Shown here: positions 1 to 41,966 of the stretch, piece by piece
Layout: each line of letters begins with the position of its first letter
Position numbering within the stretch: position 1 is the first letter of the stretch
NCBI GenBank assembly: GCA_937982115.1
Contig: CALJNE010000040.1
Coordinates: 1 to 41,966, forward strand
DNA: 41,966 bases
Direction of reading: 5' to 3'
Source: an uncultured Bacteroidales bacterium
GTDB lineage: Bacteria > Bacteroidota > Bacteroidia > Bacteroidales > ML635J-15
Notes under the pieces: model-generated
Database searches by the model: none
Told to the model about the DNA's origin: nothing
The model's input: only the letters and a program-made list of their open reading frames with translations
Made by a program: the position numbers and the translations under genes

Positions 1-855
1 AAGGGAGTAAGATGTCCTATGGAATTATCCACATACTTCAGGATAAATGCAGCAAACAGCGGACAATTTGAAAGAACATTAATTGTTGCTGACGAAGACT
101 CTTACGTGAGTTATATGGAAGGATGTACAGCTCCGATGAGAGACGAAAATCAATTACATGCTGCCGTGGTTGAAATTATAGCTTTAAAAAATGCAGAAGT
201 AAAATATTCAACCGTACAAAATTGGTATCCCGGCGATAAAGCAGGGAAAGGCGGCATTTATAATTTTGTTACCAAAAGAGGTATTTGCAAAGGCGATAAC
301 TCAAAGATTTCGTGGACACAGGTTGAAACCGGTTCAGCAATAACATGGAAATACCCGAGTACAATACTTAAAGGAGATAACTCAGTGTCGGAGTTTTATT
401 CAGTAGCAGTAACAAATCATTTTCAACAAGCAGATACAGGAACAAAAATGATTCATCTCGGTAAAAATACTAGCAGCACTATTGTTTCAAAAGGTATTTC
501 TGCCGGGCGAAGTAATAATTCCTACAGAGGTCTTGTAAAAATTGCCAAGAATGCAGTCAATTCAAGAAATTTTTCGCAATGCGACAGTTTGCTGCTTGGC
601 GATAAATGCGGAGCTCACACTTTTCCTTATATTGAAGTGGAAAACGATAGTTCCATAGTAGAACACGAAGCTACTACCTCAAAAATCAGCGAAGATCAGA
701 TATTTTACTGCAATCAGCGTGGAATTTCCACTGAAGATGCAGTTGGATTAATTGTAAACGGTTATGCTAGAGAAGTTTTAAACAAACTGCCCATGGAATT
801 TGCCGTAGAAGCTCAAAAACTTCTGCAAATAAGCCTTGAAGGAAGCGTCGGATAA
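1..855 (+). CDS. sufB: Fe-S cluster assembly scaffold SufB (5' truncated by window edge)
   Basis: C-terminal ~285 residues of SufB, the scaffold subunit of the SufBC2D complex that builds Fe-S clusters in the cytoplasm. The frame is open from base 1 ([13 protein letters not shown]), so the ATG at 19 is internal and the true start lies upstream of the window. Seen: the beta-helix core with MEGCTAPM, the [21 protein letters not shown] stretch that carries the conserved cysteine used in cluster assembly, the EHEATTSKI segment and the C-terminal FYCNQRGI helix. All are typical of the family. Its TAA shares its last base with the ATG of the next gene (TAATG, 853-857), which suggests translational coupling. 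It heads a sufB-HEAT-sufC-sufD-feoB run. The identification is secure; only the N-terminus is missing. Confidence 0.97.
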
Positions 856-1391
856 TGAATAAACCAAATAACATAGAACCATTTTTGAACGCCATCGGAA
901 TTATGCAAGAACATACAATTCTAAAGCTCAAGTCAAATCCTGATTTGATTGAAGAAATTGCAGAATATTCCTTTTCCGACAATCCTGACGCATGGAAAGC
1001 CGTATGGATTCTTAACTTATATCTTGACAGATATGATGGACAGCAAATAATCTCCCATTACAGAGATGCGTTCATAGAAAATTTACATAAGATACAAAAA
1101 GACGGTCATATTAGAGAAATCATAAAACTATTAACAAAAATTAAACTAAGTGAAGAACATGAATCGGAAGTTTTCGACTATTGTTTCTCACAACTTTCAA
1201 ACAATAAGATACAGGCTTCAGTTAGGGCAATGTCTTTTCAATTTATATTAAACGCAGCAAAAAAATATCCCGAAATAACCGAAGAAATAGAATACATTTT
1301 TGAGGATATTAAAAATTATTTAAGCCCCGGTATAAGAAGCAGCATTCAAAATAAAATAATGAAAACAGAATTGTTGAATAATAAAAAATAA
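855..1391 (+). CDS. HEAT-like alpha-helical protein inside the SUF operon
   Basis: A 178-residue cytoplasmic protein with no signal peptide or membrane segment. It appears all-helical. The pattern 'NPDAWKAVWILNLYLDR' followed by 'SVRAMSFQFILNAAKKYPE' and 'SPGIRSSIQNKI' looks like degenerate HEAT/ARM-type helix pairs, and I recall similar short helical proteins from Bacteroidota genomes. Function unknown. It starts at the TAATG overlap with sufB and ends 4 bp before sufC, so it is translated with the Fe-S scaffold genes. That position suggests, by inference only, an accessory or client-binding role for the SUF machinery. Lys/Glu-rich, no catalytic motif visible. The family assignment is by eye and uncertain; that it is a real gene is near certain from the packing. 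Confidence 0.8.
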   Translation: MNKPNNIEPFLNAIGIMQEHTILKLKSNPDLIEEIAEYSFSDNPDAWKAVWILNLYLDRYDGQQIISHYRDAFIENLHKIQKDGHIREIIKLLTKIKLSEEHESEVFDYCFSQLSNNKIQASVRAMSFQFILNAAKKYPEITEEIEYIFEDIKNYLSPGIRSSIQNKIMKTELLNNKK

Positions 1392-1395
1392 GAAT

Positions 1396-2136
1396 ATGTT
1401 ATCAATAAAAGATTTACATGCCGAAATAAACGGAAGAGAAATTTTAAAAGGAATAAATCTCGAGATAAAAAAAGGGGAAGTTCATGCCATAATGGGACCC
1501 AATGGATCAGGAAAATCTACACTCGCATCTGTATTGGCAGGGAAGGAAGATTACGAAATTACAAAAGGCGAAGTTCTCTATATGGGAAAAAATTTACTTG
1601 ATCTTTCAGTGGAAGAAAGAGCTAAGGAAGGTATTTTTCTAAGTTTTCAATATCCAGTAGAGATTCCCGGTGTGAGCATGATTAATTTTATGAAAACAGC
1701 CGTAAACGAACATCGTAAATATCAAGGTCTGCCGCCAATGAGTTCGGCTGAATTTCTGAAATACATGCGTGAAATGAAAGATATTGTTGAATTAAAATCT
1801 GATCTGGCAAACCGTTCTGTAAATCAAGGATTTAGCGGAGGAGAAAAAAAACGTAATGAAATTTTTCAGATGGCAATGTTAAAACCTAAACTTGCCATAC
1901 TCGACGAAACAGACTCCGGATTGGATATTGACGCTTTAAGAATCGTGGCAAATGGTGTTAATAAATTAAAAACCAATGAAAATTCCATAATTGTTATTAC
2001 TCACTATCAAAGGTTGCTTGATTATATAGTTCCCGATTTTGTGCATATTTTGTATGACGGTAAAATAGTTAAATCAGGAACAAAAGAATTGGCACTCGAG
2101 TTAGAACAAAAAGGTTATAATTGGATTAAAGAATAA
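1396..2136 (+). CDS. sufC: Fe-S cluster assembly ATPase SufC
   Basis: ABC-type ATPase of the SUF complex; ATP hydrolysis drives rearrangement of SufB-SufD during cluster assembly. It has 246 residues, the normal family length. Seen in order: Walker A GPNGSGKST (residues 34-42), Q-loop region LSFQYPVEIPG (82-92), ABC signature FSGGEKKR (146-153) typical of SufC, Walker B LAILDE (167-171), D-loop SGLDID and switch His in ITHYQR (about 203). The ATG is preceded closely by the stop of the HEAT-like gene (4-bp gap), and sufD starts about 11 bp after its stop. Standard gene; nothing missing. Confidence 0.98.
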   Translation: MLSIKDLHAEINGREILKGINLEIKKGEVHAIMGPNGSGKSTLASVLAGKEDYEITKGEVLYMGKNLLDLSVEERAKEGIFLSFQYPVEIPGVSMINFMKTAVNEHRKYQGLPPMSSAEFLKYMREMKDIVELKSDLANRSVNQGFSGGEKKRNEIFQMAMLKPKLAILDETDSGLDIDALRIVANGVNKLKTNENSIIVITHYQRLLDYIVPDFVHILYDGKIVKSGTKELALELEQKGYNWIKE

Positions 2137-2147
2137 AATTCTTGAAT

Positions 2148-3512
2148 ATGGATATTGAAACTTCTTTTAAAAAATATATAAAGCTTTTTGAAGAAACATC
2201 TTCAAAACTAAAAAATGAAGATAGCGAGTTTGTTTACAAAACTCGTATCAAAGCTTTTGAAAAATTCAAAGAAACAGGATTGCCTGATCATAATCACGAA
2301 AACTACAAATATGCCGGCATAGCGGAAATTTTATCCGAAGATTATGAGTTTTCTTTAGAATCACGACAAGCTCTGGTTGATTTAAACCACTTTTTTGAAT
2401 GCGAAGTTAAAGATTTAGACACTCATGTCATTTTACTTTCAAACGGTGAATATTATCAGAACAACAAACCCATTGAGGGCATTAACGAAAATATTATTAT
2501 TTGCAGTCTGAAAGAAGCAAAAATTAAACATAAAGACCTCTTTGAAAAATATTACAACAAAACCGTATCAGAAAGCAATGACGGCTTTGTCGCTTTAAAT
2601 GCCATGTTTGCTAATGACGGTTTATTTATTTACGTTCCCGATAATACAAAAGTCAACAAAACTATTCAACTCGTAAATCTAACACATGGTTTTGGAAATA
2701 AAAATATTTTTAAAAGGAATCTTGTTGTTGTTGGTAAAAATGCCGAACTATCTTTGATTATTTGTGATCACACCCTTAACAACAGTAAAAATTTCACCAT
2801 TGACATAACAGAAAGTTATGTTGAAGAAAACGGATTTTTGCAATATCATACCTTACAAAACGAACCCAACAAATCATCAGTAATAAACAATCTTTTCATT
2901 CAGCTTGAAAGATATGCAAGAATAAATTCTTTTGTATTGTCTTTACATGGAGGCCTTATAAGAAATAATCTTTATGCAAAGCTTTCAGGAGAAAATTCCG
3001 AAGCAAATCTTTACGGAGTTAACCTTACCGACAGAAAACAAAGAATAGACAATTTTACAATTATTGACCATATAGCTCCTAACTGCACGAGCAACGAACT
3101 TTACAAAGGAATTCTCGATGAAGAAGCAAAAGGATCATTTGCCGGAAGAATTATTGTAAGGCCGGGAGCTCAAAAGACAAATGCCTATCAGACAAACAAA
3201 AACATCTGTCTCACTCCCGAAGCTAAGATGCGAACAAAACCACAACTGGAAATTTATGCCGATGACGTAAAATGTTCGCATGGAGCTACTGTTGGGCAAC
3301 TTGATGAAGATGCTCTATTTTACCTGAGACAAAGAGGAATTGATTACAAAGAAGCACGCTTGCTGTTAATGTTTGCTTTTGTGAACGATATTTTATTAAA
3401 AATGGAAATCGAACCATTACGCAATAGAGTTGCAAGTCTTATAAATGCGAGATTGCGTGGAGAGTTTAGCGACTGTTCACATTGTTTGTTAAACTGTCAT
3501 ACAAGAGAATAA
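2148..3512 (+). CDS. sufD: Fe-S cluster assembly protein SufD
   Basis: SufD forms the heterodimer with SufB on which SufC acts, and is required for iron delivery to the nascent cluster. 454 residues from the ATG at 2148; an in-frame TTG at 2142 would add two residues but is a poorer start. Seen: the beta-helix core and the diagnostic C-terminal block CSHGATVGQLDEDALFYLRQRGI, which includes the conserved His. The extreme C-terminus is DCSHCLLNCHTRE, a CX2CX3C cluster beyond the usual end of the core fold, which could bind a metal or Fe-S cluster (inference). The next gene, feoB-like, begins 4 nt after the stop. Confidence 0.97.
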   Translation: MDIETSFKKYIKLFEETSSKLKNEDSEFVYKTRIKAFEKFKETGLPDHNHENYKYAGIAEILSEDYEFSLESRQALVDLNHFFECEVKDLDTHVILLSNGEYYQNNKPIEGINENIIICSLKEAKIKHKDLFEKYYNKTVSESNDGFVALNAMFANDGLFIYVPDNTKVNKTIQLVNLTHGFGNKNIFKRNLVVVGKNAELSLIICDHTLNNSKNFTIDITESYVEENGFLQYHTLQNEPNKSSVINNLFIQLERYARINSFVLSLHGGLIRNNLYAKLSGENSEANLYGVNLTDRKQRIDNFTIIDHIAPNCTSNELYKGILDEEAKGSFAGRIIVRPGAQKTNAYQTNKNICLTPEAKMRTKPQLEIYADDVKCSHGATVGQLDEDALFYLRQRGIDYKEARLLLMFAFVNDILLKMEIEPLRNRVASLINARLRGEFSDCSHCLLNCHTRE

Positions 3513-3516
3513 TACT

Positions 3517-5850
3517 ATGGTACACACTCCGGAAATAGAAATTGGAACAGAATACTATATCAGTAAACTCACAGGCAGATGGGGAATTAGACGCAGGATA
3601 AATTCCATTGGAATAAATTCCGGAAAAAAAATCATCTTTCTAAGAAAAAATCGTAACGGACAATACATTTTTAAATTTTCGGATAAGAAGAGAAAACAAA
3701 AATTACCAAACAATTATCTTCATTTTATAAATCTTATCCCTACAGATGATCCAAATTTTGAGCTAAAAGCAGATGCAGATTCAAAAACTATTTATGTTGA
3801 TATTTTTCGGAACGAAGATACTACATGTTTAAATATTTTCGAAAAAGAAAACGAATATGCTTATAATGACCACAAGTTCAGAATTAACTATTTGCCTGCA
3901 CTATCTACAATCTACGGAGAACAATACGAAAGAAAAAAACTTAGAAATAAAATTCTTAGCGATTTCCCGGATGTTTTCCTAGGTATTATAGACTTTAACA
4001 ACCTCGAAAACGATTTGTTTCTACTCACCCAATTTATTGATATGGATGCGAAAATCGTTTTGGTTGTCAAGAATTACGATGAGAGCAAACTTGAAAAACC
4101 TGTTGATTTTGAACTTTTGGGAAAACTTATTGGTATTCCAATTTTAAAAATAAACGAAGACGAAGGTATAATTTCCGAAGAAGACAGAAAAAAACTTTTT
4201 GAAACCTTAATTCGCACTCATAAGGATATTGAACCGGATGTGCGTCATGTACACGTTAACTTTGGCAGAGAAATCGAAAAAAGCATATCAAACCTTATAA
4301 AATTTTTAAAACGCAGAACCAAAAACGATTTTATAGCTTCGGCACGATACCTTGCAATTGGTTTGTTGGAAAACGATCCTCTAATTTATAAACTTTTTGA
4401 AAATGAGAAATGGTATCACAAACTAAAAGAAAAGCGCAAATCAGAAGCTGAAAGATTATCAAGTTTATATAATGACCATGTTTTTAACATTATAAAAAAT
4501 GCCCGAAAGGCTTATGTGAGCGGAGCAATTAAAGAAATTAATGCTCCATACCAACCGGAGACACTTACCAAAAAAATAGACAGAATAGTAACTCACAAGT
4601 TTTGGGGATTCCCAATTTTTATAGCCTTTATGGCTCTAACATTTTATTCTACTTTCGAGCTGGGAAAAATTCCAATGCATTGGCTTGAAAATGGTATAGA
4701 AAAATTAACAAATTATCTCGAAAACTCTCTCGCCCCAAGTTTCTGGAAAGATTTGATTATTAACGGAGCTATTGATGGAGTTGGCGGAGTTTTGGTGTTT
4801 CTGCCTAATATTTTTATTCTTTTCTTTTTCATTGGTTTTCTAGAGACATCAGGATATATGTCGCGGGCAGCCTTTATAATGGATAAGTACATGCACAAAA
4901 TCGGTTTGCACGGAAAATCCTTTATCCCAATGATTATGGGATTTGGTTGTACCGTGCCTGCTATTTTGAGTACACGTATCCTCGAAAACAAAAGAGACAG
5001 AATTCTCACAATGCTTGTCGTACCGTTTATGTCCTGTTCAGCTCGTTTGCCGGTATATATTTTACTAATTTCGGCATTTTTCCCGGAACAGCCGGTTTTA
5101 ATTCTTTTTGGAATTTATGGTTTTGGAATTCTGCTGGCAATGATTGTATCGTTGTTTTTTAGTAAAACCATTTTAAAGCAGAAAGAAAATCCATATATAA
5201 TGGAGTTATTGCCATACAAACGGCCAAGTATAAAGTTCCTGCTTTATTACACATGGATGCGAGGTAAAGAATATTTAAAAAAGATTGGTGGTATAATTCT
5301 TATAGGATCGGTAATTATTTGGTTGTTGGGTTATTTTCCAAGAAATGTACAATACAGCAAAAATTATGATGAGTTAATCAGCAATGCCGAAAGCACCGAA
5401 AAAATTGATGAACTTTTACTTCAAAAGGAAGCGGAACATCACAAACTTTCTTATATTGGACAAATAGGTTCTTTAATTGAACCTGTTATGCGACCTCTGG
5501 GTTTTGATTGGAAAATGAGTGTAAGTTTAGTAGCAGGTATAGCCGGAAAAGAAATTACCGTTAGCACAATGGGAGTACTTTATCAAGCTAAAGAGGAAGG
5601 ACATTCATTGCAAAACAAATTAAAATCCGAAGTATATACTTCTGGTCCAAAAGCAGGAGAACCTGTTTTTACAAAACTTGTTGCTCTGGCATTCATGTTT
5701 TTTGTTTTAATTTATTTTCCGTGTATGGCTGTAATTTCTGCCATCTGGAAAGAATCTAAACTTAAATGGGCAGTTTTTACCGCTGTTTATACAACTGCAT
5801 TGGCCTGGTTAGTCGCCTTTGCAATCTATCAAATAGGAAGTCTTTTATAG
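3517..5850 (+). CDS. FeoAB-type ferrous iron transporter with a degenerate (pseudo-GTPase) G domain
   Basis: A 777-residue FeoB-family inner-membrane protein. Residues ~10-76 resemble a divergent FeoA SH3-like domain (GIRRRINSIGINSGKK). Residues ~90-235 align with the FeoB G domain but its GTP-binding motifs are gone: the P-loop GxPNxGKTT position reads DIFRNEDTTCLN (95-106), the switch I/G2 stretch is missing, G3 DLPG reads NYLPA (124-128), and G4 NxxD reads KNYD (185-188). The segment PDVFLGIIDFNNLENDLFLLTQ still matches FeoB well. The membrane domain looks intact: LETSGYMSRAAF, GFGCTVPAIL (475-484; GCNVPA in most FeoB), MSCSARLPVY (505-514), AGIAGKEITVSTMG and VLIYFPCMAVISAIWKE. It is 4 nt after sufD, tying iron uptake to Fe-S assembly. 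FeoB-family membership is secure; loss of GTP binding is inferred from motifs. Confidence 0.93.
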   Translation: MVHTPEIEIGTEYYISKLTGRWGIRRRINSIGINSGKKIIFLRKNRNGQYIFKFSDKKRKQKLPNNYLHFINLIPTDDPNFELKADADSKTIYVDIFRNEDTTCLNIFEKENEYAYNDHKFRINYLPALSTIYGEQYERKKLRNKILSDFPDVFLGIIDFNNLENDLFLLTQFIDMDAKIVLVVKNYDESKLEKPVDFELLGKLIGIPILKINEDEGIISEEDRKKLFETLIRTHKDIEPDVRHVHVNFGREIEKSISNLIKFLKRRTKNDFIASARYLAIGLLENDPLIYKLFENEKWYHKLKEKRKSEAERLSSLYNDHVFNIIKNARKAYVSGAIKEINAPYQPETLTKKIDRIVTHKFWGFPIFIAFMALTFYSTFELGKIPMHWLENGIEKLTNYLENSLAPSFWKDLIINGAIDGVGGVLVFLPNIFILFFFIGFLETSGYMSRAAFIMDKYMHKIGLHGKSFIPMIMGFGCTVPAILSTRILENKRDRILTMLVVPFMSCSARLPVYILLISAFFPEQPVLILFGIYGFGILLAMIVSLFFSKTILKQKENPYIMELLPYKRPSIKFLLYYTWMRGKEYLKKIGGIILIGSVIIWLLGYFPRNVQYSKNYDELISNAESTEKIDELLLQKEAEHHKLSYIGQIGSLIEPVMRPLGFDWKMSVSLVAGIAGKEITVSTMGVLYQAKEEGHSLQNKLKSEVYTSGPKAGEPVFTKLVALAFMFFVLIYFPCMAVISAIWKESKLKWAVFTAVYTTALAWLVAFAIYQIGSLL

Positions 5851-5917
5851 TATTTAAAGCAATATAAAATTTCTTAGTAAAATTTTATTATTTTTACTGA
5901 AACTAAAAACTTTATAT

Positions 5918-7234
5918 ATGAAATTTCCTGATGAATTAAGCTGCAATTATATCACTGAATTAAACAAATACGTTATTGTTGATCCCTATCCGTTTTCAAT
6001 AGATTTAAAAAATTCCCGCGGAATGTTTATACAAACCGTTGAAGGCGAAAAAATATTCGACTGGACAGGTTTGTACGGGTCAAAATTATTAGGATATAAT
6101 CATTCGGGAATGTTCGAAAAAGAATATATCGAAAAATTGATATATGCAGCAAATAATAAAATGCCAAATCCTGATTTTCTCACTCCCGAATGTTTGGAGT
6201 ATTATCGTTTGCTGCACGAAATTGCACCTCGCTGCATGAAAAACGAAAAACTTGAAGTTTACAGCGTTAACTCCGGAGCCGAGGCCGTAGAAAATATGAT
6301 GAAATATTTCATCAATATTTATAACAAACGTATGATACGCTGCGGAAAACCAATAACACAACGCCGTTTTATTTATTTTGACCAAGCTTTTCACGGTAGA
6401 ACGGTATTTGCACTAAATGTTACTGTTCTGGATCATGATCCAATATTAAATAAAGATTTTAAGGGAATTATTCCGGGCAATCTGAGAATGCCATTTCCGG
6501 CATATAACAGTGAATTAAGTGATGAAGAAAATCGCACTGAGATGAGAAATGCTTTAGCAGCACTGGAATATGCTATAAAAACCTATCAGGATGAAATAGT
6601 GGGACTTATCTTAGAGCCTCTACAAGGAGCAGGAGGACAAAGGCATGCTCTTCCGGAGTTTTACACAGAATTAAGTAAACTTTGCAAAAAATATAATATC
6701 CTCTGGGGACTCGACGAAGTGCAAACAGCTGGCGGTCAAACAGGTGAAATTTTTGCAATTGATTTGTTCGACATCCCCTACCCTCCAAATGCTGTGGCAA
6801 CTGCAAAAAAATTTGGAAATGGAGTCGTTTACATGATTAAACCTATGGAAGATATTGGAGTACTTGACTCTACCTGGGGAGGAACATTAGCAGATATGGT
6901 GAGATTTGTGCAAGAATGGAAAATCGTTCGCAAAGAAAAACTAATTGAACAAATTCCCGAAAAAACAGAATATCTAAAAAAAGCTTTGTATAGTTTGAAA
7001 GAAAAATATCCGAACATTATTTATAATATCCGAGGATTAGGCATTTATCAAGGTTTTAGTTTAAAAGAAAAAGAATTGAAATCAATACTTATCGAAAAGG
7101 CATTGCAAGAACAAAATCTCTTACTACTGGGGGCAGGACCAAGCACTATTCGCTTAAGACCGCCGCTTGATATGAGCTTTGAAGATATTGATTTACTGCA
7201 TGAAAAACTTGACCAGGTGCTAAAAACTTTGTAA
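5918..7234 (+). CDS. Class III PLP aminotransferase, L-lysine 6-transaminase-like
   Basis: 438-residue fold-type I aminotransferase. The N-terminal VDPYPFSIDLKNSRGM, the NSGAEAVENMMK phosphate-binding region, the AFHGRT motif, LDEVQT (PLP-binding Asp ~266), ATAKKFGNG (Schiff-base Lys ~297/298) and STWGGTLADMVR all match the lysine 6-aminotransferase branch as I recall it from the mycobacterial enzyme. LAT converts L-lysine to 2-aminoadipate semialdehyde. Difference: the conserved gate glutamate in QGEGG is Ala here (LQGAGGQRH, ~238), so the substrate may not be lysine. It follows feoB by 67 bp and precedes the lipase-like gene by 6 bp. Family sure; substrate uncertain. Confidence 0.88.
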   Translation: MKFPDELSCNYITELNKYVIVDPYPFSIDLKNSRGMFIQTVEGEKIFDWTGLYGSKLLGYNHSGMFEKEYIEKLIYAANNKMPNPDFLTPECLEYYRLLHEIAPRCMKNEKLEVYSVNSGAEAVENMMKYFINIYNKRMIRCGKPITQRRFIYFDQAFHGRTVFALNVTVLDHDPILNKDFKGIIPGNLRMPFPAYNSELSDEENRTEMRNALAALEYAIKTYQDEIVGLILEPLQGAGGQRHALPEFYTELSKLCKKYNILWGLDEVQTAGGQTGEIFAIDLFDIPYPPNAVATAKKFGNGVVYMIKPMEDIGVLDSTWGGTLADMVRFVQEWKIVRKEKLIEQIPEKTEYLKKALYSLKEKYPNIIYNIRGLGIYQGFSLKEKELKSILIEKALQEQNLLLLGAGPSTIRLRPPLDMSFEDIDLLHEKLDQVLKTL

Positions 7235-7240
7235 TTCAAT

Positions 7241-7945
7241 ATGAAAAAACTTTTCATCATAGTTTTTACTTGTTTTTTTATTATTAAACCTGTTGTTTCT
7301 TCTCACATAATTTTTCTTGTTCATGGATATGCAAATCCCAATGTAATTCTATTCAGAATAAACAACAAACTAATACAAAACAATTTCAAAAGCATAAATT
7401 ATCAATATCCCGGATTATTTGTTGATCTCGAGCGTCTTGGTGAAAGTTTATATTATGACGTTAAGAGAACCCAGGCTGATACTGTTTCTTTTGTAACACA
7501 TTCTATGGGAGCTCTTGTAGTACGTTCAATGCTAAAATTTGCTGCATCAGATTTCGATTTTCCTGTTATTCACAGAATAGTAATGATAACCCCACCCAAT
7601 CGAGGAGCCGACATTGCCGACTTTTTTGGATTTGATTTTTTAAAACCATTTTTGGGGCCAAATGTAGTAAAGATGAAAACTGATACATTGTCTTACGCAA
7701 ACAAACTTCCTGTTCCAATAAACACAGAAATTGGTGTTATTATTGGACTAAGAGGAGATGGAAGAGGTTATAACCCATTAATAAAAGGAGATAATGACGG
7801 TCTTATTAGACCCAAGAATAAACTTTTAGGAAACGAGAAAGAGGTTTTAATTGTGCGACATAATCATTTTACAGTGCTCATAGCTAATGATGTATTAAAT
7901 TCGATTATAAACTTTTTAAAATACGGGAAATTTAACATGGACTAA
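7241..7945 (+). CDS. Secreted/periplasmic alpha/beta-hydrolase (lipase/esterase-like)
   Basis: 234 residues starting with a signal peptide (MKKLFIIVFTCFFIIKPVVSS). Seen: the oxyanion strand FLVHGYANP (~25-33), nucleophile elbow VTHSMGA (Ser88; Thr replaces the first Gly of GxSxG), ITPPNRGADIAD after the nucleophile as in PGAP1/EstA-type lipases, acid GDNDGLI (Asp186) and HNHF (His209). This is a complete Ser-Asp-His triad. It probably hydrolyses an ester in the periplasm or outside the cell; substrate unknown. It starts 6 bp after the aminotransferase stop, so the two are likely cotranscribed, although no functional link is obvious. Confidence 0.88.
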   Translation: MKKLFIIVFTCFFIIKPVVSSHIIFLVHGYANPNVILFRINNKLIQNNFKSINYQYPGLFVDLERLGESLYYDVKRTQADTVSFVTHSMGALVVRSMLKFAASDFDFPVIHRIVMITPPNRGADIADFFGFDFLKPFLGPNVVKMKTDTLSYANKLPVPINTEIGVIIGLRGDGRGYNPLIKGDNDGLIRPKNKLLGNEKEVLIVRHNHFTVLIANDVLNSIINFLKYGKFNMD

Positions 7946-7983
7946 AGAAATTCTCAGAACTCAAACCTTGTAAGAAGGAAATA

Positions 7984-8169
7984 GTGCAGGCATTCATGCA
8001 TTTTGAAAATCCGGGCACCTTAATATTTCGAGCTTTAAATAAAAAAGATTTTTCTGATGCTAAATTTGTAATTTCAGAGCTTAAAGATTTTAAACCTGAA
8101 ATGTTTGAATATTGTCGCCACGAATGTTGTTCGAATGTCTTAATAATTATTAAAAAATTAGGAATGTAA
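7984..8169 (+). CDS. Possible small ORF, unknown function
   Basis: A 61-codon open frame from a GTG with an AGAAGGAA stretch just upstream. The frame is open back to 7936 but has no ATG before the internal one at 7996. The peptide (MHFENPGTLIFRALNKKDFSDAKF...) has a credible amino-acid mix with three cysteines near the end (CRHECC). I do not recognise it. It could be a small protein, the remnant of a truncated gene beside the repeat cluster that follows, or chance. The opposite strand is also open here, which lowers confidence. Confidence 0.3.
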   Translation: MQAFMHFENPGTLIFRALNKKDFSDAKFVISELKDFKPEMFEYCRHECCSNVLIIIKKLGM

Positions 8170-8296
8170 TACACTATAAATTAGAGTATGGGTTTGGCTT
8201 CTCAGATATAAGTGGGTTCGACTTTTTTGTAAAACGGTGGTGTTCAGCTTCTAGAATAGCGGTGAGTTCGGCTTCGCTAAACCACCGGAACTGACG

Positions 8297-8322
8297 GGGG
8301 ACTGATCGCAGTCGAAGTCCCC
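8297..8322. repeat. Inverted repeat GGGGACT / AGTCCCC
   Basis: Perfect 7-bp arms (8297-8303 and 8316-8322) around a 12-base loop, inside the REP-like cluster. GC-rich and therefore stable, with no T-run after it on either strand. Confidence 0.7.
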
Positions 8323-8340
8323 AATTGTAAAAGCAAGAAA

Positions 8341-8368
8341 CGGTGGTTTCGGCTACGCTCAACCACCG
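8341..8368. repeat. Perfect hairpin CGGTGGTT / AACCACCG
   Basis: 8-bp perfect arms (8341-8348, 8361-8368) with a 12-base loop, 30 bp beyond the 3' end of the TonB receptor gene on the minus strand. It could stop or stabilise that transcript; it has no clear T-tract, so a REP-type mRNA-stabilising hairpin is as likely as a terminator. Confidence 0.7.
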
Positions 8369-8397
8369 TATTTATAGTAATATGGCATTCTTAAAAA

Positions 8398-10806
8398 TTA
8401 GAAAACAGTCTTTATTCCGACAATAAAGTTTCTGCCGGGAGCAACAATACCCGAACTATAAGGACGATATCTTACATCCAGAATATTTTCCACACCTGCA
8501 GTAAGGATAAAATTATCTCCAAACTTAAACATAGCTTTCATGTTTAATGTGTACCATGCCGGAGAATATGGATTCCCGTTTTCGTCTTTTGCATACATAT
8601 AGTCTTTTGATATTTCTTCCTGAGGCATATTTTCATAACTTACCTCACCACTAAATCTCGAATAAAAATCCAATCTAAATTTTTCTCCGGAATAGAACAC
8701 AGCAGCAGTACCAAAATACGGAGCAGCATGACGTAAAGGACTTGTAGTGCCATCGTCAAGTTCTTCTTCTCCTTTTTGATAGTTAAACCTGCCGTGGAGT
8801 CCAATACCTGATGGATGTTTGATTTCAACACCGGTCTGTAAACCATAAACTGTAACAAAAGCAGCATTTTGAACAGCCTGAACCTTAGCCATTTCTCCCT
8901 GATACATTATACTATCCTGTCCATTAAAACTAAAATCTCTGCGAACAAGAGCATTGTCCAGAAATGTATAATAGCCTGTGAGTTGAATACGAGCAAATTC
9001 ACCAAGAATTTTTGTAATCGAAGCCTCTCCGTTATAAGCATATTCTGCTTTTAAATCAGGATTTGGAACCATAACATATCCGGGTTGGGAATCAAAAATT
9101 TTTCCCATATCATCAACATTCGGAGAACGAAAACCTGTTGAGACATTCGCTGCAAAAATCCAATTCCGTGTAGGAGAATAATTTAATCCCAGTGTTCCGG
9201 TTACAGCACCATCATTAAGTTTTGCATTAACAAACGGAAAACTGTAAAAACTCGTATCAAAATCAGCATTCAATAAATAATGATTATATCTAATCCCTGA
9301 CAAAAGATTCAATTTCTCGTTAAAGTTATGGCGATAAAGTCCGTAAACAGCTAAAGAAGTCCAATCTGATTGTGGATATCTTGATTGAGCAGGAATTTCG
9401 GCAAGAGTAATAATATTCTGGTCTATTCCGGTTGATTTTACGAAGTTATATACTGCATCAAATCCATAAAAGATTTCATTCTTTTCGGTGAAATTTTTAT
9501 TAAAATCAACAGAAACCGACGCCGCCTCAACTTCTTCGAAACGTTTTGACCTTATTGGTTTATTAAAGCTACGATCAATACGGCTTTCTTCGAAATGCTG
9601 ATATGCTAGGCGAATAATCATTGAGTTATAAATTGCAGTGCTTTGCTTTGTTTCGAGGCTAAAACTGTTAAACATCCACACCTGGGGTCCATAATACCAT
9701 TCAGCAGATCTTGGAAGATTATTTTTAACCCTAATTAAACGATCATAGCGAGGTATATCAGAGCTTTCGGTATAGATAAAATTATATTTCAATTCTAATT
9801 TATCATGTGGTTTATACGAAAACTTTTGCATTAAATTTTTCTGATTGTATCCTGTTGGTTTTTGAACAAGAGAATCAGAATTTCTTATCATAAAATCAGT
9901 ATTATTTACAGTTTGCACATAAAAAGTATCGAGATATTCAGAAGGACCTTTGGATCCCATACGCAAATCGCCGTAGTCATTATAGGATACGCTTGTAAGC
10001 ATGGCAAATTTTTCCCAGCCGAGATTTACATAAAAATGTCCGGTTTTTTCGTTATTTGCCGTAGAGGTTCTCAAGGACGAAGATCCTTTTACAAACAACT
10101 GCCCATTATCGGAATATTGTGTACTCAGAGTATTAAAATTCATTACTCCGCCAATTGCATCGCTACCATAAACTACTGAACCGGGACCGAAAATAATCTC
10201 GGTATTTTCAATAGAATAAGGATCTATTGAAATAACGTTATGAACATTTCCGCTACGAAAAATTGCAGTATTCATTTTTATTCCGTCAACGGATATAAGC
10301 ACTCTGTTAGTTGCAAAACCTCGTAACATTGGAGACCCCCCACCTTGCTGGCTTTTCTGGACAAACACCTCGCCACTTTCGGCAATAACATCTGCCGCTG
10401 TTTGAGGATTTTGAAAAGCTATTTCCGATGCCCGAATTGTCGAAACATGCATTGGTAGTCGGCGTTGAGGTTGTTGCCATTTTACTGCCGAAATCACAAC
10501 CTGATCAAGAGTTATAGGAGAAGTTCTTAAAAATATTTCGTTTTTTCCGGCATTAAGTTTTTCAACATCAATCGTTTTCTTTTCATATCCCAATAAACTA
10601 ATAACTAATTCTTTGCAAACGAATCCACCAAGATCAGCTTTTCCTTTTGTATCGGTTACAATTACTTTTTCTCCCGACACACAAGATATTGTTGCAAATT
10701 CAATAGGTTTTCCCGAATAATAATCTTTTACAATTATTTCCTGTGCATTCAAATTAAGCACAAAAAATACATTCAAAACCAAAATTGATAATATATACTT
10801 TTTCAT
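8398..10806 (-). CDS. TonB-dependent outer-membrane receptor with carboxypeptidase-regulatory N-terminal domain
   Basis: 802 residues from the ATG at 10806, which gives a clean signal peptide (MKKYILSILVLNVFFVLNLNAQ); the frame extends 8 codons to a TTG at 10830, which is not the likely start. Then come a carboxypeptidase D regulatory-like beta-sandwich (~20-105), a plug domain (VISAVKWQQP, SPMLRGFATNRVLISVDGIKMN, IEIIFGPGSVVYGSDAIGGVMNF-type motif) and a 22-strand barrel ending in aromatic Phe (GIKTVF). The plug motifs resemble heme/siderophore-type TonB receptors, so iron or heme uptake is possible, but the ligand cannot be told from sequence. No SusD partner is adjacent, which argues against a glycan-uptake system. 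It is separated by ~60 bp from the upstream small gene. Confidence 0.93.
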   Translation of the reverse strand: MKKYILSILVLNVFFVLNLNAQEIIVKDYYSGKPIEFATISCVSGEKVIVTDTKGKADLGGFVCKELVISLLGYEKKTIDVEKLNAGKNEIFLRTSPITLDQVVISAVKWQQPQRRLPMHVSTIRASEIAFQNPQTAADVIAESGEVFVQKSQQGGGSPMLRGFATNRVLISVDGIKMNTAIFRSGNVHNVISIDPYSIENTEIIFGPGSVVYGSDAIGGVMNFNTLSTQYSDNGQLFVKGSSSLRTSTANNEKTGHFYVNLGWEKFAMLTSVSYNDYGDLRMGSKGPSEYLDTFYVQTVNNTDFMIRNSDSLVQKPTGYNQKNLMQKFSYKPHDKLELKYNFIYTESSDIPRYDRLIRVKNNLPRSAEWYYGPQVWMFNSFSLETKQSTAIYNSMIIRLAYQHFEESRIDRSFNKPIRSKRFEEVEAASVSVDFNKNFTEKNEIFYGFDAVYNFVKSTGIDQNIITLAEIPAQSRYPQSDWTSLAVYGLYRHNFNEKLNLLSGIRYNHYLLNADFDTSFYSFPFVNAKLNDGAVTGTLGLNYSPTRNWIFAANVSTGFRSPNVDDMGKIFDSQPGYVMVPNPDLKAEYAYNGEASITKILGEFARIQLTGYYTFLDNALVRRDFSFNGQDSIMYQGEMAKVQAVQNAAFVTVYGLQTGVEIKHPSGIGLHGRFNYQKGEEELDDGTTSPLRHAAPYFGTAAVFYSGEKFRLDFYSRFSGEVSYENMPQEEISKDYMYAKDENGNPYSPAWYTLNMKAMFKFGDNFILTAGVENILDVRYRPYSSGIVAPGRNFIVGIKTVF

Positions 10807-10867
10807 AATGATTTTCTTTTTATTAAACAATTTGATTTAACTAAAACACTAAAAGTTAACAGTCAAA

Positions 10868-11392
10868 TCAATGTTTAGGAGGATTTATAATGTCTTTATG
10901 AAACAAAAATTTGTATCCGGAATCAGGATAAATAAATTTACTTAATCCGGTCTCAAAAACACTAAATTCACTATATAAGCTTATCGGAAAGTAAAATGAA
11001 TTCAAGAAATTTGTAAAAAACTTAATAACACCCTGAAAATGCTTACTTATGGAATTGTTTTCATTGAATAAATTGTTAATCAAGCGGAAAATACTTGTAT
11101 TTGAATTATTTATACAGAAGTAATAAATTATTGTTTGTCCGGAATATTTTAATCCGTTCAGGACGTAAATTTTATTGTTATATTTTATTTCCCTATCCGA
11201 AATCCAATAATTAAACAATTTCAATTCGTCTGGATTTACAGCTAAAATGAGGTCTGCATTTTTATTCTTTCCCTCGTATAGGTTTACCGAAGATTTGATT
11301 TTAGCAGAAAAAGAAAATATTCCAACCCAAAAAACAAGGTAAGGAACGAATATCACAAACAAAAGAAATACTATGGCAAAATTCTTTTTCAA
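10868..11392 (-). CDS. Hypothetical protein with one N-terminal membrane segment
   Basis: 174 residues with a strongly hydrophobic N-terminus (MKKNFAIVFLLFVIFVPYLVFWVGIFSF), either a signal anchor or a signal peptide, then a Lys/Asn-rich domain with many aromatic residues. Not recognised. The start must be TTG at 11392: the protein has no internal Met and a TAA immediately precedes the TTG in frame. A TATATTTG box at 11408-11415, 15 nt upstream, supports a real transcription start. The TonB receptor lies downstream on the same strand (gap ~61 bp), so the two may be cotranscribed. Confidence 0.6.
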   Translation of the reverse strand: MKKNFAIVFLLFVIFVPYLVFWVGIFSFSAKIKSSVNLYEGKNKNADLILAVNPDELKLFNYWISDREIKYNNKIYVLNGLKYSGQTIIYYFCINNSNTSIFRLINNLFNENNSISKHFQGVIKFFTNFLNSFYFPISLYSEFSVFETGLSKFIYPDSGYKFLFHKDIINPPKH

Positions 11393-11407
11393 TTAAAAAA
11401 TTTTGTG

Positions 11408-11415
11408 CAAATATA
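11408..11415 (-). promoter_or_regulatory. Bacteroidota -7 box TATATTTG
   Basis: Exact match to the TAnnTTTG element bound by the Bacteroidota primary sigma factor, read on the minus strand, 15 nt before the TTG start of the small membrane-anchored protein. No convincing -33 TTTG at the usual spacing. Confidence 0.55.
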
Positions 11416-11561
11416 ACATAAATGTTTTTTGTTAATGACTTTAATTTAAAAAGATTTATATCAAAACAGATCGGTCTTTTATAAAATCTATAATCGAATT
11501 CTCATTTACGAATTTGTTGAAAAACTTTAATAAAAAAATTTAAGAATTGAGAACTATTGAA

Positions 11562-11569
11562 TACTTTTG
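11562..11569 (+). promoter_or_regulatory. Bacteroidota -7 box TACTTTTG
   Basis: TAnnTTTG match 17 nt before the ATG of the 95-residue protein gene. It lies inside the TTG-extended frame, which argues that the ATG at 11587 is the true start. Confidence 0.5.
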
Positions 11570-11586
11570 TAAAAAATATTTTAATT

Positions 11587-11874
11587 ATGGCAAAAAGAAG
11601 AGAATTAAAAAAAGACATTAGCTATTTAACATCCCAAGTTGTTGAAGATTGTTTATTGTATATTGAGTTCAATACCAAAGCTAACCAAAAAGTTGTTGCA
11701 GAAATAATCAACAAAATTATTCTGAAACAAAATGAGGTTTTGGCTGAAATCAATAAACCTACAAGCAAAATCAACGCAAAAGAAGTAAAAGCAAATTACA
11801 AAAAAATTATATTTACATTTCTTGATACCGTTAATTCATGCTACGAAGAATTGAGTAAATTACCAAGGGATTAA
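11587..11874 (+). CDS. Conserved short helical protein (Bacteroidota type), unknown function
   Basis: 95 residues from the ATG at 11587 (MAKRRELKKDISYLTSQVVEDC); an in-frame TTG at 11557 would add 10 residues but lies upstream of the -7 box. Highly charged and helical, without signal peptide. The opening MAKxRELKKDIxYLT is a pattern I recall from conserved hypothetical proteins of Bacteroidales; their function is not known to me. Its stop overlaps the start of the metallopeptidase gene (TAATG, 11872-11876), so the two are translationally coupled. Confidence 0.82.
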   Translation: MAKRRELKKDISYLTSQVVEDCLLYIEFNTKANQKVVAEIINKIILKQNEVLAEINKPTSKINAKEVKANYKKIIFTFLDTVNSCYEELSKLPRD

Positions 11875-12611
11875 TGCAAAAAACATTTTCTTTTCCTGAT
11901 ATTGGAATAGTAAAAGTAACTAAAAAACGACAGGTCCGAAATTTAACAGTTCGGGTAAAGTCCGCTGATGAAGTTGCAGTTACTATTCCTTTTTTAGTTT
12001 CTTACGATTCTGCTATAAGTTTTGTAAGAAAAAATCTTACATGGATAAAAGAAAAACAAGCCTCGTACAAAAATGCTCCAAATCAATCATTTAATCCGAA
12101 TACAATATTCAGGACAAGAAAATATCAACTGAAATTTATTTCAGGAAATTACATAAACATACATTCCCGAATTAATGATTCAGAAATAAAAATTTTCTAT
12201 CCTGTTGATTTTAAAGATTTTGAAAGAAAAGATTTACAGGAATATATTAAGAAAGTAATATTAAAAGCCTTAAAAATCGAAGCCGAAGAATTTTTGTTGC
12301 CAAAGATTGAAAGTTTATCAAAAAAACACAATTTGCCATATTACACTGTAAAAATCGGTTACGGAAAACAAAGATTGGGATGGTGTAATGCACATAATGA
12401 AATTTCGTTGTCGGCAATTTTAGTTTTACTTCCGGAACACTTAATAGATTACATAATCCTGCATGAATTAAGTCATACAAAACAAAAAAATCATTCAAAA
12501 GAATTTTACAAACTTCTGAATGATTTAACCGATAATAAAGTTGCAATTTATAAAAGGGAAATCCGCAATTTTAAATTTGCGATTATTCCCGGAGATTACA
12601 GTTATAATTAG
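11874..12611 (+). CDS. YgjP-like zinc metallopeptidase (M48/DUF45 family)
   Basis: 245-residue cytoplasmic protein of the YgjP/DUF45 group. The zinc site HELSH, with the third ligand in the following KNHSKEFY, is complete. The N-terminal domain contains [21 protein letters not shown], typical of this family (the 'RxxxLxxRV' strand). The central [13 protein letters not shown] segment corresponds to the family's conserved SRWGSC-like motif. Physiological substrate unknown. It is coupled to the preceding gene by TAATG, and its TAG overlaps the stop codon of convergent efp by four bases. Confidence 0.9.
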
Positions 12612-13174
12612 TCTTTTACTCTTTCAACGTATTCTCCTGTTCTGGTGTCAACCTTAATTTTATCGCCAATTCCCACAAAAATGGGAACCATAACTTTAGC
12701 TCCCGTGTCAATGGTAGCCGGTTTCAAGGTATTAGTAGCAGTATCGCCTTTTAATCCCGGTTCGGTATAAGTTACTTCAGCTGTGATGAAATCAGGCAAT
12801 TCGCAGTTTAGAGGAGTTTCGTTTTCGGCATGGAAAACAATTTCCACAGGTTGCCCTTCTTTTAAATATTCCACACCATCAATAAGTGCTTCTTCGAGAG
12901 TTACCTGTTCGTAAGTTTCCATATGCATAAAATGATATCCGAGTTCGTCGTTATATAAAAACTGATAAGGACGTCTTTCAACTCTGATAATATCAATTTT
13001 AACTCCCGCATTAAAAGTGTTTTCAATTACTCTTCCATTTTCGAGGCTTTTAAGTTTTGTACGAACAAAAGCTCCTCCTTTGCCAGGCTTTACATGTTGA
13101 AAATAAACAATTTTGTATGGTTTCCCGTTAAATTCGATCGTTAATCCGTTTCTTATATCTGCAGTTGTTGCCAT
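12608..13174 (-). CDS. efp: Translation elongation factor P
   Basis: 188 residues from the ATG at 13174 ([15 protein letters not shown]); the frame extends 12 codons further to an unlikely start. EF-P binds stalled ribosomes between the P and E sites to help polyproline synthesis. KOW-like domain I has the tip loop [14 protein letters not shown] with the modifiable lysine (KPGKGG); domains II/III follow ([42 protein letters not shown]). The Lys tip suggests lysine-type rather than Arg-rhamnose EF-P; no modification gene (epmA/earP) is nearby. It has its own upstream -7 box. Confidence 0.97.
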
Positions 13175-13199
13175 AAAAATATTATTTTTAAAATTTTTG

Positions 13200-13207
13200 C
13201 AAATATA
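13200..13207 (-). promoter_or_regulatory. Bacteroidota -7 box TATATTTG for efp
   Basis: Exact TAnnTTTG on the minus strand, 25 nt upstream of the efp ATG. A TTTTTG lies at 13218-13223, but that is closer than the usual -33 spacing. Confidence 0.55.
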
Positions 13208-13330
13208 CATTAAATTTCAAAAACTGCATAAACTGTCACTAAAAATACTCAAATTGCCTATTATCCTCATCAGGTCATTGTGAGTAATAGTTAAGCAAAA
13301 TAGTGTAAATCAAGTGTAATACTTTTCAAG

Positions 13331-13358
13331 ATTTTCAATCTCCATGAAAATTGAAAAT
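13331..13358. repeat. Inverted repeat ATTTTCAAT / ATTGAAAAT
   Basis: Perfect 9-bp arms (13331-13339, 13350-13358) with a 10-base spacer, ~90 bp upstream of the PKD-protein start and next to its -7 boxes. It could be an operator or an AT-rich hairpin; no regulator is known. Confidence 0.5.
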
Positions 13359-13391
13359 TAAATTTTTAGAAAATAATTGACAGTTTTTATT

Positions 13392-13418
13392 TAAATTTGT
13401 CAATAAGTTTTATTTTTG
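13392..13418 (+). promoter_or_regulatory. Two candidate -7 boxes upstream of the PKD protein
   Basis: TAAATTTG (13392-13399) and TATTTTTG (13411-13418) both match TAnnTTTG, 29-56 nt before the ATG at 13448. A TTGACA-like sequence lies at 13377-13382. I cannot tell which box is used. Confidence 0.45.
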
Positions 13419-13447
13419 TATCATACAATTTAAGAAGTTATTTTAAT

Positions 13448-15433
13448 ATGAAAGATAATTTGAAATTAGTCGGTATAGCATTTTTAATAATTTTGTCGTT
13501 TTCCTTTAAAGTAAATTCACAACAATTAACAGCATCATTTCTGGCTTCGGCTTATGAAATATCAGCAGGAGAATGTGTGAATTTCACAGATATGAGTACA
13601 GGAAACCCAACAGGATGGTTATGGAGTTTTCCGGGCTCTGAAACTCCCACATCAACTGTTAAGAATCCACAGAATATATGTTATTATACTCCGGGTACTT
13701 ATGATGTAATTCTTGAGGTTCAGAATTCCACCAATGTAGCAAGCACCTCCATAACCGGATGTATTACAGTTCTTCCCAACACCAGCACACCAATAGCAAA
13801 TTTTGTTGCGGATTACACTACCGTTCCCGTAGGAATTGGAGTTAACTTTACCAACCTTTCTCAGAATGGACCTTTTGTATCTTATGCATGGTCGTTTCCG
13901 GGAGGAATTCCAAATCAGTCAAATGCAGAAACTCCTGTTCCTGTGGTATATACTCAAACAGGAACATACAATGTTGAACTTCGCGTTGAAGACGAAAACG
14001 GACAACAAAGTGTTAAGTTACGTCAGAATTACATCAAAGTTGTTCCTCAGGCTACAGTTCCACCTGTTGCAAATTTTGTTGCAGACCGCACTATAATACA
14101 ACCGGGAGACTACATAAATTTCAGAGATTTAAGCACGGGAACTCCCTATATCTGGAAATGGCACTTCGAAGGTGGTTCTCCATCAACATCAAAATTGCAA
14201 AATCCAACCGGAATTTTATATGCAATGCCCGGAACTTACGATGTAATGCTGATTGTTGAAAGCAATAAAGGCATTGACACTATAGTAAAAAACGATTATA
14301 TTCTTGTAACGGCAACCGACCCTTGTGTTACAATGCCTAAAGCCAATTTTGTGGCAAGTCAGAGATTAATCAGAATAGGAACAAGAGTTTTCTTTGAAAA
14401 CAAATCAACTAACCTGCCAACCACGTCAAACTGGTATTTCCAGGGAGGATATCCAACATATTCAGCAACAACCAACCCATTGAACGGAGTTGAATATAAT
14501 GTGGCAGGATTTTTTGATGTTTCTCTTTCTGTCAATAATGCTTGCGGTTCGGATTATCTATACAAGGACGATTATATTCTGGTATTTTCGGGGCCGGTTG
14601 AAAAATATTGCGACACTATCAGCAATGTAGGACCAAACGAATCCATCGTGAGTCCAACTATTGCCGGCAGCTGGGGAAGAATTGGAGGACACAACGGTCA
14701 AAGAATCAGAATTTATGCCGACAAATTCGAGCAACATTCATTCACTCAAATTGATGCCCTATTTGTTCCGATTGTAAAAGCAAAAGGAGCAACTTACAAC
14801 AGCAAGGTGAAATTTATCATCTGGCTTGGAAATACTACTTATCCTGATTCAATAATCTGGCAAAAAGATGTTTTTATTAGAAACCTTTCCGAAAATTTCT
14901 TTAACACAATAGAAATAAATCCTCCACTACAAATCGAAGGACCTTTCTTCGCTGGATATCAACTTACTTACTACGACACAAACAACGACGGAATTCAGGA
15001 TGATGAAGAAGTTGCCGTTAGCATAGTTCAAGACAGAAGTTATCCAACCGGATATAATACCTTATTTGTATATTCAAACAATCAATGGTCAACTGCTACA
15101 GCAAAATTCGGAATCAAGACTTCGAGTGCAATGCGTATTGCAACTTGCATTGTTGATGTTGAAGAAATCAAACTCAGAGAAAATTTAACAGTATATCCAA
15201 ATCCGGCATCAGATTTTATTAAAATTAATCTCGGTGAAAACTTATACGCCAAAGAATTTTCAGTTAAGATTTTTGACTTAACCGGACGTGTAATCAATTA
15301 CTCGCACCATTACAACGTTCTCGAAGAAATTGAAATCAATACTTCGGATTTGAACTCCGGGTTATATCTTGTTCAAATGGACATTGACGGAAAAAGAATT
15401 TCACAAAGGATAATGATTTCAAAATCTTACTAA
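13448..15433 (+). CDS. Secreted PKD-repeat protein with T9SS type A sorting domain
   Basis: 661 residues from the ATG at 13448; the open frame begins at a TTG (13397) upstream of the promoter boxes. Signal peptide MKDNLKLVGIAFLIILSFSFKVNSQ, then four PKD-like domains of ~85 residues, each with a WxF/P-G-G core and a closing GTYDVxLxVxN motif (e.g. GTYDVILEV, GTYNVELRV, GTYDVMLIV). A ~150-residue module without recognised fold follows. It ends with a T9SS C-terminal signal: VYPNPASDFIKINL...KIFDLTGRVI...SGLYLVQM...RIMISKSY. This predicts export through the Por/Gld type IX system and retention at the cell surface. PKD domains mediate binding or adhesion; no catalytic domain was seen. The stop overlaps rnhA (TAATG). 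Confidence 0.92.
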   Translation: MKDNLKLVGIAFLIILSFSFKVNSQQLTASFLASAYEISAGECVNFTDMSTGNPTGWLWSFPGSETPTSTVKNPQNICYYTPGTYDVILEVQNSTNVASTSITGCITVLPNTSTPIANFVADYTTVPVGIGVNFTNLSQNGPFVSYAWSFPGGIPNQSNAETPVPVVYTQTGTYNVELRVEDENGQQSVKLRQNYIKVVPQATVPPVANFVADRTIIQPGDYINFRDLSTGTPYIWKWHFEGGSPSTSKLQNPTGILYAMPGTYDVMLIVESNKGIDTIVKNDYILVTATDPCVTMPKANFVASQRLIRIGTRVFFENKSTNLPTTSNWYFQGGYPTYSATTNPLNGVEYNVAGFFDVSLSVNNACGSDYLYKDDYILVFSGPVEKYCDTISNVGPNESIVSPTIAGSWGRIGGHNGQRIRIYADKFEQHSFTQIDALFVPIVKAKGATYNSKVKFIIWLGNTTYPDSIIWQKDVFIRNLSENFFNTIEINPPLQIEGPFFAGYQLTYYDTNNDGIQDDEEVAVSIVQDRSYPTGYNTLFVYSNNQWSTATAKFGIKTSSAMRIATCIVDVEEIKLRENLTVYPNPASDFIKINLGENLYAKEFSVKIFDLTGRVINYSHHYNVLEEIEINTSDLNSGLYLVQMDIDGKRISQRIMISKSY

Positions 15434-15927
15434 TGACGGATTCACCGGTTGTTGAAATATATACGGACGGAGCAGCCTCGGAAAATCCAGGTCCCGGAGG
15501 TTATGGTATTGTTTTGAAATCGGGTAAACACAGAAAAGAACTCTCAGGCGGTTTTCGTAAAACTACAAACAACAGAATGGAATTGCTCGCTGTAATAATT
15601 GCTCTCGAAGCACTCAAAAAAACCAATTGTAATGTTACTGTCTATACAGATTCAAAATATGTTTCCGATGCTTTTAATGCCGGCTGGATTGAAAGATGGA
15701 AAAGAAAAAAATTCGCAAAAGTTAAAAATCCGGATTTGTGGCATCGCTTACTGAAAGTTATTAACAATCATAATGTTAAATTTATTTGGGTAAAAGGACA
15801 TGCCGATAATCCCGAAAATAACTTATGCGACAAACTTGCAGTGAAAGCATCTAAACAGGCAAATCTCCCAGCTGACGAATATTATGAATGCTTAATTGAA
15901 AACAATCAAAACACCCTTGATTTTTAA
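15433..15927 (+). CDS. rnhA: Ribonuclease HI
   Basis: 164 residues. Degrades RNA in RNA:DNA hybrids (R-loops, primers) in the cytoplasm. All catalytic residues are visible: Asp12 (IYTDGAASENPG), Glu50 (NNRMELLAV), Asp73 (VYTDSKYV), His123 (VKGHADNPENN) and Asp133 (LCDKLA). The basic handle region WIERWKRKKFAKVKNPDLW is present, as in E. coli RNase HI. The ATG overlaps the stop of the PKD surface-protein gene, so it is likely translated by re-initiation. Unrelated in function to its neighbours. Confidence 0.97.
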   Translation: MTDSPVVEIYTDGAASENPGPGGYGIVLKSGKHRKELSGGFRKTTNNRMELLAVIIALEALKKTNCNVTVYTDSKYVSDAFNAGWIERWKRKKFAKVKNPDLWHRLLKVINNHNVKFIWVKGHADNPENNLCDKLAVKASKQANLPADEYYECLIENNQNTLDF

Positions 15928-16020
15928 ATTCATTTTGTTTATAAAATATTACTTTCCATTATGAAATTAACTAAAAAAATTTTTTATTTTGCTTGCCGAC
16001 AGAAACTTAAAAGATTTATT

Positions 16021-19000
16021 ATGAAGCGTTTAATTTTCTTTTTCACTTTTGTTTTATTTTCTGCTATTAGTATTAGTTTATTTTCACAAGCTCCAGTAAT
16101 TACTCAACATCCGCTTAGTTTTACAAAATGTATTAACAATGCCGGTATTTTATCGGTAACTGCTACCGGACCTGACCTCAACTATCAATGGTTTAAAGAT
16201 AATAATCCATTACCGGGCGAAACACAAAATGAGTTAATATTCCCCTCATTGCAAGTAAGCGACGAAGGAGAATATTTTTGCAGAATAACAAATCCAAACG
16301 GATATGCCGACAGCTATATCGCTCAGGTTTTAGTTGCTACTAATCCTCCAACAATTACAGGGGTATCTTCTCAATATGATTTAATCTGCGAAGCAGGAAC
16401 AAATACATTCACTGCTGATTATTCAGGACAATATGTCAGTGGGAAATGGTACAAAAATTACGTTCAAGTAGGAGTTGGGGCACAATTAAATATTACAAAT
16501 GCTACACAAAACCACGAAGGCAATTATTGGTTTGTTGCTGAAAATGCATGTGGTTCTGTAACTTCCTCCGAACTTTATCTTGAAGTAGCAGCTCCCGTAC
16601 AAATCTTAACGCAACCCCAAACCATGAGTGTTTGTGAAGGTGAAGATGTAACTATTACCGTTCAAGCAATAGGCGATTATGTTGGTTATATATGGTTGAA
16701 AAACGGAGTTTTAATGCCTGCCGAACAATCAAATACCATTACAATTCCTAATGTTACTTATCCAAATATTGACAATTATAAATTAGTAGTTTATAACTTA
16801 TGTAATTCTGATACAACTCTTGCAATTTACATAAATGTTAACACTGCTCCCAATATAGTGGGACAGCCATTAAACTCAAGTGCCTGTGTAGGAAACGAAG
16901 TTACTTTATATGCTGTAGCAACATCCACAACAGAACTAAGTTATCAATGGTATAATACTGATACCGGGTTGATTCCCGAAGCTACAAGCACTCAACTTAA
17001 TGTTACATATCAACCAAACGATACTACCGGATATTATTGTGTAATAAGCAACATTTGCGGAACTGTTACAACAAATACAGCAACAATTGCAACAAAAATG
17101 CCTCCTCAAATAACACAACAACCTGTAGGAACAGAAGTTTGTACCGGAGAAACCGTTACTTTAATAATTAAAGCGATTGGTTCTGAACCAATGTATTTTC
17201 AATGGTTATTTAATGATGCTAATGTTTACGGCAGTAATATTACAGGAGCACAAAACAATATAATATCAATAAGTTCGATATTGCAAAGTCAGGAAGGTTG
17301 GTATAAATGCCATGTCAGTAACGAATGTGGTTATGCTCAATCAAATGAAGTATTTGTAAAAGTAAATATTCCACCCGTAATTTTAGAACAACCACAAGAC
17401 ATTGAAATCTGCGAAGGTGGAAATATTTCAATTAATCTTCTGGCAGCAGGAACAGAACCTTTAAGTTATGAATGGAGAAAAACCGGCACTAACGAAATAT
17501 TCAGTACAACATCGCAACTTGTTTTTGAAAATGCCGAACCTTCAGTCTCAGGACAATATTTCTGTTCAGTAGCAAATATGTGCGGACAAATTTTCACAAA
17601 CACTTTTGATATTTTAGTAAAACAGAACGTAGAAATTACTACACAACCACAAGATGTAGATGTTTGTTTAGGCGACTTTTTTGAACTAAGCATAACAGCT
17701 TCCGGTACCGGACCTTTTGACTATTTGTGGTATCGCAATGGTTCGGCTGTATCTTCGGCTACATCTTCGGTTTATACTGTTACGAATGCCCAGGTTAATC
17801 AAAGCGGGGAGTATTTTTGCAGAGTATTTAACGACTGCGGATACGAAGATTCGGACATTGCAATTGTAAGTATTGGAACTGTTCCGGCAATTACATGGAA
17901 TCCTGTAGGTTTTGACCTATGCGAATTAGAAACATTAAATCTTATTATGGACGCTCAGGGCGATAATTTCAATCTTCAATGGTATCATAACGACCTACCT
18001 ATTCCGGGAGCAACAGATACTGTTTTGAATATACCTATGGTAAGTTTATCTCATGCCGGAAGTTATTATTGCCTTGCATATAATGCCTGTGCAACTGTAA
18101 GTACCGATACTGTAACCCTTGATATTTTCCCTGCTCCTTATGTTAATATTGGCAATGATATTCACTTATGTTCAGATGGCGGTTCTGTAATACTGAGTGC
18201 TAACGGACAGTTTGAACATTATAACTGGAACAACGGATACAGTTACCAGCCAAGCATAGAAGTTTCTCAAACCGGAACATATATTCTCGAGGTTACCGGC
18301 AGCAATGGATGTAAAAACAGGGATACCGTTGAAGTAGTTTTTCATCCTTATCATACTATAATGTTTGGAGGCAGCGATATTATTGCTTGCGGACCATACA
18401 CTTTAAATGCCGGTTCAGGTGCATATTCATATTCCTGGAATACTGGTGCAACCACTCCGACAATAACTGTAACCCAAACAGGTACATATAGCGTTACAGT
18501 TACAGGAGATTATTTCGGATGTGCTTCTACAGAAAGCGTTTTTATTGAAGTCAGAGAACCTGTAATCATAAATTTAGGCCCGGATTTAACATCAAAAGTT
18601 GATTCGTTTGTTAACATAGGTGTAGCTCCAAATTATGCTGAATATTTATGGAATACAGGATATACAGGGCCAATGCTTACCGTTTACGGTTCTGTTTACG
18701 GAGTAGGAACTCACACTTTCTGGCTCACTGCAACCGGATATAATGGTTGTTCGGGAACAGATACCATAAAAGTAACTTTCACACCGCTCTCTAACATAGA
18801 AAAAACTGTTACAGAGAATATTATTTCGGTGTATCCTAATCCCGCAAAAGATTTTGTAAATGTAAAATCTGAGGTTAATATCGAGAATTACTATATCTAT
18901 AATATTTTAGGTGAGCTTTTACTCAGCGAAACTATTTATAATAAAGATTTTGTTATAAAATTTACTAATTTTGCACGCGGTCAATATATAATAATTTTTA

Positions 19001-19050
19001 TTGATACCGACGGAAATTACTATTTGAATAAAATTGTAACTGAAAATTAA
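16021..19050 (+). CDS. Secreted multi-Ig-domain protein with T9SS sorting domain
   Basis: 1009 residues from the ATG at 16021 (MKRLIFFFTFVLFSAISISLFSQ, signal peptide); an in-frame ATG at 15961 would add 20 residues that block the signal peptide. About eight Ig-like domains of ~84 residues follow, each opening with 'ITxQPxxxxVCxGxxVTL', a central W (YQWFKD, YEWRKT, YLWYRN) and a closing G-x-YxC (EGEYFCRI, SGQYFCSV, AGSYYCLA) disulfide-type Cys. Then come three GTYxVxVTG-type modules with YxWNTG, and a T9SS CTD (VYPNPAKDFVNV...YIYNILGELL...ARGQYIIIF). Probably a surface adhesin. The even spacing suggests repeated duplication. The stop overlaps ftsX (TAATG). Confidence 0.9.
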   Translation: MKRLIFFFTFVLFSAISISLFSQAPVITQHPLSFTKCINNAGILSVTATGPDLNYQWFKDNNPLPGETQNELIFPSLQVSDEGEYFCRITNPNGYADSYIAQVLVATNPPTITGVSSQYDLICEAGTNTFTADYSGQYVSGKWYKNYVQVGVGAQLNITNATQNHEGNYWFVAENACGSVTSSELYLEVAAPVQILTQPQTMSVCEGEDVTITVQAIGDYVGYIWLKNGVLMPAEQSNTITIPNVTYPNIDNYKLVVYNLCNSDTTLAIYINVNTAPNIVGQPLNSSACVGNEVTLYAVATSTTELSYQWYNTDTGLIPEATSTQLNVTYQPNDTTGYYCVISNICGTVTTNTATIATKMPPQITQQPVGTEVCTGETVTLIIKAIGSEPMYFQWLFNDANVYGSNITGAQNNIISISSILQSQEGWYKCHVSNECGYAQSNEVFVKVNIPPVILEQPQDIEICEGGNISINLLAAGTEPLSYEWRKTGTNEIFSTTSQLVFENAEPSVSGQYFCSVANMCGQIFTNTFDILVKQNVEITTQPQDVDVCLGDFFELSITASGTGPFDYLWYRNGSAVSSATSSVYTVTNAQVNQSGEYFCRVFNDCGYEDSDIAIVSIGTVPAITWNPVGFDLCELETLNLIMDAQGDNFNLQWYHNDLPIPGATDTVLNIPMVSLSHAGSYYCLAYNACATVSTDTVTLDIFPAPYVNIGNDIHLCSDGGSVILSANGQFEHYNWNNGYSYQPSIEVSQTGTYILEVTGSNGCKNRDTVEVVFHPYHTIMFGGSDIIACGPYTLNAGSGAYSYSWNTGATTPTITVTQTGTYSVTVTGDYFGCASTESVFIEVREPVIINLGPDLTSKVDSFVNIGVAPNYAEYLWNTGYTGPMLTVYGSVYGVGTHTFWLTATGYNGCSGTDTIKVTFTPLSNIEKTVTENIISVYPNPAKDFVNVKSEVNIENYYIYNILGELLLSETIYNKDFVIKFTNFARGQYIIIFIDTDGNYYLNKIVTEN

Positions 19051-19922
19051 TGAAAGAAAGCAAAATAAAAAATAAAATCAGAAGTGCTTATACTATTTCA
19101 CTTATAAGCATATCAATGGTTTTATTATTACTTGGAATAATAGGCTTACTGATTTTAAATGCTGGTGTATTATCAAAATACGTACGTGAAAATATCAGTT
19201 TCTCTGTGCTTATTCATGACAATATTAAAGAACCGGATATAAAACTTTTCAAAAAAACCCTCGATACACAACATTTTGTGAAGTCCACCGAATACATAAA
19301 CAAAGATGATGCAGCAAAACAATTGCAGGAAGAACTCGGCGAAGACTTTCTCCAAACACTTGGATATAATCCCCTCTCTCCTACCATCAATATATATTTA
19401 AAATCTGAATATACCAATCCGGACAGCATAAAGAAAATTGAAACCTGGCTGCTTTCCAATACTGAAATGGTTTCGGAGGTTGCGTACCAACACAATTTAG
19501 TTCAACTGATAAATAAAAACATTCGAAAGATAAGTATAATTCTGTTTTTCTTTGCTGCCATTTTTCTGGTAATTTCTTTTGCTCTCCTCAACAATACAGT
19601 AAGATTGATGATATATTCAAAACGGTTTACAATAAACACAATGAAACTTGTTGGTGCAAAAAACAGTTTCATCCGCAAACCGTTTTTATTATCAGGTTTA
19701 GTGCAGGGATTTCTGAGTTCAGTAATAGCACTCATAATACTCAGCTTTTTAGTAAATTTTTCCAATAAACAGCTTGGAGAAATGATAAGCCTGTTGAATT
19801 TGCAAAATCTAATAATTCTCTACTTGATTATCATTTCTATAGGAATTTCTCTAACAATAATTTCAACATATTTTAGCATAAACAAATATTTAAGATTAAA
19901 AACCAGCGAACTTTATTATTAA
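19050..19922 (+). CDS. ftsX: Cell division protein FtsX
   Basis: 290-residue inner-membrane permease-like protein that, with the ATPase FtsE, activates peptidoglycan hydrolases at the septum. Seen: TM1 (ISMVLLLLGIIGLLILNAG), a large extracytoplasmic loop with YINKDDAAKQLQEELGEDFLQTLGYNPLSPTINIYLK (typical FtsX), then three more TMs with NNTVRLMIYSKRFTINTMKLVGA, the conserved cytoplasmic segment. ftsE is not in the window. It starts at TAATG with the Ig-protein gene and is followed 11 bp later by the DUF3098 gene, an order I recall from Bacteroidota (ftsX-DUF3098-uppP-truB). Confidence 0.95.
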   Translation: MKESKIKNKIRSAYTISLISISMVLLLLGIIGLLILNAGVLSKYVRENISFSVLIHDNIKEPDIKLFKKTLDTQHFVKSTEYINKDDAAKQLQEELGEDFLQTLGYNPLSPTINIYLKSEYTNPDSIKKIETWLLSNTEMVSEVAYQHNLVQLINKNIRKISIILFFFAAIFLVISFALLNNTVRLMIYSKRFTINTMKLVGAKNSFIRKPFLLSGLVQGFLSSVIALIILSFLVNFSNKQLGEMISLLNLQNLIILYLIIISIGISLTIISTYFSINKYLRLKTSELYY

Positions 19923-19933
19923 AAATACTCGAT

Positions 19934-20185
19934 ATGGGACAAAATGATGATAACAAAGGATTTGTGCTACAAAAGATTAACTACATTTTAATTGCAGTAG
20001 GATTTATTTTTATTCTTACAGGGTTTATCCTTTTATCAGGTGGAAAAAGTACTGACCCTAATGTTTTTAGCGAAGAAATATTTAACTTTAGAAGAATAAC
20101 ACTTGCGCCTATTGTAATATTTTTAGGTTTTGTAATAGAAATTGTAGCTATACTTTACAAGCCCAAATCAAAAAAAGAAGAATAA
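19934..20185 (+). CDS. DUF3098 small membrane protein
   Basis: 83 residues with two hydrophobic segments (YILIAVGFIFILTGFILLSGG and ITLAPIVIFLGFVIEIVAILY) separated by a short loop containing DPNVFSEEIFNFRRI. The pattern matches the DUF3098 family of Bacteroidota. Function unknown; its place between ftsX and uppP suggests an envelope role. It ends 3 bp before uppP. Confidence 0.87.
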   Translation: MGQNDDNKGFVLQKINYILIAVGFIFILTGFILLSGGKSTDPNVFSEEIFNFRRITLAPIVIFLGFVIEIVAILYKPKSKKEE

Positions 20186-20188
20186 AAA

Positions 20189-20977
20189 ATGGAATGGTTC
20201 GAAGCTTTAGTCCTTGGATTAATTCAAGGACTTACGGAATTTTTACCTGTTAGTAGCAGTGCACATCTCGAAATAACAAAAAACTTGTTCGGAATCTCGG
20301 GCGAAGAAAATCTTTATTTTAGTGTATTAGTTCACGGTGGTACTGTATTAAGCACTCTGGTTGTTTTTCGCAAAGAAATAATTCAACTCATTGCAGGTAT
20401 ATTCAAATTTAAGTATAACGAAGAAACAGACTACATTTTAAAAATTGCAGTATCAACAATACCTGTTTTTATCATCGGAATATTTTTTAAAGATTATATC
20501 GAAAGTTTTTTTGACGGAGAAAGTTTGGTATTTGTAGGGTCAATGTTATTAATAACCGCATTGATTTTATCGTTTACTTTTTTTTACAAGCCCAAAAAAC
20601 AGAGAAAAATCAATTTCATTGATGCTTTTGTGATTGGCATTTCTCAAGCCATTGCAGTTTTGCCCGGAATTTCACGTTCGGGAGCAACTATTTCAACAGG
20701 ATTGATGCTTGGGAACAACAAAAGCGAAGTGGCTCAGTTTTCATTTTTAATGGTTTTAGTTCCAATTCTGGGAGAAAACTTTTTGTCAATAATCTCTAAT
20801 ACTTATGCTTCGGCATCAATTCCGATGAGCTCTTTAATATTAGGATTTTTTGCTTCATTTTTATCGGGATTGTTTGCTTGTAAAGTTATGCTAAATATAG
20901 TAAGAAAGGGAAAATTGATTTGGTTTGCTATATATTGTGCCATAGTAGGGTTAATTAGTATTTTCTTATTAGGATAA
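20189..20977 (+). CDS. uppP: Undecaprenyl-diphosphate phosphatase
   Basis: 262-residue polytopic membrane enzyme (BacA family) that dephosphorylates undecaprenyl pyrophosphate to recycle the lipid carrier for peptidoglycan and O-antigen. Both signature motifs are complete: GLTEFLPVSSSAHLE (residues 15-27, with Glu17 and His26) and LPGISRSGATISTG. Length and about eight TM segments are normal. The stop overlaps the truB start (TAATG, 20975-20979). This enzyme family also contributes to bacitracin tolerance. Confidence 0.97.
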   Translation: MEWFEALVLGLIQGLTEFLPVSSSAHLEITKNLFGISGEENLYFSVLVHGGTVLSTLVVFRKEIIQLIAGIFKFKYNEETDYILKIAVSTIPVFIIGIFFKDYIESFFDGESLVFVGSMLLITALILSFTFFYKPKKQRKINFIDAFVIGISQAIAVLPGISRSGATISTGLMLGNNKSEVAQFSFLMVLVPILGENFLSIISNTYASASIPMSSLILGFFASFLSGLFACKVMLNIVRKGKLIWFAIYCAIVGLISIFLLG

Positions 20978-21699
20978 TGATTGAAGTATATAAATTTGAC
21001 AGAGAGCCCGATTTTTTATCCGGGGAGGTAATTTTATTTGATAAACCAAAAGATTGGTCATCTTTTGATGTTGTTAATAAAATAAGATATTTAATAAGCG
21101 ATTTTTTAAAAATCAAAAAAATAAAGGTAGGACATGCAGGCACCTTAGACCCGCTGGCTACAGGTTTATTGATTCTATGTACCGGAAAAGCAACCAAATT
21201 AATAGAAGAACTTCAGGAAGAAGAAAAAATTTATAATGCAATATTCCAACTTGGTGCAACCACTCCGTCTTTTGACCTCGAAACTGAAATTGACCAAACC
21301 TTTGACTATTCACATATTACTGAAAATCAAATAGTTGAAACTCTAAACTCGTTTTTGGGAGAAAGTATGCAAATGCCTCCGGTATATTCAGCAATAAAAA
21401 TCAATGGTAAACGAGCTTACGAAATTAAACGTAAAGGTAAAGAACCCAAACTTGTTCATAAACCAATAAACATTAGCGAAATAAAAATTAATTCAATTGA
21501 TTTGCCATTTATAGACCTTACTATCACTTGCAGTAAAGGCACTTATATAAGATCAATAGCAAATGATTTTGGAAAAAAACTTGACAACGGGGCTTTTTTG
21601 TATTATCTTAGACGTTTGAAAAGTGGCCAATTCGACGTTAAAAATGCCGTTGAAATAGAATTTTTTGAAAATTTTTTGAAAAAAATGAAACAAAATTGA
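20977..21699 (+). CDS. truB: tRNA pseudouridine(55) synthase TruB
   Basis: 240 residues; converts U55 of the tRNA T-loop to pseudouridine. The catalytic motif VGHAGTLDPLATGLL carries Asp58. Other family blocks are FDKPKDWSSFDVV (motif I), MPPVYSAIKINGKRAYEIKRKG and CSKGTYIRSIANDFGKKL. It lacks the C-terminal PUA domain, which is common in Bacteroidota and other short TruB forms. Translationally coupled to uppP. Confidence 0.97.
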   Translation: MIEVYKFDREPDFLSGEVILFDKPKDWSSFDVVNKIRYLISDFLKIKKIKVGHAGTLDPLATGLLILCTGKATKLIEELQEEEKIYNAIFQLGATTPSFDLETEIDQTFDYSHITENQIVETLNSFLGESMQMPPVYSAIKINGKRAYEIKRKGKEPKLVHKPINISEIKINSIDLPFIDLTITCSKGTYIRSIANDFGKKLDNGAFLYYLRRLKSGQFDVKNAVEIEFFENFLKKMKQN

Positions 21700-21738
21700 A
21701 ATATATCTGTATAAACCGTAGTTTTAAAAATAAAAGAT

Positions 21739-22794
21739 ATGAAATTATCACAATTTGATTTTCATCTTCCCGAAGAATTAATATCATTACATCCGCCCAA
21801 ATACAGGGATGAATCCAGATTACTTGTATTACACAAAAAAACAGGAGAAATTGAACACAAAATTTTTAAAGACATTAAAGACTATTTTCAAGAAAATGAT
21901 TTAATAGTTTTTAATGACACCAAAGTTTTTCCTGCCAGATTATATGGAAATAAAGAAAAAACCGGAGCAGAAATTGAAGTTTTTCTTCTCAGAGAATTAA
22001 ACAGAGAACAAAAACTCTGGGACGTTCTTGTTGATCCTGCTCGTAAAATTCGTATAGGTAATAAACTTTATTTTGGCGAAAATGATGAACTCGTTGCCGA
22101 AGTAATTGACAATACCACCTCCAGAGGAAGAACAATTAGATTCCTTTACGACACTGATTATGATACATTCAAAAAAACATTATTCGGACTCGGACAAACT
22201 CCAATACCAGATTATATTCTTGAAAAACGAGGAGTTACTGAAGATGATGCCGAGAGATATCAAACTATTTATGCTAAAAACGAAGGGGCTGTTGCAGCTC
22301 CTACTGCAGGACTACATTTTAGCAGAGAGCTACTTAAAAGATTGGAAATTATCGGTGTCGAATTCGGATATGTAACTCTTCACGTAGGCTTAGGAAACTT
22401 CCGAACTATTGATGTTGAAGATCTTACAAAACATAAAATGGATAGCGAACAAATTTTTGTTTCCGAAGAAATTGCTCAAAAAATTAACGAAACAAAAGCC
22501 AATAAACATAAAGTTTTTGCTGTCGGTACCACAGTATTAAGAACACTGGAAAGTGTTGTTACCACTACCGGAATTGTTAAACCTTTCGAAGGATGGACTA
22601 ATAAGTTTTTGTTTCCACCATACGACATTATGGTGCCTGATGCACTTATTACCAACTTCCACATGCCAAAATCAATAATGATGATTAACGTTGCTGCTTT
22701 CAGCGGTTACAATGAACTTATGAAAGCTTATGAAATTGCCATTAAAGAAAAATATAAATTCGGCACTTACGGTGATGCAATGTTGATTATTTAG
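21739..22794 (+). CDS. queA: S-adenosylmethionine:tRNA ribosyltransferase-isomerase QueA
   Basis: 351 residues; makes epoxyqueuosine in tRNA by transferring and isomerising the ribosyl part of SAM onto the preQ1 base at position 34. Seen: [92 protein letters not shown] and [23 protein letters not shown]: essentially the whole set of family signatures. It follows truB by 39 bp, so both tRNA-modification genes probably share a transcript. The full-length protein is intact. Confidence 0.98.
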
Positions 22795-22860
22795 GTGAAT
22801 TGATACAGTTTCTAATATGTAACTGTTCAAAATTATTTTTAGGAATAAAAATTTTAAGAT

Positions 22861-23229
22861 ATGAAAAAAATTGCTTTACCCGTTACAAACAACGGACAAA
22901 TTGATGAACATTTTGGACATTGCGAATTTTACAAAATTTTTACAGTTTCAGATAAAAATGAAATAATTGAGGAAGAAACAATTGAGTCTGTACAAGGTTG
23001 CGGATGTAAATCCAATATAGCTATTACTCTGGCAAAAGCCGATGTTACTATAATGCTTGCCGGAGGTATTGGAGAAGGAGCAATAAATGTATTGAACAGT
23101 GCCGGAATAAAAGTAATAAGAGGCTGCTTCGGTAATTCATTAGAAGTCGTAAAACAATATATTGAAGGTAAAATTACAGATAGTGGCTCAAATTGCCATT
23201 CTCATGAGCATCAATGTAATAATCATTAA
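22861..23229 (+). CDS. NifX/NifB-C-like (dinitrogenase iron-molybdenum cofactor) domain protein
   Basis: 122 residues of the Fe-Mo-cofactor biosynthesis fold: MKKIALPVTNNGQIDEHFGHCEFYKIF is the standard opening, followed by VTIMLAGGIGEGAINVLNSAGIKVIRGCFG. No nitrogenase genes are present, and stand-alone members occur widely in anaerobes, where their role (metal or Fe-S cluster binding) is unclear. Extra features are QGCGCKSN in the middle and a His/Cys-rich tail (CHSHEHQCNNH) that could bind metal. Upstream it has a small ACAGTT/AACTGT inverted repeat (22805-22826). Confidence 0.9.
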   Translation: MKKIALPVTNNGQIDEHFGHCEFYKIFTVSDKNEIIEEETIESVQGCGCKSNIAITLAKADVTIMLAGGIGEGAINVLNSAGIKVIRGCFGNSLEVVKQYIEGKITDSGSNCHSHEHQCNNH

Positions 23230-23243
23230 CAAAAATATAGTTA

Positions 23244-23951
23244 TTACACACTCACAATCTCTGTTATCAAGTCTTTGCCCATAAGTTTTAAAACTAAGTT
23301 TGCAACACACAGAACATCTTTTTCGCAATACTTTACTATTCGAGGAAGGTCTTTCTCTTTGTAGTAAACTTCTGAAACCGTACTACCGTCAATATCGTCT
23401 TTTGATGTTGGAATATTAAATAAATCAGCTAAGAGTGATAAAGATGTAAAGTTTTTATAATCCCCGAATTTCCACAACTCTAAGGTGTCTATATGCCTTA
23501 CTTCCCAGGGCTTTTTTCCGGAAATATCAAAAACCGGAGGCAGCTTAATTCCATTGATTAACATCCTTCTCGAAATGTATGGAATATCAAATTCTTTAAC
23601 ATTATGACCACATAAGTATTTTTCGTTGGAGCTATCCCATGAGCTAATCATTTTTGCAAAATCCAGCAACAACTTTTTTTCGTCGTCCGAAGCAAAAGAT
23701 TTTACTCTTAATACATTTTCGTGAAAAATTCCAACCGAAATACAAATAATTTTTCCAAACTCTGCATATATTCCTGCACGATTATAAACCTCGGCAGCAG
23801 ATTGATCTTCTTTACGAAAATGCGATGATTTTTTATCCCAGTGATGTTTAAAATTTTCCGGCAAATCATCAAATTCCGGAGATACCGGTACTGTTTCTAT
23901 ATCAAGAAACATTACATTTTTCAGGTTGATGTTGTCCAGTGCTGAGATCAT
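23244..23951 (-). CDS. PolB-like 3'-5' exonuclease (DEDDy)
   Basis: 235 residues. DnaQ/RNase H-like fold with the DEDDy residues visible: FLDIETVP (Asp17, Glu19), CGHNVKEFDIPYISRRM (exo II Asp) and KYCEKDVLCVANL (YxxxD exo III). This matches the stand-alone exonuclease domain family related to DNA polymerase B ('predicted 3'-5' exonuclease related to PolB'). It probably acts in DNA repair or degradation; substrate unknown. Its ATG overlaps the udk stop (4-bp ATGA overlap), so it is coupled to udk. Confidence 0.85.
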   Translation of the reverse strand: MISALDNINLKNVMFLDIETVPVSPEFDDLPENFKHHWDKKSSHFRKEDQSAAEVYNRAGIYAEFGKIICISVGIFHENVLRVKSFASDDEKKLLLDFAKMISSWDSSNEKYLCGHNVKEFDIPYISRRMLINGIKLPPVFDISGKKPWEVRHIDTLELWKFGDYKNFTSLSLLADLFNIPTSKDDIDGSTVSEVYYKEKDLPRIVKYCEKDVLCVANLVLKLMGKDLITEIVSV

Positions 23952-24556
23952 TTTAAATGCTGTATTATAAATTGAGTTAATAAGTTAATAGCCACTTGAT
24001 TATTTCCTCCCTGCGGAACAATAATATCTGCATATCTTTTGGTGGGCTCAATAAACTGAAGATGCGATGGCTTAACAGTTTTGTCGTATCTGTCAAGTAC
24101 CATTGCAACCGATCTTCCGCGTTCGACAATATCACGCTGAATTACACGTGAAAGGCGGTCATCAGCATCAGCATCAACAAATATTTTTAGATCCATTAAT
24201 TCCCGCAGTTCAGGTTGGGATAATATTAATATTCCTTCAACAATAATTACACTGCTCGGAACAATTTCAATGGTTTCTTTGCTACGAGTACAGGTTAGAT
24301 ATGAATAAATCGGCTGTTGAATTCGCTTTTTATTTTTTAAATCCTTTATGTGTTCAATCAACAATGTCCATTCTATTGCATCGGGATGGTCAAAATTAAT
24401 TTTTTGCCTTTCCTCCATTGGCAGATGTGAATTATCTTTGTAATAATTATCTTGCGGCACAACAGTAACACATCCCACAGGCAATCGCTCGATTATGCGG
24501 CGAACTACCGTTGTTTTTCCTGAACCTGTACCGCCTGCAATTCCAACAATTAACAT
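23948..24556 (-). CDS. udk: Uridine kinase
   Basis: 202 residues; phosphorylates uridine and cytidine to UMP and CMP in pyrimidine salvage. P-loop GGTGSGKTT (residues 8-16), QDNYYKD, NFDHPDAIEWTLL, the QPIYSYLTCTR substrate region, VIIVEGILIL and the RVIQRDIVERGRS lid are all family hallmarks. First gene of a two-gene minus-strand unit with the exonuclease, divergent from manA with 62 bp between the starts. No clear -7 box was found on this side of the intergenic gap. Confidence 0.97.
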   Translation of the reverse strand: MLIVGIAGGTGSGKTTVVRRIIERLPVGCVTVVPQDNYYKDNSHLPMEERQKINFDHPDAIEWTLLIEHIKDLKNKKRIQQPIYSYLTCTRSKETIEIVPSSVIIVEGILILSQPELRELMDLKIFVDADADDRLSRVIQRDIVERGRSVAMVLDRYDKTVKPSHLQFIEPTKRYADIIVPQGGNNQVAINLLTQFIIQHLK

Positions 24557-24583
24557 AATTTAAAGCGTTACGAAATAAATTAT

Positions 24584-24591
24584 TATTTTTG
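24584..24591 (+). promoter_or_regulatory. Bacteroidota -7 box TATTTTTG for manA
   Basis: TAnnTTTG match 27 nt before the ATG at 24619, lying across the TTG where the open frame begins. This supports the downstream ATG as start. Confidence 0.5.
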
Positions 24592-24618
24592 AAGTTTAAA
24601 AATAATAAAAATTTTAAT

Positions 24619-25572
24619 ATGCTATATCCTTTAAAATTTTATCCAATTTATAAACAAAAAGTCTGGGGCGGAAGTAAAATTAAAAATTTGAAAGGCGATC
24701 CGAAAGTTCCTGATAATTGTGGGGAAAGCTGGGAAATTTCCGTTCTGGAAGATAATGTTTCAATAATTTCAAACGGATTTTTAAAAGATAATTCTCTGGA
24801 AGAAATCATTGAAATTTATATGGAAGACATCGTGGGAGAAAAGGTTTTTGAAAAATACGGCATCTCTTTTCCTATTCTCTTCAAAATTATTGAATCAAAC
24901 GATAACCTCTCCTTGCAAGTGCATCCTGACGACAAAACAGCTAAGGAACGATACGGCGAAAATGGAAAAAACGAAGCCTGGTACATACTTGAAGCTGAAC
25001 CCGAAGCAACACTTACTTCAGGATTCAAAAAAGATGTAAATTTTGAGATACTGCAAAAAGCCATTGAAAACCAAACTCTCGAAGATATTTTGAATATCGT
25101 GAATGTAAAACCCGGCGAGGTATATCATATTCCTGCCGGAAGAATTCATAGTCTGGGAAAAGGAGTTTTACTTGCCGAAGTACAACAAAGCTCTGATCGT
25201 ACATATCGCGTTTATGATTACGGACGCACAGGCAGAGAACTCCATATCGAAGAAGCAAAAGATGTTATTGACTATAAAAAAACAACCAACATTAAAACAG
25301 AATACAAAATTACAACCGATAATTCCACAAAAATCCTCGACACAGATAGTTTTATACTGAATTATTTATCTGTTTTCAACAAAATACAGAAAGATTATTA
25401 TAGCCTGGATTCTTTTGTGATTCTATATTGTATAAAAGGCAGTCTTGACATACAATCAAAGAGTACAATTACACCATTAAAAGCCGGAGAAACAGTATTT
25501 ATACCGGCAGCATTAAATTCAATAACTCTTTTACCCAAAACATATTCGGAACTGCTGGAGATACATATGTAG
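24619..25572 (+). CDS. manA: Class I mannose-6-phosphate isomerase
   Basis: 317 residues from the ATG at 24619 (MLYPLKFYPIYKQKVWGG); a TTG ten codons upstream overlaps the -7 box and is rejected. Cupin zinc enzyme interconverting fructose-6-P and mannose-6-P, feeding GDP-mannose and glycan synthesis. Seen: VWGGSKI, GESWEIS, LSLQVHPDD (zinc Gln/His), GKNEAWYIL (zinc Glu), PAGRIHSLG (zinc His) and the catalytic-Arg region QSSDRTYRVYDYGR. Short bacterial type (~315 aa), normal length. Followed by miaB after 53 bp. Confidence 0.96.
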   Translation: MLYPLKFYPIYKQKVWGGSKIKNLKGDPKVPDNCGESWEISVLEDNVSIISNGFLKDNSLEEIIEIYMEDIVGEKVFEKYGISFPILFKIIESNDNLSLQVHPDDKTAKERYGENGKNEAWYILEAEPEATLTSGFKKDVNFEILQKAIENQTLEDILNIVNVKPGEVYHIPAGRIHSLGKGVLLAEVQQSSDRTYRVYDYGRTGRELHIEEAKDVIDYKKTTNIKTEYKITTDNSTKILDTDSFILNYLSVFNKIQKDYYSLDSFVILYCIKGSLDIQSKSTITPLKAGETVFIPAALNSITLLPKTYSELLEIHM

Positions 25573-25625
25573 ATGTTAGTGTCGTGAATAAAAATAAAAG
25601 TTTATTTGTATTTCAAAAAAATCTC

Positions 25626-26942
25626 ATGAAGAAAAAAGTATATATCGAAACATACGGATGCCAGATGAATGTGGCAGATTCAGAAACTGTTGCAGGTATT
25701 ATGCAGTCAAGAGAATATATTGCTACAGATAATATAAACGATGCCGATGTTATAATCATCAACACCTGCTCGGTTAGAGATAATGCCGAAAAGAAAATTT
25801 GGAACAGATTGGATCATATTAAGAGTTTAAAAAGAAAAAATAAAAACTTAAAAACCGGCATAATCGGATGTATGGCTCAACGAGTAGGTGAGAAATTTCT
25901 GGAACATCCTGCAGTTGATTTTGTTGCAGGTCCGGATTCGTACAGAAGTTTGCCCGATCTTGTTGACGAAAACGATATTGTACCGGTAAGAACAGAATTT
26001 GATATTAACGAAACCTATAGCGGCATTGAACAAATAAAGATAGATAACAATATTATTTCGGGATTTATTGCAATTACGCGAGGATGTAACAATTTTTGTT
26101 CCTACTGCATTGTACCATACACAAGAGGAAAAGAAAGAAGCTCAGATTTCAAAGATATTTTTGCTGAGGTTGATAATCTCAGAAAAAAAGGTTTTAAAGA
26201 GCTAACACTATTGGGTCAAAATGTTAATTCTTATTATTTCGAAGACGGAGATAAAAAGGTAAATTTTCCTGTTCTTTTACGGATGGTTGCTGAAACTGCT
26301 CCAGAAATGAGAATCAGATTCACCACATCACATCCTAAAGATTTATCCGACGAACTTATTGAAACCATGGCAGCATACAAAAATATATGTAACCATATTC
26401 ATTTACCTGTTCAGTCGGGGAGCAATAAAATTCTTGAAAAAATGAATCGGAAATATACAAGAGAATGGTATTTAAACAGAATTCAAGCTATTAGATCAAT
26501 TATTCCCGATTGTGGAATTTCAACAGACCTGTTTTGTGGGTTCAGTGGAGAAAGTGAAGAAGATTTTCAGCAAACCCTGGATTTAATGGAACAGGTAAAA
26601 TTCGATCTGGCATTTATGTTTAAATATTCTGTACGCCCCGGAACTTATGCAGCAAAACATTTCGAAGATGATGTTCCGGAGGAAATAAAAATAGAACGCC
26701 TGAACAGAATGATTAAACTTCAAAATAAAATTTCACTAAAAAATAACAAGGCAGATATAGACAAAACTTTTGAAGTACTGGTAGAAGGATATTCCAAACG
26801 TTCTAAAGAAATGTTGTTCGGAAGAACAGAACAAAATAAAGTAGTAGTATTTCCTGCTCAAAATAACAAAGCCGGAGATTTTGTAAATGTTAAAATAATT
26901 GATGCTACATCAGCAACATTAAAAGGTGAAATTATAAATTAA
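25626..26942 (+). CDS. miaB: tRNA-2-methylthio-N6-dimethylallyladenosine synthase MiaB
   Basis: 438 residues from the ATG at 25626 (MKKKVYIETYGCQMNVADSE); the frame extends 14 codons to a GTG. Radical SAM methylthiotransferase acting on i6A37 of tRNAs; carries two 4Fe-4S clusters. UPF0004 domain cysteines: YGCQMN, NTCSVRDNA, GCMAQR. Radical SAM cluster: RGCNNFCSYCIVPYTRGKERS. C-terminal TRAM domain: KTFEVLVEGYSKRS...GRTEQNKVVVFPA. Its Fe-S need links functionally to the SUF genes at the start of the window, but they are far apart. Length and motifs complete. Confidence 0.97.
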   Translation: MKKKVYIETYGCQMNVADSETVAGIMQSREYIATDNINDADVIIINTCSVRDNAEKKIWNRLDHIKSLKRKNKNLKTGIIGCMAQRVGEKFLEHPAVDFVAGPDSYRSLPDLVDENDIVPVRTEFDINETYSGIEQIKIDNNIISGFIAITRGCNNFCSYCIVPYTRGKERSSDFKDIFAEVDNLRKKGFKELTLLGQNVNSYYFEDGDKKVNFPVLLRMVAETAPEMRIRFTTSHPKDLSDELIETMAAYKNICNHIHLPVQSGSNKILEKMNRKYTREWYLNRIQAIRSIIPDCGISTDLFCGFSGESEEDFQQTLDLMEQVKFDLAFMFKYSVRPGTYAAKHFEDDVPEEIKIERLNRMIKLQNKISLKNNKADIDKTFEVLVEGYSKRSKEMLFGRTEQNKVVVFPAQNNKAGDFVNVKIIDATSATLKGEIIN

Positions 26943-26951
26943 CTATTAGAT

Positions 26952-27314
26952 ATGAATAAACTTGAAGAATTTCGTTCGTACCGTAAAAAGATGAATGAAA
27001 AATTACTTGAAAAAGACAACAAAATAATTAAGAGAATTTACAGCCTCGACACATTAACATATCAGGATTCTGCCCTTGACTCCAAAACCAAAGAAATGCT
27101 TGGGCTCGTTGCTTCAATGGTTTTACGATGCGATGATTGCATAAAATATCACCTCGAAACCTGTCATAAACTTGGAGTTACAACAGAAGAAATTATGGAC
27201 ATCTTCGGAGTTGCAAATGTGGTGGGAGGCACAATAGTAATTCCGCATACCAGAAAAGCCATGGAGTACTGGGAACTACTTATGGAAGAATGCAAACAAA
27301 ATTCTAAAGATTAA
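26952..27314 (+). CDS. Carboxymuconolactone decarboxylase/AhpD-like protein
   Basis: 120 residues, all-helical CMD/AhpD-type fold. The redox motif RCDDCIKYHLETCHKLG (CxxC followed by His) is intact, followed by TTEEIMDIFGVANVVGG, standard for the family. Members reduce disulfides in peroxide defence or have unknown roles; no ahpC or peroxiredoxin is adjacent. It begins 9 bp after miaB, so it is likely in the same transcript. Last + strand gene before the convergent uvrC. Confidence 0.92.
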   Translation: MNKLEEFRSYRKKMNEKLLEKDNKIIKRIYSLDTLTYQDSALDSKTKEMLGLVASMVLRCDDCIKYHLETCHKLGVTTEEIMDIFGVANVVGGTIVIPHTRKAMEYWELLMEECKQNSKD

Positions 27315-27321
27315 ACCATAA

Positions 27322-27432
27322 CTCCGACAAAAATACGTAATAAGTAAAAGTATTACATTTACATAAAAGGTTTTAATGCTTATACGGTCAAACTTATTTA
27401 CGTAATATGTAATTTAGTTTTGTCGTAAGTTG
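27322..27432. repeat. Imperfect inverted repeat, MITE-like
   Basis: Left arm has CGACAAAA (27325-27332) and TACGTAATAAGT; right arm has ACTTATTTACGTAA (about 27393-27406) and TTTTGTCG (27418-27425). The outer 8-bp arms are perfect and the inner ACTTATT(T)ACGTA arms match with one offset, so most of the ~110-bp unit can fold back on itself. Compatible with a small non-autonomous element or a large transcription-end structure. Confidence 0.5.
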
Positions 27433-27525
27433 TTTAGAGGTACTATGTCTGTTAGAGTTTAAGTGAGTTGTCCGTTTTGTAATATTTCCTTTTCTCTCAA
27501 CAGATTTTCTTTAACTTTCTAATTT

Positions 27526-27633
27526 CCTAACCAACCATCTAACTAACTAACCAACTGATAAACTAACTAACTGACTAACTGACTAACTAACTAACCGACT
27601 AACTGATAAACTGATAAACTAATTAACTATCTA
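27526..27633. repeat. CTAA/CTGA/CCAA tetranucleotide tract
   Basis: Over 100 bp built from tetranucleotide units: runs of CTAA interrupted by CTGA, CCAA, CCGA and GATAAA (e.g. AACTAACTAACTGACTAACT). Imperfect microsatellite in the gap between convergent genes; likely prone to slippage. Confidence 0.85.
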
Positions 27634-27657
27634 AAAAAACATTTGCAGAGTTACTAC

Positions 27658-29466
27658 TTAAGCGGAATTTTGTGAATTAAAATATTTGATAATCAGATTT
27701 GCTTTGCTTTTTCCAACAAGTTTTGACAGTTCATCAAAGTCAGAGTTTTTAATGGATTGAACAGTTTTATAATTCCTTAACAAAATAGTTTTTGTTTTTT
27801 CGCCAATTCCTTTGATTGCATCGAGTTCGGAAGTAATAAAATTTTTAGATCTTTTATCTCGGTGAAAGCTTATTCCAAAGCGATGTGCCTCATCGCGAAT
27901 TTGCTGAATTATTTTTAAAGATTCCGAATTTTTATCCAGATATAACGGAACTGGATCGTTTGGAAAAAATATTTCTTCGAGTTTTTTTGCTATTCCGATT
28001 ACAGCAACTTTATCAATAATTTTCAGATCTTCAAGAGCTTTACAAGCCGAAGACAGTTGACCTTTGCCACCATCAATAACAATAAGTTTCGGCAAAGATT
28101 GATTTTCATCCAGCAATCTCCTGTATCTGCGATACACCACTTCGTACATCGAAGCAAAATCATCAGGTCCTTCGACAGTTTTAATATTATAATGTCTATA
28201 TTCAGATTTTGCAGGTTTTGCATACCTGAAAACCACACAAGCAGCAACCGGATTGGTGCCCTGAATATTTGAATTATCAAAACACTCAATATGATCGGGA
28301 AGATCTTTTAATGCCAGATCATTTTGCAATGTACGTAATTTTCGTTGAATACTGTTTTGAGGAGATTTATTTGCAATTTGTTTATGTCGCTCCAGCATAA
28401 AAAACTTTGCATTTCTTTGAGCCAATTCCAACAAAGTAAATTTATCTCCTCGTTTTGGAACTTCAAATTTTAATCCTTCTATCTTTTCATTAATAATATT
28501 AGGTAGCAAAATTGTTTTTATTTGAGATTCTGAAAACTTTCGCATTTCAAGAATAGCATACAGTAATATTTCTTCGTCGGACTCATCGAGTTTTCTTCTA
28601 ATCTCCATGGAGTGCGAAGAAATTATTGCTCCGTTTTTAACTAAAAACCAGTTTATATAAAAACTATCTATATCTTTTGCATATCCGAAAACCTCAAGAT
28701 TAGAAATATTTGAACTTACAACTGCTGACTTGCTTCTGTAATTTTCTATTATATCATATTTTTGCTTCAATTTGGCAGCCTCTTCGAATTTTAATTCAGC
28801 AGCGAGTTTTTTCATTCTTTCCGATAAAAAATTCTGTACAAGATGAAGATCACCACGAATTATTTTTCTAACATCTTCGATATAAGAATTATATTCTTCT
28901 TCTTCAATCTTAGCTTCGCAAGGAGCTTTGCAATTCCCGATGTGATACTCGAGGCAAACTTTAAATTTTCCTGCTTTTATATTTTCTTGAGTTAAATTAT
29001 AATTACAAGTACGAAGCGGATAAAGTTGTCGAATTAGGCTAAGCAAAGTTTTCACTGTGTAAACAGAGCTGAATGGTCCAAAATATTCACTTCCGTCTTC
29101 CGCTTTTTCGCGAGTATATATCAACCGAGGAAATGGTTCTTTTTTTATGCATAAGAGAGGATATGTTTTATCATCCTTAAGCATAAAATTATACTTCGGT
29201 TGAAGGTTTTTTATAAGCTGATTTTCGAGCAAGAGAGCATCAGTTTCGGATTCCACAACAATAAAATCAATATCGTGAATCTTGCGAACCATCATTTCGG
29301 TTTTATAAGAGCTTAAATTTTTTGCAAAATAAGAACTGACTCTTTTTTTTAAATTTTTGGCTTTGCCAACATAAATAATTTTACCAGAAGCATCAATAAA
29401 TTTATAAACTCCTGGGACTTGCGGAAGATTTTTAACTTTGTGTAATATATCCTCGCTTTTTTTCAT
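27658..29466 (-). CDS. uvrC: Excinuclease ABC subunit C
   Basis: 602 residues; makes the two incisions in nucleotide excision repair. GIY-YIG nuclease domain at the N-terminus (VPGVYKFIDASGKIIYVGKAKNLKKRVSSYF), Cys-rich segment (CNYNLT...CLEYHIGNCKAPCE), UVR domain binding UvrB (ERMKKLAAELKFEEAAKLKQKYDIIE region), RNase H-like 5' nuclease (ECFDNSNIQGTNPVAACVVF; VIDGGKGQLSSA) and C-terminal helix-hairpin-helix (LDAIKGIGEKTKTILLRNY). Complete. A -7 box lies only 4 nt from the ATG, so the mRNA may be nearly leaderless. Confidence 0.98.
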   Translation of the reverse strand: MKKSEDILHKVKNLPQVPGVYKFIDASGKIIYVGKAKNLKKRVSSYFAKNLSSYKTEMMVRKIHDIDFIVVESETDALLLENQLIKNLQPKYNFMLKDDKTYPLLCIKKEPFPRLIYTREKAEDGSEYFGPFSSVYTVKTLLSLIRQLYPLRTCNYNLTQENIKAGKFKVCLEYHIGNCKAPCEAKIEEEEYNSYIEDVRKIIRGDLHLVQNFLSERMKKLAAELKFEEAAKLKQKYDIIENYRSKSAVVSSNISNLEVFGYAKDIDSFYINWFLVKNGAIISSHSMEIRRKLDESDEEILLYAILEMRKFSESQIKTILLPNIINEKIEGLKFEVPKRGDKFTLLELAQRNAKFFMLERHKQIANKSPQNSIQRKLRTLQNDLALKDLPDHIECFDNSNIQGTNPVAACVVFRYAKPAKSEYRHYNIKTVEGPDDFASMYEVVYRRYRRLLDENQSLPKLIVIDGGKGQLSSACKALEDLKIIDKVAVIGIAKKLEEIFFPNDPVPLYLDKNSESLKIIQQIRDEAHRFGISFHRDKRSKNFITSELDAIKGIGEKTKTILLRNYKTVQSIKNSDFDELSKLVGKSKANLIIKYFNSQNSA

Positions 29467-29470
29467 AGAG

Positions 29471-29478
29471 CAAAGATA
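29471..29478 (-). promoter_or_regulatory. Bacteroidota -7 box TATCTTTG for uvrC
   Basis: Exact TAnnTTTG on the minus strand, ending 4 nt before the uvrC ATG. It comes after the dnaJ terminator, so uvrC appears to be a separate transcription unit. Confidence 0.55.
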
Positions 29479-29503
29479 AAAGATGTTTTAAATTAAAATA
29501 AAA

Positions 29504-29527
29504 AAACAGGACAGAAAAGTCCTGTTT
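29504..29527 (-). terminator. Rho-independent terminator of grpE-dnaJ
   Basis: Read on the minus strand: 9-bp perfect stem AAACAGGAC/GTCCTGTTT with a 6-base loop, immediately followed by a T-rich run. It lies 11 bp after the dnaJ stop and upstream of uvrC, so it ends the chaperone transcript. Textbook shape. Confidence 0.88.
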
Positions 29528-29537
29528 CAAGAATTTA

Positions 29538-30689
29538 TCAGAAGAAATATCCTTTAAATTTATCAAAGATACTCTCTGTTTTTTTATTTTTGGGATTAAA
29601 GGTATCTGACTCCTGCATTTTCTGGAGGAGAAGCTTGTCCTCCTTAGTAAGATTTTTAGGAATGTAAATATTAACTCTTACGAGTAAATCGCCTTTTAAA
29701 TAACCGTTTACATCAGGCAATCCTTTACCTCTCAATCTCAAAACTTTCCCGGACTGAACTCCGGGGTCTATTTTTATTTTAGCTCTTCCTCCAAGAGTTG
29801 GAATTTCAACCTGAGTTCCGAGTATTGCATCAGGAATGCTGATAAACAAATCGTGAATTAAATCATTACCATCGCGTATAAAATCAGGATGTTCAACCTC
29901 TTGAATAGCAACAATCAAATCTCCGTTTATTCCACCACGGCGAGCAGCATTTCCTTTACCGGAGACTGACAATTGCATACCTTCGCCAACACCGGCCGGT
30001 ATTTTGAGTTCGATAAGTTCTTCGCCGTGCACTATACCTTCGCCAAAGCAGGCAGTACATTTTTCGTTTATAATTTTACCTTCACCACCGCAAGTTTGGC
30101 AGGTTGTTGTTGTTTGCATTTGCCCCATTATAGTATTAATAACGCGGGTTTGTACTCCCCTTCCGTTACAAGTGGGACACGTGCGAGAACTATTGCCGTT
30201 TTTTTCGCCGGTGCCTTTGCATTCTTTGCAAGGAACATACTTTTTAACTTTTATTTTTTTTGTTGTTCCTGTTGCAATTTCTTCGAGAGTGAGTTTTACA
30301 GAAATTCTTATGTTGGTTCCTTTATTAACTCTTGATCGGCTACTTCTGGAACCTCCGCCAAAAAAGCTTTCGAAAGGAGATCCACCAAAAGCATCACCAA
30401 AAATATCACCGAAACGCGAGAAAATATCATCGAAACTCATTCCATCGCCACTAAAACCGCTTCCATTTATGCCTGAATGTCCAAATCTATCGTATCGAGA
30501 ACGTTTTTCAGGATCGCTGAGGACTTCGTAAGCTTCGGCGGCTTCTTTAAATTTTTCTTCAGCTTCCTTATTGCCGGGATTTTTATCGGGATGATATTCA
30601 ATAGCCTTTTTGCGATATGCCTTTTTTATTTCTTCGGCACTCGCATCACGTGATACGCCTAATATTTCGTAATAATCTCTCTTGCTCAT
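29538..30689 (-). CDS. dnaJ: Chaperone protein DnaJ
   Basis: 383-residue type I Hsp40. J domain with YHPDKNPG (HPD motif), Gly/Phe-rich linker ([25 protein letters not shown]), four CxxCxGxG zinc repeats ([32 protein letters not shown]) and C-terminal substrate-binding domains. It stimulates DnaK ATPase; with grpE upstream (15 bp) it forms a minus-strand chaperone operon closed by a strong terminator. dnaK is not in the window. Confidence 0.98.
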
Positions 30690-30704
30690 TCTAAGTCCTC
30701 ATTT

Positions 30705-31271
30705 TTATTCACCAACAACGACTTTGGCAAATCTTACAACCTTATCGTTTAAAGTATAACCTTTTGTTAGAACATCTATTACTTTGCCTTTTTTATCTTC
30801 ATCAACAGGGAATTTGGTTACGGCTTCGTGCAAATCTGTATCAAAATCTTTGTCTTTAGCCTCAATCTCGACCAAACCCTGCGATTTCAGAAAGTCTTTA
30901 AATTTATTGTAAATAAGTTTTATCCCTTCAACCGTTGCTTCAACATCAGTTAGCTTTGAAATATGATCCATAGCTCTGTCCATGTCATCTACAACAGGTA
31001 AAAACTCCAACAAAAGAGAGGCTTTCACTATATCTTTCAATTCAGCTTTTTCTTTTGCGGTGCGTTTTCTGAAATTATCGTATTCTGCTACTAACCTCAG
31101 ATATTTATCCTGAAGCTCGGCATTTTTATCTTCAAGTTCTTTTATTTGTTCCTTCAAAATCTGAACCTCGTTATTTTTTGACTTTTTCTTCGATTTTTTA
31201 TCCGTTTTGTTTGAATCTTCGTTCTCAATATTTTCAACACCATTATCTTTTTTCATTTCCTTTTCTTCCAT
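30705..31271 (-). CDS. grpE: Nucleotide exchange factor GrpE
   Basis: 188 residues; releases ADP from DnaK. Acidic/lysine-rich N-terminal tail, then a long coiled coil (ILKEQIKELEDKNAELQDKYLRLVAEYDNFRKRTAKEK) with the family motif DNFRKRTAKE, LLEFLPVVDDMDRAM, and a C-terminal beta domain ending VLTKGYTLNDKVVRFAKVVV. An alternative ATG six codons in (MKKDNG) cannot be excluded. No CIRCE/HrcA-type operator (TTAGCACTC-N9-GAGTGCTAA) seen upstream. Confidence 0.97.
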   Translation of the reverse strand: MEEKEMKKDNGVENIENEDSNKTDKKSKKKSKNNEVQILKEQIKELEDKNAELQDKYLRLVAEYDNFRKRTAKEKAELKDIVKASLLLEFLPVVDDMDRAMDHISKLTDVEATVEGIKLIYNKFKDFLKSQGLVEIEAKDKDFDTDLHEAVTKFPVDEDKKGKVIDVLTKGYTLNDKVVRFAKVVVGE

Positions 31272-31351
31272 ATAACCCTATTTTTTAAATCCTGGAAAAA
31301 GTTTTCAAAATTCAAGCCATATCTAAACAAATGACAAAATGACAGTAAAAA

Positions 31352-32014
31352 TCATTTTTTTAAGCCATTTATATATTTCTCAATGTTTTCAATGCTTTTC
31401 TGGATTTTTTTAAGTTCTTTTTTGTTTTTATAAAACTCATCTTGGGTAAGCTTATTAAAATCTATTTTGAGTTGTTTAAAAGTATTGATAAATTGGTCAG
31501 CGGGATCAATCATCAACAAACTTTCCAAAGTAGCTTCAAGTTTTTCGCCTCTTAAATTTTTGGCAATAATAACGCCATTTTTATCTATGAGAAAATTAGA
31601 AGGAATACCTCTGACTCCATACACTTTAGCAATATCGCAATCCCATTGTTTGAGGTCGGAAACATGATACCAAGTTAATTTATCATCCTCTATTCCTTTA
31701 ATCCAGCTGTCTTTATTTTTGTCGAGAGATACGCCATAAACGGTAAATCCATTTCCGACAGAGAATCTTTTGTCCTTATATTTTTGAAAGGCATTAACAA
31801 CAAAAGGATTTTCCTTACGACAGGGGCCGCACCACGAAGCCCAAAAATCAATTAACACAACTTTCCCTCTCAAGGAAGATAGAGCAATGGAATCTCCATT
31901 TGGAGAAGGTAATTTTATTTCGGGAGCAATATCTCCAATTTCGGTACCAATCTTTTGGGAAAATCCCGAAATTGTAAAACACAAAAACAAAACAATAAAA
32001 AATAAATTTTTCAT
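31352..32014 (-). CDS. TlpA/ResA-like thioredoxin-fold protein, exported
   Basis: 220 residues. Signal peptide MKNLFFIVLFLCFTISGFSQ, then an AhpC/TSA-Redoxin domain: GDIAPEIKLPSPNGDSIALSSLRGKVVLIDFWASWCGPCRKENP with the catalytic WCGPC, and VRGIPSNFLIDKNGVIIAKNLRG (cis-Pro loop). Periplasmic disulfide reductase type. The last ~45 residues form a charged helical tail (FKQLKIDFNKLTQDEFYKNKKELKKIQKS) not needed for the fold. It starts 9 bp after murA on the same strand, so it is probably cotranscribed. Confidence 0.93.
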   Translation of the reverse strand: MKNLFFIVLFLCFTISGFSQKIGTEIGDIAPEIKLPSPNGDSIALSSLRGKVVLIDFWASWCGPCRKENPFVVNAFQKYKDKRFSVGNGFTVYGVSLDKNKDSWIKGIEDDKLTWYHVSDLKQWDCDIAKVYGVRGIPSNFLIDKNGVIIAKNLRGEKLEATLESLLMIDPADQFINTFKQLKIDFNKLTQDEFYKNKKELKKIQKSIENIEKYINGLKK

Positions 32015-32023
32015 GATAAGTAA

Positions 32024-33334
32024 TTAAACTGTTATACGTTCTATTTTAGCACCAAGAGCATTAAGTCTTTGGTCAATTCTTTCGTAACCTCTGTCAATTT
32101 GCTCAATATTATGAATTATACTGTTACCTTCAGCGCTCATTGCTGCAATTAAAAGAGCCATCCCTGCACGAATATCGGGAGATTGCATTGTGGTAGCACG
32201 AAGTTTCACTTTATTATCGAGGCCTATTACTATTGCACGATGGGGATCGCAAAGAATTATTTTTGCCCCCATATCAATAAGTTTATCAACGAAGAACAGT
32301 CTGCTTTCGAACATTTTTTGATGGATAAGCACTTCTCCCCTTGCCTGAGTAGCAACAACAAGAAAAACACTCAGGAGGTCGGGAGTTAAGCCTGGCCATA
32401 TTGCATCGGAGATTGTCATTATTGATCCGTCAATAAAGCTTTCTATTTCGTAATTTTCATGTGGCGGGATATAAATATCATCATTTTTATGTTCGATATG
32501 AATTCCTAATTTTCTGAAAGAATCTGGAATAATTCCGAGCATTTCGTAGTGAACATTTTTTATTGTTATCTCCGAGCCGGTCATTGCTGCCATTCCAATA
32601 AAGCTGCCAATTTCAATCATATCGGGCAAGATTTTGTGTTCAGCCCCATGAAGTTCATCAACGCCTTCAATGGTCAGAAGATTAGAACCGATTCCTGATA
32701 TTTTTGCCCCCATATTGTTCAACAATTTACATAACTGTTGAACATAAGGTTCACAGGCAGCATTATAAATTGTGGTTTTCCCTTTTGCCAGCACGGCGGC
32801 CATAATAATATTTGCAGTACCGGTTACAGAAGCTTCGTCGAGATGAATATAATTTCCTTCGAGTTTTTCTGCTTTGAGAGTGAAAAAATTTTCTTTAAAA
32901 TCGAAATTAAATTCAGCTCCGAGCTTTGCAAATCCGTAGAGATGAGTATCTAATCTGCGACGTCCGATTTTATCACCTCCCGGTTTTGGCAAACAAACAA
33001 ACCCGAATCTTGCCAGAAGCGGCCCCATAATCATTACCGAACCTCTAAGAGCAGACCCGTCCTGACTGTATGTTTCAGATTTAAGATAGTCGAAATTCAA
33101 ATTTTCGGCTTTAAACGAGTATTCTCCTTTTCCGTGCTTTGTAACAACAACTCCAAGGGACGACAACAAATCAATAAGCTTGTTTACATCCCTAATATCC
33201 GGGATGTTTGAAATTTTTACTTTTTCTTTTGTTAATAATACAGCGCAAAGAACTTGTAAAGCCTCGTTTTTAGCTCCTTGAGGTATTATTTCGCCTTTAA
33301 GCTTATACCCCCCGTAAATCTTAAAAGTACTCAT
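32024..33334 (-). CDS. murA: UDP-N-acetylglucosamine 1-carboxyvinyltransferase MurA (Cys-to-Asp active site)
   Basis: 436 residues from the ATG at 33334 (MSTFKIYGGYKLKGEI); the frame runs 30 codons further to an unlikely start that overlaps the DUF4290 gene. First committed step of peptidoglycan synthesis: PEP transfer to UDP-GlcNAc. EPT fold with Lys22 (QGAKNEALQ), SALRGSVMIMGPLLARFG, EASVTGTANIIMAAVLA and LTPDLLSVFLVVATQARG. The catalytic-loop Cys of the usual PGGCxIG motif is Asp121 here (KPGGDKIGRRRLDTH), the change known to give intrinsic fosfomycin insensitivity. Clustered with the DUF4290 gene and uvrD-like helicase. Confidence 0.97.
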   Translation of the reverse strand: MSTFKIYGGYKLKGEIIPQGAKNEALQVLCAVLLTKEKVKISNIPDIRDVNKLIDLLSSLGVVVTKHGKGEYSFKAENLNFDYLKSETYSQDGSALRGSVMIMGPLLARFGFVCLPKPGGDKIGRRRLDTHLYGFAKLGAEFNFDFKENFFTLKAEKLEGNYIHLDEASVTGTANIIMAAVLAKGKTTIYNAACEPYVQQLCKLLNNMGAKISGIGSNLLTIEGVDELHGAEHKILPDMIEIGSFIGMAAMTGSEITIKNVHYEMLGIIPDSFRKLGIHIEHKNDDIYIPPHENYEIESFIDGSIMTISDAIWPGLTPDLLSVFLVVATQARGEVLIHQKMFESRLFFVDKLIDMGAKIILCDPHRAIVIGLDNKVKLRATTMQSPDIRAGMALLIAAMSAEGNSIIHNIEQIDRGYERIDQRLNALGAKIERITV

Positions 33335-33353
33335 ATTATTTATAAAATGTGTT

Positions 33354-33965
33354 TTATCTCTTTTTTTGAGATCTTTTCTTCTTTTTTTGCGAGCTTTGTT
33401 GTACTTGTTTGCTCGCGAGAACATCTCTAAACTCGTTCAACACTAAATCTTCGGGAATTGGAACTTTGTTTTCGAGCAACCTGTTAAGTTCTTTAATAAT
33501 GATTTCATCATTGATGTTTTCCTTTTTCCAGGTCATGTAAGAGCGTTTCATGTGGTTTGCCATAAGTTCAATTAAAGCACGCTGAGCCATAGTATCTTCA
33601 ACTTCCGGAATTTTCTTTACAAGCTTTTCGATAATTTTACCGTAATGTCGGTATTTTATTTCTCCATCGGAATAAGAAAGTTTTTCAGGTTTTAAGTTTA
33701 AAATATCCTTTTCAGGCAAAGGATATGGCCAGTCTATATCTAATTTAAAATCAGACATTAAAGCAAGATGATCCCACAATTTATGTTTAAAATCGGGAAC
33801 ATCTCTCAAATGAGGATTCATGTTGCCCATTAATTCTATAATTGCATGAGCTGCTCTGGTACGAGTTTCTCTGTCTTCAATCGTGCAGCAATATTCAACC
33901 ATTTGATGCACAACTCTTCCGTATTCTGGCAATATTAATTTTGGTCTTTGAGTGTTGTAATCCAT
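33354..33965 (-). CDS. DUF4290 family protein
   Basis: 203-residue, mostly helical cytoplasmic protein (MDYNTQRPKLILPEYGRVVHQMVEYC...IIELMGNMNPHLRDVPDFKHKLWDHL) that I recognise as the Bacteroidota DUF4290 family. Function unknown. Ends with a strongly basic tail (SSQKKKKRSQKKR), suggesting nucleic-acid or ribosome contact (inference). It sits 19 bp upstream of murA and 48 bp downstream of the helicase. Confidence 0.88.
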   Translation of the reverse strand: MDYNTQRPKLILPEYGRVVHQMVEYCCTIEDRETRTRAAHAIIELMGNMNPHLRDVPDFKHKLWDHLALMSDFKLDIDWPYPLPEKDILNLKPEKLSYSDGEIKYRHYGKIIEKLVKKIPEVEDTMAQRALIELMANHMKRSYMTWKKENINDEIIIKELNRLLENKVPIPEDLVLNEFRDVLASKQVQQSSQKKKKRSQKKR

Positions 33966-34013
33966 AATATTTTTTTTGCGAAGTTAATTAAAATTAAACA
34001 AAAATTTGAAAAT

Positions 34014-36362
34014 CTATATTATTTGGAGTTTAGCATATTTTAATAGAAGAGTTTTTGTTCCGTAATCATCAAACAAAACTTCAGCTCGTTTATCGTTATT
34101 TACAAAAGTAATGTTTGTAATTACTCCTTTACCAAACGTCTCATGTAGAACAAGCATTCCTTCAACATAAATATCAGTAATTACAGATTCATTACCTAAC
34201 GGAGTTTTATGTATTTTGTTTATAGAAACAAGGTTTTCCTTTTTTGGATTATAAATTTTTGGTGAGTTCTTTTTTTCGGGTTGATTTTGTTTTTCTCGAT
34301 TATTATCAACAATAATATTTTTTGAATAAAACTTATTTAATTCATTTTCAAAATCGGTATCCGGTTCATCTTCATCGTATTTATCTGGCCAATCAAGATA
34401 TTGAGGGTCAATATCATAGAGAAAATCGCTTGGATCCATGTAAATAGTACGTCCGAAACGAAATCTTTTATCTGCATAACTGATAATAAGATTTTTCATA
34501 GCCCTAGTCATTGCCACATAAAACAGGCGGCGTTCTTCTTCAAATTCTTCCATTGAGAATTTACTCAATCCTGAAGGGAATAAATCGGATTCTGCACCAA
34601 CTATGAAAACGTTCTTAAACTCCAGCCCTTTAGCTGCATGTACTGTCATCAGAGAAACGACATTTTTAGATTCATTCTCGTCTTCATTTTCAACTTCGAG
34701 GTCGGAATATAGAACAATATCCTGCAAATAATCTTCGGCCGATATTGACGAGGCTTGATCAGTTTTTTTTCTTTTTTCAACAAAATTTTTAACGCTATTT
34801 AGTAATTCCTGTAAGTTTTCGTACCTACTAATTCCTTCAGGAGTTTTATCCGCCAATAAATCATTGTTGATTCCTGAGCGATTGACAAGCTCTACAATAA
34901 AGTCATAAGCATCAATTAGATGCAATTTATTAGTCATGTCGTTAATAAAGTTGACAAATCCGGTTATATGTCTGCGTGTTTCGTTAGAAATTTTAATTTC
35001 ATACAGATCATATATATTGCTAACAACTTCCCAGATGCTGACATCATTTTTTGATGCAAATTTAAGGATTTTTTCTACAGTTGTAGCCCCAATGCGACGA
35101 GCCGGATAATTTATAATTCGTTTGAAAGACTCTGGATCATTTTTATTTGTTATTAATTTAAGGTATGCAAAAACATCTTTAATTTCCTTACGTTGATAAA
35201 AAGAAAGAGCCCCATAAACTTTATAAGGAATGTTTAAAGCTCTGAAAGCATCTTCGAAAATACGAGATTGGGGATTAGTTCTATACAGAACTGCAAAATC
35301 GCTGAATTCAAAGTTTTCTTTATTGCAATATTCTCTAATTGCCATCCCAACATCGTAACCTTCTTGATTATCGTTGAGTGATCTGCGAACTTTTATCAAA
35401 CTTCCGCTTTCATTTTCGGAAAACAAAGTTTTTGGAATTTGATTTAAGTTTTTAGCAATCAGTGAATTAGCAGCCTCAACAATGTTTTTTGTGGACCGAT
35501 AATTTTGTTCGAGTTTAAATAATTTATAATCAGGATAATCATTTTTGAAATTAAGAATATTTTGAATACGAGCACCTCTGAAAGAATAAATTGACTGGGC
35601 ATCATCACCAACTACACAAAGTTTGCGATGAATTTCGGAAAGTCTTTTAACTATAAGATATTGTGCAAAATTTGTATCCTGATACTCATCAACGAGAACA
35701 TAATCAAACATTCCTCGAAACTTTTCCAGAGACTCTTTACTGATTTTAAACAAGATATTTGTATAAAGCAGCAAATCGTCAAAATCCATTACATTTGCTT
35801 GTTTGCATCTTTTTGCATATTCGAGATAAAGTTTGTAGAATTCTTCTCTGCCTTCTTTGGAATCTTGAATTATATAATCTTGATTTGCGGCATAAGCTTC
35901 GGCAGTAATAAGTCTGTTTTTTGCAGCTGAAATTCTTGATTGAATGAGTTTATAATTATATTTTTCATTATCGAGTTTAAACTCTTTGATAATAGACTTA
36001 ATCATACTTGCAGAATCGCTTGCATCATAGATTGTGTAGTTTGCAGTAAATCCAATCTTTTCGGCATCAATTCTGAGCATTTTACCGAAAATAGAATGAA
36101 AAGTTCCCATCCATAAATTACGCGAATAGCTGTCACCAAGAAGATTATCTATTCTACTTCGCATTTCTTCGGCGGCCTTGTTGGTAAAAGTAAGAGCAAG
36201 GATTCTTCTTGGTTTGTAACGATTTTTTAAAAGATATGCAATTTTATAAGTTAATGTACGAGTTTTTCCGGAACCTGCACCTGCCACAATCAATTGAGGA
36301 CCATCTGTATATACTGCAGCTTCTCGTTGAGCCGGGTTTAATTGAGATAATAACTTTTCCAC
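34014..36362 (-). CDS. UvrD/PcrA-type superfamily 1 DNA helicase
   Basis: 782 residues, 3'-5' SF1A helicase of DNA repair and replication restart. Q-motif LNPAQREAA, motif I AGAGSGKTRTL (Walker A), Ia LTFTNKAAEEM, motif II VLVDEYQDTN (DEYQ), III VVGDDAQSIYSFRGA, IV LEQNYRSTKNIV, V SLMTVHAAKGLEFKNVFIVG, VI EEERRLFYVAMTRAMKNL. A C-terminal PcrA/UvrD-like small domain (VLHETFGKGVITNI) that can bind RNA polymerase is present. Start is GTG at 36362 (no upstream in-frame ATG): a TAACTTTG box at 36377-36384 sits just upstream. Gene could be pcrA or uvrD. Confidence 0.95.
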   Translation of the reverse strand: MEKLLSQLNPAQREAAVYTDGPQLIVAGAGSGKTRTLTYKIAYLLKNRYKPRRILALTFTNKAAEEMRSRIDNLLGDSYSRNLWMGTFHSIFGKMLRIDAEKIGFTANYTIYDASDSASMIKSIIKEFKLDNEKYNYKLIQSRISAAKNRLITAEAYAANQDYIIQDSKEGREEFYKLYLEYAKRCKQANVMDFDDLLLYTNILFKISKESLEKFRGMFDYVLVDEYQDTNFAQYLIVKRLSEIHRKLCVVGDDAQSIYSFRGARIQNILNFKNDYPDYKLFKLEQNYRSTKNIVEAANSLIAKNLNQIPKTLFSENESGSLIKVRRSLNDNQEGYDVGMAIREYCNKENFEFSDFAVLYRTNPQSRIFEDAFRALNIPYKVYGALSFYQRKEIKDVFAYLKLITNKNDPESFKRIINYPARRIGATTVEKILKFASKNDVSIWEVVSNIYDLYEIKISNETRRHITGFVNFINDMTNKLHLIDAYDFIVELVNRSGINNDLLADKTPEGISRYENLQELLNSVKNFVEKRKKTDQASSISAEDYLQDIVLYSDLEVENEDENESKNVVSLMTVHAAKGLEFKNVFIVGAESDLFPSGLSKFSMEEFEEERRLFYVAMTRAMKNLIISYADKRFRFGRTIYMDPSDFLYDIDPQYLDWPDKYDEDEPDTDFENELNKFYSKNIIVDNNREKQNQPEKKNSPKIYNPKKENLVSINKIHKTPLGNESVITDIYVEGMLVLHETFGKGVITNITFVNNDKRAEVLFDDYGTKTLLLKYAKLQII

Positions 36363-36376
36363 ACAAAAATTTTTTA

Positions 36377-36384
36377 CAAAGTTA
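36377..36384 (-). promoter_or_regulatory. Bacteroidota -7 box TAACTTTG for the UvrD/PcrA gene
   Basis: Exact TAnnTTTG on the minus strand, 14 nt before the GTG start, implying a short leader. A 13-base T tract (36400-36412) lies in the spacer/-33 region upstream. Confidence 0.5.
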
Positions 36385-36399
36385 CAAATAGCTACTTAA

Positions 36400-36412
36400 T
36401 TTTTTTTTTTTT
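36400..36412. repeat. 13-base homopolymer T tract
   Basis: Uninterrupted run of 13 T between the divergent UvrD/PcrA and secreted-protein genes, about 16-28 nt upstream of the helicase -7 box. Slippage here would change promoter spacing. Confidence 0.8.
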
Positions 36413-36512
36413 CAGCAAATAAGTTATTAACGATTTTTTAAAAATCATTACACTCATGATAATTTTTGCTTTAAAAAAATTATTTTTTAAGTTAATATTA
36501 AAAAAAAATTAA

Positions 36513-36520
36513 TAATTTTG
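36513..36520 (+). promoter_or_regulatory. Bacteroidota -7 box TAATTTTG
   Basis: TAnnTTTG match about 80 nt upstream of the ATG at 36601, the likely promoter for the small secreted protein and the giant adhesin gene behind it. The surroundings are so AT-rich that chance matches are possible. Confidence 0.4.
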
Positions 36521-36600
36521 TAAAAATCTTAGAATTTATACAACGTTTAGAAAATTATAATTGTCTAAGAGAGGTAATTTATTAACTAAAATTGAAGAAA

Positions 36601-37041
36601 ATGAAAACTAAAGTCTTGATGCTTGTTTTCGCAACTTTTGCATTTATTGGGATTATAACTGCACAGGAAGCGAATAGTAAATTATTGTCAAAGTACAGTC
36701 AAGAAGAACTAAATCAATTTAAAAAAGACAATCTTAAAGAGTTCTACAAATTGAATTACTTTGTGGAAAAAGGCTGCTACATTATTGAAATGCCTGGCAA
36801 GCCTATAGAATTGATTGAGTTAAAAAAGATTAATCCAAAAACCGGATACGTAATTCCGGATTATATTATAACGCTTGAAGATCTGGACGATTTTAACCCT
36901 CTGGAGTATAACATCTATAGGAGTGCGTTAAAAAACAATTATTTCAGAGCCGGAGATACCGGTTATGTAATTGTTGTACAATCCGATGAAGATATTGACA
37001 TCGCAGTTACAAATGAAATGAGATTAAAAAACATTAGATAA
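36601..37041 (+). CDS. Small secreted protein, unknown, paired with the giant surface protein
   Basis: 146 residues from the ATG at 36601 (MKTKVLMLVFATFAFIGIITAQ, signal peptide cleaved near AQ); the frame opens at TTG 36592. The mature part is Lys/Asp/Glu-rich with LEDLDDFNPLEYNIYRSALKNNYFRAGDTGYVIVVQSDEDI. I do not recognise a family. No T9SS CTD, no lipobox Cys. It lies 18 bp ahead of the giant adhesin on the same strand, so it could be a periplasmic partner or chaperone for that protein (inference). Confidence 0.7.
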   Translation: MKTKVLMLVFATFAFIGIITAQEANSKLLSKYSQEELNQFKKDNLKEFYKLNYFVEKGCYIIEMPGKPIELIELKKINPKTGYVIPDYIITLEDLDDFNPLEYNIYRSALKNNYFRAGDTGYVIVVQSDEDIDIAVTNEMRLKNIR

Positions 37042-37059
37042 CAATAAAAATCAAGATAT

Positions 37060-40000
37060 ATGAAAAAGTTAATCTTAACATTGTTTATAATTCCGCTTAG
37101 TTTAGTGGTATTGAGTCAGTCATATACCATGAGCGGCTACAATGGACAGACAATATCAACCTGTTCCGGATCTCTTTCGGTTGGCAGTTACAGTGTTGGA
37201 CAAACTCTAACAGTAACAGTTTGTTCCAATAATCCTATAAATAGATTTGTACGCTTGTTCATAAGTTCATATAGTTTTCCAAACGGAACTTCTTTAACAG
37301 TTTATGACGGGCCAAATACATCAGCACCGGTTCTGGAAGTTTATAATCATACAACAACCTCCGGAACACTATCAGTTGTTGCTTCCAATATGAATGAATC
37401 CGGATGTTTGACATTCGTATTTGTAGGAAATGTAAGCGGAGGTTCGTTTTCCGGAACATTATCCTGCGAATTTCAATGTATGCCTCGTCAGGTATATATA
37501 ACTGCATCAAATCCTCCAATGGTTAATGAAGGAGGTATAGATTACATTAACGTTTGCTGGAATCCTGCAACAAACTCTTCATTTCCAGTAACTTTCACAG
37601 CAAACGGAGTTTATCCAAATCCGGGTTATCCGTTAAATGATGGAACAGTAACTTTCACATGGAATTTTCAAGATGGATCTCCAATACAATCAGGAGTTGG
37701 ATTAAATCAAGTTACACATACTTTTCCAGATCGCAGAGGTTATGTGGTAATAGTAACTATTACCGATCAACAAAACTGCACAAATACAAATGCCGTGGCC
37801 CAACGCGTAAGAGTTTCAAGAAAGCCTATTTGGAATACACAAACAACTACTCTAAGCCCTACTGCTATTTGTATGGGGCAAACCGTAAATATGTGTGGTT
37901 ATTATTCTTCCTCAGCATGGAACAGTAGTGTTGTACCGGCAATGGCTGACACAGTACCACTACCGGATGGTACCGGTGTATGCTATAACAGTCCATTAAT
38001 GCAAAATCAATTCAACCCTGGACAAACAGTAACAAGCATAAACGATATCATCGGTATTCACATGAATATATGCCATACATTCATCGGGGACCTTACTTTT
38101 TACATACAATGTCCTAATGGTACAATAGTACAAATGGGAATACAGGGTGGAGGTGGCTGTGATTTGGGAAATCCACCAAATCAAGGTTGGTGGTACACTA
38201 TCAGCCCATCAGGAACACAAACCATGCAACAAGCTGCTGTTGGGCATTCAGTCTTGCCTCCCGGAACATATGCTTCTTATCAAAGTCTTGCAGGATTAAT
38301 AGGATGTCCGCTTAATGGGACATGGACAATAAGAATTTGTGATAACTGGGCAATTGACTCCGGAACATTATTTGGTTGGTGGATAGAGTTCAATCCTAGT
38401 CTATTCCCCGAATTATGGAGTTACACAAATTCTTATACCCCTACATCATGGCAAGGAGTTTATGGATCACAGATGAATCCTCCCACAAATCAGAACTGTG
38501 CTACAGGAACCTATACAACTACAGGTACACCTAACATAAATTCCCAACAACCATTTACATTTACAATAACTGATAATTTTGGATGTACTCATGATACTAC
38601 TTTAACAGTTTTGGTACGCCATATGAATGATCCAAACTGCTGTATATTACCTAATCCAAATGCAGGAGCTGATAATTCTGTTTGTGCACTTAATTATACA
38701 TTAAATGCATCTAATCCAGCTCCAAATAATACAGTAGAATGGACACTAGTTTCAGGACCGGGAACTGCTACATTTACAAACCCAACAAGTAATGTGACAA
38801 ATGTTACAGTTAGCATGTACGGTACTTATACATTCAGAATTACAGAAAGATACTTAGGTAACTCAGGATGTCAACGCAGCGATGATGTTGTAATAACTTT
38901 CAATCCTACCTACATTCCAACTTTAACACCTGTAGATAATATGTGTGTAGGGTCAATGCCTGTACAATTATCTGCTCCTAATTTTGGGACATTAACTTGC
39001 TCACCAAATCCACAATTGTTGGATCAAAACTCAGCTATATTCTCTCCAAACTTACCAGGAAACTATACAATTACAAATACAGTGAATGATCCATGTACTG
39101 GCGGTCCTGTAACTTCACAAATAAACTTTACAGTTTACGATCAGATTAATATCCAAAACTTTAATGAAGTTTGTGGTCCTACAGGTTCTCCAACTTATTT
39201 CTATGTTTCTTGGGATGTTGTTGGTTCACAAGGTAATCCATTTTCCGGATATCTTGTAAACGGAATTTCTCAAGCAAATCCACATTTTCAGGCAACAATA
39301 GAATCTCCAAATGCATATAATTACACTGTTGCAGATGTAAATGGCTGCAGCAGTTTTGAAATTAACGGATTCCGCGATTGCGGTTGCCCTTTTTATGCAG
39401 GTACAATGGGAAGTCTCAACACAATCATTCTATGTGGAAATGAATGTACTTCACCATCCGTAACACATAACGGAGACCAATTAACAGATAACGGAGCAGG
39501 AATATTTGAATTTATGATACATACAGGAAACAATATTCCAATAGCAAGAAATTCAACCCCTAACTTTTGTAGATTACCATTAGGATTGCAATATAACACT
39601 ATATATTATGTTTCTGCAATTGTTGGATTAAATGACGGCAGTGGACATGCAAATATAACATCAGGATGTTATCACATTTCACAGGGGACACCTGTTATGT
39701 GGCTCGAAATGCCATATGCTAACGCTGGTACGGATAAAGATACTTGCGGTTTAATGATCAGATTAAATGCTAATACTCCAGTTCCAGGAATGTATGGATA
39801 TTGGACTTCAAGTTGCTCTAATTTTGTAACAATTGGAGGAACAAATTACACTCAACCTAATCCTATAGTTTTAGTCCCTGATTATCAAAACTGTACATTT
39901 ACATGGAATATTGCAAACGGACAATGTGTTTCCCATGATGATGTTGTAATAAGATTTTTAAGAACTCCATCACCTTTTGCAGGTGATGATTTCACTATTT

Positions 40001-41966
40001 GTGGCAATTCTGCAGTAATGCAAGGCATACCAAGTGTTACCGGATCTAATTTATCATGGAGTGGATCTGGAACTATTTTTAATCCACAAACAAGTGCTAA
40101 TGCAGAAACAATTATAAGTGTTTTTGGAACTTATGAATATACGCTAACTGAATCTATAGCAGGATGTTCAGGATCAGACAAAGTTTTAGTGACCTATGTT
40201 CCAGAACCTAATCCAACAACAACTCCCGGAACAGATACTGTTTGTGGAACTACTACAACGCTTACAGTTTATAACTCCATCGGAGTTGGACAATGGACTG
40301 CATTAAATCCTACAACCGGTACACCAATAACACCCCAACCAACATTTACACCTAATATTAATTCCCCGATAGTAAATGTATCTATTGGTAACTACACCGG
40401 GAATTATACCGAGATACTTTTCAGATGGCAAGAAACCACTCAATTAAACGGCGTACAATGTACCGGAACTGTTGAAAAGAAAGTCAGATTTGCACGTATG
40501 CCTGTTGCTAGTGTTGGAGCTGTTAATGAAGCTGAAAGATGTGGAAATTGCATAGAATTAGAAGCAGATGTTACCGGATCACAATGGGCAGAAGGAATGT
40601 GGATTGTAGGAAAAGTTATTCCTGAATCATGGGCACCATCTCAATATCAACCAAACACTACTCTTTGTATCAGAGAAATTGGTTCTTATGGAGATACTGC
40701 TCATGTTAGAGTTCCAATAGGATGGGCATTGTACAATCCCGATGCAAGATCTTGTCAATCTGTTGATACAATGTGGGTAACATTCTATCGCAGACCACAA
40801 GCAAATGCCGGTTTAGACAATGCTGTTTGCGGAAACAATTATACTCTTGGAGCTGTATATAGTTTACCTCAAACCAGCGGATATAATCCTTCAGGTTTAT
40901 GGTCTGTTTACTCACGTCCAAATGTTACTCCGCCCCCATCGGCAACCTTTGCTAATTTGAATAACGACACTACTCTTGTTACAGTATCCAATACCGGATT
41001 TTGGCAATTTGTTTTCAGAGAAAACAACACTTTACTTAGCTCGTGTTACTCAACAGATACAGTAAAGATAGAATTTGTTGAAATTCCAATAATTTCCGCA
41101 GGTCCGGATAAACATGTTTGTGGACAATGTACTCAACTTCAAGGAACTACAGCAGGTTACAGTATGAGCTGGACAGATAATGGAGCACAATATTCTGATT
41201 ATACTATTCCAAATCCAAATGTTTGTGTAAACACTTATGGACCTCGCGAGTTTGTGATGATAGAAACAAATATGTCGCAACCTCCGTTTACACTTGCTTG
41301 TCAGGCAAAAGATACTGTTATAATCACTTTCTGGAGAGTTCCAACAGCAAATATTTTAACTGACGAAGCAGACTCTACAGTTTGTGGACTGACATTTCCA
41401 AGACTTAGAGCTGAAAATCCGGGAACAGGTATTCGTGGATATTGGAGTACAAACAATCCTTTCACACAGTTCTCGCCAAATGCTTATACATGGAACAATG
41501 CATCAGCTACGGTTCCTTCTTATGGATTCCATGACTTTTACTGGATTGAAGAAACCGGTCCTGAAGATATGCCTGGTTTCTGTACCGATACAGCCGGTCC
41601 ATTAAGAATTAGATTTATTCAAATACCTACTGCAAATGCAGGTAACGACACTCTGTTCTGCGGGTTCTCCGGAAATCTTAATGCTATTCCAAGTGTTGGG
41701 ACCGGGGTATGGTCAACACCTTCAACACAAAACATCAGTTTCAATAATGCAAATAGTCCTAATGCAACGGTTACTTCAAACATTCTTAATGCAGGAAATC
41801 CGGCTAATCCGTATTTCTTACTTATCTGGACTGAAGATAACACAAACGGCTGTACAGATAAAGACACAATTAAAGTACGTTTTGCAAGAATTCCTTCATC
41901 CGATGTAATAATTATTCCTCCAAAATGCTTTGGCGAAGAAGCCACAATCAGAGCTGTGGAAGATAC
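37060..41966 (+). CDS. Giant exported multidomain surface protein (3' end beyond window)
   Basis: ATG at 37060 with signal peptide MKKLILTLFIIPLSLVVLSQ; open for 1635 codons to the window edge with no stop. Order: CUB-like domain (~25-147; RLFISSYSFPNGTSLTVYDGPN...GCLTFVFVG), PKD-like domain (~200-240; VTFTWNFQDGSP, RRGYVVIVTITD), proprotein-convertase P-type domain (~328-445; GDLTFYIQCPNGT, LNGTWTIRICDNW, FGWWIEFNP), then from ~530 many 85-100-residue modules with an 'ANAGxDxxVCG' opening, a central Trp strand and a closing 'DxVxVxF'. Rich in Thr, Asn and Cys. This layout is that of T9SS-exported gliding/adhesion giants of Bacteroidota, so a C-terminal sorting domain is expected beyond the edge. 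No protease catalytic domain within the visible part. Confidence 0.9.
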   Translation, partial: MKKLILTLFIIPLSLVVLSQSYTMSGYNGQTISTCSGSLSVGSYSVGQTLTVTVCSNNPINRFVRLFISSYSFPNGTSLTVYDGPNTSAPVLEVYNHTTTSGTLSVVASNMNESGCLTFVFVGNVSGGSFSGTLSCEFQCMPRQVYITASNPPMVNEGGIDYINVCWNPATNSSFPVTFTANGVYPNPGYPLNDGTVTFTWNFQDGSPIQSGVGLNQVTHTFPDRRGYVVIVTITDQQNCTNTNAVAQRVRVSRKPIWNTQTTTLSPTAICMGQTVNMCGYYSSSAWNSSVVPAMADTVPLPDGTGVCYNSPLMQNQFNPGQTVTSINDIIGIHMNICHTFIGDLTFYIQCPNGTIVQMGIQGGGGCDLGNPPNQGWWYTISPSGTQTMQQAAVGHSVLPPGTYASYQSLAGLIGCPLNGTWTIRICDNWAIDSGTLFGWWIEFNPSLFPELWSYTNSYTPTSWQGVYGSQMNPPTNQNCATGTYTTTGTPNINSQQPFTFTITDNFGCTHDTTLTVLVRHMNDPNCCILPNPNAGADNSVCALNYTLNASNPAPNNTVEWTLVSGPGTATFTNPTSNVTNVTVSMYGTYTFRITERYLGNSGCQRSDDVVITFNPTYIPTLTPVDNMCVGSMPVQLSAPNFGTLTCSPNPQLLDQNSAIFSPNLPGNYTITNTVNDPCTGGPVTSQINFTVYDQINIQNFNEVCGPTGSPTYFYVSWDVVGSQGNPFSGYLVNGISQANPHFQATIESPNAYNYTVADVNGCSSFEINGFRDCGCPFYAGTMGSLNTIILCGNECTSPSVTHNGDQLTDNGAGIFEFMIHTGNNIPIARNSTPNFCRLPLGLQYNTIYYVSAIVGLNDGSGHANITSGCYHISQGTPVMWLEMPYANAGTDKDTCGLMIRLNANTPVPGMYGYWTSSCSNFVTIGGTNYTQPNPIVLVPDYQNCTFTWNIANGQCVSHDDVVIRFLRTPSPFAGDDFTICGNSAVMQGIPSVTGSNLSWSGSGTIFNPQTSANAETIISVFGTYEYTLTESIAGCSGSDKVLVTYVPEPNPTTTPGTDTVCGTTTTLTVYNSIGVGQWTALNPTTGTPITPQPTFTPNINSPIVNVSIGNYTGNYTEILFRWQETTQLNGVQCTGTVEKKVRFARMPVASVGAVNEAERCGNCIELEADVTGSQWAEGMWIVGKVIPESWAPSQYQPNTTLCIREIGSYGDTAHVRVPIGWALYNPDARSCQSVDTMWVTFYRRPQANAGLDNAVCGNNYTLGAVYSLPQTSGYNPSGLWSVYSRPNVTPPPSATFANLNNDTTLVTVSNTGFWQFVFRENNTLLSSCYSTDTVKIEFVEIPIISAGPDKHVCGQCTQLQGTTAGYSMSWTDNGAQYSDYTIPNPNVCVNTYGPREFVMIETNMSQPPFTLACQAKDTVIITFWRVPTANILTDEADSTVCGLTFPRLRAENPGTGIRGYWSTNNPFTQFSPNAYTWNNASATVPSYGFHDFYWIEETGPEDMPGFCTDTAGPLRIRFIQIPTANAGNDTLFCGFSGNLNAIPSVGTGVWSTPSTQNISFNNANSPNATVTSNILNAGNPANPYFLLIWTEDNTNGCTDKDTIKVRFARIPSSDVIIIPPKCFGEEATIRAVED
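38656..41966 (+). repeat. Ladder of 85-100-residue protein modules in the giant gene
   Basis: Repeating module openings are seen at about 38656 (NPNAGADNSVC), 39718 (ANAGTDKDTCG), 39973 (PFAGDDFTICG), 40201 (PGTDTVCG), 40501 (PVASVGAVNEAERCG), 40795 (PQANAGLDNAVCG), 41086 (PIISAGPDKHVCG), 41341 (PTANILTDEADSTVCG) and 41626 (PTANAGNDTLFCG), with another starting near 41893. From 40201 on, the spacing is 255-300 bp. Sequence divergence between copies is high, so the duplication is old. Confidence 0.8.

Follow-up and report, generated by a model that had tools for sequence, protein, structure and literature searches.

FeoB proteins described so far and the protein of the window

In the pseudoGTPases of the Ras superfamily, the G fold is retained, the nucleotide motifs are lost, and a scaffold role is presumed. 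The protein examined here shows the same pattern of kept fold and lost motifs, with the difference that it sits inside a bacterial metal permease. It is a FeoB-family protein of 777 aa, encoded by an ORF at 3517-5850 (+) of the window, which is the whole stretch of 41,966 nucleotides that was analysed. The accessible part of PMC4847171 proposes that FeoB is a channel gated by GTP and not a transporter. In the FeoAB fusion of Bacteroides fragilis (NFeoAB), as far as the available text of PMC8980893 describes it, FeoA is located on the FeoB N-terminus, a domain order that the window protein appears to share, and GTP is hydrolysed slowly; the window protein differs in lacking G1, G3, and switch I and in its diverged, putative FeoA. 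Nucleotide-promiscuous FeoBs such as that of V. cholerae likewise depart from strict GTP use; according to the available portion of PMC11406355, their variation reportedly lies in G5 and NTP binding and hydrolysis persist, whereas G1, G2, and G3 are gone in the window protein. The permease core, the helical domain, and the overall N-domain fold are common to the window protein, the TIGR00437 family, and the NFeoB structures 3k53 and 9ba6. Unlike these, the window protein has no P-loop and no switch I, and its G4 is down to the Asp. No report of a FeoB without G motifs was found in the titles and abstract openings of the open-access papers listed.

The features of the locus were as follows.

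1..3512, + strand: 3' part of sufB (cut at the window start), a 178-aa ORF, sufC, and sufD, upstream of feoB
3517..5850, + strand: putative pseudo-GTPase FeoB of 777 aa, with FeoA-like, pseudo-G, and helical/GDI domains, two Gate stretches, and FeoB_C
3517..3741, + strand: putative diverged FeoA-like (SH3-like) domain, residues 1-75; PF04023 below the cut-off, gradient within the family, strands in the model
3787..4230, + strand: pseudo-G domain, residues 91-238; without G1, G3, and switch I, and with KNYD as G4
4231..4551, + strand: helical (GDI / FeoB_Cyto) domain, residues 239-345; PF17910 at 43.6 bits
4552..5847, + strand: membrane permease core, residues 346-777; PF07670 in two stretches, PF07664; Cys478, Cys507, and Cys736

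The window protein scored 437.9 with TIGR00437 (FeoB, NCBIfam; cut-off 315.65), the match beginning at profile position 32 of 594, and its matches to PF07670 and PF07664 were above the Pfam cut-offs. Both the Gate/FeoB_C core with the conserved Cys motifs and the predicted fold of the N-terminal G and helical domains were those of FeoB. The Pfam FeoB_N profile matched at 43.9 bits (cut-off 27) and covered just positions 37-145 of 156, indicating that the preceding part, with G1 and switch I, is missing. The GTPase motifs G1 GxxxxGK[ST], switch I/G2 Thr, G3 DxPG, and G4 NxxD were not carried by the protein. The window protein is a FeoB by descent and by its permease; by motif, it is not a FeoB GTPase.

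Loss of the G motifs

The original prediction described a G domain lacking GK in G1, the switch I/G2 stretch, and regular G3 and G4 motifs, together with intact membrane core signatures, and all of these features were recovered. The G1 slot (residues 95-106) is occupied by DIFRNEDTTCLN, the G3 slot (124-128) is filled by NYLPA, and KNYD at 185-188 corresponds to G4 with the Asn gone and the Asp retained. Switch I/G2 is deleted in the alignment with canonical FeoBs, and GFGCTVPA and SCSARLPVY are present in the core. In this alignment, from which L019 was omitted for its internal stop, L027 as partial, and L063 as distant, the canonical column block VGNPNxGKT reads FRNEDTTCL in the window protein, DLPG reads YLPA, and NMYD reads KNYD.

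Columns that were the same in at least 93% of 45 canonical FeoBs were regarded as conserved, G5 not being scored separately, and were followed through the two groups of related pseudo loci, A and B, that are defined below. Of 58 such columns in the G domain, only 7 persisted across all 10 rows of group A and 10 across all 11 of group B; of 117 in the core, 88 and 67 did so. In the helical domain, all 10 rows of group A shared 8 of the 13 columns conserved in canonical FeoBs. For switch I, nine columns, each with the same residue in at least 42 of the 45 canonical FeoBs, were gapped in every group B row and in 8 or more of the 10 from group A. Cys478, Cys507, and Cys736 were conserved throughout (10/10 A and 11/11 B rows). 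The G4 Asp was retained in the window protein and 7 of 10 group A rows, and Cys was found in its place in all 11 group B rows.

That the G motifs lie at a different place in the protein, or are hidden by a frame error, was ruled out for the window gene: in six frames of 3301-6000, the only G1/G3/G4-like strings were TKND at 4318 and NKRD at 4987, both off the G domain. The same motif loss was seen in L015, a protein of the genome G014 with 91% identity to the window protein.

Distribution, phylogeny, and selection

A protein search of 61 genomes (the window's own and 60 relatives) gave matches in 58. When 50 loci including the window were read, 26 lacked G1 and G3 and 24 had both. The 26 pseudo loci consisted of group A (14, window-like) and group B (12, with 36-39% identity to the window protein); they are recorded under uncultured Bacteroidales, Bacteroidota, Marinilabiliales, or Bacteroidia, and the rumen or other ruminant stomachs are named in several group B records. 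Using profile A1, built from 20 of the 26 pseudo rows, the pseudo form was detected in 27 of 31 family genomes at 298-549 bits, other N domains scoring at most 169 bits, and the N-domain match was free of internal stops in 26 of the 27. A2 comprised 23 rows (the 25 of one set minus L070, L081, and L115, plus the window) and A3 comprised 17. A single in-frame TAA ahead of the pseudo-G domain was observed in group A (L019 / L070, G011). As for the four family genomes without the pseudo form, no FeoB was found in G010, and the P-loop was present in G025, G026, and G030.

No second FeoB was found at E 0.001 in the 14 genomes of group A (87-99% complete), though one may have been missed in some of these incomplete genomes. 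Group B comprised 13 genomes, 12 of which had a canonical-type FeoB as well; the motifs were read in six of these 12 (L054-L058 and L062), the other six being assigned by the same profile score. In the group B genome G007, the canonical-type FeoB lay in a shorter frame and the pseudo form was a 201-residue match only. Two same-score canonical-type copies were located about 10 kb apart on opposite strands of contig C42 of G023. FeoB-like genes apparently split into an N-domain frame and a permease frame were also observed (L180 of G045 and L181/L182 of G036), the permease frame of G036 ending at the contig edge.

Across the order (247 genomes), the listed matches were led by three family members at 506-539 bits, with 212.8 as the next best score; matches at 1e-40 were obtained in 189 of the 247, and very divergent forms could escape in the other 58. 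Independent losses were then sought with TIGR00437 over 128 Bacteroidota genomes, with completeness set to at least 90%, of which 107 matched at 1e-60. Sixteen listed matches started past profile position 1, namely the window's (32), those of G326 (154) and G364 (189), and thirteen at 205-247, each of the thirteen being flagged with same-frame neighbours. The gene of G326 was frame-broken with G motifs in other frames, the frame of G364 was truncated by the contig end, its N-part being matched on a different contig, and L177, L178, and L179 all carried the P-loop. No independent loss was therefore found among the five of the 15 other late-start matches that were read, three of them from the thirteen at 205-247. 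As far as sampled, the clade-wide loss was that of one Bacteroidales family and did not extend to Bacteroidota at large.

In a tree of residues 239-777, which excluded the G domain, all 21 pseudo rows formed one clade (100/100) separate from 45 canonical rows. Group B was nested in this clade on a long stem (1.73), and six canonical FeoBs of group B genomes fell outside it. In addition to L019, L027, and L063, the incomplete L022, L024, and L059 were dropped from this tree, and 22 of the 55 canonical loci in one set were included. In a tree of residues 346-777, built without group B and without 11 canonical rows, group A was one clade (100/100), the bootstrap being not fully settled. On the trees made, the pseudo-FeoB has one origin.

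Selection was examined by dN/dS in 12 chosen pairs. The pseudo-G domain gave 0.018-0.131 in the seven of nine pseudo pairs with measurable dS, values that are rough since dS exceeded 1 in three of the seven; the G-domain dS was saturated in two group A pairs. The canonical G domain gave 0.015-0.029 (3 pairs). The pseudo-G values are low but above the canonical ones, indicating that constraint is present and weaker than in a working GTPase. The pseudo-G fold persisted in the predicted model, with the overall N-domain fold as in FeoB structures, and the full-length AF2 model was too weak for use (pLDDT 72.9, pTM 0.50).

Neighbouring genes, transport, and control

The putative fused FeoA-like domain at residues 1-75 is a feature missing from the original prediction. 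PF04023 matched the window protein at 16.5 bits (residues 6-54) and, in another search, at 20.8 bits, both under the cut-off of 23. The canonical FeoBs of the family gave 68-70 bits and two early-branching pseudo forms 33 and 28.7 bits, and no FeoA match was obtained in the other 11 group A genomes. FeoA contacts NFeoB in a nucleotide-dependent manner according to the available part of PMC8980893, and a joint divergence of FeoA and the G domain would fit this.

In the window, feoB starts 4 bases past the sufD stop. Upstream suf genes were found in 7 of 13 different group A loci searched (L064-L070), six having sufB, sufC, and sufD and the seventh, the short locus L066, having sufC and sufD; the gap to pseudo-feoB was about 1.6 kb in L070. 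None were found upstream in L071-L074, L087, and L026, four of which offer less than 3 kb of upstream sequence. The 178-aa ORF between sufB and sufC (855-1391, +), which had no Pfam family at 1e-5, was matched in L064-L066 and L068-L070 and not in L067. At the other end of the window, a very long frame (37060-41964, +; at least 1635 aa) exits the window.

The window's own genome (90.65% complete) was searched for a second FeoB and none was found. As candidates for an NFeoB-like GTPase in trans, six of the seven other FeoB_N matches proved to be Der, Era, MnmE, HydF, EngB, and HflX, and the seventh (L004) was the second G domain of the same 461-aa Der frame. The other Gate matches were also rejected as a second FeoB, being a 592-aa protein of NupC type, whose 390.3 bits fell short of the curated 442, and a 417-aa protein without NCBIfam match at 1e-20. 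Nramp was not found in this genome, and one ZIP-family transporter frame was present.

Taken together, the window protein is probably a FeoB-family Fe(II) permease in which the N-terminal G domain has turned into a pseudo-GTPase. The Rossmann-like core, together with the helical domain, would still form a folded module under selection, placed between the FeoA-like part and the membrane core. With the P-loop, switch I, and most of the motif for base recognition missing from this module, GTP binding and hydrolysis by it are most likely absent. Sequence and model make it highly probable that the module binds no nucleotide, and core conservation and suf linkage point to likely Fe(II) transport by group A. 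Nucleotide control appears, from the same sequence and model, to have been lost or replaced; Fe(II) passage may be either ungated or gated by non-nucleotide means (protein partner, metal, or redox). Several points count against this explanation: in the available part of the literature source, the G domain is described as indispensable to iron import in those FeoBs that have been investigated; the pseudo-G domain is under weaker constraint than the canonical one; the G4 Asp persists in the window protein and in 7 of 10 group A rows; a pseudo-GTPase can still bind nucleotide unconventionally; the full-length model is weak; and a second FeoB may have been missed in some group A genomes. If the explanation is true, a natural FeoB under selection that lacks most of its GTP machinery and is the sole FeoB found in group A genomes would mean that the core can work nucleotide-free. 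These results suggest an iron gate working without the GTP fuel thought necessary in a group of uncultured Bacteroidales. The pseudo-FeoB is accordingly a ready test object for whether Fe(II) passes without GTP and what took over from the switch.

It is unlikely that the permease carries another metal or serves as an iron sensor and is no longer a Fe(II) importer. This reading is most plausible for group B, with its long stem, its smaller number of retained core columns, and a canonical-type FeoB alongside the pseudo form in 12 of 13 genomes, and a ZIP-family transporter also occurs in the window's own genome; the three Cys residues retained in both groups argue against it, as do, for group A, the failure to find another FeoB and the upstream suf genes. 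Binding of nucleotide via a rebuilt, unconventional pocket is more improbable still. It would be consistent with the persisting fold, with the G4 Asp retained in 7 of 10 group A rows, with G134, conserved in 21/21 pseudo rows versus 2/45 canonical rows, and with an IxGDDYxxKxxRN-like stretch replacing switch II in most pseudo rows (exceptions, L025 and L026). However, the switch I columns of the window protein are deleted, none of the two Gly, the Lys, and the Thr of G1 or the Asn of G4 is preserved there, Cys stands in for the G4 Asp throughout group B, and the K+, Mg2+, and phosphate contacts map to these lost parts according to the available part of PMC3153494. That the gene is decaying, or reflects a mistake of assembly or frame, is hardly credible and for the whole clade is already refuted: the internal stop in the group A relative G011 and the weaker constraint would agree with it, whereas the recurrence in 27 of 31 family genomes, 26 without a stop in the N-domain match, the low dN/dS, and the lack of G motifs in the other frames of the window gene oppose it. 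The original view of a FeoB-family permease with a pseudo-GTPase domain, encoded by a gene that has not decayed, is supported by predicted fold, phylogeny, selection, and this recurrence through a family.

Within the pseudo-GTPase explanation, it is possible, at a low probability, that direct metal, Fe-S, or redox sensing took over from nucleotide gating in the clade, with a C-x2-C-x4-C motif and pocket Cys residues opening or closing the permease. In the separate Feo protein FeoC, a Cys motif is said in the available part of PMC8749426 to form a [4Fe-4S] cluster in E. coli. The C-x2-C-x4-C motif, near the start of a helical-domain helix, was found in 21 of the 26 pseudo-FeoBs read, comprising 9/14 of group A (L017, L019-L024, L026, and L027) and 12/12 of group B (L038-L044, L047-L050, and L059), and in none of 55 and none of 24 canonical FeoBs. 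It was absent from the window protein, L015, L016, L018, and L025. The window protein has the pocket Cys C104 without the triad, which counts against Cys sensing as a clade-wide rule. The flanks of L086, L076, L074, L087, and L072, whose ORF lists were judged by eye, showed no obvious candidate for a regulator in place of the switch. The extra pocket Cys occupied the P-loop Lys column in 7 of 10 group A rows and the G4 Asp column in all 11 group B rows.
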